Origin: Candidatus Thorarchaeota archaeon AB_25
Lineage (GTDB): Archaea; Asgardarchaeota; Thorarchaeia; Thorarchaeales; Thorarchaeaceae
Reading direction: 5' to 3'
Length of the DNA: 40,281 nt
NCBI GenBank assembly: GCA_001940705.1
Contig: MEHG01000008.1
Location: forward strand, 1 to 40,281
Shown here: positions 1 to 40,281 of the stretch, in pieces
How positions within the stretch are numbered: position 1 is the first letter of the stretch
Layout: the number at the start of each line of letters is the position of its first letter
Position numbers and translations under genes: made by a program
Notes under the pieces: model-generated
The model's input: the letters and a program-made list of their open reading frames with translations, nothing else
Databases searched by the model: none
Told to the model about the DNA's origin: nothing

Positions 1-2
1 GG

Positions 3-1373
3 ACAAGAGGGTACTCCACTCGGAAGATCCCACGCTTTGCGTTTACTCAACGCTTTGAAATTGTAAATTCGCCAGAGCTCGAGATAAAGCACTGGTTGAA
101 GCTCAGGGACTCTCTTGATTCGGTGAGTGAAGGAAGAGTACGACATGACAAGCTCATGATTCCCCTCTCCATCTCCTCATTTCATCTCAACCGAATGAGG
201 GAGGGAGAAGTGAAGACTGTCCGAATCTTCAAGGACTCTCGTCGTAAGTGGTGGGCAATATTCACTGTCACTCTTGTGGTTGATAGTATCAATACAGATG
301 GAAAACCTCCAGCTATTCTCTCTATCGACCTTGGAATTAACAAGGCTGCATGCTCTGTTTTACTTACCAAGAAGGGGTACAAACAGACCCGATATTGGAA
401 ACAGGAGGACAAACTCCAACGTATGAAGTCGCTGGATGAGAGAGTATTTTCTCTCCAGAGAGAGAAAGAACATCTACTCTCCACTGATGAGAATCCTGAT
501 AGGGTGACCGCTCAACTTAGAAGAATGAGTGGAAAAAGAGAGCGAGTAAGCAAGGAATACGACAGGAAACTTGTGAAAGATCTCTCTGACTATGTCAGGG
601 AGATGACAGAGGATTACGACCTCTATGTTTCAATTGGGAAGTTGAAGGGAATCCGAAACAGTGCTCGAAGAGGGAACTATAAGGGGCGACGGTTCAGAGG
701 GATGATCCATCGTTGGGCTTTTGCACGGATTCATGTCATGTTAGAACACAAGTTTGCTTCACTTGGTTTTGATTCCAAGAAGTTCATTGCAGTTCCTGAG
801 CAATGGACCTCAATCATGTGTCACAAGTGCGGGCATAAGGGAATACGACCAAAGCAGAACCTCTTCATCTGTGCTACCTGTGGCCTAAAAATGAACGCCG
901 ACCTGAATGGCGCTCTCAATATCGGGAAGCGCCTCATCATGCTCATCCCATCACTGAGAGATGAGAACGGACTAGGGATGTGGCTCACATCTAAGGAGAG
1001 AGCCATACTGAAAGCCCGAAGGAAGAAATCTTCTTCTCATGGGAAGTCCGCACTCTCCCATAGGACACCAGCCTTGAAGGGGGAGTCCGTGGCCGACTGC
1101 TATGACCAGACTTCACTTGTGGAGTTTGCGAGGAGTAAAGACCCTGCCATGGTAAATGCTGTGGAAACACCGTCTGCTATCACACTGACTGGTGAGGGTG
1201 AGTCAATGCAGCGGACAGAAGCCGGGTCCCATCGGAGGAATGATGTTCCTATGAAGAGGGGCAAAGTTTTCGACACTTTGAAAGACTCTAGTTTTTCAGA
1301 TGCTGGTGACAGCAGTCGTAAGAAAGGTGGAACACAGAAGTTTCTTGACGTGAGTTCACTCACTCACAAATAA
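3..1373 (+). CDS. tnpB: TnpB-like RNA-guided nuclease / IS605-family OrfB (5' truncated by window edge)
   Basis: Frame is open from nt 3 through the listed ORF start at 96. RuvC-I 'SIDLGINKAA', zinc finger 'CHKCGHKG...FICATCG', RuvC-III 'NADLNGALNIG'. Confidence 0.9.
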   Translation, partial: TRGYSTRKIPRFAFTQRFEIVNSPELEIKHWLKLRDSLDSVSEGRVRHDKLMIPLSISSFHLNRMREGEVKTVRIFKDSRRKWWAIFTVTLVVDSINTDGKPPAILSIDLGINKAACSVLLTKKGYKQTRYWKQEDKLQRMKSLDERVFSLQREKEHLLSTDENPDRVTAQLRRMSGKRERVSKEYDRKLVKDLSDYVREMTEDYDLYVSIGKLKGIRNSARRGNYKGRRFRGMIHRWAFARIHVMLEHKFASLGFDSKKFIAVPEQWTSIMCHKCGHKGIRPKQNLFICATCGLKMNADLNGALNIGKRLIMLIPSLRDENGLGMWLTSKERAILKARRKKSSSHGKSALSHRTPALKGESVADCYDQTSLVEFARSKDPAMVNAVETPSAITLTGEGESMQRTEAGSHRRNDVPMKRGKVFDTLKDSSFSDAGDSSRKKGGTQKFLDVSSLTHK

Positions 1374-1387
1374 TAGAAAATGGTCTT

Positions 1388-1537
1388 ACGACATCTGCTC
1401 CAAGCCAAAGAATTGCTATAATTTGCACTTCTAAATGTCAACAACAGATTATTGGTCCTTAAATTCAATAATGGAAATTATTTGGTGACACATCCATTAT
1501 GTGTCAGCCTCGAATACAACGACATCTGCTCCAAGCC
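1388..1537. repeat. 19-bp direct repeat ACGACATCTGCTCCAAGCC at 1388-1406 and 1519-1537 downstream of tnpB
   Basis: Two exact copies read in the sequence, 131 bp apart. Confidence 0.9.
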
Positions 1538-1594
1538 TCAATCGTTGCTCTGAGGCCTTCCACCGATGGCGAGCAACTTACTTTAGCCATCGGT
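1535..1594. repeat. Stem-loop-rich segment, candidate element right end or omega-RNA-like structure
   Basis: Inverted repeat ACCGATGGC (1562-1570)/GCCATCGGT (1586-1594). Alternative pairing GTTGCTC (1544-1550)/GAGCAAC (1571-1577), plus GCCTCA/TGAGGC. Confidence 0.5.
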
Positions 1595-1677
1595 AACCCA
1601 CCCTTTTGAGCGTACAACAAGCTAATCAGGAACATGTGTATGTGGAATGTGAAATAGAATAAACGAGTGAAATACGA

Positions 1678-2472
1678 ATGACCTGGCGGCTGATTGATGA
1701 GGATAGTACAGATGTCTATCAAAACCTTGCATTTGACGAGGCAGTAGCTAGGATAACAGCAAGTCGAGCTGAGAAATCAAACACACTTCGGTTCTGGCGT
1801 TCTGATAGAGCCGTAGTAATTGGCAGATTTCAATGTGTACACAAAGAGGTGAATCTGTCATACTGTGAAGAGAATAGGATAGCTGTAGCTCGACGGTTTA
1901 CGGGAGGAGGAGCGGTCTATCACGACTTTGGAAACCTAAACTTCTCAATCTGTGCGAATAGGAGTGAGAGATATGTCCCACAGTCATTGAGGGAGATCTA
2001 TGAGTTGTTCATTGGTAATGTGGCGACTGCACTCCAATCGCTTGATGTTCCCACTAGGTACGACCCTGTTGGATCGTGTATCAGAATCAATGACCTGAAG
2101 ATTACTGGGACCGCAGGTTGGCTCAAGAGAGGAGTTGCATTTCTACATGGCACTTTATTGATTAACGCGGACCTTCCAATGCTTCGGCAGAGCCTTTCAC
2201 CACCAAAAGGACAGCCCGTGTTTCTCCGTGATAAAACCCGAGTCCGATGCATGGACAGTAAACGGGACATTGTAACGAATATTGCTGATCACGTCAAAGT
2301 GTGTCCCTCAGATGAAGCAATCAAGAATGCGATAGCGTATCGCATCGAAAAGATCTCCGAACAGATTGTCAAGAAAGGAAGTCTATCACAGGAAGAGAGG
2401 GACACTGCACAGGCTTTATATCAGAGCCGCTATTCCCAGTCCGAGTGGAATCTGGGTACACCAGCCCAGTGA
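1678..2472 (+). CDS. lplA: Lipoate-protein ligase A family protein
   Basis: 'YQNLAFDEAV', 'LRFWRSDRAVVIGRFQ', 'ARRFTGGGAVYHDFGNLNFSI' are LplA/LipB-fold motifs. Confidence 0.85.
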   Translation: MTWRLIDEDSTDVYQNLAFDEAVARITASRAEKSNTLRFWRSDRAVVIGRFQCVHKEVNLSYCEENRIAVARRFTGGGAVYHDFGNLNFSICANRSERYVPQSLREIYELFIGNVATALQSLDVPTRYDPVGSCIRINDLKITGTAGWLKRGVAFLHGTLLINADLPMLRQSLSPPKGQPVFLRDKTRVRCMDSKRDIVTNIADHVKVCPSDEAIKNAIAYRIEKISEQIVKKGSLSQEERDTAQALYQSRYSQSEWNLGTPAQ

Positions 2473-2489
2473 ATCTGAGGAATGATCCA

Positions 2490-2840
2490 ATGACTGATGA
2501 TGTTGAGAAGACACTGAAAAGTTTCATGAGACACTTTGGTGCACTAAACCGGGATATTCCTGATGCAAGAAATGCATTTACCGATCTTCAAAAGACAGTG
2601 CACAAAGACGGTGCTCTATCAGCCAAATTCAAAGAGATAATCTGTATCGTGGCTTCTGTTCTCTCACCATGTGAGGAGTGTATGGTTTATCACACTAAAC
2701 AAGCTCTTACTCTAGGAGCAACAAGAGAGGAGATCATGGAAGCCTGTTCTGTTGCGATAGTCATGGGCGGAGGTCCAGCGGCATCACACGTCGCTACTGT
2801 ACAAGACTGTCTAGATGTTTGGGCACCTAAGAAGAAGTGA
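2490..2840 (+). CDS. Carboxymuconolactone decarboxylase / AhpD-like protein
   Basis: CxxCxxxH motif 'PCEECMVYH' and 'GATREEIMEACSVAIVMGGGPA'. ATG at 2490 preferred over the 2445 start, which overlaps the upstream gene. Confidence 0.8.
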   Translation: MTDDVEKTLKSFMRHFGALNRDIPDARNAFTDLQKTVHKDGALSAKFKEIICIVASVLSPCEECMVYHTKQALTLGATREEIMEACSVAIVMGGGPAASHVATVQDCLDVWAPKKK

Positions 2841-3174
2841 AATCCCGAACGCATAGGAATTTCACAGGTTCTGATCCTCGATTGAAGAACTGGTGGGACT
2901 CATTACCGCTAATATGTAGGACATCCCCAGGTTGTAGTAGTAGTTCCTCATCTTCAACCGTGACAATTGCTTCTCCACTGAGCATGTACACTCCATGTTC
3001 ATGTGGATGCATATCATGAGAGGTGTGACCACCAGGTTCGATTATGTACGCGCGTAACGCAAAGTTCGTCGAAGAATTATCAGGGTTGAGAAATCGTTTA
3101 CGTCGCACTCCTTTCATACCTGGATGTTCATAGATTGCATACTCTTCAGGGTTAGTATCCTTTGTCAGGTACAT
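2827..3174 (-). CDS. Cupin-domain protein
   Basis: 'GGHTSHDMHPHEHGVYMLSGEAIVTVEDEELLLQPGDVLHISGNESHQF' matches the two cupin motifs. Confidence 0.85.
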   Translation of the reverse strand: MYLTKDTNPEEYAIYEHPGMKGVRRKRFLNPDNSSTNFALRAYIIEPGGHTSHDMHPHEHGVYMLSGEAIVTVEDEELLLQPGDVLHISGNESHQFFNRGSEPVKFLCVRDFTSS

Positions 3175-3191
3175 CTATTCACCATCCATCT

Positions 3192-4235
3192 TCACTCAAG
3201 CTCAACGAAGAGGATCTTGATTGCTTTTTGGCTTTCCATTAGTTCAAAGCCCTTCTCCCATTCTCTTAGAGAGATACGATGAGTGATTAACGGTGAAACA
3301 TCTACCTTGTGTGAAGACATGAGTCTGAGCGTAGTCACCCAGGACGATGGAAGTGTCCCCCAAGTACCGGACATAGTAAGTTCTTTTACAATGATTGGGT
3401 CAAGGTCTATATTTGCGGGCTGTCCTCTTACTCCGAGAAGTGTCACGTGTCCTGCAACCTTCACGAAGTCTAAAGCTTGAGTACAAGCTACACATGCACC
3501 AGATGCTTCTATGACTGCATCCGCACCTCGACCATCAGTCTCAGCATTGACAATCCCTACGGGATCAGACTCGCTTTGGACATCTATCGTCAAATCAGCG
3601 CCAATTTTCTTAGCAATATCAAAACGCCAGTTGTCAGCAGTTACACCCGTGACGATAACTTTGCCAGCTCCCATTGACTTGGCTATTTGCGTAGCCATCA
3701 AACCCATAGTGCCAGGTCCTTGGACAACCACAACGTCTCCCGGACAGATTGGAGTTTTGTCAATTACCGAATGGACTACGCATGCAAATGGTTCGGCAAG
3801 TGCTGCCTCTTCCAGTGATACTCCTTTGGGAACATGATGGACAATGTAATCGGGTACTACGAGATATTTCGCAAAAGCACCATTGGCATTCGAAGTTCCC
3901 AAGATTCTCTTATCTTTGGCTGTGCACCTGTTCATATGTCCAGTCTTACACTGGTGACACTTACCACAATAAGCAGTAGCTGGAGAAACAACACGATCAC
4001 CAGGTGTGAAAGAGGTGACATCTTCACCGACTCCAATAACTTTGCCCGAGTACTCATGACCTAAGATAACAGGAGGGGTATAGAATGCTTGATCATACTT
4101 GATATGAATATCAGTCCCACAGATACCAGCAGCAGCTACTTCAATCAGGACCTCGTTTCTCTTGGGCTTTGGATCGTCAACTTCCCGAAGTTCCAGGAGT
4201 CCTACACCACGGGCGGTCTTCATTAGTCCTCTCAA
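3192..4235 (-). CDS. Zinc-dependent alcohol dehydrogenase (MDR; threonine/sorbitol dehydrogenase-like)
   Basis: 'GICGTDIHIK', 'GHEYSGKVIGVGEDV', structural-zinc 'CGKCHQCKTGHMNRC', cofactor loop 'GPGTMGLMATQIAKSMGA'. Confidence 0.9.
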   Translation of the reverse strand: MRGLMKTARGVGLLELREVDDPKPKRNEVLIEVAAAGICGTDIHIKYDQAFYTPPVILGHEYSGKVIGVGEDVTSFTPGDRVVSPATAYCGKCHQCKTGHMNRCTAKDKRILGTSNANGAFAKYLVVPDYIVHHVPKGVSLEEAALAEPFACVVHSVIDKTPICPGDVVVVQGPGTMGLMATQIAKSMGAGKVIVTGVTADNWRFDIAKKIGADLTIDVQSESDPVGIVNAETDGRGADAVIEASGACVACTQALDFVKVAGHVTLLGVRGQPANIDLDPIIVKELTMSGTWGTLPSSWVTTLRLMSSHKVDVSPLITHRISLREWEKGFELMESQKAIKILFVELE

Positions 4236-4309
4236 ATTGGTGACCTCTAAAGTGCGATATCTGATACTCTATAGAATCTTGTGGCTGTGACTTGAGACAT
4301 GTTCTCCTG

Positions 4310-4585
4310 TCAGTCACGAGTCAATGAGTTGAAAAAATCTGGAGGTTCATCTCCTTGGTCCAATGAACGGACCCTAAATCCTGTGCTTAGCTCACCCCTA
4401 ATCTTACCTGCAACTTGTGCTCCCACGAATCGCCTGCGTACGTTAGCTTCCTTGCCCAACCATATGTAGACGTTCTTATTCATGTCGTCTACAACACAAA
4501 AAACCCGGTCTGGCTGCAGACTCTCCCTAGTTATATCTACGTTGAGTGTTGTGCCATCTTCCTGCATCTCAAGTGCTTCGACCAT
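4310..4585 (-). CDS. Single-domain gelsolin-like protein
   Basis: 'RVFCVVDDMNKNVYIWLGKEANVRRRFVGAQVAGKI....FRVRSLDQGDEPPDFF' follows the gelsolin repeat pattern (hydrophobic strand, 'vWiGk.A', 'G.ep..F'). Confidence 0.65.
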   Translation of the reverse strand: MVEALEMQEDGTTLNVDITRESLQPDRVFCVVDDMNKNVYIWLGKEANVRRRFVGAQVAGKIRGELSTGFRVRSLDQGDEPPDFFNSLTRD

Positions 4586-4747
4586 TGGGTTTTCCTCGTG
4601 GGTGGGCAGCGCAAGTCCTAAGAAGTTGCGTGAAATGCTAGTGAAAAAGCTTCCTCGTATTTGGATATATATTCCTCTAGCATGTCCTCAGGTATCCTCA
4701 TTGACTAAGAGTGTCAGTATAATCCCGACATTGGGGGGATAAGAGCA

Positions 4748-5119
4748 CTAAACGCTCTCGAAAGAGGCTCTAAGAGTGCCTCCGCAGTAGTTACACTTTG
4801 CCTCTAGAGGTCCGGTCCAATCAATTCCTTCTTGAGAAACCGCCCCTCCACATGAGGGACATTTCTCAGGCAACCGTACTGTCTTCATCTCTGAGCCATC
4901 TGATCGTCTCTGACCTCGATGCTGATCAGGAATTACAAAAGATGGCGCCTCGATGGAAAAGCCACGAGTCATCGTACTAGCAACGCCAGAACCTGCGCGG
5001 CAGGCAAAGCCAACGCCGATAATAACTATGACAATGACGAAGATAAAGAATCCAATAATCATCAAAGTGAATGTTCCGAAAATATCACCGAATATATCAA
5101 AGACCAACAGCAAATTCAC
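4748..5119 (-). CDS. Small membrane-anchored zinc-ribbon protein
   Basis: N-terminal hydrophobic helix and C-terminal 'CPSCGGAV...CNYCGGTL'. Confidence 0.6.
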   Translation of the reverse strand: MNLLLVFDIFGDIFGTFTLMIIGFFIFVIVIVIIGVGFACRAGSGVASTMTRGFSIEAPSFVIPDQHRGQRRSDGSEMKTVRLPEKCPSCGGAVSQEGIDWTGPLEAKCNYCGGTLRASFESV

Positions 5120-5280
5120 TCCTTAAGTGGGGGGATTTCAATTCCTTTCGACAGTTGAGGGCTTTTTACTCTTTTGCGGAAGGAATTTCTCCCAAAAAGA
5201 ACACACAAGCCACCTTCGGAACTTATAAAAGATTCACAAGATTGCTGGCCAAACACAATTAGTCGGAGGCTAAATGACAA

Positions 5281-5640
5281 ATGCAAATTCCAGCGTTCTT
5301 GCTAAGGAAGCTATACATTAAAGGAAGCCTCGAAAATGTCGAGGGCGGCTTTTCGTTAAAATTGAAGAACTCATTATCACCAGGTACTACAACAGCTGTA
5401 GCACCAATCAAGGTGGATGGTAATGAGTACTCACTAGACTCCCTTACAATCAGGTCCGTAGATGGTGAAGTTCTTGGGTCTGAAGTTAGTGCAGAAAACA
5501 CTTTTCCAATCAAGGTTGGTGTTGAGATAGAACTCATTGTCAAAGGAGATCCCCTTCCCGAGGGTGAGCACACCATCGATCTCGCACTCACGACAAAGGA
5601 AGCAGGGACTCTAGCTTTCGATGTGACAGACTCAATTTAG
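5281..5640 (+). CDS. Conserved-looking hypothetical protein (probably all-beta)
   Basis: Complete ORF, strand-rich composition, followed by a hairpin terminator. Confidence 0.6.
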   Translation: MQIPAFLLRKLYIKGSLENVEGGFSLKLKNSLSPGTTTAVAPIKVDGNEYSLDSLTIRSVDGEVLGSEVSAENTFPIKVGVEIELIVKGDPLPEGEHTIDLALTTKEAGTLAFDVTDSI

Positions 5641-5650
5641 AATACTCAAC

Positions 5651-5675
5651 TGCAGGAGGCCATTCGCCTTCTGCA
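5651..5675. terminator. Hairpin between convergent genes
   Basis: TGCAGGAGGC-cattc-GCCTTCTGCA (one G:U pair). Confidence 0.55.
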
Positions 5676-5692
5676 ATCAACTCTATTGCATG

Positions 5693-5872
5693 TTAGAACA
5701 ATCTAGTGGAAATTAAAGCTATCAAGAATAGTACTGGTGTAACAAAAAGCATGAAGAATACGAGGGCATCACCAGCTTTCTTCCATTTACCTTTGCTGAA
5801 AGGACAGACATTTTCTTCCTGTGGCACTCCTGAAAGTGTGAAGGTCTTTTCAGGAGCTTCTTCCTTTTTCAT
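5693..5872 (-). CDS. 59-aa single-pass membrane protein (absent from supplied ORF track)
   Basis: Reverse strand reads MKKEEAPEKTFTLSGVPQEENVCPFSKGKWKKAGDALVFFMLFVTPVLFLIALISTRLF*; C-terminal hydrophobic helix. Confidence 0.5.
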   Translation of the reverse strand: MKKEEAPEKTFTLSGVPQEENVCPFSKGKWKKAGDALVFFMLFVTPVLFLIALISTRLF

Positions 5873-5977
5873 GATATTTCATCGGTCATTCTGAATTCTT
5901 ATGACCATTCTGTTATGGTCTGAAATCTCCACAATAGTTTTCAATGAAGGTATCTTAATTTCAATTGGTGGAAGGTA

Positions 5978-6883
5978 GTGTATATCAAAATACGAAGCGA
6001 TGGATCTCTTGGTATTGGCCGCGGAACCGAGGGAAGCGCAGAGATAACAATGGGTTATGGAGAAGCCCATATGGTTGCCGCAGCCTTAGAAAAACTTGCA
6101 CAGACAGCACGTAGCTATAAGCAAGAATATCTCAAAACCACAGGTGTCGGTGGTGGAAACAAGATCATTTTCGAGAGATCTGATGATGGTACTATCACAA
6201 TTTCAGGAGATAGGCAGACATACATTTGTACAGAAGCTGAGGTCCGACAATTATCCGAGAAGTTGAAACATCTGCCCCCTGTGGAGGTCGCACCACCTTC
6301 AGACTATGTGAAGAAGATAACTCCTTCTGAAGGACTGTGCCTTGTGGTCACAAATGGAGGGAACTCTATCAAGATTCGACTTCCAGAGGCTGCAATCATC
6401 AAGACTGCTATCAAGAGTAGTATCGATTCAAGATTCTTTGACGAGGTCATTGCTGTAGGCCAGAGAAAGCTAACAGTGAGTAGGAGCAGCGATCTGAAAT
6501 GGCAGCTCGATGGTGACGGTACTACAGTGCGATTCACAGCATATGAGATTGAAGCGCTTGTAGCAGGTCTGCACAATGGCATCCTTGATGTCCTTATGGA
6601 TGTAGTGAAGAGTTTTGGGGCTGATGATGTTTCAGATATCAGGGTAAAAAGCCAGCTGAAGCGTATTGAGCAAGACGCAATGAACATCTTTGGTGAAGAT
6701 AAGAGTGCAAAAGGACTGGTGAGGGATATCACCAAGAGAGCAAAGAAAATCATCGGGATAGACGAGCTTGCTGATGAACGCGCTGACAAGTTCATAGAGA
6801 TGTGTAACCATGTCTATGCTAAGATGAACACTACTTACATCGAGCCTCTATTCGACCTCTTCTCAAAAGTATACGTCGTTTAG
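5978..6883 (+). CDS. Hypothetical protein
   Basis: Long ORF with GTG start; no family recognised. Confidence 0.6.
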   Translation: MYIKIRSDGSLGIGRGTEGSAEITMGYGEAHMVAAALEKLAQTARSYKQEYLKTTGVGGGNKIIFERSDDGTITISGDRQTYICTEAEVRQLSEKLKHLPPVEVAPPSDYVKKITPSEGLCLVVTNGGNSIKIRLPEAAIIKTAIKSSIDSRFFDEVIAVGQRKLTVSRSSDLKWQLDGDGTTVRFTAYEIEALVAGLHNGILDVLMDVVKSFGADDVSDIRVKSQLKRIEQDAMNIFGEDKSAKGLVRDITKRAKKIIGIDELADERADKFIEMCNHVYAKMNTTYIEPLFDLFSKVYVV

Positions 6884-6972
6884 AAATGAGCAAACGACTG
6901 TCAACAAAGACAGTTCTTTGCAGAGGATGTTTTAGAGAACAGATAGGAAGATTTGAGGTCCCAAAAAATCTT

Positions 6973-7377
6973 CTAATCAGCATTCTCAACAAATTCCACC
7001 ACATAGTGGTCTTTGGTAAAAAGGAAGCAGATCTTACGATTATCAAAGAGTGGTGCTTCAACAGGTTTTGAGATGACAATAGCGCCACTTTTACGAGCAT
7101 TCATCTTTGCTTCCTCAATATCAGGAACTGAGTAGCATAGGTGATAGAGCGATTGACGTTTCTTCAAAAGATCTGTAACTGGAGAGTCCTTGGTGAGCGG
7201 GGAGATTAGTTCAACTTTGACGGGGTCATTTTCAGATGTACCCATCAGGACAACACGCACCTTCTGTGTGTGATCATCCACTATAGGACCCAGCTGTTTG
7301 TATCCAAAGAGAGCCTCATGGTTCTTTATACCCTCTTCAATATCTTTGACGATGATGCCAATGTGACTAAGTTTCAT
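6973..7377 (-). CDS. VOC/glyoxalase-superfamily protein (methylmalonyl-CoA epimerase-like)
   Basis: 'LSHIGIIVKDIEEGIKNHEALFGY', 'KVELISPL', 'LYHLCYSVPDIEEA', 'VVEFVE'. Confidence 0.8.
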   Translation of the reverse strand: MKLSHIGIIVKDIEEGIKNHEALFGYKQLGPIVDDHTQKVRVVLMGTSENDPVKVELISPLTKDSPVTDLLKKRQSLYHLCYSVPDIEEAKMNARKSGAIVISKPVEAPLFDNRKICFLFTKDHYVVEFVENAD

Positions 7378-7497
7378 GGACTCACCTGAATGATGATTCT
7401 TTGCAATATCGCATAAGTGTTACCATGTATATAGACCGATATACCACTGGTCGGAATCCTTTTGAAAGGAGCCCCTTAGCCAGAATGTGTCTTAGTA

Positions 7498-8379
7498 ATG
7501 GTGGAGATTGTGTCAGGTTCAAGCTATATGAGCCAACTTGGAAAAAAGTGGGGTTTGAGAGCCCCGAAACAGCTATATCGCATGCTGAAACTCCACCGAA
7601 CCTCATTTGACACCATTCTCGACAATATGTTTAATGCTCTTGACGAAGTCAATGGTCTCTTCACATTTCCTACAATCGCCGCAGTTGCAAGAATGAAACC
7701 AGAACTTGTCCAAAGAATCGAGAAGGAGGGCCATGAGGTCGCAAGCCATGGATACAACCATGTGAGATATCCTACAATAAGTGCAGATGCAAGAGAACAG
7801 GATCTACTGCTCAGTCTGCAAATTTTCAAGAAACTAGGTATCAAAATATCGGGTTTCAGAGCTCCGTACGATAACTACACTGATGACATGCCAGACTTAC
7901 TCGAAAAGACCGGTCTCATTTGGGATGGTGGTTTTGGTTATCGTCCCGAACATAGAGAGAAGACACACTTTTTCCATGCAGATATTGACGGTCAAGAATC
8001 GAGTGTCACATACATCCCCCTCAATATCTGGAGTGATGACTATATGATAGACCGGATGGGGATGGGACCGGAGATTATGTCGAAAGTTCTGAAGAGAGAA
8101 GTAGCAAAAGCAGCACCTACGGGAGGAGTGATCATGTTCGACCTTCACCCAGTTAGGATGGGACAAAGGAAGTACGTGGGATGCCTGAGGAATGTCATAG
8201 AACATGCGAACAGTATTGGAGCGTGGTGTACAACTCCAACAGAGGCAGTGAAATACTGGAATACTCATTCGACTTGGAAGGGTGACAGTAAATTCTGTCT
8301 TCTTCTCACCGGCGATATTGATAACTGGGTGTTCTCAGATTACTTGAGAAGGATCTTATGGAAAAGAATGACTAGGTGA
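7498..8379 (+). CDS. NodB-like polysaccharide deacetylase family protein
   Basis: 'VQRIEKEGHEVASHGYNHVRYPT', 'GFRAPYDNYTDDMPDLLEKTGLIWDGGF', 'GGVIMFDLHPVRMG'. Confidence 0.8.
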   Translation: MVEIVSGSSYMSQLGKKWGLRAPKQLYRMLKLHRTSFDTILDNMFNALDEVNGLFTFPTIAAVARMKPELVQRIEKEGHEVASHGYNHVRYPTISADAREQDLLLSLQIFKKLGIKISGFRAPYDNYTDDMPDLLEKTGLIWDGGFGYRPEHREKTHFFHADIDGQESSVTYIPLNIWSDDYMIDRMGMGPEIMSKVLKREVAKAAPTGGVIMFDLHPVRMGQRKYVGCLRNVIEHANSIGAWCTTPTEAVKYWNTHSTWKGDSKFCLLLTGDIDNWVFSDYLRRILWKRMTR

Positions 8380-8385
8380 CAAGAT

Positions 8386-8832
8386 ATGGGAAAACTACTT
8401 GGAAGATTCCTCCGCATTTTAGCTTGGCTAGCGCCTTCATACCAGTTCCGAGCAAGTGTCTACCGGAGATGTGGTGTGAAGATTGGAAAAGGAGTCTACA
8501 TGGGATTCCTAGTTGCCATTGATGGAGAATATCCTGAGTATATTGAGATCCAAGACTGGGCTAGCATAGGACCAGGTGTGAAGATCATGGCTCATTCGGG
8601 GGCAAGTCCATACCACCAGAGAAGACGTATCTTTCACGAGGGTCCAAAGAAAGTCGTTATTGGTAAGGGAGCTTGGTTAGCGGCAGGAGCGATAATTCTT
8701 CCAGGGGTTATAGTGGGAGAAGGAGCTATTGTCGCTGCAGGGGCGGTTGTTAGTAAAGATGTACCACCGCTCTCATTGGTTGCAGGAAATCCAGCGCGGA
8801 TGGTTCAGAAACTTGAACCAAAGAAAGACTAG
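8386..8832 (+). CDS. Hexapeptide-repeat (LbH) acyltransferase
   Basis: 'RCGVKIGKGVYMGF', 'VIGKGAWLAAGAIILPGVIVGEGAIVAAGAVVSKDVPPLSLVAGNPARMV'. Confidence 0.9.
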   Translation: MGKLLGRFLRILAWLAPSYQFRASVYRRCGVKIGKGVYMGFLVAIDGEYPEYIEIQDWASIGPGVKIMAHSGASPYHQRRRIFHEGPKKVVIGKGAWLAAGAIILPGVIVGEGAIVAAGAVVSKDVPPLSLVAGNPARMVQKLEPKKD

Positions 8833-9092
8833 GAAGAGAGTTTGGTAGCGAGAACCTTCTTGATGTCACCAACTGTCCATAGTTCTATAACCTCTTCATC
8901 CTCGAAGAATATCTCAAACTCGTTCTCAATCTCACTCACAATTACTAGGTGAGCCATCGAATCCCAGGGTTCGAAGTCTTTTCGTCGAATGTCATCCGTG
9001 ATTTTGTCGGTGTCCAATAATAGAACCTTTGAAAGTATCTCCAAAAGCTTGTTTTCAAAGTCAGTCAATCGTTCATCCCTCTTGTAGTTCAA
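8829..9092 (-). CDS. Acyl carrier protein
   Basis: 'DKITDDIRRKDFEPWDSMAHLVIVSEIENEFEIFFEDEEVIELWTVGDI' with the DSx phosphopantetheine-attachment serine. Confidence 0.85.
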   Translation of the reverse strand: MNYKRDERLTDFENKLLEILSKVLLLDTDKITDDIRRKDFEPWDSMAHLVIVSEIENEFEIFFEDEEVIELWTVGDIKKVLATKLSS

Positions 9093-10905
9093 TCCAATCT
9101 GGGACTTCTACTGTGTCTGTGTCGAGATCGAGTGTCCAAGTTGTTCCATTATTATCGCTTGTTGTAGGCATTCCGAATCCATGTTTCTCGAAGAGGTCTG
9201 CGGCAGGAGGATTCTTTTTTGTTGGAATATACTCACCTATGATTCTCTTAGCTTTTTTAGCCCGGGCGTCAGACACTATCCTAGCGAGAAGGGCAGTTTC
9301 TGCAGACCGACCAATGACTCTGCAGCTCATGAGGAGGGAGTCGATCCACCAGTCATCATCCTTCATTTTGACAATCGCCACACCTACGACTCCTTCATCA
9401 CCAAACTTGTCCGTCACTGCCATGCTGTAGACAATCGAATCAGTGTCCTCACGAAATTGACGGACTTCAGCATCAGTGTATCTTCGAGTTGTGAGGTTGA
9501 ATTGGTTGGTCTTTCCGATAAGCTGAACAACACGAGGTGTGTCAAAATCGTCTACAGGCTGTATCTTCACCTTTAGATCCAATGTTCTGAGAAAGTCCTC
9601 GATAGACTCCGCGCTCTGCTCAAGCTCAGTCCTCTTACGTTTCCCTGCATACATCTCACCCCTTACTAGATCTTCCTTTGTGAGAGAGAGAACGTCGAAG
9701 ACATTCAAATCCTCCAGAGTCTTTCGATAGAGACGCGGGTTCTTCGGTAGATCAACAACCAGTACCGCGGGGTGGGTCTGAGAAACTTGCGCTCGTTCAA
9801 CAGGGTTGTCATCGAAGAATACCATGCTATCAAGCCCAATGTTGATCTCCTTGGCAAGATCAGCAATATTCGCGGCCTTGTTCTGCCAGTTGATTCTCAT
9901 AGCTGCAAAGTGCTCTTCTTTCAATACTTGATAGGGGTGTTCCTGAAACACCTTAATGGCATCATCGTAGTTGTTCTTGCTACAGATAGCAAGAATCACT
10001 CCTCGGTTGTAAAGGCTAAGGAGACCTCTCTGAAAATCAACATATTCGATTCCTGGCGATGTGTTACTCAGTTTAATGCCTTCTAGCCCATCCTCACCGA
10101 TTATCCCACCCCAGAGTGTGTTATCAAGGTCTAATACGATGCACTTCTTCGCACGACCCTTCAGTGCGCGGATATAACGAAGATACTCATCAGCCAAGAC
10201 TGGTGTGAAGTCTTCACTGAAGGGTACAGAACCTCGATACCATGTGTTCCAATTGATTACTCGGGATTTACCGAAGTCACCAGAGATTGCGTCAAGGTCC
10301 ACAATGAAGACACGATTACTCTTCATGAACCATCCTGCTAGCGCTTCATTTGCACTATCGAAGAACTTCTTCAATCCAATCTTCTGTTTGTTATCCACAA
10401 TCCCGAGGGGTGAAAAGACTGGAACAATGAAATTGTTAACAAGGATAAGCGCAGAGGTGTTTTTCTCCAGAACCTCAATGACAGATGCAATACTGGAAAC
10501 TAGGTCGTCCCTTAAACCAATGCGTTCATTTTCTGATGCCCTGACAAACTTGGATGAGAACATTTGATCCAACACAGATTCTGCATCCACAGACAATACG
10601 ATGATGTCAGGCTCAGCCTTGTAAAGGGGCGATTTCTGATCAAGAGCTTCTTGGCGATAGGTGTTAAACCCGCCAACGAAGGTGTGTGTTTGAAATCCAT
10701 CCAGTCTTGTTTTGATATCAAGACAAGCCGCTAAAGGTTCGAGTGTTGTAGAGCCAATTACAGCTAGGCGCAGGGTCTCTTTCTCATCCGAAACAGGAAA
10801 GTCTAGACTCCCAATCTTCTTGTAAGCGCTCCACAAGTTGAGATATGTAGGATTCTCTCGGACTAGTTGCAGAATCGCTTCGATATCCTGATTTGTATCC
10901 GTCAT
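9073..10905 (-). CDS. FkbH-like HAD-superfamily protein (glyceryl-ACP-forming type)
   Basis: HAD motif 'KKCIVLDLDNTLWGGIIGEDG', 'MVFFDDNPVERAQV', and a C-terminal GNAT-like region. Confidence 0.9.
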   Translation of the reverse strand: MTDTNQDIEAILQLVRENPTYLNLWSAYKKIGSLDFPVSDEKETLRLAVIGSTTLEPLAACLDIKTRLDGFQTHTFVGGFNTYRQEALDQKSPLYKAEPDIIVLSVDAESVLDQMFSSKFVRASENERIGLRDDLVSSIASVIEVLEKNTSALILVNNFIVPVFSPLGIVDNKQKIGLKKFFDSANEALAGWFMKSNRVFIVDLDAISGDFGKSRVINWNTWYRGSVPFSEDFTPVLADEYLRYIRALKGRAKKCIVLDLDNTLWGGIIGEDGLEGIKLSNTSPGIEYVDFQRGLLSLYNRGVILAICSKNNYDDAIKVFQEHPYQVLKEEHFAAMRINWQNKAANIADLAKEINIGLDSMVFFDDNPVERAQVSQTHPAVLVVDLPKNPRLYRKTLEDLNVFDVLSLTKEDLVRGEMYAGKRKRTELEQSAESIEDFLRTLDLKVKIQPVDDFDTPRVVQLIGKTNQFNLTTRRYTDAEVRQFREDTDSIVYSMAVTDKFGDEGVVGVAIVKMKDDDWWIDSLLMSCRVIGRSAETALLARIVSDARAKKAKRIIGEYIPTKKNPPAADLFEKHGFGMPTTSDNNGTTWTLDLDTDTVEVPDWIELQEG

Positions 10906-11345
10906 GAAACCTCACTCCTTGGGAGAATTTGCTTCACCGTTTCTTCCAGCAGTCCTCGAATCAGATTCACTTCCGATGAATGGGATTGGTCAACTGCAAG
11001 TGCGACTGCCACAGCATGCGATGATGAGTAGGACAGACTTACGTGTATGTCACGATTACAATCCTGATGAAGTATAACATATGGTGCTCCATCCTCATCA
11101 CGCAATATCTCAATGTTGCTCAGAGAAGCTCTGCAGTTTGAGTTTGTTGCCTTTAGGACCGCCTCTTTCCCGGCGAAGGTAGTTGCAAAATGGGGAGAGG
11201 GATTCGAGAATCCACGACAATATTCGAGCTCCCTCGCTGAGAAGACGCGGTCATAGAAAGGAGATTCAGTTTCAAGATTTCGAAACCGGTCTATCTCTAC
11301 TATGTCAGTGCCAATAGCAATATTGAGCTCATTTTCATCGGTCAA
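10902..11345 (-). CDS. acpS: Holo-ACP synthase / 4'-phosphopantetheinyl transferase
   Basis: 'IGTDIVEIDRFR', 'FAGKEAVLKATN', 'VSLSYSSSHAVAVAL'; overlaps fkbH by 4 nt. Confidence 0.85.
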   Translation of the reverse strand: MTDENELNIAIGTDIVEIDRFRNLETESPFYDRVFSARELEYCRGFSNPSPHFATTFAGKEAVLKATNSNCRASLSNIEILRDEDGAPYVILHQDCNRDIHVSLSYSSSHAVAVALAVDQSHSSEVNLIRGLLEETVKQILPRSEVS

Positions 11346-11396
11346 CGTGCTTCGGTTTCGAGAGAACCCGCCGCTCTTATAATCGTAATGACAGGA

Positions 11397-12827
11397 CTAG
11401 CCGAGCTTCTCCGAGTCAGTCTCGACCACTGCAGTAGACCAAGGATAGCGGTCAAGAATGCGAGTCATAAGACGATTAACTTTGCGTTCCTCAGAGGTCT
11501 CAGAGTATGCAAGTAGGATGACAAGACCACCTCTGGTACGTTTGAATTTCTGATACATTGTTTTCGATGTGTTTATCGAATCGCATACAATCATGACCTC
11601 AGCCTGCGGGATATCGAGGTCTCTCTCACCCACGGGGGACATGACTAGAACCTGAGTGTCATCATCTTCACGAAATGCCTTGAGCACCTCACCCTTGTCA
11701 CGGGTGGTCCCAGTTATTGTGAGGACTTTAAGACCTGCTTTCTCAAGAACATCCTTTGTCTGGGAGACCATCTCAAGATATGATGTCAGTACAACAGTTT
11801 TCTGATACTTCAGTGCAATCTTCAGTACTCGAATGGTCTTGGATGAGATGGTTGGCAAGGTCTTTCTAAGATCACTGAGATTGAAGTAGTGTTTAAGATA
11901 ATCGCCATGAAACATTCGTAAGAATCTCTTTGGAGGCATTGCATAGACATACTTTCGCAGCATGAGGAGACCGGAATATTGTCCTTTCAGTTCCTCAGTA
12001 ATTGGTAGTCGCTCCAACATGAGGTGAACTCTTCGAGCATCTCCATCAACAAGATGAAGATTGTCCTCCTCAGCCAACTCATTCATGATGTCCGTTCTTG
12101 TGTTTCTGATAAGCTCATCAATGACTTTGGAGATTGAACGAATCTTGGGGTCGTTCACTGTGCTGACTGTGAGAAATGTAGGCTCAAGATACTCCTCCAC
12201 GTCTGTATCGTAGAGGTCCTCCATAGTGATCAACTCAGCACCGGGGAAGAATTGCTTCAGAGTGTCGAGCTCTTTTCGAATCTCGACTTGTTCATTGTTG
12301 AAGACAGCGTGATCATCTCGTAGGGTACCGCTCATTCCGATGAGCCACTTTCCTTCTAAATACATGAGCAATGTAGGCCAGGGGAAAACAATGGCTGTTC
12401 GAGTGCTAGTCCGCCGAACCAGGGTGTCAACTTCATTGATGAGTACGATCTCGAAGGGTTCGAGTAATGATGGGTCCTTCTTGTACATTCCAGCAAGCAC
12501 CTGGGGTGTTGCCACGATGACTCGTTTTTCACGGAGTGTGTGAACACGTCTTCCAGAGGGGACCCTTGAAGAGAGTTCTCCCAAATCATCCTCGAGACCT
12601 CCATACTCACCTCTGAGATAATCGACGGTCTCAGCAAGGGATGACGAGGAATGAACGACGATGATAATCTTGGATTCAGGAAACTTCTCAGCCACTAATT
12701 GATGTGTTATAAAACGCTTACCTAGACCGCAGTCAAGCTCCAGAAGTAATGGTGTGCCCACTTTCTTCTCCACTTCATCGAGAATGTGAGTTTGATAACC
12801 TCTTGGAGTGTACTTGGTCTTCGACAT
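11397..12827 (-). CDS. Divergent SF2 helicase-like protein (Hef/FANCM-like or XPB-like)
   Basis: 'PRGYQTHILDEV', Walker A-like 'LDCGLGKRFI', 'VIVATPQVL', motif II-like 'LINEVDTL', motif III-like 'GMSGT', 'VLVMSPVGERDLDIPQAEVMIVCD'. Confidence 0.75.
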   Translation of the reverse strand: MSKTKYTPRGYQTHILDEVEKKVGTPLLLELDCGLGKRFITHQLVAEKFPESKIIIVVHSSSSLAETVDYLRGEYGGLEDDLGELSSRVPSGRRVHTLREKRVIVATPQVLAGMYKKDPSLLEPFEIVLINEVDTLVRRTSTRTAIVFPWPTLLMYLEGKWLIGMSGTLRDDHAVFNNEQVEIRKELDTLKQFFPGAELITMEDLYDTDVEEYLEPTFLTVSTVNDPKIRSISKVIDELIRNTRTDIMNELAEEDNLHLVDGDARRVHLMLERLPITEELKGQYSGLLMLRKYVYAMPPKRFLRMFHGDYLKHYFNLSDLRKTLPTISSKTIRVLKIALKYQKTVVLTSYLEMVSQTKDVLEKAGLKVLTITGTTRDKGEVLKAFREDDDTQVLVMSPVGERDLDIPQAEVMIVCDSINTSKTMYQKFKRTRGGLVILLAYSETSEERKVNRLMTRILDRYPWSTAVVETDSEKLG

Positions 12828-12881
12828 CGCATCCTCACGTCTGTCTAAGATGTTATGAACCCATCTAATGACAGGCAGAGT

Positions 12882-13964
12882 TTAGCTCTTAGTCTTCGCG
12901 AGGTCCTCTATGGTCTTACCGAACTCTTCGTACGGAATACGCCAACTTCCAGTTTCCTCACTGTACATATCAATCAAATGACAGTACCCCTTATGTTTTC
13001 CGTCCACGACAATCTGGACGAACATCTCATCAGTATACTGTTTCAGATTTCGGACGTATTTTAGGAAATCATTAGTTTCTGTCGATGGGAGGTGTATCTG
13101 TACCCAGAAATGACTATTGCTTTCCATCGTGATTTGGTGATAGTAAGGTAGCTTGTTGAACCAGATCAAGAGCTTTCGAGCATCCTTTGACTTGAAGAAA
13201 CAGAGGACTGTCATGCCAGAATCAAAAGGTTTCATGGAAAGCTTGTACCCTCTGATAATACCGGATTCCTCCAGTTTCTTGACACGATTGTGAACTTGTG
13301 GTTGAGAAAGGTCCAATATCTCACCCAATTCTCGAAGAGTGATCTCTGCGTTTTCTACCATGTGTCTCAGAATCAGAGTGTCCTTCGAGTCAAAACTCAC
13401 TGTCTGTGGAAACTCCTCCATGTCTAAGTCAATCTCTTTGGTCCTCTTCATTATCTTGGGAAGTGTATTTGACCACTTCTCCCAGTCCCAGGATTCAAGC
13501 TCGTCTAGCTTGGCTTCATATCTTTGGTAGTCTACAACATCGAACAAATAGTAGTCTTCAATGAGCCCCCTCTTCTTTAGATCTGCTGCTAGGTCCGGCA
13601 CTGTGCGGGGAGCATTGAGAGGATAGACTGTGTAGATGAAATATCCCTCATATTTCCCATATGTCGATGCATAGTAATAGAACGCAGGGATTTCATCCAG
13701 AATTTTCTTGAGTGTCGATTCGGTACCCGGCTTACTGGTTGCAATGAGGATGTATTCTGCTAGACCAAGTTTTCGCTCATGCGTTTGCACTTTAGCCTTG
13801 CAGAGGACACCTTTCTCTTTCAATTTCGTAATCCTATATCGGATGGTTCTACTCGGCTCGCCTAATCGCTCACTGAGTTCTCTAGTCGATACTTTTGTTC
13901 CAAGCTCTTCATAGGCTCGCAGGATTTCAAGGTCTAGGGGGTCAAGTGAGAACTTCAGCGACAT
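12882..13964 (-). CDS. Lrp/AsnC-like transcriptional regulator with two HTH domains
   Basis: 'LDLEILRAYEELGTKVSTRELSERLGEPSRTIRYRITKLKEKGVL' and 'KDTLILRHMVENAEITLRELGEILDLSQPQVHNRVKKLEESGIIRGY'. Confidence 0.85.
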   Translation of the reverse strand: MSLKFSLDPLDLEILRAYEELGTKVSTRELSERLGEPSRTIRYRITKLKEKGVLCKAKVQTHERKLGLAEYILIATSKPGTESTLKKILDEIPAFYYYASTYGKYEGYFIYTVYPLNAPRTVPDLAADLKKRGLIEDYYLFDVVDYQRYEAKLDELESWDWEKWSNTLPKIMKRTKEIDLDMEEFPQTVSFDSKDTLILRHMVENAEITLRELGEILDLSQPQVHNRVKKLEESGIIRGYKLSMKPFDSGMTVLCFFKSKDARKLLIWFNKLPYYHQITMESNSHFWVQIHLPSTETNDFLKYVRNLKQYTDEMFVQIVVDGKHKGYCHLIDMYSEETGSWRIPYEEFGKTIEDLAKTKS

Positions 13965-14117
13965 TGTGTGTGATCACCAGTCTTTCCAAATTACGTCGAA
14001 GACTATACTTATATTCTGGCAAACCTCTTTATAAGTAATCCTACCAGCAAGTTTCTTTACGGTTAACTATTGGCAGGATAGTAGCATATTTATTTGCCCA
14101 AATATCATCCTAAGGTT

Positions 14118-14146
14118 TGGCAACATTTATATACAAATGTATGCCA
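14118..14146. promoter_or_regulatory. Palindromic operator-like sequence overlapping a TATA box
   Basis: TGGCA-ACATTT-atatac-AAATGT-a-TGCCA around TTTATATAC (14126-14134), about 35 nt upstream of ATG 14169. Confidence 0.55.
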
Positions 14147-14168
14147 GATATTTAGTAGGTGCTTAAAA

Positions 14169-14282
14169 ATGGCATTCGCAAAATTAACCAAAAAAATCCG
14201 TGCTGAACCGGACTTGAAGGAGCTTCACAGACTGAAGTCACAGGTACGGACTGAAGTTTATAGAACCTCTTTCCAGCGGTAA
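14169..14282 (+). CDS. 37-aa basic protein
   Basis: MAFAKLTKKIRAEPDLKELHRLKSQVRTEVYRTSFQR*; TATA box upstream, hairpin terminator downstream. Confidence 0.5.
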   Translation: MAFAKLTKKIRAEPDLKELHRLKSQVRTEVYRTSFQR

Positions 14283-14328
14283 GCACTAGTCATCTATCTC
14301 GAGAGAAGGACCCACACTAGTGGCAAGG

Positions 14329-14349
14329 GTCGTGCGTATATCACGACCT
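14329..14349 (+). terminator. Hairpin followed by a pyrimidine-rich tract
   Basis: GGTCGTG-cgtatat-CACGACC followed by TCTCTTCCTCTTTATT. Confidence 0.5.
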
Positions 14350-14475
14350 CTCTTCCTCTTTATTGTAAAACGAGGGGCAGATGACGCCTCTCAGTAACAT
14401 ACCTGCTCGTGGTACTGTAGGTACAAGCGAGCCGACATATTTCACAAATTCCTCCTAGAACAGGAAGTGATCAAA

Positions 14476-14685
14476 ATGATTGTAACTCAACGTATAACCA
14501 GCTTTGGTAGAACTGTCATTGAGATTGTAACTCCAGCTAGAATCAAGAAGAGAAAACTTGAGGAGTACAAGGACGACTCGATTGAACTCCGTCGATACCT
14601 CGCTGCTGAGATTGCTAACAGAGAGTTTGAGCAGCATAAAGACAGAGCATTGACCGAGAATCACAGGGCGGGCTTTTTGAGATGA
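14476..14685 (+). CDS. Small basic hypothetical protein
   Basis: MIVTQRITSFGRTVIEIVTPARIKKRKLEEYKDDSIELRRYLAAEIANREFEQHKDRALTENHRAGFLR; the listed ORF begins at 14467. Confidence 0.5.
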   Translation: MIVTQRITSFGRTVIEIVTPARIKKRKLEEYKDDSIELRRYLAAEIANREFEQHKDRALTENHRAGFLR

Positions 14686-14712
14686 TTTATCTCACCCGCC
14701 ACCTTCTTTTTT
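14667..14712 (+). terminator. Strong hairpin plus T-tract overlapping the end of the small ORF
   Basis: GGCGGG-ctttttGAGATgatttATCTCa-CCCGCC then ACCTTCTTTTTTT. Confidence 0.75.
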
Positions 14713-15108
14713 TCAGATTATCCTCTTGAAGACCTTCGCCAGAGAAGGTCCCTTCACATGCAGATTAAACTCGTAGAATTGACCAAAGGGCACGATATGA
14801 ACATCATATTCACGGTCACGAAGTTTCGATGCAACCTCTTCTATTAATGATTCAGCAAAATCAGGATCTGCTTTGCTGTCGTCTAAGTGAGCAAATGAGT
14901 GAAGAGTAACTTCTTTGCAATCTAGCTTCTTTGCGAGCCACCGAATGTTCTTGACCATCTTTCGAAGAACACCTGCTCGGTGATCTTCGTCATCTTTCTC
15001 AGAATGGATCCAGACATGCAGTGACTCACCTATCTCCGTACGTTCCCCCGACGTCGACTCGTTTGGTCGATACCAGAAACTCTCTACGTACAGCATCAAA
15101 AGACGCAT
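14713..15108 (-). CDS. Stand-alone archaeal threonyl-tRNA synthetase editing (D-aminoacyl/Ser-tRNA deacylase-like) domain
   Basis: 'MRLLMLYVESFWYRP', 'VTLHSFAHLDDSKADPDFAESLIEEVASKLRDREYDVHIVPFGQFYEFNLHVKGPSLAKVFKRI' resembles the archaeal ThrRS N-terminal editing domain (PF08915 type). Confidence 0.7.
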   Translation of the reverse strand: MRLLMLYVESFWYRPNESTSGERTEIGESLHVWIHSEKDDEDHRAGVLRKMVKNIRWLAKKLDCKEVTLHSFAHLDDSKADPDFAESLIEEVASKLRDREYDVHIVPFGQFYEFNLHVKGPSLAKVFKRII

Positions 15109-15178
15109 CAACACCACCTCGATATTATTGAAGATCTTCAGACTTTCACCATTTAATGGTAGATCAGCCCATCTTAAT

Positions 15179-16057
15179 TCATGTTTTCTTCAGACTATTA
15201 TTCGTTTTCTTCCGTTTTTCATCCTCAACATCCATGACAGGAGGCCCACCAATCGGTTTGTGCAACCTCTCCGCCTTGGAACCAGGTCTTCGAGGAATCG
15301 CTTTCCCATGAACCCAAATTGTATTGTCTGGTACGTGACCATCTTTTGGAACAACAGTATTTGCACCTATGAGCACATTGTCGCCAATGACGGCTCCAGG
15401 AAAGATAATCGCATATCCACCCACTGTAACATTGTTTCCGATTCTAGCTTCCTTGAGATATAGACCTTCATCCTCGTAAACATGCCCAGTGAGTACTGAA
15501 CCAAATCCGAGGAATGTATTGTTGCCAACAATTGTACGTTCCGGATTCATTAGAACCGCGTTGCCAACAATGGAGTTCCTTCCAATTCTTGCTCCAAAGA
15601 GAGTATGTAGTGCTCTAATTTTAAGAAACATTGAGAAGAAACCAGCAAAATATGGGTATAGTCTGTAGTATACCTGATAAAATTCGTGTATAAGCCATGC
15701 CTCTGATTCTCTAGAATAGTGACCATCCTCAAGATGAGGTATACCTCTACGTGAAATCTTGAAGAAACCCAATAGAAAGGCAAGAAACACACCATAGCTG
15801 ATCAATGCGAGTGGTACGAAGAGAATGAGGAGCCACCAATACTGGAGCGCAAATGCAGGAATCCATTCTGAAAAAGTACTGATGACAAAATTATGAATGA
15901 GTGAGAAGGGCCAAATGGTGTTAAGAAAAATCGTAAAGTTCTGAACGATAATTGCAAAGAGAAGTATCGCAGGAATTGCAGAAAGTGTCAGACTGATCAT
16001 AATGGAGAATATGAGGTACATAGCATAAGCTATCGTGCTAGCTTTCATCATCAACAC
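15179..16057 (-). CDS. Membrane-anchored hexapeptide-repeat acyltransferase-like protein
   Basis: N-terminal TM helices, then 'GARIGRNSIVGNAVLMNPERTIVGNNTFLGFGSVLTGH...ARIGNNVTVGGYAIIFPGAVIGDNVLIGANTVVPKDG'. Confidence 0.8.
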   Translation of the reverse strand: MLMMKASTIAYAMYLIFSIMISLTLSAIPAILLFAIIVQNFTIFLNTIWPFSLIHNFVISTFSEWIPAFALQYWWLLILFVPLALISYGVFLAFLLGFFKISRRGIPHLEDGHYSRESEAWLIHEFYQVYYRLYPYFAGFFSMFLKIRALHTLFGARIGRNSIVGNAVLMNPERTIVGNNTFLGFGSVLTGHVYEDEGLYLKEARIGNNVTVGGYAIIFPGAVIGDNVLIGANTVVPKDGHVPDNTIWVHGKAIPRRPGSKAERLHKPIGGPPVMDVEDEKRKKTNNSLKKT

Positions 16058-16156
16058 TTCTGGAAGACTGTCATCGGTTCTTCTTTTGACTTTGTATTAT
16101 AGCTTTACCACGAGGCAAGACCACTTAGAAAGAGATATAGATGAAACATAGTGGAC

Positions 16157-16169
16157 TCGTGTAACACGA
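16157..16169. promoter_or_regulatory. Perfect palindrome TCGTGT-a-ACACGA upstream of the flavoprotein gene
   Basis: 13-nt palindrome ending 15 nt upstream of ATG 16185. Confidence 0.3.
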
Positions 16170-16184
16170 CGGAGCACCTTCACG

Positions 16185-17414
16185 ATGACATATGATGTGA
16201 TTATTGCCGGGACAGGTCCAGCCGGACTCATGACGGCTGAAAAGACAACCAGCTACGGTCTGAAGACCCTGGTCCTGGAGAAACGTCAAGGTGTGACTTA
16301 CTCTCTCATGGGCGAATTGGTCACTGACAAAGCTCTGAACTTTTTACGAGTCAAACCAGACTCAGAGTACATCGGAAACAAGTACACTTCAATCGTGGGA
16401 GAGAGCCTAGATACTGGATCCAATATTGTTGTTGACAGGACCCTACTCGGTAATTCATATCTCTTCGATGAGGATAATTGTCAAGAGTTGATGAGAGACC
16501 GTGCACTCTCAGACGGTGCAGAGTTCAGATACAAGGCTCGAGTTGGCTCAGTCGTCAAAGAGGGTGATTCCGTGGTGGGTGTGAAGTATAACCAGAGTGA
16601 GGAGGAGCGAGCCAACTTGACAGTTGGTGCCGATGGTTCTTTCAGTAGGGTCTCCGAGACCGCTGGATTCACACATCCAAAATGGTTACTCAGCTATGGG
16701 TACAGATTCAAGCTCACCAACTGCAAGAATGTGGACCCGAATGTTGCATACTTCTACGTTGGCAAAGACGTGGGCCTAGGTTATCTGTGGTTGTATCCGA
16801 GATCTGAAACAGAGGTCAATCTCGGAATTGGTCGGGTGCCCTCATCAAAGACCAACTGGCATGCACTCCCTCCGATGCAGGACGTCCTGAGGAAGTACAT
16901 GAAGGAGCATCCCGAAACTCAGAACGCGAAGATTGCTGCTGTGAATGGCGGTGTTGTTCCTTGTGCAGGGATTATTCCAAGGTTCACTGATGCAGGCGTC
17001 GCGCTATGCGGAAATTCTGCGGGACAAGTTTCGTCTATAGTCGGAGGAGGGGTAACCACCTGTTTCCACGCAGGCCAAGTTCTTGCAAAACATGCAAAGC
17101 GAATGGTAGACTCTGGCGACTTTTCAAAGAAGAGTGTCGGTGAATACGAAAAAGAGTATAGGAAGTCAAAACTAGCCTCTAACATCACTAACACAGGGAA
17201 AGGCATGTGGGCGGTTTCAAAGTACGCTATGCACAACGACCCGATAGCTGCTGCAGAGATTGTGCTTGGACAACTCGATGCTAAGACTCTGAACGAACTA
17301 ATCCAAGGACACGCAAGCGTAGCCACGATAATGACCCTCATGTCTGACTTTCTACCAATGGTGGCTAAAATCGGAGTAGGATATCTTCGAGCAATCGCCG
17401 TGAGTGGCTTTTAA
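16185..17414 (+). CDS. Geranylgeranyl reductase family FAD-dependent oxidoreductase
   Basis: 'DVIIAGTGPAGLMTAEKTTSYGLKTLVLEKR', 'LTVGADGSFSRVSETAG', 'YGYRFKLTN...YFYVGKDVGLGYLWLYPRSETEVNLGIG', 'GVALCGNSAGQVSSIVGGGVTTCFHAG'. Confidence 0.85.
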   Translation: MTYDVIIAGTGPAGLMTAEKTTSYGLKTLVLEKRQGVTYSLMGELVTDKALNFLRVKPDSEYIGNKYTSIVGESLDTGSNIVVDRTLLGNSYLFDEDNCQELMRDRALSDGAEFRYKARVGSVVKEGDSVVGVKYNQSEEERANLTVGADGSFSRVSETAGFTHPKWLLSYGYRFKLTNCKNVDPNVAYFYVGKDVGLGYLWLYPRSETEVNLGIGRVPSSKTNWHALPPMQDVLRKYMKEHPETQNAKIAAVNGGVVPCAGIIPRFTDAGVALCGNSAGQVSSIVGGGVTTCFHAGQVLAKHAKRMVDSGDFSKKSVGEYEKEYRKSKLASNITNTGKGMWAVSKYAMHNDPIAAAEIVLGQLDAKTLNELIQGHASVATIMTLMSDFLPMVAKIGVGYLRAIAVSGF

Positions 17415-17440
17415 AAAAAAGAGAGAATCAAGGAGGAGTT

Positions 17441-17475
17441 GAAGCAGGGGCGCCCCCCGCGTCCACCTGCTTCAT
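17441..17475. terminator. 9-bp perfect stem-loop downstream of the flavoprotein gene
   Basis: TGAAGCAGG (17441-17449)/CCTGCTTCA (17467-17475). Confidence 0.5.
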
Positions 17476-17530
17476 TTGCCCTGTACCATGCCCGTAGTGT
17501 GCGATTACCGTAAAGCATACGCACCCGGAG

Positions 17531-17551
17531 TTAGCAGCGGACAGCTGCTAA
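17531..17551. repeat. Inverted repeat TTAGCAG/CTGCTAA upstream of the regulator cassette
   Basis: TTAGCAG-cggacag-CTGCTAA, about 20 bp before an AT-rich TATA-like run (CATATATATATC). Confidence 0.5.
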
Positions 17552-17663
17552 GAAAGTTATAGTATGATGAGCATATATATATCGCGTGGTTGTATACAGT
17601 CATAAAGTTAGTAAGTTGATGATTTTTGAGCGTTACTCAGGACTGAGTAAAGAGGGATGTTCT

Positions 17664-18716
17664 ATGCTAAAAGATGATGGTCTTTCAAAAGCCATGGAAC
17701 TGTGTGGATTCATGATCGGAGATAGGCAAGAGTCCCGTCTGATGAGTCTGCTAAGTGTCATTCTCAAACTTCAGACCGACCCACCTATCCCCTTGGCATT
17801 TGCAGAGATCTATGAACAGATGTTGAGAGAGGATCCGGAAACTAAGCTCACCAAGGCATGGGTCCATAGGGTACTCAAATCATTAGTGGGGGCCCAACTT
17901 GTACGCGTGGAAAATCCGACCTCTCACCGCAAGAGGTACATTGCTGATGTGAACACTGTCATGGCCGGACTTGAGCAGTTAAAGAGCGAAAGGATCAGTG
18001 CACTTGAGGTTCAGAAAGGAGAGATTGACAAGACACTTTCAGACGTTAGTGATTTGGATTGTGGTGAGCTTGCTCAGCGGTTTATTAGGAGCGTCACTGG
18101 GGCTCAACAGAAAATCAGCTCACGGGTTGTTCGAGGTGTTGAGGAACTTCATAGGGTTCTCAGATACAATATGCTTGATGTGGCAAAGAAGGGAGACACA
18201 ATTCGAGTAACAGCCCTGTGGCTAGGACCTTTTGTAGAGGGTGCAATGGAGAGAACGATGAAGTTCATTGAAGCAGCACAGAGAGGCGTGGATGTTAGAT
18301 ACATGATATCTACGGATGTTTTTAGATTTGAAGATGAAGATCTTGGTGCTTCATTCAACATTGAAGAAGTGATGAAGCTCATGGGTAATCTTAATGAATT
18401 CAGAAAAAGTGGGATGAAGTTTGATATTCGTATATATGCAGGCCCTAAGACGTACAACCAAGTGAGCCTCAACAATGACAACATGGCGTTGATTATTGCG
18501 GAGGATCCGGTGACTGCCACATGGATCACTAGGGACTTCAATCCTGATCTTATTGACAACGCTGTGAAAGCCTTTGACAGGGATTGGAAGAAGTCCAAAT
18601 CATTCCTTGAGTTAACACCCAAAGACTTGCAGGCTTTTGGTGGAGAACCCGGAGGACTAATTAGTAAAATTACTAAAACAAATGGCGAGGATCAATCCGA
18701 CGTACGGGGAGAGTGA
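17664..18716 (+). CDS. TrmB/PLD-like winged-helix regulator, paralog 1
   Basis: wHTH, coiled coil, C-terminal '...TATWITRDFNPDLIDNAVKAFDRDWKKS'. Start 17664 preferred because the 17586 start abuts the TATA-like run. Confidence 0.65.
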   Translation: MLKDDGLSKAMELCGFMIGDRQESRLMSLLSVILKLQTDPPIPLAFAEIYEQMLREDPETKLTKAWVHRVLKSLVGAQLVRVENPTSHRKRYIADVNTVMAGLEQLKSERISALEVQKGEIDKTLSDVSDLDCGELAQRFIRSVTGAQQKISSRVVRGVEELHRVLRYNMLDVAKKGDTIRVTALWLGPFVEGAMERTMKFIEAAQRGVDVRYMISTDVFRFEDEDLGASFNIEEVMKLMGNLNEFRKSGMKFDIRIYAGPKTYNQVSLNNDNMALIIAEDPVTATWITRDFNPDLIDNAVKAFDRDWKKSKSFLELTPKDLQAFGGEPGGLISKITKTNGEDQSDVRGE

Positions 18717-19630
18717 GGGAAGTATCCGAATTACAGTATGAAGAAGTGCTTGAGATAATCGGTCTAGACAAGACTAGAAAGGAAATGCTTGTACTTGGAG
18801 CACTACTTAAAGTTCAAAAAGAACCTACTGAATTCATCGATTTCGAAACATTACGTGAGCAACTTGCCATAGATGAGGGATCGCGAAAGGGGAAGGATTC
18901 CCTAATCTATCGAAGTCTTTCATGGCTTGAAAAAGAGGGGTTCTTGAGAATTGACAAGAGTGGTCATAAACATGGATACAACTCATCCATAGCAATTATC
19001 GATAAAGCGTTGGAAAAAATGGTCAATAAGGCAATCAAGAGCTTGGAGAAAAATCTACAGGATATCAACTCCGATATCACCTTTCTCTCAGAGATGAACG
19101 TTGACATCATGGCATCCAGTGTAGTTGATCTTGCAGCTGGAAAAGAGAAAATCGAAAAGACAGTCTTTGCGCAGGGATGGGAGAACATTCTGAAATTATT
19201 TGATAACAAATTGTACAAGGATCTCAAAGAAGGTGATGTGGTAAGGGTCAAGTTAGAGTGGTTGTCTGGAATAGACTATCTTGAGCCTAGAAGGACAATA
19301 CAATACGAAGAGCTACTTCAAAATGGTGTTGAAATTAGAGCCCTCGATCACAACAGGGGTGAGAAGAAGCTACGGCCAGGTATGAAAAAGATGCTCGTCA
19401 ATATGCGCGACACTGGGAGTAAGGTTGGATATAGGATCCTTCCTCGAGAGGATTCAACATATCAATTCATCGGACGTAACACTGAAGGAATAGTGCTTAT
19501 AGTTTCAGAGAGCCCACTATCAGCAACATGGCTACCAAGAAGCAGTAACTCAGAATTGGTTGACAATGCGATTGACAGTTTCGATAGAGACTATAAATTG
19601 GGAATTGACCTACTAGACTATGAAGGGTGA
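18713..19630 (+). CDS. TrmB/PLD-like winged-helix regulator, paralog 2
   Basis: '...SATWLPRSSNSELVDNAIDSFDRDYKLG'; GTGA overlap with upstream gene. Confidence 0.65.
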   Translation: MREVSELQYEEVLEIIGLDKTRKEMLVLGALLKVQKEPTEFIDFETLREQLAIDEGSRKGKDSLIYRSLSWLEKEGFLRIDKSGHKHGYNSSIAIIDKALEKMVNKAIKSLEKNLQDINSDITFLSEMNVDIMASSVVDLAAGKEKIEKTVFAQGWENILKLFDNKLYKDLKEGDVVRVKLEWLSGIDYLEPRRTIQYEELLQNGVEIRALDHNRGEKKLRPGMKKMLVNMRDTGSKVGYRILPREDSTYQFIGRNTEGIVLIVSESPLSATWLPRSSNSELVDNAIDSFDRDYKLGIDLLDYEG

Positions 19631-20598
19631 GTGAAGTGTCAAACAAGGAATTCCAGAGAAGCCTTGAGAAACTAGGAATGGATATGACCTCGAGCAAGAT
19701 GCAAGTATTTCGAGCTGTTCTATTGGCAGCAGGAGGCACAGGCAAACCTACTAGATATGGCGAAATAGCAAGTAGTCTTGAATCAATAGCCAAAAAGAAA
19801 TTCACAAAGGCGTACATCTACCGACAATTGAGTGAATTGGAAGAAGCTGGGCTCATCATAATAAACACCATTACAACTCCAAGAACTTATTCTATCACAG
19901 AATCTACCATTTCGAAAACTCTCGAGTTTGAAAGACAGGAAAAAGTGTCTGAGAGCGAGGCAAAGCGACAAGACCTGACCACAAAGCTCAATCGATTAAA
20001 ACCTATCAAAAGCCAAGAACTCGCTCTCATGTTTCACAAGCAATTAGCCGGAGAGCCCTCAATTGAGGGATCACTTATGATTGAAGGAATCGAGAATGTT
20101 AGAAGTGCAATTATTCGAGAGTTTGCAGATGGGGCTAAAAAGGGGGACCATGTCAGAGTTCTCGGTCATGCAAGCACTCTGGCAGAAGGGCTCGGACCTG
20201 GGGGCGTTACCGAGTTGAGGCTGATGCAGTCTGGTTTTAGAGGAGTTAAAGTCAAGGGTCTTCTCACTCCTGTCGGGGATGATTCACTTAACTTGAATCT
20301 GATGGCAGGACATCTGACTCCGATGGTGGAGGTCTTCGAACAAGCATCGAAGACTGGCAATATCCAACTTAGATTTTCCAGCGAGCCTATTAAGACATAC
20401 AGGATGCTCACTCTCAATGAGGATAAGATGCTCCTCTACCTGACACATGCAAAGGAATCGGATATGGCGGCTCTGGTCCACAGGAAGGACAACCCTGGTC
20501 TCATTGATGATGCAATTAGAACCTTTGATGAGCTATGGGAAACTGGAATCGATGTGCTTGATATCATAAATCAGATGTTACAGAAGCAAGATTCCTAA
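19627..20598 (+). CDS. TrmB/PLD-like winged-helix regulator, paralog 3
   Basis: '...DMAALVHRKDNPGLIDDAIRTFDELWETG'; overlaps the preceding gene by 4 nt. Confidence 0.65.
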   Translation: MSEVSNKEFQRSLEKLGMDMTSSKMQVFRAVLLAAGGTGKPTRYGEIASSLESIAKKKFTKAYIYRQLSELEEAGLIIINTITTPRTYSITESTISKTLEFERQEKVSESEAKRQDLTTKLNRLKPIKSQELALMFHKQLAGEPSIEGSLMIEGIENVRSAIIREFADGAKKGDHVRVLGHASTLAEGLGPGGVTELRLMQSGFRGVKVKGLLTPVGDDSLNLNLMAGHLTPMVEVFEQASKTGNIQLRFSSEPIKTYRMLTLNEDKMLLYLTHAKESDMAALVHRKDNPGLIDDAIRTFDELWETGIDVLDIINQMLQKQDS

Positions 20599-21668
20599 GA
20601 CTCTGAAACCCATGCCTTACTCTTCGAGAGGGTCAGGAAAATATCATCACAGACGGCCTGAAAGTCCTCATAGAGACCATATTCACCGCCAGCAGCATAC
20701 GGATGGCCACCGCCATTGAACATCTTGGCAGCCGCGTTGCACAACACCCCATCCCTACCTCTTCTGAAACCAAGCATCCCACCTTGGCTGAGTGAGAGTA
20801 AGAGGTCTGCAACCTTCAGCTCAGGATCAATTGAGTTTAGGTTTTCTTGATTCGAGGCAAAAGTACCTATGTCCGTTGAAGTTAAGCCACTGGGAATTTC
20901 AACCACACGCACCAGTTTTCCATGGATGACTTGGTCACTATGACCGGCTAGAGCCTTTCTCATCTTCTTTGTCTTCTCTTTCCTATAATGCTCAACTCGT
21001 TTGTTCAGAAGAGAGTCCTTGAATCTGTGTGCATCATTATCCCACACCCCACTCATTCCACTCTCAGCCAGTTTGGTAAGAACTGGGTGTAAGGAATCGG
21101 TCACGTCTACTTTCTTATCGATTGCTCCGAAACGAATGACACTGACTGCATCTGTGAGTGCTGTGGCAGCTTCAATCTCTCGAAGATTGAAATCAGTGTC
21201 GTGGGCAATCTTGGCCAGTTCAGTGGATATATCATCTCTTGGCAGTAGGACCTTGTGAGTAATTTCAGCTGCGCAAAATTCGTGATTGACTTTCAGTACA
21301 GGTTTGTTCCCAAGAGAGAGAATCATTTTGATTGCATTGTCTGACCATTGATGATGGTCCAACCACACAATGCGACAACCCTGTGAGATTGCTTTGGTCA
21401 GTCCTTTTTGCACAATATCAATGATGGTGTCATCCATCCCAAGATCTGTGATGATTATGAGTGTGTCTCGTTTTTTTGCGATAGCAGAGAACACCTGCTC
21501 AAATGAACCATAATCAGTGAGAATTGCCTTGAAGTCGAGATTCTTTGTTTTTGCATATCTCCATACAATAGCGGCAGATGCAAGTCCATCTACATCCTTA
21601 TCATGAGAGATAGAAAGAAGAGATGTAATCTTCTTAGCATTTGGCTCGCTTTTTCGTTCTTCAGGCAT
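20595..21668 (-). CDS. DHH-family phosphoesterase (RecJ/NrnA-like)
   Basis: 'SISHDKDVDGLASAAIVWRYAK', 'ITDLGMDD', 'VWLDHHQWSD', 'NGGGHPYAAGGEYG'. Confidence 0.85.
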   Translation of the reverse strand: MPEERKSEPNAKKITSLLSISHDKDVDGLASAAIVWRYAKTKNLDFKAILTDYGSFEQVFSAIAKKRDTLIIITDLGMDDTIIDIVQKGLTKAISQGCRIVWLDHHQWSDNAIKMILSLGNKPVLKVNHEFCAAEITHKVLLPRDDISTELAKIAHDTDFNLREIEAATALTDAVSVIRFGAIDKKVDVTDSLHPVLTKLAESGMSGVWDNDAHRFKDSLLNKRVEHYRKEKTKKMRKALAGHSDQVIHGKLVRVVEIPSGLTSTDIGTFASNQENLNSIDPELKVADLLLSLSQGGMLGFRRGRDGVLCNAAAKMFNGGGHPYAAGGEYGLYEDFQAVCDDIFLTLSKSKAWVSES

Positions 21669-21792
21669 TTACGCTCATCGCACGAGTTGAAAGAGTGCTT
21701 ATTTTATCTTCCCGTAGAGCATCCCGACTAATATAGGAAAATTCGAAAGTGTTTTGTGATGCCTTACTGGCTGTTTATTTGAGAGGGATAGA

Positions 21793-23643
21793 ATGAGCAA
21801 ATCCAAGCGTGACACTATCATGAGTGGTAATGAAGCCATAGCCAGAGGTGCGCTAGAGGAAGGCGTTGGGTTCTGTGCATCCTATCCTGGAACCCCATCG
21901 ACTGAGATTACTACAAGTCACTTCAAAGTTGCTGAAGAATACGATATCCATGTCGAGTGGTCAGCGAATGAGAAGGTGGCTATGGAAGCTGCAGCTGCTG
22001 CAAGTTGGGTGGGCATTCCAGCCCTTTGTTCAATGAAGTCACTAGGCTTGAATGTTGCTTCAGACTTTCTACTAAACCTGAATCTCTCAGGCTCAGGAAA
22101 GGGGGGCCTCGTGATTGTCGTCTGCGATGACCCAAGGGGCCACAGTTCTAGTAACGAGCAAGATTCCAGGTTTTATGCAAAGGCGGCAAAGATTCCTTTG
22201 TTTGAACCATCAACCTACCAAGAGGCAAAAGATGTCACGAAAGCAGCCTTCAAACTCTCTCAGAAGTATGAGGTCCCAGTTCTCGTTCGAAGTACAACTA
22301 GGTTGTCACACTCTAGGGGATTGGTCCAAACTGACAAGGTCTCAACAAAGACAAAGAAGGCCCATGCTCTGCCAGAGCGACTCTACAACGTGCCTTCACC
22401 GCATCTAAGGCATAGAGACCTCTTAGAGAAGATGGAAAAAGTAACAAAGGAGTTTGAAGAGTCCCCATTCAATGTTAGCACAAACGTCAATGACATGAGC
22501 CTATTAGTCATTTCAAGTGGCATAAGTTCCTTGTACACTCAAGAAGCAATTCAGACCCTCCAGTCTGACAAGATTGGTCACCTGAATGTAGTCACAACTT
22601 ATCCGTTGCCTAAGAAGGCAATATCCGATCTCCTCCAAAGGGTTGACCGTATTCTATTCGTTGAGGAGAATGATCCATTCCTTGAGGATGCAATCAGGTC
22701 TCTTTCCGCGGATTTCGAGGATACTCCACATTTCTATGGAAAAAGGACAGGGCATATTCCAACCTATGGTGAAATGAATACAGATGTAGTTTTGACCACT
22801 TTGGCTAAGCTGACAGGACAAGAGGAATCAATGAAGAAAGAAGACCGCTCGTCGGATCTACTTATCGACAGACCACTCACGTTCTGCGCAGGATGTACTC
22901 ATCGTAACTTCTACTGGGCAATACGCACCGTGAAGAAACGGCTGGGCGGAAAGCTAGTAGTTGCTGGAGATATCGGGTGCTATTCTCTCGGGGTGTTCTA
23001 TGATGAGGCGATGGACACAATGCAAGCTATGGGCTCTGGCATCGGTGTTGGTAGTGGGTTAGGACAACTCCAACGGTTTGGGTTTGAATCTAAGGTGGTA
23101 TCAGTAGCAGGAGACTCGACCTTCTTCCATGCATGCTTACCTGGACTCATCAATGCAAGACACAAGAACGCAGATTTGACCCTCGTCATACTAGATAATG
23201 CCACAACAGCCATGACTGGCTTTCAGGTACATCCAGGTTCGAGTAATCAGGAGGATAGTCTGAGAAGAGTTCAGATTGAAAGCTTGGTCAAGGCAGTAGA
23301 ACCAGATTTCTTCTCTACTGGAGATGCAACAGATATCAAAACCCTCACTAATCTGCTCCACTCAACGGTGCAAGAAGAGGGGCTGAAGGTCCTATTGTTA
23401 GATAGTGTGTGTAGACTTGAGGAGGTCAAGAGGAAGCCAGGATTTGTTGGTGCAACTCCTGTAAAGATAGACGAGGGTCTCTGCAAGGGAGAGAAATGCA
23501 TGATATGTGCCCGTGACTTTGGTTGTCCGGCTCTTAGCTGGGATGCTGAGACCCACTATCCTGTTGTCTTGGACCATGTTTGCGTGCAGTGTGGCGCATG
23601 CATTGCTGTGTGTCCTCACAATGCCATTGTGGAGGGTGAGTGA
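21793..23643 (+). CDS. iorA: Indolepyruvate ferredoxin oxidoreductase, alpha subunit
   Basis: 'MSGNEAIARGALEEGVGFCASYPGTPSTEI', 'FCAGCTHRNFYWAI', 'AGDIGCYSLG', C-terminal ferredoxin 'CVQCGACIAVCP'. Confidence 0.9.
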   Translation: MSKSKRDTIMSGNEAIARGALEEGVGFCASYPGTPSTEITTSHFKVAEEYDIHVEWSANEKVAMEAAAAASWVGIPALCSMKSLGLNVASDFLLNLNLSGSGKGGLVIVVCDDPRGHSSSNEQDSRFYAKAAKIPLFEPSTYQEAKDVTKAAFKLSQKYEVPVLVRSTTRLSHSRGLVQTDKVSTKTKKAHALPERLYNVPSPHLRHRDLLEKMEKVTKEFEESPFNVSTNVNDMSLLVISSGISSLYTQEAIQTLQSDKIGHLNVVTTYPLPKKAISDLLQRVDRILFVEENDPFLEDAIRSLSADFEDTPHFYGKRTGHIPTYGEMNTDVVLTTLAKLTGQEESMKKEDRSSDLLIDRPLTFCAGCTHRNFYWAIRTVKKRLGGKLVVAGDIGCYSLGVFYDEAMDTMQAMGSGIGVGSGLGQLQRFGFESKVVSVAGDSTFFHACLPGLINARHKNADLTLVILDNATTAMTGFQVHPGSSNQEDSLRRVQIESLVKAVEPDFFSTGDATDIKTLTNLLHSTVQEEGLKVLLLDSVCRLEEVKRKPGFVGATPVKIDEGLCKGEKCMICARDFGCPALSWDAETHYPVVLDHVCVQCGACIAVCPHNAIVEGE

Positions 23644-23644
23644 A

Positions 23645-24232
23645 GTGAGAGACCCATATTCCATTTTAGTCGCAGGCGTTGGAGGACAAGGCAACCTCGT
23701 CTGTGGCAGGATTATCGCAGAAGCCACGATGAAACAGGGTCTTCGACCAGTCGTGGGAGACACCTTTGGTGCATCACGCAGAGGTGGTAGCGTGGTGACT
23801 CATATCAGAATTGGAAAACAGGACTGGGGACCGCTAATACCCAAAGGGGAGATTGATGTCCTACTTGGGTTTGAGCCAGTCGAGGCGCTCCGCGCAGCCA
23901 CGAGATATGCAGGCGATAGGACCGTTTCCATTGTTAGTATGATGTCTGTGCCACCCTCAAATGTAACATCAGGAGACCTAAGCTATCCAGAGATCAACGA
24001 TATCAAGCGGGAACTGGAATCTATCTGTAAGAAGGTGTACATGCTAGATACAGAACCAGTCTTGAAGCGGCTGGGTTCTACACGCGTTCTGAACTCATAC
24101 ATGATTGGTGCAGTCTCTTCAATAGAAGATAGCCCTCTTGACTCAAAGAACTTACAGGAAGCAATATTGAATATCCTCAACTCTGAGAAAGACTTGGTAG
24201 CGTTCAATGAAGGTGCAAAAGCTCTACATTGA
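23645..24232 (+). CDS. iorB: Indolepyruvate ferredoxin oxidoreductase, beta subunit
   Basis: 'SILVAGVGGQGNLVCGRIIAEATMKQGL', 'FGASRRGGSVVTHIRIG'. GTG at 23645 is preferred over the 23507 start inside iorA. Confidence 0.9.
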   Translation: MRDPYSILVAGVGGQGNLVCGRIIAEATMKQGLRPVVGDTFGASRRGGSVVTHIRIGKQDWGPLIPKGEIDVLLGFEPVEALRAATRYAGDRTVSIVSMMSVPPSNVTSGDLSYPEINDIKRELESICKKVYMLDTEPVLKRLGSTRVLNSYMIGAVSSIEDSPLDSKNLQEAILNILNSEKDLVAFNEGAKALH

Positions 24233-26533
24233 CGACTTCTTCTCATCTTGGTGCTTGCGAGCTTCTCGCCACATGACCTCAGCCAGCACCGTAAACATAT
24301 CCGCTACACCCTCACCAGTCTTTGCTGATGACTCCATGTAGAGAAATCCGTTGTCCTCAGACCAGCGCTTTGCCTCATCAGATGGTACTGCACGATCCGG
24401 TAGGTCAGTCTTGTTACCCACACAGATTATGGGCACTCTGCCACCAATGGACTCATCAGCCTCTTGGACCCACTTGGCTAGCTCGGTGAAGGAACGGCGT
24501 CGTGTCACGTCGAAAACCAGTATGATTCCAGCAGCTCCAGAATAGTACATCTTACGCACCGCCTTGAATCGTGCTTGTCCGGCAACGTCCCACGCCTGCA
24601 GTTTGATTCCAGTTGCATATTCCTTCTCTGGCGCGGAGATGTGTGCTAATTTGACAGCGAACTGACTTCCAATGGTAGTCTTGTAGTCCCGCTCGAAAAC
24701 ACCGGTGACGTAACGGTTCACGAGAGTTGTCTTTCCGACAGCACCCTCTCCGATCACCATTGTCTTAAACAGGAACTGGTAAGAGTCTGGAGCAGTTCCA
24801 GGTTGTGGAGCCTTTGGTCGCCTTTGTTTTATCTCTGAAACAAGCTGGCTCTCAGTGTCAGAAATAACAGCAGTCATTACGGTCTCTTCAGGAGTCGGTT
24901 CAGCTGCGAGTGCCTCAATATCATCAATCTCTACCGATTTTGCACCGGTCTCCTCAGCACCAAAGAGTTGGTCGAGAAGGGCCTCCGCAGCTTTTAGTGA
25001 CTCAGAACCATCATCAGACATTGTTGTCTGCAGAATCTCGGCAGCTTTGTCTTTGGCTTCCGCATCTACAAACCCAGTGCCAACTACGGATCCAAATGGC
25101 GATTCTTCTACTACCTCTGGAGGTTCATAGATCGCTGTCGGTTCTACGGGAACAGGAGCCACTGCTGCAGGAGCAGCCACTGCTGCACCCTTCTCAACAA
25201 GGACAGCTGTTTCAGGTGTTGTTACCTGTCGGACCTTACCACTGGCATCAGTCCACATCAGGACTATAGGTCGTACAATCACAGTTCCTTCTTCTTTTGG
25301 TGTCAATTGAACTTCCATACACTTGCTCTCTCCTGGAGCAAGATCAAAACGAAGTTGTTGGGGCTCGACATCCATGTGATCCTTTGGGAACCAGTAGATC
25401 TTACCAGACACACCATTGACTGGTTCGTCACTCACATTGTACACAGTGATCTTTCCTCTGAGTTCTGCACCTGTCTTTGTTTCAGAGCTCACTTCGAAAG
25501 TTGGAATAATCGTGTAGAGACCCTCAATGACCGTCAATGGACCATCGGAAATACCCACTTGAATCTCTTTTCGACCGTCGCCTCCAGCATCGCCAACATT
25601 GATGGCGAGTATCTTCTTCCCAATGTCGACTGAGGCTAACTGGTTGAGGTCAGCCATATGAAGGCTGTAAAAGTTGATCTTGAAATCAGAAGTAGCCACA
25701 ACGATCTCATCTTGGTGATCGGCGTTGAGCTCTTCTATCCGAATTGATAGTGCGTTCACGTCCTCAAGTTTTGAAAATAGGTCTAGCTTGCTCTCTTCAT
25801 TTCTATACACGCGAACCGAGCCGTCATGAGTGACAACACCAAGTTCCATCTTCCTGTCACCAAGCACGTCACCTGCAGCCACAGAAATGACTGGACTGGG
25901 CAGCTGAATGACCTCTATCTGGTCAACAGAATGGTCTCGTACTTTGAATATCCTAAGAGTGCGGTCTCTGCTTCCTGTGACAATCTCTTCGATTTCATCG
26001 CCAATCACGTCACAGGTACCAATGGTAATGGGCATGTCATCGAGCTGATGGTTCACAAACTGTGTGAGGTTATTTGCGGTGTCCATCTGGAGGATTCTCA
26101 ACGTTGAATCACTACCACCAGCTAGAATCTCGTTCTTCTCGTCACCAGTCACATCAGTGACATAGACTGAAGTGACAAAACGATCAACTGGAAATTCAGC
26201 TAGGAGTTCGAGCTGGCCACTAGGGGCATAGCGGAAGACTTGGACTGTTCCAGCTTCACCCGGATTCTCACTACTTCCTATTGAACGACCAATGACAAGC
26301 TCCATTTGTCCATCATTGTTTGCGTCAGCAATCCTAATGGAGAGTATACTCCCTCCGACATCATGCTGTGCAAGAAAAGCAATCTCGCTCTTGTTGGCAT
26401 CATACAGGCGAAGAACGCCATCACGACCGCCAGTACACAGCTCTGCTGTGCCACTACCGGTGACATCTCCTACTGCAATAGCGCTAGTGCTCTGGTCATC
26501 TTCTATCTCGAACAGAACTTTCGGTGAATCCAA
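24224..26533 (-). CDS. FG-GAP/VCBS-type beta-propeller, Ig-like domain, and Ras/Rab-like small GTPase fusion
   Basis: Repeats such as 'VGDVTGSGTAELCTGGRDGVLRLYD' and 'ITDVTGDEKNEILAGGSDSTLRI'-type units, a beta-sandwich segment, then GTPase motifs 'GEGAVGKTTLV', 'WDVAGQARF', 'GNKTDLP', 'SSAKTGEG'. Confidence 0.9.
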   Translation of the reverse strand: MDSPKVLFEIEDDQSTSAIAVGDVTGSGTAELCTGGRDGVLRLYDANKSEIAFLAQHDVGGSILSIRIADANNDGQMELVIGRSIGSSENPGEAGTVQVFRYAPSGQLELLAEFPVDRFVTSVYVTDVTGDEKNEILAGGSDSTLRILQMDTANNLTQFVNHQLDDMPITIGTCDVIGDEIEEIVTGSRDRTLRIFKVRDHSVDQIEVIQLPSPVISVAAGDVLGDRKMELGVVTHDGSVRVYRNEESKLDLFSKLEDVNALSIRIEELNADHQDEIVVATSDFKINFYSLHMADLNQLASVDIGKKILAINVGDAGGDGRKEIQVGISDGPLTVIEGLYTIIPTFEVSSETKTGAELRGKITVYNVSDEPVNGVSGKIYWFPKDHMDVEPQQLRFDLAPGESKCMEVQLTPKEEGTVIVRPIVLMWTDASGKVRQVTTPETAVLVEKGAAVAAPAAVAPVPVEPTAIYEPPEVVEESPFGSVVGTGFVDAEAKDKAAEILQTTMSDDGSESLKAAEALLDQLFGAEETGAKSVEIDDIEALAAEPTPEETVMTAVISDTESQLVSEIKQRRPKAPQPGTAPDSYQFLFKTMVIGEGAVGKTTLVNRYVTGVFERDYKTTIGSQFAVKLAHISAPEKEYATGIKLQAWDVAGQARFKAVRKMYYSGAAGIILVFDVTRRRSFTELAKWVQEADESIGGRVPIICVGNKTDLPDRAVPSDEAKRWSEDNGFLYMESSAKTGEGVADMFTVLAEVMWREARKHQDEKKSSM

Positions 26534-26718
26534 GTCAGCAACCTTCCTGTTGATAATGGCGTCTATGGCATTATCTACTATTTACACGTGCCTAGTACAG
26601 ATATTGAATGCATCTAGTGCCTTTTTTTACTTTGCTGGGTTGACCTCCCCCCTAGTTTCTTGTGTCAACAGCATAGCATTTAACAGATTGAGCGATTCCA
26701 GTTATCTTGGTAGCAACA

Positions 26719-27516
26719 ATGCCCAAACTCTCAGTTCGAAATCTCTCAAAATCTTACCCAAATGGGGACAATGAGGTAGTAGAGGTGCTCGATAACATCT
26801 CATTTGATGTTCATGAGGGAGAACTTCTTGCCATAGTAGGACCCAGTGGATGCGGAAAAACAACTTTGTTAAAAATCATCGCCGGATTATTAGAGCCAGA
26901 TGAAGGACAGGTCGTCATAGATGGCGAAGAGGTTCAACCAGGCCACAATCGTGTGGGGTACATCTTTCAACAGGAGTCATTGTTTCCTTGGAGGTCAGTC
27001 CGACGGAATATCCAGTTTGGACTTGAGGTGGCAAATATCAACTCTTCAGAGATGAAGGCGCGAGTGGATGAGATCATCGAAATTGTAGGAATGGAGGGTC
27101 TCGAAGACAACTATCCCCACGAGATATCAGGGGGACAGGCGAGAAAGACAGAGATGGCTCGCAGTCTAGTGGTTTCTCCAGACATTCTGGTTGCTGATGA
27201 AGCATTATCCAATCTTGATGCGCAGACCAGGAATCACCTACAGGAAGAGATTCTTCGCATTCAAGAAAAAACAGGATCCACGATTCTCTTTGTGTCGCAT
27301 AATGTGGATGAAGCTGTCTTCATGTCTGAGAGGATTCTGATTATGAGCAATATTCCTGCAAAGATAATTGCAGAGTATGAGGTTGATGTACCAAAGCCAA
27401 GGATTAGGACATCACCGGAGTGCCTATTATATCGAAGTGATATCTTGGACGTTCTCAAGGTGGAACAGGAGAAAGCCATGAGTCAGTCTAGACAGAAACA
27501 ATCTGTCTCCATTTGA
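26719..27516 (+). CDS. ABC transporter ATPase (SsuB/TauB-like)
   Basis: Walker A 'GPSGCGKTTLLKIIAGL', 'GYIFQQESLFPWRSV', 'ISGGQARKTEMARSL', 'ILVADEALSNLDAQTR'. Confidence 0.9.
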   Translation: MPKLSVRNLSKSYPNGDNEVVEVLDNISFDVHEGELLAIVGPSGCGKTTLLKIIAGLLEPDEGQVVIDGEEVQPGHNRVGYIFQQESLFPWRSVRRNIQFGLEVANINSSEMKARVDEIIEIVGMEGLEDNYPHEISGGQARKTEMARSLVVSPDILVADEALSNLDAQTRNHLQEEILRIQEKTGSTILFVSHNVDEAVFMSERILIMSNIPAKIIAEYEVDVPKPRIRTSPECLLYRSDILDVLKVEQEKAMSQSRQKQSVSI

Positions 27517-28318
27517 TCAGACGTTTTTCGATGAATAAGAAGAAGTACGTGATGAGGAACCCGATTAGGCCGATGAGAAGCATACTAAAAATCACAGCCC
27601 CAGTGCGGCCAACCTGTTGCATAATCAGTACCAGATAGCCAAGGCCTAAGCCGCCCCCAATCATCTCTGCTGCAACAAGACACATCCATCCAATCCCGAA
27701 TCCAATTCTAAGACCAGCAAATATCTCAGGCCCAGCGGAAGGAACTACAATTTTGGACAGGATTTGGGCTTCACTCGCACCGAAGGTTTTTGCTGAGTCT
27801 ATGTGAACAGGCTCAGTTCGTTTCACTCCAGTAACAGTGTTTGTAAGAATTGGAAAGAATGCACCCACCCAGATTATGAACACTTGAGCTCCAAGCATGT
27901 TCCGATAGAACATGAGAATGGCAAGGGGAATCCAAGCGATAGGAGGAATTGGGCGCATAGCCTCAACAATGGGACCAAGTATCGAATCTACTAGGCGATA
28001 TCGTCCAATTGCTATTCCAAGAGGTATTGCTGTAGCTACTGCAGCGGAAAATCCTATCACAACTCGGGTGAGACTCATCCTCACATGATCAATCAGGAAG
28101 TATCCTTCACTATCCCCCTCGGTCACCAATCGAATGAGAGCAGCGAGAACCTCCTCTAAGGAAGAACCCGAAATTGTGGAAATCAGATGCCAAAGAAAGA
28201 CGAGTAAAATGACTGGAAGAATGACTTTCAGAAGAACAGATTGAATGGCATTGACTATTGACTCCTGTGCATCTGGAGCCTCGGTCTGTGGTTCATTCGC
28301 TATTTCTGGTACGGACAT
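27488..28318 (-). CDS. ABC transporter permease (SsuC/TauC-like)
   Basis: 'SLTRVVIGFSAAVATAIPLGIAIGRYRLVDSILGPIVEAMRPIPPIAWIPLAILMF', 'AKTFGASEAQILSKIVVPSAGPEIFAGLRIGFGIGWMCLVAAEM'. Internal ATG 28318 preferred over 28393. Confidence 0.85.
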   Translation of the reverse strand: MSVPEIANEPQTEAPDAQESIVNAIQSVLLKVILPVILLVFLWHLISTISGSSLEEVLAALIRLVTEGDSEGYFLIDHVRMSLTRVVIGFSAAVATAIPLGIAIGRYRLVDSILGPIVEAMRPIPPIAWIPLAILMFYRNMLGAQVFIIWVGAFFPILTNTVTGVKRTEPVHIDSAKTFGASEAQILSKIVVPSAGPEIFAGLRIGFGIGWMCLVAAEMIGGGLGLGYLVLIMQQVGRTGAVIFSMLLIGLIGFLITYFFLFIEKRLIKWRQIVSV

Positions 28319-28367
28319 TCTTCTCAAGTAAACCAAATTGAGTCCTGCTTTTCTGTCTGTCGTTTTG

Positions 28368-29360
28368 TCAGCAACAAAGTAAGGTTTCATCAAGGAGTGT
28401 CATGTTGATGAATCCATCTAGGAATTCAGTTACATTATCTGGCACATTGTCAATCCGATTCTGTGAGATAAGGAAGTCCAAGTACATCTCTATACCAGTC
28501 ACATTCAGGTTGTAATCGAATATGATTCGACTAAACGCAGTTGCGACAGGGGTATCATCCATCTCTAACCAATCAATAGCGATTGCTAGAGCTTCTGTAG
28601 GATGGGTCGCAATCCAGTCAGTTGCTTCTTGGTGAACCTTGACAACTGTTTCAACGATATCTAAGTTCGCTAAGAAGAAGTTATTCTCGGATGCCACGAC
28701 GCAGCAAGGATGCCGAGGCCATATCTCACCCGATAAAGCCAGTGGAACTGATTTGTTCTGATATTCAGCCAATGCATTGAAGGGTTCCCACACTATAAAT
28801 GCGGGGTTCTCAGGAGTGAGTGAGTCTGCCATTAAAGATGGAGTCGTTGTCAGTGCAGTAATATTGGAATAGCTTAAACCAGACTGATTTAGTGCTAGAC
28901 GAAGTAAGAAGTTTTGGACGGTGGAGGGGCCTGGTTGATATACTCCTTTTCCAGCAAGATCTGCAATGGTTGTAACATGTCCCGCATCATATTCCGCCTT
29001 GGAACCCATGATTGCAGAACCCTCCATATTTACTGCGGCAAGGATTGTAATCAGAATATCTTGATTCAGGCGTTTAGTCAATGCGGGAGCAGCTCCAAGA
29101 TATCCCATATCGATTTGACCACTGGCAAACCCATCCATCTCTAGAGCTCCATTACCGTATTGAACTAACTCAACGATAATCCCTTCGCGTTCAAAGTATC
29201 CATTTTCAACTGCTACTCGGAGGGCTAGCTGGTGGAGATCTTTCGATAAGTAGCCTATTCGAACGTCGGGTATGGGAGTAGGATTCCAGAATGCCACAAC
29301 AGCAACTGAACCGATAACAACTACTACAACAACAAGAGCAGTAGCTTGATTTCGTTCCAA
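28368..29360 (-). CDS. ABC transporter substrate-binding protein (SsuA/TauA/NMT1-like)
   Basis: Signal/anchor helix, 'VRIGYLSKDLHQLALRVAVENGYFEREGIIVELVQYGNGALEMDGFASGQIDMGYLGAAPAL'. Confidence 0.85.
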   Translation of the reverse strand: MERNQATALVVVVVVIGSVAVVAFWNPTPIPDVRIGYLSKDLHQLALRVAVENGYFEREGIIVELVQYGNGALEMDGFASGQIDMGYLGAAPALTKRLNQDILITILAAVNMEGSAIMGSKAEYDAGHVTTIADLAGKGVYQPGPSTVQNFLLRLALNQSGLSYSNITALTTTPSLMADSLTPENPAFIVWEPFNALAEYQNKSVPLALSGEIWPRHPCCVVASENNFFLANLDIVETVVKVHQEATDWIATHPTEALAIAIDWLEMDDTPVATAFSRIIFDYNLNVTGIEMYLDFLISQNRIDNVPDNVTEFLDGFINMTLLDETLLCC

Positions 29361-29464
29361 ATTCAGCCAACCTCAAGATACCGATGCGCTAATCGCATAT
29401 GAGGGTTGAGATTGGGGATTCTCTATCCATCAAGTTGATTAGTCCAATTTAGCATTCAATAAGT

Positions 29465-29839
29465 ATGTCACTCCGAAACCGCATACCCGAGCAGCTTGAG
29501 ATTGGAGAAGATTTGATCGCAATAACGATTGAGGATGACATCGCAGTGTATCCAACGAGTGACTATATCCTTCTTGAGATATCACACAATGCAGGAAAGG
29601 TCAACATACCTAAGATAGCAAATACTCTCCGAGGGCTAGTAAAGGACGACCAAAAAATGGTCGCGATACGTGGTTTTGGGTTCAAAGGAATTGGTCTAGC
29701 AGTTAGAATAGCACACGAGCTGAAAATACGTGAAAGCAAATTCATTTACCAGATGACCTTTGATACTTTTGATGCAACGGATCCCAAAACCGATCGACCT
29801 GTAACTAGTGTTCAGATCATCGTTATGCCACCAGAATAG
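29465..29839 (+). CDS. Hypothetical protein, possibly Alba-like fold
   Basis: 'DDQKMVAIRGFGFKGIGLAVRIAHELKI' is weakly reminiscent of the Alba 'ARGRAISRAVDV' segment. Confidence 0.35.
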   Translation: MSLRNRIPEQLEIGEDLIAITIEDDIAVYPTSDYILLEISHNAGKVNIPKIANTLRGLVKDDQKMVAIRGFGFKGIGLAVRIAHELKIRESKFIYQMTFDTFDATDPKTDRPVTSVQIIVMPPE

Positions 29840-29858
29840 TTGCTCTGGAGGATGGTAG

Positions 29859-30458
29859 ATGACTGCTTCAGAGAAAAAGAAATCTTCGAAAATCATGGTG
29901 AAATTATCAAAGATTCAATTTCCAGAGGTCTGTCCAGTATGTTTGGAGGAACCAGAAGACCTTGTGTTTGTCACAATATTTGAGAAAGCATATGATGATT
30001 ATACCTCTAGTTCCTGGATGAAGGCACAAGATAAGACAGCAATCGCATTGAATGCAGCACAAGGAGCTATCACCTTTGCTATCCCCACATGCATGCTACA
30101 TGGAAGTAAGAGCGTACGATCTTTGAGAACAAAACTAGTTGCGGCTTTGGGATTCTTTGTTCTGTTCTATCCGATATTGTATTTCTTACTCCAAATTAAT
30201 GTAGCAATAGGCGGCTCCAGACCACTTCTCCAACCTGTACTTGGACTCACAGCTACATTCTCCATCTTAGTCATTCTGCTAATCTATAGTCTTTTTCCAC
30301 GAGCTCTGGAACGGGCTATTCGCTTTCATGATGTGAGTCGTGCAAAGGACTCAGTACTATTATCAATAGCAAATGCGGAGTATAGCAACCAGTTCCTGAA
30401 TCTCAACAACATGAGCGTAAACATTATTGACGATGAGACCACAGAAACTCGGGGTTAG
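29859..30458 (+). CDS. Membrane protein with two predicted TM helices and a short N-terminal CxxC
   Basis: 'FPEVCPVCLEEP' plus two strongly hydrophobic stretches. Confidence 0.55.
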   Translation: MTASEKKKSSKIMVKLSKIQFPEVCPVCLEEPEDLVFVTIFEKAYDDYTSSSWMKAQDKTAIALNAAQGAITFAIPTCMLHGSKSVRSLRTKLVAALGFFVLFYPILYFLLQINVAIGGSRPLLQPVLGLTATFSILVILLIYSLFPRALERAIRFHDVSRAKDSVLLSIANAEYSNQFLNLNNMSVNIIDDETTETRG

Positions 30459-30521
30459 TGTATTGGTAACTTTCAAGAGGGAGTCGTACATAGCAACGAT
30501 TGTATTCAAGAGGTTACAGAC

Positions 30522-31748
30522 TTGGGAATGAAGCGCGTGGTTGCCACATCACTGATAGTTCTTCTTTTCATGCTATCAACAGCAGGGAGTCTAGTAGCTA
30601 CACCAAGTCCTTCATATCTAAAATCTATCAACGTGACTCCAAAAGGAGCTAGTAGCGTTGCACAGTACCAAACGGCGGAGCCAATAATCATTAGGAGTAA
30701 TTCTGATTTTGCACTCTTTGGTGCAACTGGGGTCGGCACACCTTCAGATCCGTACAGATTTGAGAATCTAGCGATTTCTACAAATCTTACATGCATAGAT
30801 GTTGAAGCTACAACAGCATACTTCGTCATTTCCAATTGTAGACTAGAAGCAAATGGTGTTTTTGGAGCGATACTGTTTACAAATGTGGAAAATGGCAGAG
30901 TGGTGAACTGTGAGATAATAGATGCCACATACGGCATCACGGTAATTGATTCGGTTGATATTAGTATAGAGAACACAACGATCTATGACATGGATTATGG
31001 AATCTATCTAAGTAGAGTATCAAATTCAACCATTATTGGCTGCACTACATTCTACAATTATCGCGGTATTGTCCTAGAACGAACAGACCATTGTCAAATT
31101 CGAGATAACTTAATCTATGCAAATTGGCAATATGGAATTGAGATTGCACTTTTTTCTCATAACAATTCAGTCTACGGAAATTCAATTGGATGGAATGATA
31201 TAATCAACGAAAATATGTATAATGTCATAGATACTGGCGAGGATAATTACTTCGATGATAACGTTAGTATTGGAAATTATTGGTCGGATTTCAATGAATC
31301 AGAATCCTATGTGATTCCTGGAGCCGCAAATTCTGTAGATTCATTCGCACAGCTTCTAGAGGATGATGTGAATCCTATTCTTGTGCCCCTCTATGACACT
31401 GCAATTGATGTTGAGAGTGTCGGTAACACATTGACTTGGTCAGCCTATGATGTGTTTCCAAGGTCTTACGTAATTGCGGAAAATGCACAAGACAGGATTT
31501 TCTCTGTCTGGTTGGGTGGAGAAATCACTATGGGACTAGACCACCTTGCCGTGGGAACCTATACAATAACCATCATCATAACTGATGGTGCAGGAAATGA
31601 AGCTTCAGACGAGATCCTCGTTTCAGTTGTGTCATTTGTTCTGGGTGGCATTGGGACGGAGCTTGTTATGATTGCCTCAGGACTAACTGTAGCTAGTTTT
31701 GTCATTATTATCATTCTGAGTAAGAAACTGACACGCAAAGTTCGTTGA
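30522..31748 (+). CDS. Secreted/anchored right-handed beta-helix protein (NosD/PbH1 type)
   Basis: N-terminal signal-like helix, repeats such as 'ISIENTTIYDMDYGIYLSRVSNSTIIGCTTFYNYRGIVLERTDHCQIRDNLIYANWQYGIEI', C-terminal TM helix. Confidence 0.8.
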   Translation: MGMKRVVATSLIVLLFMLSTAGSLVATPSPSYLKSINVTPKGASSVAQYQTAEPIIIRSNSDFALFGATGVGTPSDPYRFENLAISTNLTCIDVEATTAYFVISNCRLEANGVFGAILFTNVENGRVVNCEIIDATYGITVIDSVDISIENTTIYDMDYGIYLSRVSNSTIIGCTTFYNYRGIVLERTDHCQIRDNLIYANWQYGIEIALFSHNNSVYGNSIGWNDIINENMYNVIDTGEDNYFDDNVSIGNYWSDFNESESYVIPGAANSVDSFAQLLEDDVNPILVPLYDTAIDVESVGNTLTWSAYDVFPRSYVIAENAQDRIFSVWLGGEITMGLDHLAVGTYTITIIITDGAGNEASDEILVSVVSFVLGGIGTELVMIASGLTVASFVIIIILSKKLTRKVR

Positions 31749-31887
31749 TTATCGACAATTATTGCGTGGAAAGTAAGCCTATTAATCGCCTTTACTATGT
31801 ATAGGGGGTATTTCCGTTCCGATTCGAGGTCGACCGATAAGAACTCGGATTTACAAAGCGTTCTCCTCACTTGTATCAACAAAAAAA

Positions 31888-31931
31888 GCTGGAGAGGTGT
31901 CGACCCCTGTGCTCCTCACATGCTCTCCAGC
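31888..31931. other. Hairpin in the region upstream of porG
   Basis: GCTGGAGAG (31888-31896)/CTCTCCAGC (31923-31931), perfect 9 bp, with possible inner GTG/CAC pairing. Confidence 0.5.
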
Positions 31932-32060
31932 AATGCACTCTCCTTCATACTCGTTCATTCTCTAAAGCTGAAGCGACACATGATGGCCACTCCATTAAAT
32001 ACATAAGCCACCCCCAGCGTGCAACCCGTGAATCTTCTCCTAATGAAGGTGAGATCGATA

Positions 32061-32636
32061 ATGGCGATGGATTTCGCAAAAGGAATTACTGAATTTCGCT
32101 GGCATGGTCGCGGCGGCCAAGGTGTGGTCACCAGCAACCAGATGCTAGGCAAAGCCGCCCTCGCTGAAGGCAACTATATCCAGGCGTTTCCGGAGTTTGG
32201 CCCGGAAAGAACTGGGGCGCCTGTGAGGGCATTTTTGAGAATCAGTAAGGAACCCATCCAAGTGTACGCTCAGGTGTATGCTCCGGATGTTGTGGTCTGT
32301 ATTGACCCTACCTTACTTGATGTTGTGAATCCTGCCGAGGGTCTGAAGGAAGAGGGCACTCTGATCGTCAACAGTGAGAGTGAACCCCAAGTCATCAGAG
32401 ACAAGTTAGGTTTCAAAGGTGGCAAGGTAGTCACAGTTGATGCCAGTACTATAGCAATGGAGGTCATGGGTCGACCATTCTATAACATGCCTACCATGGC
32501 TGCAGCAGTCAAAGTCACAGGTGTAGTGGCTATCGAAACTGTGATTGGTGAGGTCCTTGAACGATACCCCGGCAAGGTTGGAGACTTGAACAAGGTTGCA
32601 ATTGAAAGAGCTGTTCAGGAGGCCAGAATAGGATGA
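32061..32636 (+). CDS. porG: Pyruvate/2-oxoacid:ferredoxin oxidoreductase gamma subunit
   Basis: 'FRWHGRGGQGVVTSNQMLGKAALAEGNYIQAFPEFGPERTGAPVRAFLRIS'. Confidence 0.9.
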   Translation: MAMDFAKGITEFRWHGRGGQGVVTSNQMLGKAALAEGNYIQAFPEFGPERTGAPVRAFLRISKEPIQVYAQVYAPDVVVCIDPTLLDVVNPAEGLKEEGTLIVNSESEPQVIRDKLGFKGGKVVTVDASTIAMEVMGRPFYNMPTMAAAVKVTGVVAIETVIGEVLERYPGKVGDLNKVAIERAVQEARIG

Positions 32637-32929
32637 GTGAGAAGTACAACGAGATCCCCATGGCGGGTAATATCATAGAGCCCGGCAATTCTGAAAAGTA
32701 CAAGACTGGTGGTTGGCGTGCAGAACGACCAATCCACAACCCCGAAGCGTGCCTCTGGATAAAGAACGGCACCTGCGGTCGTTGCTGGATATTCTGTCCG
32801 GATATGGCAGTCATATTGACTGAGAAGGATGGAAAGTACGCCTACGCTTACAACTACGACTACTGCAAGGGGTGTGGAATTTGTGCTAGGGAATGCCCCA
32901 CACAGAGCATTCACATGGAGAAGGAGTGA
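32633..32929 (+). CDS. porD: Pyruvate:ferredoxin oxidoreductase delta (2[4Fe-4S]) subunit
   Basis: 'CGRCWIFCPDMAV' and 'CKGCGICARECPTQSI'; adjacent to porG and porA. Confidence 0.9.
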   Translation: MSEKYNEIPMAGNIIEPGNSEKYKTGGWRAERPIHNPEACLWIKNGTCGRCWIFCPDMAVILTEKDGKYAYAYNYDYCKGCGICARECPTQSIHMEKE

Positions 32930-32935
32930 GACCAA

Positions 32936-34129
32936 ATGACAGTATCTAAAGACAAGATTACAGTTGAAGGTCTGACCGGTGATGCCGCTATTGCTCATGC
33001 ACTCAAGCAGGCAAACTTGGATGTCCTTGCAGCATACCCAATCACTCCCCAGACGATTATCGTTGAAGATTATCAACGCTTTGCAGCGGATGGTGAAGTC
33101 AACGCAGCAGTCATTCCAGTAGAGTCAGAGCACTCAGCCATGAGCGCGTGTGTTGGAGCATCTGCAGTTGGAGGACGAGTTGCTACAGCTTCTGCTTCTG
33201 CAGGACTTGCGCTCATGTGGGAGATCCTATACGTTGCAGCATCAATGAGGATGCCAATAGTCTTCACAGTTGCAAACCGAGCACTTTCAGGACCGATCAA
33301 CATTCACAATGATCATAGTGACGGAATGGGAATGCGAGACAGCGGGTTCATTCAACTCTACTGTCAAAGCTGCCAAGAAGCCTATGACACAACCCTGATG
33401 GCTTTCAGACTGGCAGAGCATCATGATGTGCTACTCCCAGTAATGGTTGGAATTGACGGCTTCATTCTAAGCCACAATGTAGAGAGAGTAGAGATGCTCC
33501 CTGATGATGTCGTGGAGAAGTTCGTTGGTGTGAGAGACCCAGTGCAACCACTCAATCCGGACAAGCCACTCACAATGGGACCCTTAGCCCTGACTGATTA
33601 CTACTTTGAGTTCAAAGAGCAGCAGGACAGAGCAATAAACAGAGTCCCGAAGGTATACAAAGAAGTGGAGGCGGAGTTTGAGAAGATCACCGGACGCAAG
33701 TACGGACTCTTCGAGACCTACAAGACTGAAGATGCAGACATCATCATTCTCGCCATGAGCACTATGGGAGGAACTGCTAAGGTCGTTGCCGATGTCCTTA
33801 GAGAGAAAGGTGAGAAAGTCGGTGTTATCCGGCTCAAGATGTTCCGTCCATTCCCAGCTGAGGATATTGCCAAGGCTGTTGGAAACGCAAAGGCTGTAGC
33901 AGTCTTTGAGAAGGCAATGTCCTTCGGAGGAGCAACACACCCACTGGCTCTTGAGGTCAGAACTGCCCTCTATGAGGCAAAGGAGAGACCTATGGTTGTC
34001 GACTTTGTAGTCGGACTCGGCGGTCGTGATGTACCCCCAATAACATTCGTTGAGGGTATAGAGAAGACAAAGGAGTACCTCAAGGCAGGCAAAGCTCCGA
34101 AATACGAAACCCTGGGGGTGCGCAAATAA
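32936..34129 (+). CDS. porA: Pyruvate:ferredoxin oxidoreductase alpha subunit
   Basis: 'LTGDAAIAHALKQANLDVLAAYPITPQTIIVE', 'VESEHSAMSACVGASAVGGRVATASASAGLALM'. Confidence 0.92.
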   Translation: MTVSKDKITVEGLTGDAAIAHALKQANLDVLAAYPITPQTIIVEDYQRFAADGEVNAAVIPVESEHSAMSACVGASAVGGRVATASASAGLALMWEILYVAASMRMPIVFTVANRALSGPINIHNDHSDGMGMRDSGFIQLYCQSCQEAYDTTLMAFRLAEHHDVLLPVMVGIDGFILSHNVERVEMLPDDVVEKFVGVRDPVQPLNPDKPLTMGPLALTDYYFEFKEQQDRAINRVPKVYKEVEAEFEKITGRKYGLFETYKTEDADIIILAMSTMGGTAKVVADVLREKGEKVGVIRLKMFRPFPAEDIAKAVGNAKAVAVFEKAMSFGGATHPLALEVRTALYEAKERPMVVDFVVGLGGRDVPPITFVEGIEKTKEYLKAGKAPKYETLGVRK

Positions 34130-35088
34130 TGGCGACAGACGACAAACCAGCAGTATCTATCAAAGACATGCTCAAGAGAGAGCCAATTCTAAGTTCCGGC
34201 CACCGAATGTGTGCAGGTTGTGCTGCCCCAACCGTGGTCAAGCTCATGGGAATGGCACTTCGCGGTCCTACTATTGTCTGTGAGAACACAGGCTGCCTCG
34301 AGGTCGCAACCACTATCTATCCTTACACTGCATGGAAAATACCATGGATCCACGTAGCTTTTGAGAACGCAGCAGCAGTAGCTTCTGGTGTGATTGAAGC
34401 GACAAAGGTCATGCATTCAAAGGGGCGATACGAGCACGAACACGTCGATGTGATTGCAATCGGAGGCGACGGTTCCTCATTCGATATAGGATTTGGAGCA
34501 ATCAGTGGTGCAATGGAGCGCGGTCATGACATGGTGTACATGTGCTATGACAATGGAGCGTACCAGAACACAGGTATCCAGAGATCTGGTGGAACATTCA
34601 TGGGTCAGGAAACTACAACTTCCTGGGCAGGCAGTAAGATACCAGGTAAACTGGAGCGCAAGAAGCCTCTCGCTGAGATCATTGCAGCTCACAGGATACC
34701 CTACGTTGCCACAGTAGAACCCTACAACTACCGTGACTTCATTGGAAAGTTCAGGAAGGCTCTGGAAGTTGAAGGACCAGCGTTCATTCATGCATTCTCA
34801 CCGTGTCCCAGAGGATGGCGTTCACCAACTGGTGAGAGCATGTCCCTTTCCAAGCTGGCTGTTGAAACCGGACTACATCCACTCTACGAAGTTATCGATG
34901 GAGAAGAGTGGATATTGTCAGGTCCAAGTAAGAGGCTGAAGGAATTGAAACCCGTTGACGAGTACTTCAAGACTCAAGGTCAATTCAAGCACCTCTTCAA
35001 ACCAGAGTGGGAAGACTTCAGAAAGAGCATCCAGGAACAGGTAACTCATGACTGGGAACTCTTGAAGAAGAAATGCGGTGTGGATTAA
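34129..35088 (+). CDS. porB: Pyruvate:ferredoxin oxidoreductase beta subunit
   Basis: 'GHRMCAGCAAPTVVKLMG', 'AIGGDGSSFDIGFGAISGAMERGHDMVYMCYDNGAYQNTGIQRS'. Confidence 0.92.
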   Translation: MATDDKPAVSIKDMLKREPILSSGHRMCAGCAAPTVVKLMGMALRGPTIVCENTGCLEVATTIYPYTAWKIPWIHVAFENAAAVASGVIEATKVMHSKGRYEHEHVDVIAIGGDGSSFDIGFGAISGAMERGHDMVYMCYDNGAYQNTGIQRSGGTFMGQETTTSWAGSKIPGKLERKKPLAEIIAAHRIPYVATVEPYNYRDFIGKFRKALEVEGPAFIHAFSPCPRGWRSPTGESMSLSKLAVETGLHPLYEVIDGEEWILSGPSKRLKELKPVDEYFKTQGQFKHLFKPEWEDFRKSIQEQVTHDWELLKKKCGVD

Positions 35089-35100
35089 TACGAATTTGAG

Positions 35101-35134
35101 GGGCGCTCGAGCGCTCCTTCTCTCTTCTTTTTGT
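35101..35134 (+). terminator. Terminator of the por operon
   Basis: Near-palindrome GGGCGCTCGAGCGCTCC followed by TTCTCTCTTCTTTTTG. Confidence 0.7.
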
Positions 35135-35155
35135 CGATAGATATGTCAAGTAGAA

Positions 35156-36571
35156 TTAGAACCCTAATAGTGCATGAAGCCCTCCTATGACAACCAGATA
35201 AAGCGTTTCTCCAAACGCAATGAGGAGAAAGATGGTTATCCAGACAAAGACACCGATTGCAGCATTGCTGTGCCTTGAGCGTTTCTTCGAGAACCTATTT
35301 GCAACCCTCTTGAGTTCGTCAACCCGATTCTTGTAGTACAGCGAGAGGCCATTGTTCGTGATGGACAGAACACCATTATTCTCATTTATCAGACCACTAC
35401 GCATTGCAATTTGGATATGCTTGAAAATCCCCTTCTCCTCAAGATTTCTAAAGCCAAGTACAGCCTGCATATCGAAATACCTGTGGCCGATGGTAATTCC
35501 CTTAACGAAGGCTTGATTGAGATTCTCTTTGGTTTCAGGACCTCTAGCAAGTCGGGCTAGTAACCAAGCTGTCATGAGATCATCATATGCATCAGCAGCA
35601 GCCAGATGAATAGTATCAACACTAAGGTCATCTCCAGCCTCTAGTATCTCCCGCAAAGCTTCGACACCTTCCCAGATAATCACCAATGCAATTAGAACTG
35701 CAACAATGGAGTCAATCACATAGATCTGAAACTCTGCGAAGAATAGACCAATCATGACTCCAATTCCAATTCTGATATGCGTCTGGTCTTCTTTTGCATC
35801 GCTAATAAGAGACAGATTACCAGACATTCGTCCCACTATCGTTTTGTACCAGATGAGACAATAATTCAGTGCAATTGAAAGAGTTGCAATGACGTAACCC
35901 AAAAATGTCACACTCATCTCTTCAGGTGCTATTAGTCTCAGAATTCCATTATACCCAAGAAGTGCTCCTGATACTAGCATGAAGGCCATTATCGCAATCG
36001 CACCAAGACGGTCACGCTCATATCTAAGACTGAGTGCGATTATACCTACAACAACCAGATCAGTGAGATTCTCTAGACCATCAGTAATCATGGCACGACT
36101 ACCGATGTTGAACCCAATCCAGAGTTTAAGTAAAACCAGAATGATTAGGAATGAAGCCGATGTTAAGACAACCCATTTCTCTTGTAAGAAACGTTTCATC
36201 CAATATCCTTCGTGAAGTACAGCTGTTCTTGAGAGTCGAAGAATATCGATACCTCGCTGTGTTAGCTTGAACTCATCATCAGACTGGAGTATCAGATTCT
36301 CAATCAACGCATGCTGTAGAACCTCATCAACATCCACAGGAGACACGGTCATCCTGTTCAAACGAACTACAAACATCGATTCCAAGTGAATATAGAGTGC
36401 GGATTTAGTGATATGCCCCTCATATATAGAACAGAGAACTGCATAGAGTAATGTTTCTCCAGGATCTCCACGCATGGTTCGACTGACATCAGGGTCATGG
36501 GCTTGCCAACCCCTCCGAATATCTTCCTCACTTTGGTCCCAGAGTTCATCGATGTTCCTCGTCTGCTGCAT
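35156..36571 (-). CDS. Cation diffusion facilitator-like membrane protein with N-terminal winged-helix-like region
   Basis: 'GSRAMITDGLENLTDLVVVGIIALSLRY' and 'SDAKEDQTHIRIGIGVMIGLFFAEFQIYVIDSIVAVLIALVIIWEGVEALRE' follow the CDF TMD layout. Confidence 0.6.
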   Translation of the reverse strand: MQQTRNIDELWDQSEEDIRRGWQAHDPDVSRTMRGDPGETLLYAVLCSIYEGHITKSALYIHLESMFVVRLNRMTVSPVDVDEVLQHALIENLILQSDDEFKLTQRGIDILRLSRTAVLHEGYWMKRFLQEKWVVLTSASFLIILVLLKLWIGFNIGSRAMITDGLENLTDLVVVGIIALSLRYERDRLGAIAIMAFMLVSGALLGYNGILRLIAPEEMSVTFLGYVIATLSIALNYCLIWYKTIVGRMSGNLSLISDAKEDQTHIRIGIGVMIGLFFAEFQIYVIDSIVAVLIALVIIWEGVEALREILEAGDDLSVDTIHLAAADAYDDLMTAWLLARLARGPETKENLNQAFVKGITIGHRYFDMQAVLGFRNLEEKGIFKHIQIAMRSGLINENNGVLSITNNGLSLYYKNRVDELKRVANRFSKKRSRHSNAAIGVFVWITIFLLIAFGETLYLVVIGGLHALLGF

Positions 36572-36703
36572 CCAAGCACCCCACACACACAAGAGTTAGT
36601 TTAGTCTAACTTTTAAAACCATATAAATGTGGCTCACCTTTTGTACCTCTATCAGGAGGACTTATGCTGAACATTGTGCCTATATTTTTTCAAGGGAACA
36701 GAG

Positions 36704-37504
36704 ATGATTTTTGATATTGGTCGGCCGCTGATCATGGCTCATCGTGGAGAGTCCGGCAACATTCCTGAGAACACCATACTTGCCTTGGAGGCCGCAGTGA
36801 AGATTGGAGTGGATGTGCTTGAGTCGGACATTCGCTTCACAAAGGATGACGTTCCAATCTTGTTTCATGATGATGATCTTGAACGTACTACTGGAGTGTC
36901 GGGGTCTGTCAGGGATAAGACATTGGATGAGTTGCAGCAGATTGATCTGGGATATACTTTCACGACTGATATCGGACAGACCTACCCATTTCGAGGGAAG
37001 GGACTGAAAGTTGTAACATTGGCTGAAGCCCTCGAACGATTCCCTGACACAATTCTAAACCTGGACATCAAGGACACTTTCCGGAAAGCACCAGAGGAAG
37101 TGGCTCGAATCCTGCAAGAGAAACAAAGAACTGAGAAGATTATGATAGCCTCATTTCATCCATCTCAACTGAAGAGGTTTAGAGAAAAAGCTCCAATGAT
37201 ACCAACATCAGCTCATCCTAATGAGATCCGAAACTTTGTAATTGGAGTCAGAATGAGAACGATGAGATTCTTTGTTCGGTCTGTGGCGTACAAGGCATTC
37301 CAAGTTCCTGAATGGAATGGGTCAGTTCAAGTTGTCACTCCGCGATTCATAAAGGCTGCACACGAAAGAGACCTAGCAGTTCATGTCTGGACAATCAATG
37401 ATAGGGAGAACATGGAACGACTCTTGAACATGGAAGTGAATGGCATCTTCACAGACTTCCCTGCAATCCTGAGAGAGGTCCTCATTGACCGGGGTCATCT
37501 TTGA
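36704..37504 (+). CDS. Glycerophosphodiester phosphodiesterase
   Basis: 'MAHRGESGNIPENTILALEAAVKIGVDVLESDIRFTKDDVPILFHDDDLERTTGVSG', 'VHVWTINDRENMERLLNMEVNGIFTDFP'. Confidence 0.92.
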   Translation: MIFDIGRPLIMAHRGESGNIPENTILALEAAVKIGVDVLESDIRFTKDDVPILFHDDDLERTTGVSGSVRDKTLDELQQIDLGYTFTTDIGQTYPFRGKGLKVVTLAEALERFPDTILNLDIKDTFRKAPEEVARILQEKQRTEKIMIASFHPSQLKRFREKAPMIPTSAHPNEIRNFVIGVRMRTMRFFVRSVAYKAFQVPEWNGSVQVVTPRFIKAAHERDLAVHVWTINDRENMERLLNMEVNGIFTDFPAILREVLIDRGHL

Positions 37505-37633
37505 TACGAGAACAGCTCTACTAGATGGCAATCAACCGAAATAGCTTAATATGCGCCAATAGTGTGGAGCTGTTAGTAGTCCGGGGACTGTGGGACCAAG
37601 GACTAAGCAAAGACCAAATTGGATGAATGTGCA

Positions 37634-37768
37634 ATGACCTGTCCAGAATATGATGCGGCCGAAGGAAAATGCGGTGTTGATGGATTCAAGTTCTACACTG
37701 GGATGCAAAAGCCCTGTGAGACCCCTGGCATAAGCAAGGAAAAATGTCCTAGATTTGCCATGCAGTGA
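37634..37768 (+). CDS. 44-aa cysteine-containing small protein (absent from supplied ORF track)
   Basis: MTCPEYDAAEGKCGVDGFKFYTGMQKPCETPGISKEKCPRFAMQ*; four Cys; sits between structured flanks. Confidence 0.5.
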   Translation: MTCPEYDAAEGKCGVDGFKFYTGMQKPCETPGISKEKCPRFAMQ

Positions 37769-37800
37769 TCAATCTATACAAAGCAGTTCTTTTTGCCAAA

Positions 37801-37838
37801 AGAAGTTGGGCAAATCTGACTGCCCACTACAGTTCTTT
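37801..37838 (+). repeat. Hairpin repeat copy A
   Basis: AGAAGTTGGGCAaatctgacTGCCCACTACAGTTCTTT; 29/38 identical to copy B. Confidence 0.8.
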
Positions 37839-37964
37839 CTCTTTCTCGGTATAGATATTCATTAGTTCCGACTATGTGGAGACATTTCAGTCATCACTCC
37901 ATATATCTAGTAACAATAGTTAATTTTATATGCTGTATAAGCATGACCATTGTGAGGAGATGAA

Positions 37965-38768
37965 TTGAGTAACAGACCAAATATCTATCAAGTAGTAAAC
38001 ATACTTGCAATTATCATCACAATAGTAGTCAACGCCCTTGCAGAAATCTTACTTGTGAATGGCGTGACCTCCAAAGAAGTTTCAGATGCCTATCCTAGCC
38101 TATTCACACCTCCAGGCTATGTGTTTTCAATTTGGAGTGTCATCTACACACTACTGATTGTCTTTATGATATATCAAGCCCTTCCGAGTCAGAGAGAGGC
38201 TTCATATCTCAAACCAACCGCTGTGTTCTTCGTGCTTGGCGGTCTCATCAATACTTCATGGCTTATTCTATTCCATTATTCTTTTGGTCAGCCAGGAATC
38301 TACGTGTTCACTCCAATTCTAATTGGACTATTTCTGGTTTTAATGCTGTACACCTACGTCAAGCTGGAGATTGGTGCAGTCAACGTTCCAACTAAAGTGA
38401 AGGCTGCAGTCCATCTGCCTGTAAGTGTGTACGCAGGGTGGGTTTCATTAGCTGTGATTGCCAACATTGCGTCAGTTCTCAATGTGATTGTTCCAGGAAT
38501 TCCCTTGGCTATACAAGAACTCTGGACTGCGCTAGTGATCATTGTTGCACTAATCATTGCTATGCTTATGCTGGTCATTCGTCGAGATGCGGCATATGGT
38601 CTAGTAGTGGTATGGGCGACTGTAGGAATTGCAACCAATCAGAGCGCGATTCCAATCATCTATTTCTCAGCCATTGGAACAGCTTTGATAATCATAGTAG
38701 CAATTCTGCTTCTTCCTCTTATCACAAGAAAGGGCTTTGCGAAGTTCTATCTTCGAAAACAAGAGTAA
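37965..38768 (+). CDS. TspO/MBR-like membrane protein
   Basis: 'FTPPGYVFSIWSVIYTLLIVFMIYQAL' and other hydrophobic helices; TTG start. Confidence 0.7.
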   Translation: MSNRPNIYQVVNILAIIITIVVNALAEILLVNGVTSKEVSDAYPSLFTPPGYVFSIWSVIYTLLIVFMIYQALPSQREASYLKPTAVFFVLGGLINTSWLILFHYSFGQPGIYVFTPILIGLFLVLMLYTYVKLEIGAVNVPTKVKAAVHLPVSVYAGWVSLAVIANIASVLNVIVPGIPLAIQELWTALVIIVALIIAMLMLVIRRDAAYGLVVVWATVGIATNQSAIPIIYFSAIGTALIIIVAILLLPLITRKGFAKFYLRKQE

Positions 38769-38782
38769 GAAACATCAGAATC

Positions 38783-38820
38783 AGAAGTTGGGCAGCCTAC
38801 ACTGCCCACTACAATTTCTT
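38783..38820 (+). repeat. Hairpin repeat copy B
   Basis: AGAAGTTGGGCAGcctacaCTGCCCACTACAATTTCTT. Confidence 0.8.
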
Positions 38821-39025
38821 GGTTGTCATACTTGTAATCCGGAGAACAGGAAAATGAGAAGAAAAAGAGAGCGATCGAAGCACAGGATGAATAGTAGGTT
38901 CTCGAGAGTCGGATTTCTTATGTAAACCGTCATTAACATCAGAATAACAACATCCAAGAATTTCTTTTATGCAATGGTCGGACATGAGGTAAATGGGATT
39001 ACATTTTCGGAGGTATCTGATTCCT

Positions 39026-39862
39026 ATGAAGACCCTTTCAAGAAAACCATTCATGCTTATGTTAAGAGACGATTCTGGTGAAATAAGCACTGTCAAGTTA
39101 GATCCTGCTCTGGTCAACAGTGACAATGCGCTCATTGTATTAGATGAGTATAATGATACATGTTGGGCATGGGTTGGACGTAACGTGAATATGCCGACAC
39201 GAATGCATACGCTCAGAATTGCGAGGGGCTTGCAAAAATCAGGACACCAAGTAGGGATAACAACAATTGGGTTATCGGCTTCCAGATTTGTAGAAATGAT
39301 GGAGAAGGATGACTCAGACCAAGATGTCGCGAACAACATAGCAGAGTTCAGAGGCGTCTTAGAAGGAAGATGGTCATTTGATGATGGTGTGCTTGCTTTC
39401 AAGGGGGAGGCCAAAGTAACAGAACGAATTGCGGGAGCTCCTACGAAGAAAACAATCCCTGAGCCAGAACCAGAGCCCGTAGTTGAGGCTCCGAGACCAA
39501 AACCAAAGTATGATGAACCCATAGCTGGAGCACCCAAACCGAAACCAGTACCCACATTAGAAGCTAAAACAGTGGAAGAAGAACCAATCGCGGGGGCACC
39601 TCCGCCAGCCCCATCAGCTTCTCTAGCTGAGAAGAAGATGGCATACCTTATGCTTTCTGTCACACGGAATTCAGATCTTGTCTATACTGAGCGCTTCGAA
39701 CGTGGTGGTAAGTCTGGTCTGAAGATTGAATCACCTGGTGTCATGGTGATAGAGGCAGTTCAAGATGGAAACGACCTGACAATCACCCCAGGAGATTTCG
39801 GTGGCTCAGACATAGCACGAAAAATCAAGTCTGAATACGAGGGTCTATCTAGTAAGCTGTAA
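39026..39862 (+). CDS. Gelsolin-like domain, Pro-rich linker with IAGAP repeats, and C-terminal domain
   Basis: 'NALIVLDEYNDTCWAWVGRNVNMPTRMHTLRIARGLQKSG' plus three 'IAGAP' repeats. GGAGGT upstream supports ATG 39026. Confidence 0.6.
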   Translation: MKTLSRKPFMLMLRDDSGEISTVKLDPALVNSDNALIVLDEYNDTCWAWVGRNVNMPTRMHTLRIARGLQKSGHQVGITTIGLSASRFVEMMEKDDSDQDVANNIAEFRGVLEGRWSFDDGVLAFKGEAKVTERIAGAPTKKTIPEPEPEPVVEAPRPKPKYDEPIAGAPKPKPVPTLEAKTVEEEPIAGAPPPAPSASLAEKKMAYLMLSVTRNSDLVYTERFERGGKSGLKIESPGVMVIEAVQDGNDLTITPGDFGGSDIARKIKSEYEGLSSKL

Positions 39863-39879
39863 AACCCCTCTAGTATGAA

Positions 39880-39906
39880 ACAGGTGGTAGAAATCTCTCC
39901 ACCTGT
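39880..39906. terminator. Bidirectional hairpin between convergent genes
   Basis: ACAGGTGG-tagaaatctct-CCACCTGT. Confidence 0.6.
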
Positions 39907-39910
39907 GATT

Positions 39911-40279
39911 CTATTCTTCTTCATCCAACTTACGATACCAGTAGGTATATGCATGCTGAAAACCCAATTTTGAATAGAGCTTCAGAGCTGGAATGTTTTC
40001 AGACTCCACTTGGAGATAGGCTGATCTAGCCCCTCTTTGATGTCCCCATTCCGCAAGAGCTATGTTTACCGCAAGAGCCACACCTCTTCCACGCATGCTC
40101 GGGTGAACTGCTATGTTGAAGAGACCCAACCATTTGCCCTCAACGACTCCAAAACCAACACCTGCCAGTTCTCTGTCGATTCTGGCTATAGCAAATCCCT
40201 TTTGGAGAGTAGTACGTTTCATCAAGCCCTTTCTTGTTTCCATCGAGGATTCTTCATAACCAGAAGACTCACTGTACAC
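39911..40279 (-). CDS. GNAT-family N-acetyltransferase (5' end may lie beyond window)
   Basis: 'LGLFNIAVHPSMRGRGVALAVNIALAEWGHQRGARSAYLQVESENIPALKLYSKLGFQHAYTYWYRK'. Confidence 0.9.
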   Translation of the reverse strand: MYSESSGYEESSMETRKGLMKRTTLQKGFAIARIDRELAGVGFGVVEGKWLGLFNIAVHPSMRGRGVALAVNIALAEWGHQRGARSAYLQVESENIPALKLYSKLGFQHAYTYWYRKLDEEE

Positions 40280-40281
40280 AG

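Follow-up and report, generated by a model that had tools for sequence, protein, structure and literature searches.

A Rab-like small GTPase joined to a beta-propeller and an Ig-like domain in one polypeptide, conserved in a single family of Thorarchaeota

Asgard archaea hold many Rab-like GTPases, and the effectors and regulators of these GTPases, as well as the processes that they serve, are largely uncharacterised. Beta-propellers are general adaptors, and several of the intracellular scaffolds that contain them (the BBSome, ITFG2 of KICSTOR, COPI) operate with small GTPases; ITFG2/KICSTOR works with Rag GTPase regulation. Small GTPases are also found within multi-domain chains, for example in the 'large Rab' GTPases Rab44, RASEF/Rab45 and CRACR2A, which combine them with EF hands and coiled coils, and in the Roco proteins, including LRRK2, where the arrangement is Roc-COR and LRRK2 also has a propeller. 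In Asgards, roadblock and longin domains are known as fusion partners of GTPases (PMC10933270), and putative homologues of AP/COPI components have been described (PMC10307638). Protocoatomer proteins of the COPI, COPII, clathrin and NPC type consist of a propeller followed by an alpha-solenoid (PMC6141808). In OCRL1, the ASH domain and the helix adjacent to it bind Rab8a (PMC4094338).

The window analysed here is a stretch of 40,281 nucleotides from Candidatus Thorarchaeota archaeon AB_25. It contains a single uninterrupted open reading frame that carries, in one chain, an FG-GAP propeller, an Ig-like sandwich, an acidic linker and a Rab-like GTPase, in this order. The features are the following:

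24224..26533, minus strand: whole gene, 769 aa, TTG start; supported by full-length orthologues
26541..26548, minus strand: Shine-Dalgarno-like AGGAAGGT, 7 nt 5' of the TTG; predicted from sequence
25523..26521, minus strand: seven-bladed FG-GAP-type beta-propeller, residues ~5-337; AlphaFold, Pfam, Foldseek
25193..25510, minus strand: Ig-like beta-sandwich of the ASH/MSP/CARDB kind, residues ~342-447; model, Pfam, Foldseek
24779..25192, minus strand: acidic Ala-rich linker, mostly disordered, residues 448-585; pLDDT, composition
24956..25003, minus strand: conserved amphipathic linker helix ESLKAAEALLDQLFGA (residues 511-526), a candidate binding motif
24779..24856, minus strand: conserved neck ES-LV-EI-R-PK-P-PG..SY, residues 560-585, just before the GTPase
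24254..24778, minus strand: Rab-like GTPase domain, residues ~586-760; Pfam Ras, PDB match, tree
24728..24751, minus strand: G1 / P-loop GEGAVGKT, residues 595-602
24575..24589, minus strand: G3 DVAGQ with the catalytic Gln653, residues 649-653; invariant in 27 sequences
24404..24415, minus strand: G4 NKTD, residues 707-710; N707, K708 and D710 invariant

In several orthologues the in-frame residues R-K-V, which correspond to the AGGAAGGT stretch, precede the start. A first-pass annotation of the window had described FG-GAP/WD-like blades, a beta-sandwich segment and an acidic Ala-rich linker, and all three were recovered: AlphaFold predicts seven blades, for which Pfam reports FG-GAP repeats and weak WD40-type matches, the sandwich is modelled in isolation with a pLDDT of 91.6, and residues 448-559 of the linker contain 24 D/E against 5 K/R. 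The conserved linker helix, the limits of the lineage and the single origin of the fusion are additions to that description. In the full-length AlphaFold model, pLDDT is below 50 across most of the linker. The helix, which the model places at residues 509-524 with low confidence, has a column conservation of 0.77 as opposed to 0.45 in the remaining linker, and the neck (residues 560-585) reaches 0.73. Neither a transmembrane-like stretch (maximum 19-residue Kyte-Doolittle value of 1.48) nor a hydrophobic N terminus was found in the protein. In contrast to extracellular integrin/VCBS FG-GAP proteins, it thus lacks the expected secretion signal or membrane anchor, and its propeller shares the chain with a cytosolic-type GTPase.

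The GTPase is the most conserved region of the protein (mean column conservation of 0.88) and matches Pfam Ras with 154.5 bits at residues 590-753, as opposed to 45.5 bits for Arf. Across 27 sequences, GxxAVGKT at 595-602, T620 of switch I, D649-Q653, N707/K708/D710 and S736-A737 vary little or not at all, in agreement with the earlier description of a complete small GTPase with all G motifs, including the DVAGQ glutamine. Because these motifs are retained, the domain should be an active switch. The strongest PDB match is the Thorarchaeota Rab 7ezb (3.9e-43), followed by Rab14 (1.9e-40), Rab11 and Rab25, so that comparison with known families, one of the checks proposed at the outset, returned a Rab-like domain. 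In the phylogenetic tree, the fused GTPase domains form one clade (support 100/99) with a single-domain paralogue of the same genome (G000:C73) as its weakly supported sister (84/88), and this assemblage groups with the Thor-Rab and two eukaryotic Rabs (86/89), the only eukaryotic sequences in that group being Rabs. The GTPase is closest to Rabs, not to Arf, Ras or Rag, and the G000:C73 paralogue is likely its nearest relative.

This paralogue (L002:1486-2046, plus strand) is 52% identical to the fused domain, and similar matches of ~50% are present in most of the family genomes listed. The same genome yields 27 Ras-profile matches, the weaker of which probably represent other GTPase families; the fusion protein is the longest frame among them. 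Two Rab-like GTPases of a different Asgard family, f2 (L081:79-1533 and L082:1-1440, both minus strand) have long, disordered-looking Pro/Glu-rich tails, and the former ends in a CxxC...CxxC zinc-ribbon-like motif.

As the first-pass annotation had stated, the window protein has no C-terminal Cys, and none of the 27 aligned rows has one among its last 6 residues; these rows end with the tblastn match, in some cases a few residues before the stop codon. The C-terminal Cys prenylation motif of eukaryotic Rabs is accordingly missing from the fusion protein. In the full-length AlphaFold model the GTPase is poorly modelled (block pLDDT of about 28-76), and the packing of this low-confidence part was rejected as a source of structural conclusions.

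The propeller is predicted by AlphaFold with 28 strands that form seven blades of four at residues 6-336, mostly at a pLDDT of ~90. Pfam FG-GAP_3 matches it with 62 bits in four stretches, the best at residues 23-81, and Beta-prop_BBS7 (54 bits) and BBS2_Mid (53 bits) both score above the cut-off. When the full model was compared with the PDB by Foldseek, BBS2 came first (1.4e-20), followed by BBS9, BBS7 and BBS1 (to 1.6e-15), ITFG2 of KICSTOR (4.6e-15), the secreted CRTAC1 (1.6e-13) and COPI beta-prime (1.5e-12). The BBS alignments have an rmsd of >20 A across about 470-605 columns and a TMq of ~0.35; they therefore join pieces that lie in differing relative positions, and the propeller is their solid part. 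By sequence, the best match of a propeller+Ig profile against the whole PDB is ITFG2 (1.6e-5), followed among the coat-like proteins by BBS7 (0.007) and BBS2 (0.06).

The BBS names in Pfam are not evidence for a relation to the BBSome because control propellers match the same models. Among ten other Asgard propellers, most score above the cut-off with BBS2_Mid and BBS7. One of these, whose N terminus is signal-like and which carries a glycosyltransferase domain, reaches 88.6 bits with BBS2_Mid and 32.9 bits with BBS7. BBSome homology was rejected as an explanation of the Pfam matches. More generally, archaeal Pfam BBSome matches should be treated with caution, being mostly generic FG-GAP propeller matches. 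An ordinary integrin/VCBS propeller remote from coats was not found either, as CRTAC1 reached only 1.6e-13 against 1.4e-20 for BBS2. The predicted fold favours the intracellular FG-GAP scaffold type, and propellers are too alike for a closer assignment.

Other propeller proteins were encountered in these searches. The genome of the window encodes a second one that consists of the propeller only (L079:1159-2178, minus strand; G000:C79; ~339 aa), and ~340-aa propellers resembling it occur in many family genomes. Cytosolic-looking propellers of ~560 aa with C-terminal winged-helix-like repeats are present in family f2 (L077:1158-2867, minus strand; L078:1467-3164, plus strand; L085:1028-2710, plus strand), and both scanned members, L077 and L085, match the BBS7 propeller model of Pfam with 81-89 bits, a higher score than that of the window protein. 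In family f27, a propeller gene adjoins a TFIIB-like gene (L072:455-2716 and L073:602-2947, minus strand; L074:1684-4071 and L075:1127-2281, plus strand), and in L072-L074 the propeller protein has several repeats that end in 'PRGY' and may be winged helices; together, these features hint at a link to transcription. In L088:261-2030 (minus strand), a zinc-finger-like CxxC stretch comes after the propeller; the C-terminal region, which has no Pfam match, resembles longin/roadblock domains on visual inspection.

The assignment of the sandwich is less clear-cut. Pfam ASH scores 22.9 bits in the whole protein and 27.5 bits with the domain alone (cut-off 27), and matches the sandwich in 27/27 orthologues at E<=1. 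For the isolated sandwich, Foldseek places TRAP-beta first (7e-6, TM 0.81), then the VAP-A MSP domain (1.3e-4) and CARDB (4e-4); further matches include the SCS2 MSP domain, complement domains, arrestin and the CEP192 SPD-2 domain (1.2e-3). A sequence profile of the sandwich retrieved only chance-level B-cell receptor matches from the PDB. These data point, marginally, to an Ig domain of the ASH/MSP type, with TRAP-beta scoring higher than the structures of the ASH family. No BBS GAE or adaptor appendage was among the top 50 Foldseek matches, and the appendage/GAE identity was rejected on the basis of the isolated model and this search. The ASH match is relevant because OCRL1 binds Rab8a through its ASH domain and adjacent helix (PMC4094338). 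By analogy, the succession of an ASH-like domain, a conserved helix and a Rab-like GTPase in one chain may be regarded as a lead.

The fusion is a single-copy gene of one Thorarchaeota family. A protein search recovered the full-length protein from most relatives in that family, across 13 genera, at 62-89% identity, and with a propeller+Ig profile the fusion was detected in about 41 of the family's 47 genomes, among them the single-contig chromosomes G034 and G036. All 11 family genomes listed as >=95% complete carry it, and those without it are 52-88% complete. The phylum's remaining 181 genomes lack it, their best match (71 bits) covering only the propeller, and in a sample of long propeller frames from other Asgard families (L072-L078, L085, L088; 753-795, 560-569 and 589 aa), which combine the propeller with winged-helix-like repeats or other domains, those scanned gave no Ras match. 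This survey bears out the proposal of a cis fusion in a probable Asgard archaeon, the nearest named relatives being Thorarchaeota MAGs. In a named collection, a scan with two short peptide patterns, which distant relatives would escape, found 36 loci, nearly all labelled Thorarchaeota. Two MAGs with the fusion gene (L155, L158) are labelled Lokiarchaeota; these public labels look wrong because their counterparts, G032:C99 and G027:C55, group with the window's own family.

Gene order is conserved across genera in 18 loci and comprises an iorA/iorB-like pair, the fusion gene and ABC transporter genes; these metabolic and transporter neighbours imply no functional partner. The gene is inherited vertically in this fixed synteny. 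Since the fused domains form one clade beside the single-domain paralogue, a single fusion in the ancestor of the family is the simplest reading.

We propose, with a probability of about 0.5, that the fusion protein is a cytosolic GTP-switched scaffold in which a Rab is tethered to its own effector-like module. We favour this because the G motifs, including Gln653, are kept in 27 sequences within the most conserved domain, because the nearest solved relatives of that domain are the Thorarchaeota Rab and eukaryotic Rab14 and Rab11, because the propeller is closest to the intracellular scaffolds BBSome, ITFG2 and COPI, because every member matches the ASH family and has a conserved helix after the sandwich, and because the protein has no transmembrane stretch or hydrophobic N terminus, a single fusion origin and vertical inheritance. 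A single event in the family ancestor would have placed the Rab-like GTPase C-terminally of a propeller of FG-GAP descent and an ASH/MSP-type Ig domain, and GTP binding and hydrolysis would govern partners held by these two domains. The long acidic linker may permit the GTPase to fold back on the Ig domain and the conserved helix, in the manner of OCRL1-Rab8, so that the protein could act as a Rab with its effector in cis, which binding of a partner or an exchange factor might open or recruit. This intramolecular binding is drawn by analogy because the full-length model, in which the GTPase is poorly modelled, predicts no contact of the GTPase with the Ig domain or the helix. The architecture, its conservation, the intact active site and the lack of export or lipid-anchor signals are established here, and GTPase activity, contact in cis, partners and cellular location are what we infer. 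Against the scaffold stand the ASH match, which barely exceeds its cut-off (27.5 vs 27), the preference of Foldseek for TRAP-beta and MSP structures, and the metabolic and transporter neighbours, which suggest no genetic partner; moreover, the linker helix may be only a local ordering element.

The protein could instead be a nutrient or stress signalling scaffold of the KICSTOR/Rag kind that does not coat membranes, its propeller sensing or docking a regulator and its GTPase conveying the state to metabolism. The rank of ITFG2 in the whole-PDB profile search and its Foldseek score are in line with this, as are the metabolic neighbours, namely the indolepyruvate-oxidoreductase-like pair and the ABC transporter genes, whose order is kept across the family. 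However, the entire neighbourhood is broadly conserved, so its order may reflect slow rearrangement alone, and the GTPase is Rab-like, not Rag-like; we consider this alternative unlikely. Somewhat less probable is a regulator of polarity or the cytoskeleton, in which an MglA/Ras-like spatial switch would be linked to actin or ESCRT by the propeller as adaptor. Small GTPases are numerous in Asgards (PMC10933270), which also have an actin cytoskeleton (PMC9834061), but sequence, neighbourhood and fold search gave no specific link.

The first-pass annotation had compared the layout of propeller and appendage-like sandwich with eukaryotic trafficking coats. As a cis-fused coat-like or trafficking-adaptor subunit, of a proto-BBSome/COPI type, the protein would bind cargo through the propeller and use the sandwich as an appendage, and its built-in GTPase would bring it to the membrane, substituting for a separate Arf/Arl. 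The full structure prediction and Foldseek comparison upheld the propeller half of this comparison, with BBS2, BBS9, BBS7 and BBS1 as the best folds, COPI beta-prime further down and both Pfam BBS models above the cut-off; the appendage half failed, as the sandwich is nearest to TRAP-beta, VAP MSP and CARDB and not to GAE or appendages. The Pfam BBS matches are unspecific, extending to a secreted propeller and most other tested Asgard propellers, and the BBS superposition breaks down beyond the propeller. In the AlphaFold model, no alpha-solenoid was found, so the protocoatomer arrangement is not seen, nor were the BBS coiled coil, alpha/beta platform or helical C terminus; no helices separate the propeller from the sandwich, after which come the disordered linker and the GTPase, which lacks a prenyl Cys. 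Because alpha-solenoid, GAE and platform are absent, we advise against classing the protein as a coat or BBSome subunit. Coat behaviour is possible, though we rate the coat reading as a whole as rather improbable, and we see no good evidence for an ancestral vesicle coat. It is more doubtful still that the protein performs in one chain what in eukaryotes is done by a trafficking subunit of propeller and sandwich together with the GTPase that recruits it, as a functional analogue or perhaps a relic relative of that pairing; in this case, a Thorarchaeota Rab-like switch would bring along a coat- or tether-like scaffold of its own and assemble on membranes when bound to GTP.

A chance or artefactual fusion without joint function, through mis-assembly or a recent gene collision, is barely credible: the same genome does encode stand-alone GTPases and propellers, but the orthologue survey refutes such a fusion, with the full-length architecture in 13 genera and on single-contig chromosomes, conserved synteny and linker motifs, and one clade of fused GTPases.

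A literature search whose coverage leaves out most subscription papers, so that an earlier mention is possible, returned no report of a fusion of a Rab-like GTPase with a propeller and an ASH-like domain, nothing that links Thorarchaeota with both a GTPase and a propeller or archaea with both FG-GAP and a small GTPase, and nothing relevant on Asgards and the BBSome. The lasting union of this Rab with a propeller and an ASH-like domain, throughout the history of its family, points directly to a likely effector module, and the question of what Asgard Rabs switch becomes testable with a single purified protein.

The fusion protein belongs among the multi-domain small GTPases of Asgards. With BBS1/2/7/9, its best Foldseek matches, it shares the N-terminal seven-bladed propeller and a beta-sandwich further on, but not the coiled coil, the alpha/beta platform or the C-terminal helices, and its sandwich is not nearest to GAE; its GTPase is present in cis, whereas the BBSome uses a separate Arl6. 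ITFG2 of KICSTOR has a similar cytosolic FG-GAP propeller, the only part that aligns, and no fused GTPase. Roco proteins have Roc-COR, whereas no COR was found here. With single-domain Asgard Rab-like GTPases (7ezb; PMC10933270) the protein shares the G motifs, the DVAGQ/DLAGQ glutamine and the top PDB match; here, however, the GTPase stands at the C-terminal end of a chain of 769 aa, after propeller, Ig domain and linker, and the fused domains adjoin a different single-domain paralogue in the tree. OCRL1-Rab8 (PMC4094338) offers, by analogy, an ASH-type Ig domain and helix as a Rab-binding unit; OCRL1 and Rab8 are separate eukaryotic proteins, and the fusion protein would represent a cis version. 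As in the Asgard roadblock and longin fusions (PMC10933270), a small GTPase stands in cis with a regulatory or scaffold domain; those proteins are Rag/Arf-like, whereas this one combines a Rab-like GTPase with a propeller and an Ig domain.
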